Positions 1 to 11,073 of a stretch of 11,073 nucleotides of DNA are shown here, piece after piece. The notes under the pieces were generated by a model. The model was not told the origin of the DNA. It saw nothing but the letters and a program-made list of their open reading frames with translations, and did not search any database. Each line of letters starts with the position of its first letter. Positions within the stretch are counted from its first letter, which is position 1. The translations under genes were made by a program, and so were the position numbers. The DNA is from Oscillospiraceae bacterium (GTDB taxonomy: Bacteria > Bacillota > Clostridia > Oscillospirales > Ruminococcaceae), in contig DNUB01000078.1 in assembly GCA_003508605.1 (NCBI GenBank), positions 592 to 11,664 on the forward strand, written 5' to 3'.

Positions 1-22
1 TGAGCTTTATGTGAACACGCTC
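1..22. repeat. 22-nt direct repeat, copy 1 (cut by window edge)
   Basis: The first 22 bases are identical to 8043-8064 in the same orientation. The two sequences diverge right after the shared CGCTC end, so this is one boundary of a longer repeated unit. In this copy the rest lies outside the window. The unit is either a dispersed intergenic repeat or the edge of a duplicated gene fragment, and the sequence here cannot decide which. It sits about 70 nt past the stop codon of the second ABC gene. Confidence 0.6.
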
Positions 23-93
23 TACATCTGCCGTTCTGTAAAATGATACCGTAATTACTCGCAAGCCTTGGTAAAACACCGCTGCATCAGCCG

Positions 94-2280
94 TCAAGCC
101 TCCGCCGTCTCCTTCATAGCCGACGTGCTTCTCTGCGCCATAACCAAACGGTAATAAACGCCCTTTCTTCCCATAAGCTCGGTGTGAGTGCCAATTTCGG
201 CAACCTTGCCCTTATCGAGGACAATAAGCCTGTCCGCACTGCTTAAGGTTGAAAGCCTGTGAGCAATGGCAATAGTGGTTCTGCCCTTTATCAAACGGTT
301 TAAAGCGGTCTGAATCTGCTTTTCCGTTTGCGTATCAAGGCTGGCTGTAGCCTCGTCCAAAATCAGTATTTTGGGGTTTCTTAAAATTGCTCTTGCAATA
401 GCCACTCTCTGCCGCTCGCCTCCCGAAAGGCTGTAACCCTTTTCACCTACATAGGTGTTGTAGCCGTCGGGAAGTCTTGTTATAAAATCGTGACAGTCGG
501 CTATCTTTGCCGCCGCTATAATTTCCTCAAAGGTGGCGTCGGGTCTTGAATAGGCTATATTCTCCATAACTGTGCCGTTAAAAAGGAAGGTTTCCTGCAA
601 AACCACGCCTAATCTGCTGTGAAGCGATTCCGAGGACATTTCCCTCAAATCCGTTCCGTCAATTTTAATCGAACCGTAGGTGGGATCGTAAAGACGCATT
701 ATAAGGTTGATCAAGGTTGATTTGCCTACTCCCGAATGTCCTACTATACCTATCATTTCTCCCTGCTTGATCTCAAAGGAGATGTTTTTCAGTACGGGAT
801 TATAGGCAGTGTAGCCGAAGGAGACGTTTTCAAAGGTAATATTTCCCTCAATATCGCATTTTAAAGCATTTTCCGACTCCGTAAGATCTATAGGCTCGTC
901 TAATATCTCAAATACCTTTCCCGCAGACACCATAGCCTGCGTCAGAGTTCGGGGCAGCTGAATCAGCCAGTAAACAGGTCCGTACATCATGGAGGCATAG
1001 CCCGTAAACTGCACAAATTCACCTAAGGTAATGGTCATACCCAAAACATAGCTTGCGCCGAAGTACAGCATAAGCATTTCTCCTGCCGCCAGAATATAGC
1101 GCATTATGGGGTACAGAAGATACCATGTGCATTCCGCTCTTTCAAGGTTTTTCGATACCTTATAGGATATGCCCTTGTATCTCTCTATTTCCCTTTCCTC
1201 GCTGCCATAGCTTTTTACTACCCTTGCGCCTGAAATTACATCATTAAGATATTTTGAGGAATCGCAGGTTTTTCTCCACCACCTGTTATAGCCTGCGCCG
1301 ATTCTCTTCATTATCTTCTGAGCCGCCCAGCCCGCAGCGGGCAGGGGAATAACCACCATCAAGGCAAGCTTCCAGTTTGTAACAAACATTATCACCGCTA
1401 TTACCGCAAGAGCGGCTACCATAAGTATCATTTGCCTGCCGTTGCCCGTCATAAAGTTCTGTAACGCTCTTGCGTCGTCGCTTAAGCGGCGGATAATTTC
1501 GCCTGAGGTGCGGCGGGAAAAGGACTTCATTGAAATAAGCTGAATTTTGTCAAACAAGTCCTTGCGCAAATCTCTTATAAATCTTGTGGAAAGCCTGATG
1601 TTTATTTTCCACGCCACAAAGTCAAAAAGGCAGGTTATTACCGACAAGACCACAATCATTGCCGCAATCTGTGCAAACAGGCTCAGATCCGCACCTTCGC
1701 CTGTTCCCACATCGTCAACTATCCGCTTGTACATCATAGGCATAATAATGTTTGCGCCGTAGGACAGAATTGCCAAAACCGTAACGGCAAAAAACGGTCC
1801 CTTGTAGCGCATCATTCTGTTAAGCAGCTTTTTCACCGTTCCCGAACGCTTTGCGCAGAACGGACATTCCGCCATGCCTTCGATTTTAGCTCCGCATTTG
1901 GGGCAGTTAGGCTCTTCCGTATCGCTGGTTTCCGACAGTTCTCCGGTTTTGGCGTAAAAATCAAGAATTTTTGCCAGCTCCGCAAAGCGGATATAATAGG
2001 TCTGGCTGAAGCAGCAGAAAAGCTCCCATTTACTGTTATCCCTGCGCCGTCCCCTGAGCATTGAGCTGCCCGACTGACGGAAAACCTCAAAGCTGTAAAA
2101 ATCCTTTATCTCAAAGGTTTTTTCCAAGCCGTTTTCACCGTAAACGTACATTTTACTGCGATCGGCCATAAAGTGTCCTTTGGTAAGCTTGCCCTTTTCG
2201 GTAATGTCAAAGGGCAGGCTGAAAATTATTTCCTCGGAATTACCGCTGTAATCCCTCGGAAGTGATATTTTTAAATTCAT
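94..2280 (-). CDS. ABC exporter half-transporter with N-terminal zinc ribbon (second of pair)
   Basis: A 728-aa type-I-fold ABC exporter half, with a fused membrane domain and ATPase. Residues 1-115 form a cytosolic domain of unknown function, rich in beta-prone hydrophobic stretches. A Cys4 zinc ribbon follows (C126, C129, C139, C142), then the six-helix transmembrane domain at about 155-450 and the nucleotide-binding domain from about 480. The ATPase motifs are all canonical: Walker A GHSGVGKST (514-522), Q-loop LQETF, signature LSGGE (618-622), Walker B ILDE with the catalytic Glu (E643), and H-loop His (H674). Ordinary exporters of this type are 570-620 aa, so the N-terminal extension is real extra architecture. 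The ATG at 2280 is preceded by GAGGA at about 10 nt. It is the last gene of a three-gene minus-strand unit, 100 nt after the DUF1854 gene. That gap holds a 5-bp GCAGC/GCTGC hairpin (2333-2346) without a U-run. No terminator is recognisable in 1-93. The substrate is unknown. It probably works as a heterodimer with the other ABC protein here. Confidence 0.93.
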   Translation of the reverse strand: MNLKISLPRDYSGNSEEIIFSLPFDITEKGKLTKGHFMADRSKMYVYGENGLEKTFEIKDFYSFEVFRQSGSSMLRGRRRDNSKWELFCCFSQTYYIRFAELAKILDFYAKTGELSETSDTEEPNCPKCGAKIEGMAECPFCAKRSGTVKKLLNRMMRYKGPFFAVTVLAILSYGANIIMPMMYKRIVDDVGTGEGADLSLFAQIAAMIVVLSVITCLFDFVAWKINIRLSTRFIRDLRKDLFDKIQLISMKSFSRRTSGEIIRRLSDDARALQNFMTGNGRQMILMVAALAVIAVIMFVTNWKLALMVVIPLPAAGWAAQKIMKRIGAGYNRWWRKTCDSSKYLNDVISGARVVKSYGSEEREIERYKGISYKVSKNLERAECTWYLLYPIMRYILAAGEMLMLYFGASYVLGMTITLGEFVQFTGYASMMYGPVYWLIQLPRTLTQAMVSAGKVFEILDEPIDLTESENALKCDIEGNITFENVSFGYTAYNPVLKNISFEIKQGEMIGIVGHSGVGKSTLINLIMRLYDPTYGSIKIDGTDLREMSSESLHSRLGVVLQETFLFNGTVMENIAYSRPDATFEEIIAAAKIADCHDFITRLPDGYNTYVGEKGYSLSGGERQRVAIARAILRNPKILILDEATASLDTQTEKQIQTALNRLIKGRTTIAIAHRLSTLSSADRLIVLDKGKVAEIGTHTELMGRKGVYYRLVMAQRSTSAMKETAEA

Positions 2281-2380
2281 AAATTATCAATCCTCGCTGT
2301 CAAGCCGCCGTTTTTCTGTAAATCCCGATCCCGCAGCCGCTGCTGCAGCCTTGGGCGATACTCTCAAAAACAGCGGTATA

Positions 2381-2914
2381 TCAAACAAACAATTCCAACT
2401 TTTTATTGCTCTTTCCGTCAAGCTTATTTAAATCGGGAATCTGGTACTTGTTGCCGTCCGAATCGGTAACCGTTAAAATTCCGCTGTTGTTTATGCGGAA
2501 ATTTGTCCACCAGTCGTTTACGGCAATTTTCTTTCTCCCTGCGGTGGTATCTGCGTCAACGAACAGATAGCCCATTCTGTTGTCACGGATAGAATGGATT
2601 TTGGTAATAATGGGTATATAGTAGCGAAAATTAAGGTAATCCTCGCAAAGCTGCCTTTGCTCCTCGCTCATCTCCTTTAAATCCTTTATTACGCCTATTT
2701 CGATCCATTCCTCCTCGTTGTTTCTGAAAGCAACGCTTATGTAGGTATCAAGGCAGTAAAAGGGCTGCAGGCGGGTAAGGCTCACTTCCTCGTAGCTTTT
2801 GCCCTCATACTCGGCAAACAGATAGCCGCTGTCCTTTCTTTCCAGCTTTAATTTATTAACATCTATTATTCTTAATGTATCTATTGAAAAATCGTCAATT
2901 TTGTAATTATTCAT
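2381..2914 (-). CDS. DUF1854 family protein
   Basis: A 177-aa soluble protein that I recognise as DUF1854 from its overall pattern: an early Leu-rich beta segment, a central region around residues 85-125 (YYIPIITKI then RDNRMGYLFVD), the DWWTNFRI block and a C-terminal DSDGNKYQIPDL segment. It has no signal peptide, no membrane helix and no known catalytic motif. I chose the ATG at 2914 because AGAAAGGA lies six bases upstream of it. The frame stays open to a TTG at 2950, which has no ribosome binding site. The gene lies 44 nt downstream of one ABC half-transporter and 100 nt upstream of the other, on the same strand, so it is almost certainly co-transcribed with them. From memory, DUF1854 proteins have been named 'cyanophycin metabolism-associated' in other bacteria, where they also sit next to an ABC transporter. 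No cyanophycin gene is visible here. An accessory or regulatory subunit for the transporter pair is inference. Confidence 0.82.
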   Translation of the reverse strand: MNNYKIDDFSIDTLRIIDVNKLKLERKDSGYLFAEYEGKSYEEVSLTRLQPFYCLDTYISVAFRNNEEEWIEIGVIKDLKEMSEEQRQLCEDYLNFRYYIPIITKIHSIRDNRMGYLFVDADTTAGRKKIAVNDWWTNFRINNSGILTVTDSDGNKYQIPDLNKLDGKSNKKLELFV

Positions 2915-2958
2915 ATAATGTCCTTTCTTATTTGGGAAGCTATATGTCAAAAACGGTA

Positions 2959-5316
2959 TTAGTCCATAGATATGGTTTTAAGAGCCTCCGCCTGCAGCCT
3001 ATACAGCTCAAAATACTTGCCCTTTTTATGAATAAGCTCGTCATGAGTGCCTGTTTCCTTAACCTCTCCGTTTTCTATAACGCACAGCATATCTGCGTCG
3101 CGGAGAGTTGAAAGCCTGTGAGCTATGGCTATTACCGTTCTGCCCTTTTTAAGATTGTCTATGGCATTTTGTATCTTCCGCTCGGTCCGTGTATCCATTG
3201 AAGCGGTCGCCTCGTCTAAAATAAGGATATTGGGCTTTTGTATCAATGCACGGGCAATGGAGATACGCTGTCTTTCCCCGCCCGACAGATCCGCTCCGCC
3301 GCTTCCTATTACCGTATCGTAGCCCTCGGGCAGCTTTAATATAAAATCATGGGCGTTTGCGCTTTTTGCCGCTTCGATAACCTCGTCTAAGGTGGCTTCG
3401 GGTCTGGCATAGCGTATATTGTCGGCGACGGTTCCCATAAAGATATAGGTTTCCTGAGAAACTATGCCTATGCTTCTTCTTAAATCCTCAAAGGCTATAT
3501 CACGTACGCTTATTCCGTCAATGGCAACCGTGCCGTTGGTGGTATCGTAAAGCCTTGATATAAGGTTAATTAGGGTGGATTTTCCTGCGCCTGTTTTTCC
3601 CACTATGCCGTAAAACTGACCCGCCTTAATATTCATAGACAGGTCCTTAAGCACGGCAACGCCCGCTTCATACTCGAAGCTTACGTTTTTAAGAACGATA
3701 TCGCCCTTAAGACCTTCCAATCCAACCTTTGCGGGATTTTCCGGAGGCTTTACGGTGGGCTTGCTGTCCATTATCTCAAAAACTCTTGACGCTGCGTCAA
3801 GACAACGTGAAAGATCATCCCCCGCCCAGATCATAAAGTACATAGGGTCGATCATCATTCCGAGATAACCCGTCATAAGCATAAGCTCGCCTAACCCGAT
3901 TCTTTCGGTTACAACAAGGTAATATCCGAAAACCGTCATAATTGCGCCGCCGATAATAAATACTGCATTCTGACCAAACTCGAAGTTCGCACCTCTGGAG
4001 CGGCAGGCGATATCGGCGTCATAAACCTTGCCCAAGCTCCTGCCGAAACGGTCCTTTTCCTGCTCCTCTCTTGCAAACGCCTTTACCACACGGTGTCCGT
4101 TAACCGAATCGTTAAGGTTGGAGCGCATTTTTCTCATGGAAAGATTTATTCCTCTCCAAAGCCTGCGCTGTCCCTTTATAAACCACATTTCCGAAAAGGC
4201 GATAATGATGATCATTCCCAAAACGCAAGCCGCAAGCATAGGCGACATAATAAACATAAGAATGCTCATAGATACTAATTTCACTATGTTAACCACTCCG
4301 CCGGGAACAATATTGCAGAAAAATTCGCTTACCTCCTCTGCGTCGCCGTCCACACGCGTCATAAGGGAGCCTGTCTGCTTTGAGGTAAAGAAGGGCAGCG
4401 ACAAATGCTGCATAGCGTTGTAAATCTTTATTCTCAGACCGTGCATAACCTTTGTTACCGCCTTGGTGAATACGATTCCGTAAGCGCACTGAAGCACCTC
4501 GGACAAAACCTTAAAGCCCGCCACCATTATTACGGCAAAAAGAATTTGCCCGTAAAACTCTCCTGCGGAATCCAACACCTTGTCATACAAAAAAGTAGTG
4601 CTGAAATAGGGCGAAATCACCGCCAAAGCCGCCGATAATACCATCATAAAAATAATCATAGCGGATTGCAGCTTGTATTCGCCGAAAAGTCCGAACAGTC
4701 TTTTAAAAATCGAGGACTTTTTCACGCAGTAGGGGCAGAATTTTCTGTTGGGGTCGGGATACTTCTGTCCGCACTTGGGGCAGAAGGGACTGTTTTCCGC
4801 CAAAGGGGTATCGTCGATCTCCTCCCCCTTTACCGTCATATTGTAGCGGCGTGAAAACTGCTCCGCCTTTTCGGAAAAACCTGCCGAAAAGCGGCTCAGC
4901 CATACCTTTTCGCCCTCGGGCTCGGCTTCTTCCTTTTTTTCCGAGGAAAGGACGGCGTCGTTTTTTGTGATTTGAGCCGTCTGCTCCTTTAAAGCTCCGC
5001 CCTCCGCCTTCATTTTTCCCATAAGGCGGCAGGTATGGCGGTAACGGTCAACATACAGCTCCTTAAGCTGCTCCATACTGTATTCCTTATACTCTTTAAA
5101 CTCAAAAACGGTATGAAATTTTTTCTTATCGCCCGCAAGTCTGTCATAGCCGCTTATGATGTAAAGCTTATGGCTGTCGAAGGTCAGATATGTATCGTAA
5201 TACAGGCCTTCGCCGTTCATATCGCATTTCAGGCAGTATAAAAGCCCGTCAGGATCAACGCCCCTGCTAATCAAAGCCTCTATCGCCCCTTGTGTTAATG
5301 TGTCAAAATATTTCAT
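2959..5316 (-). CDS. ABC exporter half-transporter with N-terminal zinc ribbon (first of pair)
   Basis: A 785-aa ABC exporter half, first gene of the unit. Numbered from the ATG at 5316, residues 1-100 form a cytosolic domain resembling the one in the partner protein. A charged linker follows to about 150, then a Cys4 zinc ribbon (C179, C182, C194, C197), the membrane domain (about 205-510) and the nucleotide-binding domain (from about 535). ATPase motifs are canonical: Walker A GKTGAGKST (573-581), LSGGE (677-681), Walker B ILDE (E702) and His733, so neither ATP site of the pair looks degenerate. The start is ambiguous. An in-frame ATG at 5328 lies directly against GGGAGGA, while the ATG at 5316 lies about 12 nt from it and is preferred; the partner gene also has long spacing. 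The frame extends to a TTG at 5463, but that stretch contains the trpS terminator and is not coding. Because that terminator lies immediately upstream, the unit needs its own promoter; I see only a weak candidate. Confidence 0.93.
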   Translation of the reverse strand: MKYFDTLTQGAIEALISRGVDPDGLLYCLKCDMNGEGLYYDTYLTFDSHKLYIISGYDRLAGDKKKFHTVFEFKEYKEYSMEQLKELYVDRYRHTCRLMGKMKAEGGALKEQTAQITKNDAVLSSEKKEEAEPEGEKVWLSRFSAGFSEKAEQFSRRYNMTVKGEEIDDTPLAENSPFCPKCGQKYPDPNRKFCPYCVKKSSIFKRLFGLFGEYKLQSAMIIFMMVLSAALAVISPYFSTTFLYDKVLDSAGEFYGQILFAVIMVAGFKVLSEVLQCAYGIVFTKAVTKVMHGLRIKIYNAMQHLSLPFFTSKQTGSLMTRVDGDAEEVSEFFCNIVPGGVVNIVKLVSMSILMFIMSPMLAACVLGMIIIIAFSEMWFIKGQRRLWRGINLSMRKMRSNLNDSVNGHRVVKAFAREEQEKDRFGRSLGKVYDADIACRSRGANFEFGQNAVFIIGGAIMTVFGYYLVVTERIGLGELMLMTGYLGMMIDPMYFMIWAGDDLSRCLDAASRVFEIMDSKPTVKPPENPAKVGLEGLKGDIVLKNVSFEYEAGVAVLKDLSMNIKAGQFYGIVGKTGAGKSTLINLISRLYDTTNGTVAIDGISVRDIAFEDLRRSIGIVSQETYIFMGTVADNIRYARPEATLDEVIEAAKSANAHDFILKLPEGYDTVIGSGGADLSGGERQRISIARALIQKPNILILDEATASMDTRTERKIQNAIDNLKKGRTVIAIAHRLSTLRDADMLCVIENGEVKETGTHDELIHKKGKYFELYRLQAEALKTISMD

Positions 5317-5379
5317 TATAAATGTCATTCCTCCCACGAAAAGCACTAAAACAAAATCGTCTTTCCGCTCAACAAACGC

Positions 5380-5413
5380 AAAAAAGCACAACCGTAAAAA
5401 TTTACGGTTATGC
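5380..5413 (-). terminator. Intrinsic terminator of trpS
   Basis: Read on the minus strand, GCA/TGC ends enclose a perfect 9-bp AACCGTAAA/TTTACGGTT stem with one mismatch between the two blocks and a 2-nt loop (5386-5413). Six U residues follow (5385-5380). It begins about 65 nt past the trpS stop and ends transcription ahead of the ABC/DUF1854 unit. It also rules out the longer N-terminal reading of the neighbouring ABC gene. Confidence 0.88.
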
Positions 5414-5478
5414 CCGAAGATTTTCCGATCCGATTTTCGGCAAGCCTCTTTTAAACAAGTCAAAAACCGCCCTTTAAA

Positions 5479-6480
5479 TTAGAGGACGATAAAGCCCACC
5501 CTTTTGCTGACCTTTTGCAGAGTGCGGCGGGAAGCGGCATAAGCCCTTTCAGCTCCCTCCTTCATACACTTTTCAAGGTACGATTTGTCAGAAATGATCT
5601 GTCTGAACCTCTCCTGCATAGGCAGCAGCGAATCGGCAACCGCTTCTCCGACGGCCGCCTTAAAATCTCCGTAGCCTTTTCCTTCAAATTCTTTTTCAAT
5701 TTCATCAAACGTCTTTTCGGTAACGGCGCCGTAAACAGACATAAGATTTTCGATTCCTTCCTTGCCTTCCCCTCTTCTTACCTCGCTTCCGCTGTCGGTG
5801 ACAGCACGCTTAAACTTACGCATAATAGTGTCACGGTCATCTAATACGGTAACTGTAGCGTTTGGATTTTCGTCCGACTTAGACATTTTTTTCGTGGGAT
5901 CCGCCAGCGATGCAATTTTCTGAGTGGACTTAACGATGTAGGGCTCGGGAACGGTAAAGGTTTCGCCGTAAAGGTTGTTGAAACGCTCGGCAATGTTTCT
6001 GGTAAGCTCCAAATGCTGCTTTTGGTCAATACCCACAGGCACAACGTCTGCCTGATACAGCAGAATATCCGCCGCCATCAGAACGGGATAGGTAAACAGC
6101 CCCCCGTTGATGTTATCGGCATGCTTCTGTGACTTATCCTTAAACTGAGTCATACGGCTTAACTCGCCGAACTGGGTGTAGCAGGACAGGATCCAGCTTA
6201 ACTGAGCGTGAGCGGGATTATGTCCCTGAACAAAAACAATGGATTTTTCGGGATCTATTCCCATAGCAATCAAAAGCGCATAGCTTTCGGAAATCTGACG
6301 GCGAAGCCTGGCGGGATCCTGTCTGACGGTTATCGAATGAAGATCCACAATACTGTAGGCGCAGTCATATTCCTCCTGCATTTTTACCCAATTTATCATC
6401 GATCCGAAATAATTTCCCAAATGGGGAGTATTTGTGGGCTGGATACCGCTGAATATGCGTTTTTTCCTGATTTCTTCCAT
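5479..6480 (-). CDS. trpS: Tryptophanyl-tRNA synthetase
   Basis: A 333-aa class Ic aminoacyl-tRNA synthetase, which charges tRNA-Trp with tryptophan using ATP in the cytoplasm. The Rossmann-fold HIGH-type signature is seen as TNTPHLGNYFG (residues 16-26), and the second ATP-binding loop as KKMSKSDENP with KMSKS at 198-202. Between them lies DVVPVGIDQKQH (145-156), the tryptophan and adenylate pocket region of the family. The length is typical of the bacterial enzyme (about 325-340 aa). The ATG at 6480 is preceded by AAAAAAGGA at nine bases, and the GIQPTNTPHLGN block sits at the usual distance from the N-terminus. It is 159 nt downstream of an aminotransferase gene on the same strand, with a structured leader in between, and is followed by an intrinsic terminator. 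No T-box is present: I found neither the conserved AGGGUGGNACCGCG element nor a terminator in the leader. Confidence 0.97.
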   Translation of the reverse strand: MEEIRKKRIFSGIQPTNTPHLGNYFGSMINWVKMQEEYDCAYSIVDLHSITVRQDPARLRRQISESYALLIAMGIDPEKSIVFVQGHNPAHAQLSWILSCYTQFGELSRMTQFKDKSQKHADNINGGLFTYPVLMAADILLYQADVVPVGIDQKQHLELTRNIAERFNNLYGETFTVPEPYIVKSTQKIASLADPTKKMSKSDENPNATVTVLDDRDTIMRKFKRAVTDSGSEVRRGEGKEGIENLMSVYGAVTEKTFDEIEKEFEGKGYGDFKAAVGEAVADSLLPMQERFRQIISDKSYLEKCMKEGAERAYAASRRTLQKVSKRVGFIVL

Positions 6481-6520
6481 ATTGTTTTGTCCTTTTTTAA
6501 TTATGCCTTTCTAAAAATTT

Positions 6521-6562
6521 TTATAGTAAGAGCAACGGTAACGGCATTGCTCTGTTACGCAT
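6521..6562 (-). CDS. Possible 13-codon leader peptide upstream of trpS
   Basis: An ATG at 6562 preceded by AGGA at about four bases opens a short frame reading MRNRAMPLPLLLL and ending in TAA, 40 nt before the trpS start. Five of its last six residues are leucine, using four different codons, with two CCG prolines just before. The frame lies almost entirely inside a hairpin (6526-6558). This is the usual form of an attenuation or stalling peptide, but tryptophan codons, expected for trpS, are absent. It may be a chance short frame. Confidence 0.32.
   Translation of the reverse strand: MRNRAMPLPLLLL
6526..6558 (-). promoter_or_regulatory. Hairpin in the trpS leader, overlapping the short leader frame
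   Basis: GTAA plus GAGCAA (6526-6535) pairs with TTGCTC plus TTAC (6547-6558), ten base pairs with a two-base bulge and an 11-nt loop. On the minus strand it is followed by UAUAAAAAUUUUUAG, not a clean U-run, so it is not a standard terminator. A ribosome translating the short frame at 6521-6562 would open it. Confidence 0.45.
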
Positions 6563-6568
6563 TTTGTC

Positions 6569-6612
6569 CTGCCGCCTTTTTAAGCTGACATATTGCCGGT
6601 AAAAAGCGGCAG
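6569..6612 (-). promoter_or_regulatory. Stem-loop between the aminotransferase gene and trpS
   Basis: CTGCCGC (6569-6575) pairs with GCGGCAG (6606-6612), and TTTTT (6577-6581) with AAAAA (6601-6605): 12 bp with one bulged base and a 19-nt loop. It begins 27 nt past the aminotransferase stop. The minus-strand right arm runs into the AGGA preceding the short leader frame, so it could limit access to that site. No U-run follows on either strand directly after the stem, so termination is not the obvious role. It may instead stabilise the 3' end of the aminotransferase message. Confidence 0.45.
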
Positions 6613-6639
6613 ACCGTCCGACTTTTTTCAACCGTCGGT

Positions 6640-7821
6640 TTAATACATTGTTTTGGCGACCTTTGCCAGAATTTCCACGCCTTTTTCGATCTGCTGGTCC
6701 GTAGGTGTGGAATAATTCAGTCTGAAGCCTAAGGTATGCAGTCTTTCGTCCACCAAAAACGCCGTTCCTGGAACCACCGCCACCTTTTCTGCCAACGCAG
6801 CCTTCACAAACGCCTCCATATCGCCGCAGGGGAGCGTTCCCCAAATGAACAGTCCGCCCTCGGGCTCGGTAAAGCTTATCGACTTCGGCATAGCAAATTT
6901 CAGGCTGTTAAGCATAAGATCGCATTTATCCCGGTAAATTCGGCGGAGCTTTTCCAGATGCTCCTCAAAATCCACCTCGGCAACAAATCTGTAGGCTACC
7001 ATCTGCGCCCAAATATTGGGGTGAACGGTAGAGGTCTGCAAAGCGACCGTCGCCTTGCTGATTATCATTTTCGTGGCGATCATAAAGCCTACTCTCAAGC
7101 CGGGCGAAAGCACCTTTGAAAAGCTGCCTGCATAGATCACATGACCTTTTACATCAAGAGACTTTATGCTGGGTACGTCAATTCCCGCAAATCTTAAATC
7201 ACCATATGGGTTGTCCTCCACAATCAAAACGTTATATTTATATGCCAGCTCTAAAATCTGTTTTCTGCGCTCTAAAGGCATTGTAACGCCCATAGGATTC
7301 TGAAAATTTGGGATCGTGTAAATAAAGGCGGTGCGGGGATTTGCCTTTAACGCCTCCTCCAGCTTTTCGGGAATCATACCGTCCCCGTCCATTTCAACTC
7401 CCACAAGCTTTGCGTTATAGGAGCGGAAAGCGTTAAGACTGCCGATAAAGGAGGGGTTTTCACAAATTATTGCTTCCCCCTCGTTGCAGAATATCTTTGC
7501 ACAGGTTTCAACCGCCTGCTGTGCGCCGCTTGTTATTACCAGATCCTGTTCGATCCCGTCAAAATTGCCCTTTTCCGCCATATCCTTTTTCAGCCATTCA
7601 CGGAGCTTGGGATAACCCTCGGTTATGGAATACTGCAATGCGGCTATAGGCTCTTCCGTAAGAATTTCATTGCTTATCCTGCGTATATCGTTGGTGGGAA
7701 AGGCTTCGGGAGCGGGATTTCCTGCCGCAAAGCTTATCATGGAGGGATCGGCGGTGGATTTAAGTATCTCTCTTATCGCCGACGGAGCAACTCCCGATAT
7801 TCTGTATGAAAAAGCGTTCAT
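6640..7821 (-). CDS. PLP-dependent aminotransferase, class I/II (2-aminoadipate/aromatic-type)
   Basis: A 393-aa fold-type I aminotransferase that moves an amino group between an amino acid and a 2-oxo acid using pyridoxal phosphate. Key residues are visible: Asn175 in IPNFQNPMG, Asp203 in VEDNPYGDLRF (contacts the pyridine nitrogen), the Schiff-base Lys236 in AGSFSKVLSPGLRVG, and Arg367 in LGFRLNY (binds the substrate carboxylate). The N-terminal FAAGNPAPEAFP and the EGGLFIW block near 321 place it with the LysN/aromatic/MocR-like aminotransferases and not with classical AspC. The length is normal and there is no fused GntR DNA-binding domain. The ATG at 7821 is preceded by AAAGGACAGGGAG, which gives good ribosome-binding choices. 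It may be co-transcribed with trpS downstream, since no convincing terminator separates them. The substrate cannot be fixed from sequence; 2-aminoadipate, aromatic or branched-chain amino acids are all possible. Confidence 0.92.
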   Translation of the reverse strand: MNAFSYRISGVAPSAIREILKSTADPSMISFAAGNPAPEAFPTNDIRRISNEILTEEPIAALQYSITEGYPKLREWLKKDMAEKGNFDGIEQDLVITSGAQQAVETCAKIFCNEGEAIICENPSFIGSLNAFRSYNAKLVGVEMDGDGMIPEKLEEALKANPRTAFIYTIPNFQNPMGVTMPLERRKQILELAYKYNVLIVEDNPYGDLRFAGIDVPSIKSLDVKGHVIYAGSFSKVLSPGLRVGFMIATKMIISKATVALQTSTVHPNIWAQMVAYRFVAEVDFEEHLEKLRRIYRDKCDLMLNSLKFAMPKSISFTEPEGGLFIWGTLPCGDMEAFVKAALAEKVAVVPGTAFLVDERLHTLGFRLNYSTPTDQQIEKGVEILAKVAKTMY

Positions 7822-7868
7822 TTTCTCCCTGTCCTTTCTGCTGCCTAATTTGCCTAATGAGCTGCAGC

Positions 7869-7908
7869 GTGTTTATATAGTGTTAATATAAGTGTTCATA
7901 GAAGTGTT
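7869..7908. repeat. Four helically phased GTGTT repeats (operator-like)
   Basis: GTGTT occurs at 7869, 7880, 7892 and 7904, at intervals of 11, 12 and 12 bases, each followed by an A/T-rich tail resembling NATATAA. The unit is thus a degenerate 12-bp tandem repeat with about one helical turn between cores, placing all cores on nearly the same DNA face. It sits 48-87 bases upstream of the aminotransferase start and upstream of the MATE leader. A regulator site or phased promoter element is possible; the identity is unknown. Confidence 0.5.
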
Positions 7909-7944
7909 CGTATAAATAAAATCAGTATGCGGATTTTCACAAAT

Positions 7945-7983
7945 AATATTGCTGCCTGCAAGACAGTACTTTGCAGGAATATT
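7945..7983. repeat. Inverted repeat / hairpin in MATE upstream region
   Basis: CCTGCAA (7955-7961) and TTGCAGG (7971-7977) form a perfect 7-bp stem with a 9-nt loop. Outer AATATT arms (7945-7950 and 7978-7983) add six pairs across a four-base bulge on one side. No U-run follows. With the palindrome at 8015-8029 it may be part of the dispersed element whose right edge is the 22-nt repeat. Confidence 0.45.
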
Positions 7984-8042
7984 GTCATAATTCAAAAAGC
8001 TTTAACGCAGCAGGCGGCAAAATTTGCCGAAAAGATGCGTGC

Positions 8043-8064
8043 TGAGCTTTATGTGAACACGCTC
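8043..8064. repeat. 22-nt direct repeat, copy 2
   Basis: Identical over 22 bases to the first 22 bases of the window. To its right the two copies differ; to its left copy 1 is not available. A 22-base exact match within 11 kb is not expected by chance. The core TGTGAACACG also contains GAACAC, the reverse complement of the GTGTTC core found in the phased repeats at 7892 and 7904. Confidence 0.65.
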
Positions 8065-8070
8065 CGATTG

Positions 8071-8105
8071 AAACACCGCACAGGAACAAGCTTGTGCGGT
8101 GTTTT
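8071..8105 (+). terminator. Terminator-like hairpin in the MATE leader
   Basis: AAACACCGCACA (8071-8082) pairs perfectly with TGTGCGGTGTTT (8093-8104), a GC-rich-centred 12-bp stem with a 10-nt loop followed by one more T. The plus-strand U-tract is short (UUUU including stem bases). It could end a short upstream transcript, including one reading out of the repeated element, or act as an attenuator 29 nt before the MATE start. On the minus strand no U-run follows, so it is not aimed at the aminotransferase side. Confidence 0.5.
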
Positions 8106-8133
8106 GACGGATTTGGGAATCAAGGTGAATATT

Positions 8134-9543
8134 GTGAATAATGTGAATAAGGACAGAACAATTTATAAAAGAGCATTAAAGTTAGCCGTACCCATAATGG
8201 TGCAGAACGGAATAACCAATATGGTGGGGCTTATAGACAACATAATGGTGGGAAGCCTGGGAAGCGAATCGATAACCGCCGTTTCCATAGTGACTCAGCT
8301 TATTTTCGTATTTAATCTGGCGATTTTCGGCGGTTTTTCGGGACCGGGAATTTACGGTGCGCAATACTATGGCAAGGGTGATTTGGAGGGCTTCCGAAAT
8401 ACGGTAAGAATAAAGCATTGGATAGGCTTGGCGGTTCTTATCGGCGGAATACTTCTTTTTTTCTTTGGCGGGGATTTTTTAATCGGTCTTTACCTAAAAG
8501 GCGAAAGCGAGGATGTAGACCCCGTGCTTACTATGGGGCTGGCAAAGGAATACCTGTCGGTGATGCTTTGGGGACTGCCCTTCTTTGTGGCGGGACAGAT
8601 CTTCACCAGCAGCCTGCGTGAAACAGGGAACAGCGTTAAGCCTATGATATCGGGTATCGTATCCGTTTTTATGGATATCCTCTTTAACTACCTGCTTATA
8701 TACGGCAATTTCGGCTTCCCCTGCTTAGAGGTAAAGGGTGCTGCTGTGGCAACGGTAATCGCCCGAGTAACCGAAGCCCTTACCGTAATCATATGGGCAT
8801 TTGCCGCCAAGAAAAAGCATATATTTCTGCAGGGGCTGTACCGCACGCTGCTCTTAAAGGGAGCGGTCGTATGGAAGCTGTTAAAAAAGAGTATTCCCAT
8901 TTTCTTTAACGAGCTGTTGTGGGCGGCAGGGCTTGCGGTTCTTACACAGTGCTATTCCGTAAGAGGACTTGACATCGTGGCGGGAATAAATATCTCCAAT
9001 GCGCTGTGCAATCTTTTTAACGTGGTATTTGTGGCTTTGGGAAATGCAGTGGGTATTTTGACGGGACAAACCTTGGGGGCGTCAAAATATGGGCAGGCAA
9101 AAAAGGACGCCTTCAAGCTTGTCCGGTTCACCGCAGTAATATGCGTAGTTCTGGCGGCAGGGCTTATTTCCGTTTCGGGACTGTTCCCCTCCTTTTATAA
9201 TACCACCGACGCCATAAAGGGCTATGCAAGGGATTTTATTATAATTACCGCCCTGTTTTTCCCCATACAGGGAATACTAAATTCGCTGTACTTTACCCTT
9301 AGGTCGGGAGGAAAAACCTTTATCACCTTTTTGTTCGACAGCGTATACTCGTGGGTGCTGCCCATTCCCTGTGCGTTTTTGCTTTGTAACCTTACTTCCG
9401 TTCCTATTTTGGCGGTATATGCGTTTATTCAGGGGGCGGATCTGATCAAGGTGGCTATCGGAGCGGTACTGATACGCAAGGGAATTTGGATAAGCAATCT
9501 GGCGGATGATGAAAAAATTTTGAAGGAGACCGCCGTTTCTTAA
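8134..9543 (+). CDS. MATE family efflux transporter
   Basis: A 469-aa membrane exporter with about 12 transmembrane helices in two homologous six-helix halves, which exports cationic drugs or metabolites in exchange for sodium or protons. From the proposed start, residues 16-40 read as the family's first helix: LAVPIMVQNGITNMVGLIDNIMVG, whose Asp35 sits where NorM-type transporters carry the cation-coupling Asp. The second half starts near residue 245 (SIPIFFNELLWAAGLAVLTQ) and mirrors it. The length matches the family (about 440-480 aa). The start is uncertain: three in-frame GTG codons lie at 8125, 8134 and 8143 and no ATG occurs before the first helix. I chose 8134 because AAGGTG lies six bases upstream. 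An upstream ATG at 7927 would add 69 residues unlike any MATE N-terminus and would read through two hairpins. The gene is divergent from the aminotransferase and convergent with gpr. The substrate is unknown. Confidence 0.93.
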   Translation: MNNVNKDRTIYKRALKLAVPIMVQNGITNMVGLIDNIMVGSLGSESITAVSIVTQLIFVFNLAIFGGFSGPGIYGAQYYGKGDLEGFRNTVRIKHWIGLAVLIGGILLFFFGGDFLIGLYLKGESEDVDPVLTMGLAKEYLSVMLWGLPFFVAGQIFTSSLRETGNSVKPMISGIVSVFMDILFNYLLIYGNFGFPCLEVKGAAVATVIARVTEALTVIIWAFAAKKKHIFLQGLYRTLLLKGAVVWKLLKKSIPIFFNELLWAAGLAVLTQCYSVRGLDIVAGINISNALCNLFNVVFVALGNAVGILTGQTLGASKYGQAKKDAFKLVRFTAVICVVLAAGLISVSGLFPSFYNTTDAIKGYARDFIIITALFFPIQGILNSLYFTLRSGGKTFITFLFDSVYSWVLPIPCAFLLCNLTSVPILAVYAFIQGADLIKVAIGAVLIRKGIWISNLADDEKILKETAVS

Positions 9544-9591
9544 GGAAATACCGAATATCGGCTGTAAATCATATTGCAGACAGCTTTTGCG

Positions 9592-9624
9592 GCAGGGCGA
9601 ATAATTTCCCGCCTGCATTTTATT
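9592..9624 (+). terminator. Probable intrinsic terminator of the MATE gene
   Basis: GCAGGGCG (9592-9599) pairs with CGCCTGC (9610-9616) with one bulged G, giving a GC-rich seven-pair stem, followed by ATTTTATT. It begins 48 nt after the MATE stop. On the minus strand the following bases (CGCAAAAG) are not a U-run. A small TCGGA/TCCGA hairpin nearer the gpr stop could serve gpr but is weak. Confidence 0.55.
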
Positions 9625-9646
9625 CGGACGTGCTCCGATGCTTTCC

Positions 9647-10477
9647 CTACCGACAAAGCAGCATCTCCGCTTCTTCTCTGCTTAAGGCGGGGTTTAAAGC
9701 CGCATTGACGCCCATGGCAATAATCTCCCCATAGCCGTTCACAACGGAATCTATATTGCGGGGCGTTACCATACAAGCTTCTCCCGAGCTTTCGGCAATA
9801 CTGTCAAGGTCAATAACGGTAGGTACGCCTATAGCGATTACCTTTGTTTCCATATTATACTTATTTATAGCCGTGCGGTTTCCTCCCACTCCACTGCCGG
9901 GGCAGATTCCCGTGTCGGTGAGCTGAATGGTTTTCGCTAACCGTGAAAGGTCGCTGCAGGCAAGGCTGTCTATCAGGATTATTGCGGCAGGCAGTAATGA
10001 TTTTGAAATGCTGTGAAGGTATTCCGAGCTTTCTAAGCCCGTTTGCCCCATCACGCCCATTTCCAAAACCGCCACAGGTCTGAGTCCAAGCTCCCCAAAC
10101 TCCCTTGTACCGGATAAATGGGCGGTAGCGGGTATTTTATGAACCGTTCTTGCGCCTAAGCTGTCGGGAGTTATCCATTCGTTGCCGAGTCCGGCTACCA
10201 ATACCGTTTCACGGGAAGCGACCGGCTTTAAAAGCCGATTTAAATAATGAGCAAGGGCAAGGCTTACCGAAGCTTTATTCTCTTTGTCGGGGTCGTTTTC
10301 ACAGTGAATTGTAATATATCTTCCCGCAGGCTTTCCTATAAGCCTTTCGCCCTGTTTTCCGACGGTGACGCAGGTAGCCTTGACTCCGTTTTGAAGCTCC
10401 TCGGTCATCCTTATACCTTTTTCGCTTAACTCTGCGGCAAATTCCACCGCCAAATCTGTTCTTTTTATTTTAAACAC
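9647..10477 (-). CDS. gpr: Spore germination protease GPR
   Basis: A 276-aa protease that degrades the small acid-soluble proteins coating spore DNA during germination. It is recognised by the N-terminal RTDLAVE motif (residues 6-12), GLGNEWITPDSLGARTV (97-112), the VMGQTGLES block (142-150), IILIDSLAC (166-174) and the Gly-rich GICPGSGVGGNR (190-201). Asp105 and Asp170 match the two aspartates proposed as catalytic in Bacillus GPR. It is shorter than the Bacillus enzyme (about 370 aa), with only five residues before RTDLA, so the removable propeptide is minimal; I believe short versions are common in Clostridia. The start is a GTG at 10477. AGGA (10487-10484) lies six bases upstream and a second GAGGAG overlaps the start codon; an in-frame TGA just upstream blocks any longer form. 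It is divergent from rpsT, as in Bacillus, but no spoIIP follows it here: the next gene is the convergent MATE gene. Confidence 0.95.
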   Translation of the reverse strand: MFKIKRTDLAVEFAAELSEKGIRMTEELQNGVKATCVTVGKQGERLIGKPAGRYITIHCENDPDKENKASVSLALAHYLNRLLKPVASRETVLVAGLGNEWITPDSLGARTVHKIPATAHLSGTREFGELGLRPVAVLEMGVMGQTGLESSEYLHSISKSLLPAAIILIDSLACSDLSRLAKTIQLTDTGICPGSGVGGNRTAINKYNMETKVIAIGVPTVIDLDSIAESSGEACMVTPRNIDSVVNGYGEIIAMGVNAALNPALSREEAEMLLCR

Positions 10478-10486
10478 TCCTCATCC

Positions 10487-10506
10487 TATTGTAAATGTAT
10501 ACAATA
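10487..10506. repeat. Inverted repeat just upstream of gpr
   Basis: TATTGTA and TACAATA, seven-base perfect arms with a six-base spacer, lie 10-29 bases before the gpr GTG. The arms are AU-rich, so an RNA hairpin would be weak; a dimeric regulator site is the alternative. The region is AT-rich and chance is not excluded. Confidence 0.35.
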
Positions 10507-10545
10507 AATTCATTTATATTAGTGATTTTTTCTCCTCTTTGTTAA

Positions 10546-10574
10546 ATTATACTAATATTAGGAAAAAATCTAAA
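10546..10574 (-). promoter_or_regulatory. Candidate sigma-A-like promoter for gpr
   Basis: On the minus strand, TTTAGA (10574-10569) and a perfect TATAAT (10551-10546) are separated by 17 bases, about 70 nt before the gpr start. In Bacillus gpr is read by forespore sigma factors F and G, so a housekeeping promoter would be unexpected. I could not find a convincing sigma-F or sigma-G pair. The stretch is very AT-rich, so this is a weak call. Confidence 0.3.
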
Positions 10575-10580
10575 AAACAC

Positions 10581-10609
10581 TTGAATTCAATCGCAATTTG
10601 TGGTAAAAT
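10581..10609 (+). promoter_or_regulatory. Sigma-A promoter of rpsT
   Basis: TTGAAT (10581-10586), 17 bases, TAAAAT (10604-10609): both boxes are one or two changes from consensus at ideal spacing. Transcription should start near 10616, giving a leader of about 120 nt before the rpsT ATG. Confidence 0.8.
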
Positions 10610-10615
10610 ATATCG

Positions 10616-10737
10616 AGCAGAAAAATAAGCCAATAGGATACAGCTCCTTGCGGCATATAAATGTCTGTATTCACGCTATATAGAATTAAATAAAATATAC
10701 AGACTGCACATTGATAACATTGCAAGGAGGTGTAACA
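10616..10737 (+). promoter_or_regulatory. Structured rpsT leader with sequestered ribosome binding site
   Basis: Segment 10639-10653 can pair with 10720-10734 in 14 of 15 positions. The core is CTCCTTGC (10644-10651) with GCAAGGAG (10722-10729), which covers the Shine-Dalgarno; the set includes two G-U pairs and has one G-G mismatch. Inside it, GTCTGTAT (10663-10670) pairs perfectly with ATACAGAC (10697-10704). The same GTCTGTATTC region can instead pair with GGATACAG (10636-10643), which overlaps the outer part of the first helix. This is the layout of a translational switch. S20 represses its own translation in E. coli, so feedback by S20 is a reasonable inference; I do not recognise this leader as a known RNA family. 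Confidence 0.65.
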
Positions 10738-10983
10738 ATGCCTAATATTAAATCTGCAAAGAAGAGAGTGCTGGTTTCCAAGGTTAGACAGGAACGCAAT
10801 AAGGCAGCCAAAACTCAGCTTAAAACCGTTATGAAGCAGGCAAGAGCGGAAGGCGCCGACGATGCAGCAAGACTTGCGGCAGTAAGAAAGCTTGATAAGG
10901 CAGCTGGCAAGGGTCTTATCCATAAGAACAAGGCAGCCCGTCTTAAATCAAGAATGGCTAAGAAGGCTTCCGCTACCGCATAA
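10738..10983 (+). CDS. rpsT: 30S ribosomal protein S20
   Basis: An 81-aa basic, helical protein that binds 16S rRNA in the lower body of the small ribosomal subunit. The N-terminal [11 protein letters not shown] is the standard S20 opening, and the [15 protein letters not shown] segment near the C-terminus is also characteristic. The length is within the usual 80-90 aa. The ATG at 10738 follows a perfect AAGGAGG (10724-10730) by seven bases; reading from upstream (10711) would add nine residues that include the Shine-Dalgarno itself. It has its own promoter, leader and terminator, so it is a single-gene transcript. It is divergent from gpr with 260 bases between the start codons. Confidence 0.98.
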
Positions 10984-10999
10984 TTATTTAAAAAAATGT

Positions 11000-11032
11000 T
11001 TCCCCGTCTTAATCAGGCGGGGAATACTTTTT
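11000..11032 (+). terminator. Intrinsic terminator of rpsT
   Basis: TTCCCCGTCT (11000-11009) pairs with AGGCGGGGAA (11015-11024), ten pairs including one G-U, with a five-base loop. TACTTTTTGTTGTTTTT follows. It begins 16 nt after the rpsT stop. The remaining 41 bases to the window end are T- and A-rich and show no gene. Confidence 0.92.
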
Positions 11033-11073
11033 GTTGTTTTTGTTTTTTGATTAATACTAATTCTTGATTGAAA

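Follow-up and report, generated by a model that had tools for sequence, protein, structure and literature searches.

The 5′ leader of rpsT, the last gene in the 11,073-nucleotide stretch of Oscillospiraceae DNA analyzed here (the window), is, by a narrow balance of probability, a functional cis-acting translational switch that masks the Shine-Dalgarno (SD) sequence. The model confines the switch to one lineage and leaves its effector unspecified; that S20 itself is the effector is a guess, which we regard as possible rather than probable. Computation established two pairings of the leader RNA, their mutual exclusion, the conservation of the three strands involved in three species, and a predicted folding order. 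A two-state switch with a competing 5′ hairpin is a likelier design than a static hidden SD.

rpsT (10738 to 10983; this and all leader features below are on the forward strand) encodes ribosomal protein bS20, of 81 amino acids, and its product matches PF01649 with 72.1 bits, over the cutoff. A divergent open reading frame at 9647 to 10477, which we take to be the spore protease gene gpr, lies upstream. Between the two is a predicted σA-type promoter (10581 to 10609) composed of TTGAAT (10581 to 10586), a 17-base spacer, and TAAAAT (10604 to 10609), and its position predicts a transcription start at about 10616. The predicted leader is therefore 122 nucleotides long (10616 to 10737), with the SD, AAGGAGG, at 10724 to 10730. 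The order of promoter, leader, SD, and bS20 reading frame puts the element in the 5′ untranslated position of an r-leader, given the predicted start. The source genome (G000) is a draft, 76% complete.

The preliminary description of this DNA reported that the segment T10639 to G10653 can pair with T10720 to A10734, which contains the whole SD, at 14 of 15 positions. This was borne out, with two of the pairs being G-U (G10652-T10721 and G10653-T10720); the sole mismatch is G10643 facing G10730, the final G of AAGGAGG. The eight-base core, CTCCTTGC (10644 to 10651) with GCAAGGAG (10722 to 10729), is likewise a perfect match, as is the reported inner 8-bp helix between 10663 to 10670 and 10697 to 10704. 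We refer to the 10 pairs (2 of them G-U) between the anti-SD strand CTCCTTGCGG (10644 to 10653) and the SD strand TTGCAAGGAG (10720 to 10729) as masking helix H2. When leaders were dinucleotide shuffled with the SD held fixed, 5 of 3,000 reached at least 14 of 15 pairs and 24 of 3,000 reached an uninterrupted helix of at least 10 pairs (G-U allowed), and the observed pairing is real and more than chance. RNAfold gave −33.6 kcal/mol for 10617 to 10760 (z = −3.20; none of 200 shuffles was as stable). In the window, AAGGAG is predicted to be paired with a probability of ~1.0 and the last G of the SD with a probability of 0.0.

A second conserved block, GCCAATRGGA, was overlooked in the preliminary description. 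It pairs with the anti-SD strand to form a 5′ hairpin, H1 (10629 to 10654), in which GCC (10629 to 10631) pairs with GGC (10652 to 10654) and, across a 3-by-3 internal loop, AGGA (10635 to 10638) pairs with TCCT (10645 to 10648). The same hairpin, GCC/GGC plus (A/G)GGA/UCCU, can be drawn in two other genomes of the genus, G092 and G068, with hairpin loops of 6, 7, and 5 nucleotides and energies for H1 alone of −7.3, −6.9, and −7.2 kcal/mol (window, G092, and G068, respectively, here and below). H1 and H2 are mutually exclusive because both need the same strand. In folds of successively longer transcripts, H1 was part of the minimum free energy (MFE) structure at all pre-SD lengths tested (72 of 72, 83 of 83, and 22 of 22) and persisted for 3, 1, and 1 lengths past the SD start. 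In the finished leader H2 beats H1 by 4.5, 4.7, and 3.0 kcal/mol, and AAGGAG is paired with probabilities of 0.98 to 1.0 in all three species. All folding energies for H1, H2, and the prefix folds refer to 37°C.

With H1 formed, the best predicted fold still sequesters the start codon together with the final three bases of the SD; the small hairpin responsible, AGGUGU-AACA-AUGCCU (10728 to 10743 of the window), has an energy of −3.4 kcal/mol, and comparable folds are predicted for G008 and G005. Leaving the SD completely open while keeping H1 costs 7.3, 8.5, and 5.3 kcal/mol relative to the MFE. In these models, H1 thus takes away the competitor yet does not bare the whole ribosome binding site.

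We examined the distribution of the element in a sample of 71 genomes of the genus. rpsT was found in 58 of them; loci were taken from 50, leaving 8 genomes with rpsT that contributed no locus to the leader count, and 47 leaders were readable, the other 3 loci lacking the start motif used. Leaders were delimited for this count by a simple promoter pattern, with a set length as fallback. The anti-SD strand is present in 3 of the 47 leaders, those of the window, G092, and G068, and is identical in the three; the remaining 44 have no complementary strand covering four bases of GGAGG. Uninterrupted Watson-Crick pairing to the SD core extends over 8, 8, and 5 pairs, the last becoming 8 with one U-G. 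A DNA search of the 71 genomes matched 42, with whole-leader matches only in G092 (81%) and G068 (71%); the remaining matches cover the SD-gene part or the promoter part. The same promoter hexamers are present in G092 and G068, CTCCTTGCGGC is unchanged in all three species, AAGCCAAT(A/G)GG is likewise kept, and GCCAATRGGA is nearly invariant, while the sequence after rpsT has diverged.

The inter-arm stretch (window 10661 to 10709) spans ~50 nucleotides in the window; G092 has a longer, divergent version and G068 has none, a length pattern (window, L145, and L146) that looks like an insert inside a loop. The left and right arms of the inner helix are accordingly not conserved in G092 and have no counterpart in G068, so this helix, described earlier as closing the structure, was ruled out as a functional part.

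The trio is not, judging from its sequences, a set of near-identical strains. Four-fold sites of trpS differ at 28 of 135 positions between the window and G092, 59 of 116 between the window and G068, and 54 of 114 between G092 and G068; the window is about as far from G068 as from noncarriers (e.g., 56 of 118 for G016). A trpS tree split the trio from the other nine genomes with a support of only 70. rpsT is slower than trpS, with differences at 14 of 40 and at 10 of 41 of its four-fold sites. Conservation between the window and G068 is also high in the promoter region immediately upstream; part of the arm identity may therefore be regional, and for the same reason we put no probability on arm conservation.

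In H2, all 30 cells (10 pairs in three species) pair, and the single change is one sided, U-A to U-G in G068, with the pair kept. In H1, all 18 counted cells pair (six of the seven pairs, the seventh having been left out of the count because of the alignment), again with a single one-sided change, A-U to G-U in G092. Neither helix has a two-sided compensatory change among the three sequences, for which a shuffle control is uninformative with three rows, so covariation does not prove the H1/H2 structure. The preliminary description had proposed that covarying arms in relatives would support masking and that their loss from relatives keeping promoter and gene would count against it. The result is divided: the arm is kept in two other species, it is missing from six genomes that keep the promoter, SD, and gene (G016, G008, G001, G033, G091, and G078), and no two-sided change was seen.

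A covariance model of the trio, R1, matched its members with E values of 2.7e-28, 3.8e-24, and 7.8e-13 and found nothing better than 0.011 beyond them in the 71 genomes. Four of the weaker matches (G091, G016, G008, and G033) are rpsT leaders, and pairs were broken in the three alignments inspected. In a search of 394 genomes of the order that scored few candidates in each, R1 matched the window's own genome alone. A dispersed repeat or mobile element was ruled out, there being one R1 match per trio genome. No second leader copy was found in the window's genome, where the other two matches span only 14 bases at an E value of 2.91. Across six genomes, CTCCTTGCGGC was counted 18 times. Flanks were read at 12 of these places: 2 are the window and G092 leaders, and the other 10 bear no resemblance to the leader. 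In the trio genomes it has 7 occurrences besides the leaders, and none of the 5 with flanks read was leader-like.

Sister leaders in the genus (L003, L004, L005, L009, and L149) have another 5′ element, in most of them GAAAG-AATTG-CTTTC, without the anti-SD strand; L004 has AAAAG/CTTTT in place of GAAAG/CTTTC, by eye a two-sided change. These leaders also bear TGCTTT...AAAGCA, and that of G001 (L005) has an extra ~60 nucleotides inside the leader compared with G016.

To set the masking in context, we screened 122 distinct rpsT leaders from the genus and other bacteria, of which 119 were scored for the cost of opening the SD and 110 had a control of 40 shuffles. The screen is rough: the promoter finder misplaced some leaders (e.g., L005), 3 of the 122 went unscored, and 9 of the 119 had no shuffles. 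Opening costs of 7.7 (G092), 7.6 (window), and 5.8 (G068) kcal/mol ranked 2, 3, and 8 of 119, compared with shuffle means of 3.8, 3.5, and 3.9 kcal/mol; shuffles reached them in 0, 1, and 5 of 40 cases, respectively. The idea that rpsT leaders mask their SD in general was rejected, as only 2 of 110 leaders had costs never reached by shuffles and 6 of 110 had costs reached at most twice. The preliminary description held that a hidden SD implies translational control, a reading that proved half right: predicted masking is shared with two other species, 44 of the genus leaders lack the anti-SD strand, and masking of a static kind is less likely than a switch.

The first-ranked leader in the screen, with an opening cost of 11.9 kcal/mol (0 of 40 shuffles), was L076 from a Ruminococcus metagenome-assembled genome. 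L076 and its relatives L069 and L072 have in common a leader whose hairpin loop is conserved. R2, the model built from them, matched 48 of 394 genomes of the order searched (E up to 0.1); among the best 8 of the 48 matches, four were directly upstream of rpsT and four were not. The four upstream matches (G367, G336, G321, and G397) belong to genus g33, in the window's own family. R3, a model of seven leaders made from the three R2 founders and the four g33 sequences, had matches at E values up to 0.01 in 46 of the 396 genomes sampled from the family, representing 11 of 126 genera, and rpsT lay downstream at all 30 of the 30 best loci among the 46 matches. The R3 leader (L231 to L260, L069, L072, and L076) presents the loop UUUCCUCUCAGUC, then a CUUAUCCRAAUAAG hairpin, and an optional first hairpin; the match in L252 ends ~150 nucleotides before the start codon, and L258 is without the loop core.

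R3 covaries. In 31 distinct rows, whose alignment was fitted to the model and so favors pairing figures, 98.5% of 343 cells pair, against 35 to 51% for slid partners. Six pairs show two-sided changes, a number reached by 7 of 500 shuffles, and two-sided changes fall in 24 cells (shuffle mean, 7.7; 0 of 500 as high). In a MAFFT alignment of the seven, with the structure drawn from the alignment, 98.9% of cells pair versus 34 to 53% when slid, and two-sided changes occur in 3 pairs, a number reached in 39 of 500 shuffles. At the seven founder loci no Rfam family matched the leader; a single tRNA in L076, outside the leader, was the only Rfam match among 17 related loci. General SD masking in R3 leaders was ruled out, the mean opening cost in 28 leaders (4.6 kcal/mol) being no higher than that of shuffles (4.7 kcal/mol). 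Matches of 6 to 9 bases between loop and SD are common in R3 leaders.

The window leader resembles R3 leaders in having hairpins with a pyrimidine-rich loop or strand before rpsT, but it differs in that R3 covaries and does not mask above shuffles. Homology between them found no support: the R3 model matched none of the trio loci (L002, L145, and L146) at E values up to 10. Further kinds of long rpsT leader were seen (L078, L082, L083, and L086; L065 and L092; and L037 and L044), with TGTCTCAGT starts, CCCTCTCATGCG hairpin loops, or TGTCTCA words. None of these eight has an R3 match at an E value of 0.1.

bS20 is a primary 16S-binding protein. Mimicry of 16S rRNA was considered and set aside after a word comparison with one 16S sequence, that of G033, in which shared words were 7 bases at most and the H1 region shared no word of 7 or more. 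The shared 7-base words include GCAAGGA and TAGCTTA, a weak lead; both presumably lie in helix 44, an S20-binding helix. As a separate observation, TAGCTTAACC in the G033 16S (L160), at a position that we likewise take to be helix 44, resembles TAGCTTATCC of the R3 leader at 9 of 10 positions by eye, which by our own estimate is about chance level over the whole 16S.

Rfam release 15 yielded no family at the gathering score in the window, and membership in a described Rfam family was ruled out. Four subthreshold matches near the leader look like chance. The phrases "S20 leader," "rpsT leader," and "bS20 leader" were absent from the open-access literature searched, and no description of an S20 leader in Firmicutes was found there (subscription papers and supplementary tables fell outside its scope). 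Structured 5′ leaders of ribosomal protein genes limited to one lineage, as here, are the subject of Eckert and Weinberg (2020; PMC7247131); in Table 1 of that paper no r-leader is assigned to S20, and the window leader is known from sequence and predicted folds. One L20 row of the same table prints rpsT, which we take as a slip for rplT (PMC7247131).

As to E. coli, the preliminary description goes further than the literature in stating that S20 autoregulates there. In its part on S20, a 2024 review regards autogenous repression in E. coli as neither confirmed nor refuted and states that conserved mRNA structures of the kind typical for these operators were not found (PMC10931766). The E. coli system, as treated there, concerns the same gene with a proposed translational autoregulation; unlike the window, where a strong SD is predicted to be masked, it starts at a weak UUG and has yielded no conserved mRNA structure (PMC10931766). 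The start in the window is ATG (10738 to 10740).

How might the leader work? The single pyrimidine-rich strand CUCCUUGCGG (10644 to 10653) would have two partners, and pairing with one would exclude the other. At an early stage of transcription the strand would pair with the GCC...AGGA just upstream, forming H1; once the SD had been transcribed, the strand could shift to it, forming H2 and shutting the ribosome binding site. We infer that cells use this switch, such that translation would require either that ribosomes arrive ahead of H2 formation or that a factor favor one of the folds. If S20 is that factor, surplus protein would favor the closed fold, giving autogenous repression. Against such a switch, default closure is unexpected in the leader of a gene whose product must be made in large amounts, and the opening cost in G068 is unexceptional relative to shuffles (5 of 40).

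The conserved element could instead be H1 alone, acting in mRNA 5′ protection or protein binding, with the SD match incidental. Among nine other subclade leaders folded, five (G016, G001, G091, G005, and G094) are predicted to begin with a hairpin, unrelated in sequence, inside the first 45 nucleotides and lack an anti-SD strand, and the family-wide R3 hairpins covary, yet their masking is no better than that of shuffles. H1 alone, however, needs no 10-pair match to the SD, whereas the match is kept in three species and flips the predicted fold, and the opening cost exceeds the shuffle mean in each of them; we consider this explanation unlikely.

SD masking is the usual design of RNA thermometers, and the masking helix might answer to temperature or to another non-S20 signal, such as ribosome loading or transcription speed. 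A two-state fold with a gap of 3.0 to 4.7 kcal/mol and a predicted folding order would suit such signals. The gene, however, encodes a ribosomal protein, and for such genes control through binding of the encoded protein to the leader is known (PMC7247131); moreover, no Rfam family matched the window, and we judge a non-S20 signal distinctly improbable. Chance complementarity between a pyrimidine-rich stretch and a purine-rich SD, kept by shared ancestry, is very unlikely. Some shuffles do reach the observed pairing, the scan covers many leaders, and the promoter sequence upstream is likewise conserved; but two blocks are nearly unchanged in three species even though about half of the trpS four-fold sites differ between the window and G068, and relatives at a similar distance lack both blocks.

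Of these explanations we retain the SD-masking switch, with a 5′ hairpin as competitor. More broadly, and only tentatively, rpsT in this family may be controlled by at least two unrelated, fast-evolving kinds of leader, both autogenous S20 operators. In the window's clade this would be a three-strand SD switch (anti-anti-SD, anti-SD, and SD) folding in order during transcription; the other kind would be the covarying two- to three-hairpin leader with the UUUCCUCUCAGUC loop, found in at least 11 genera. If true, this reading would give bS20 the conserved mRNA structures that the reviewer, in the part on S20, reports as not found (PMC10931766). A masked SD and an alternative early hairpin drawing on one strand make a concrete, testable candidate for an S20 operator, and the covarying leader in other genera of the family allows the question of S20 control to be tested with real phylogenetic support.
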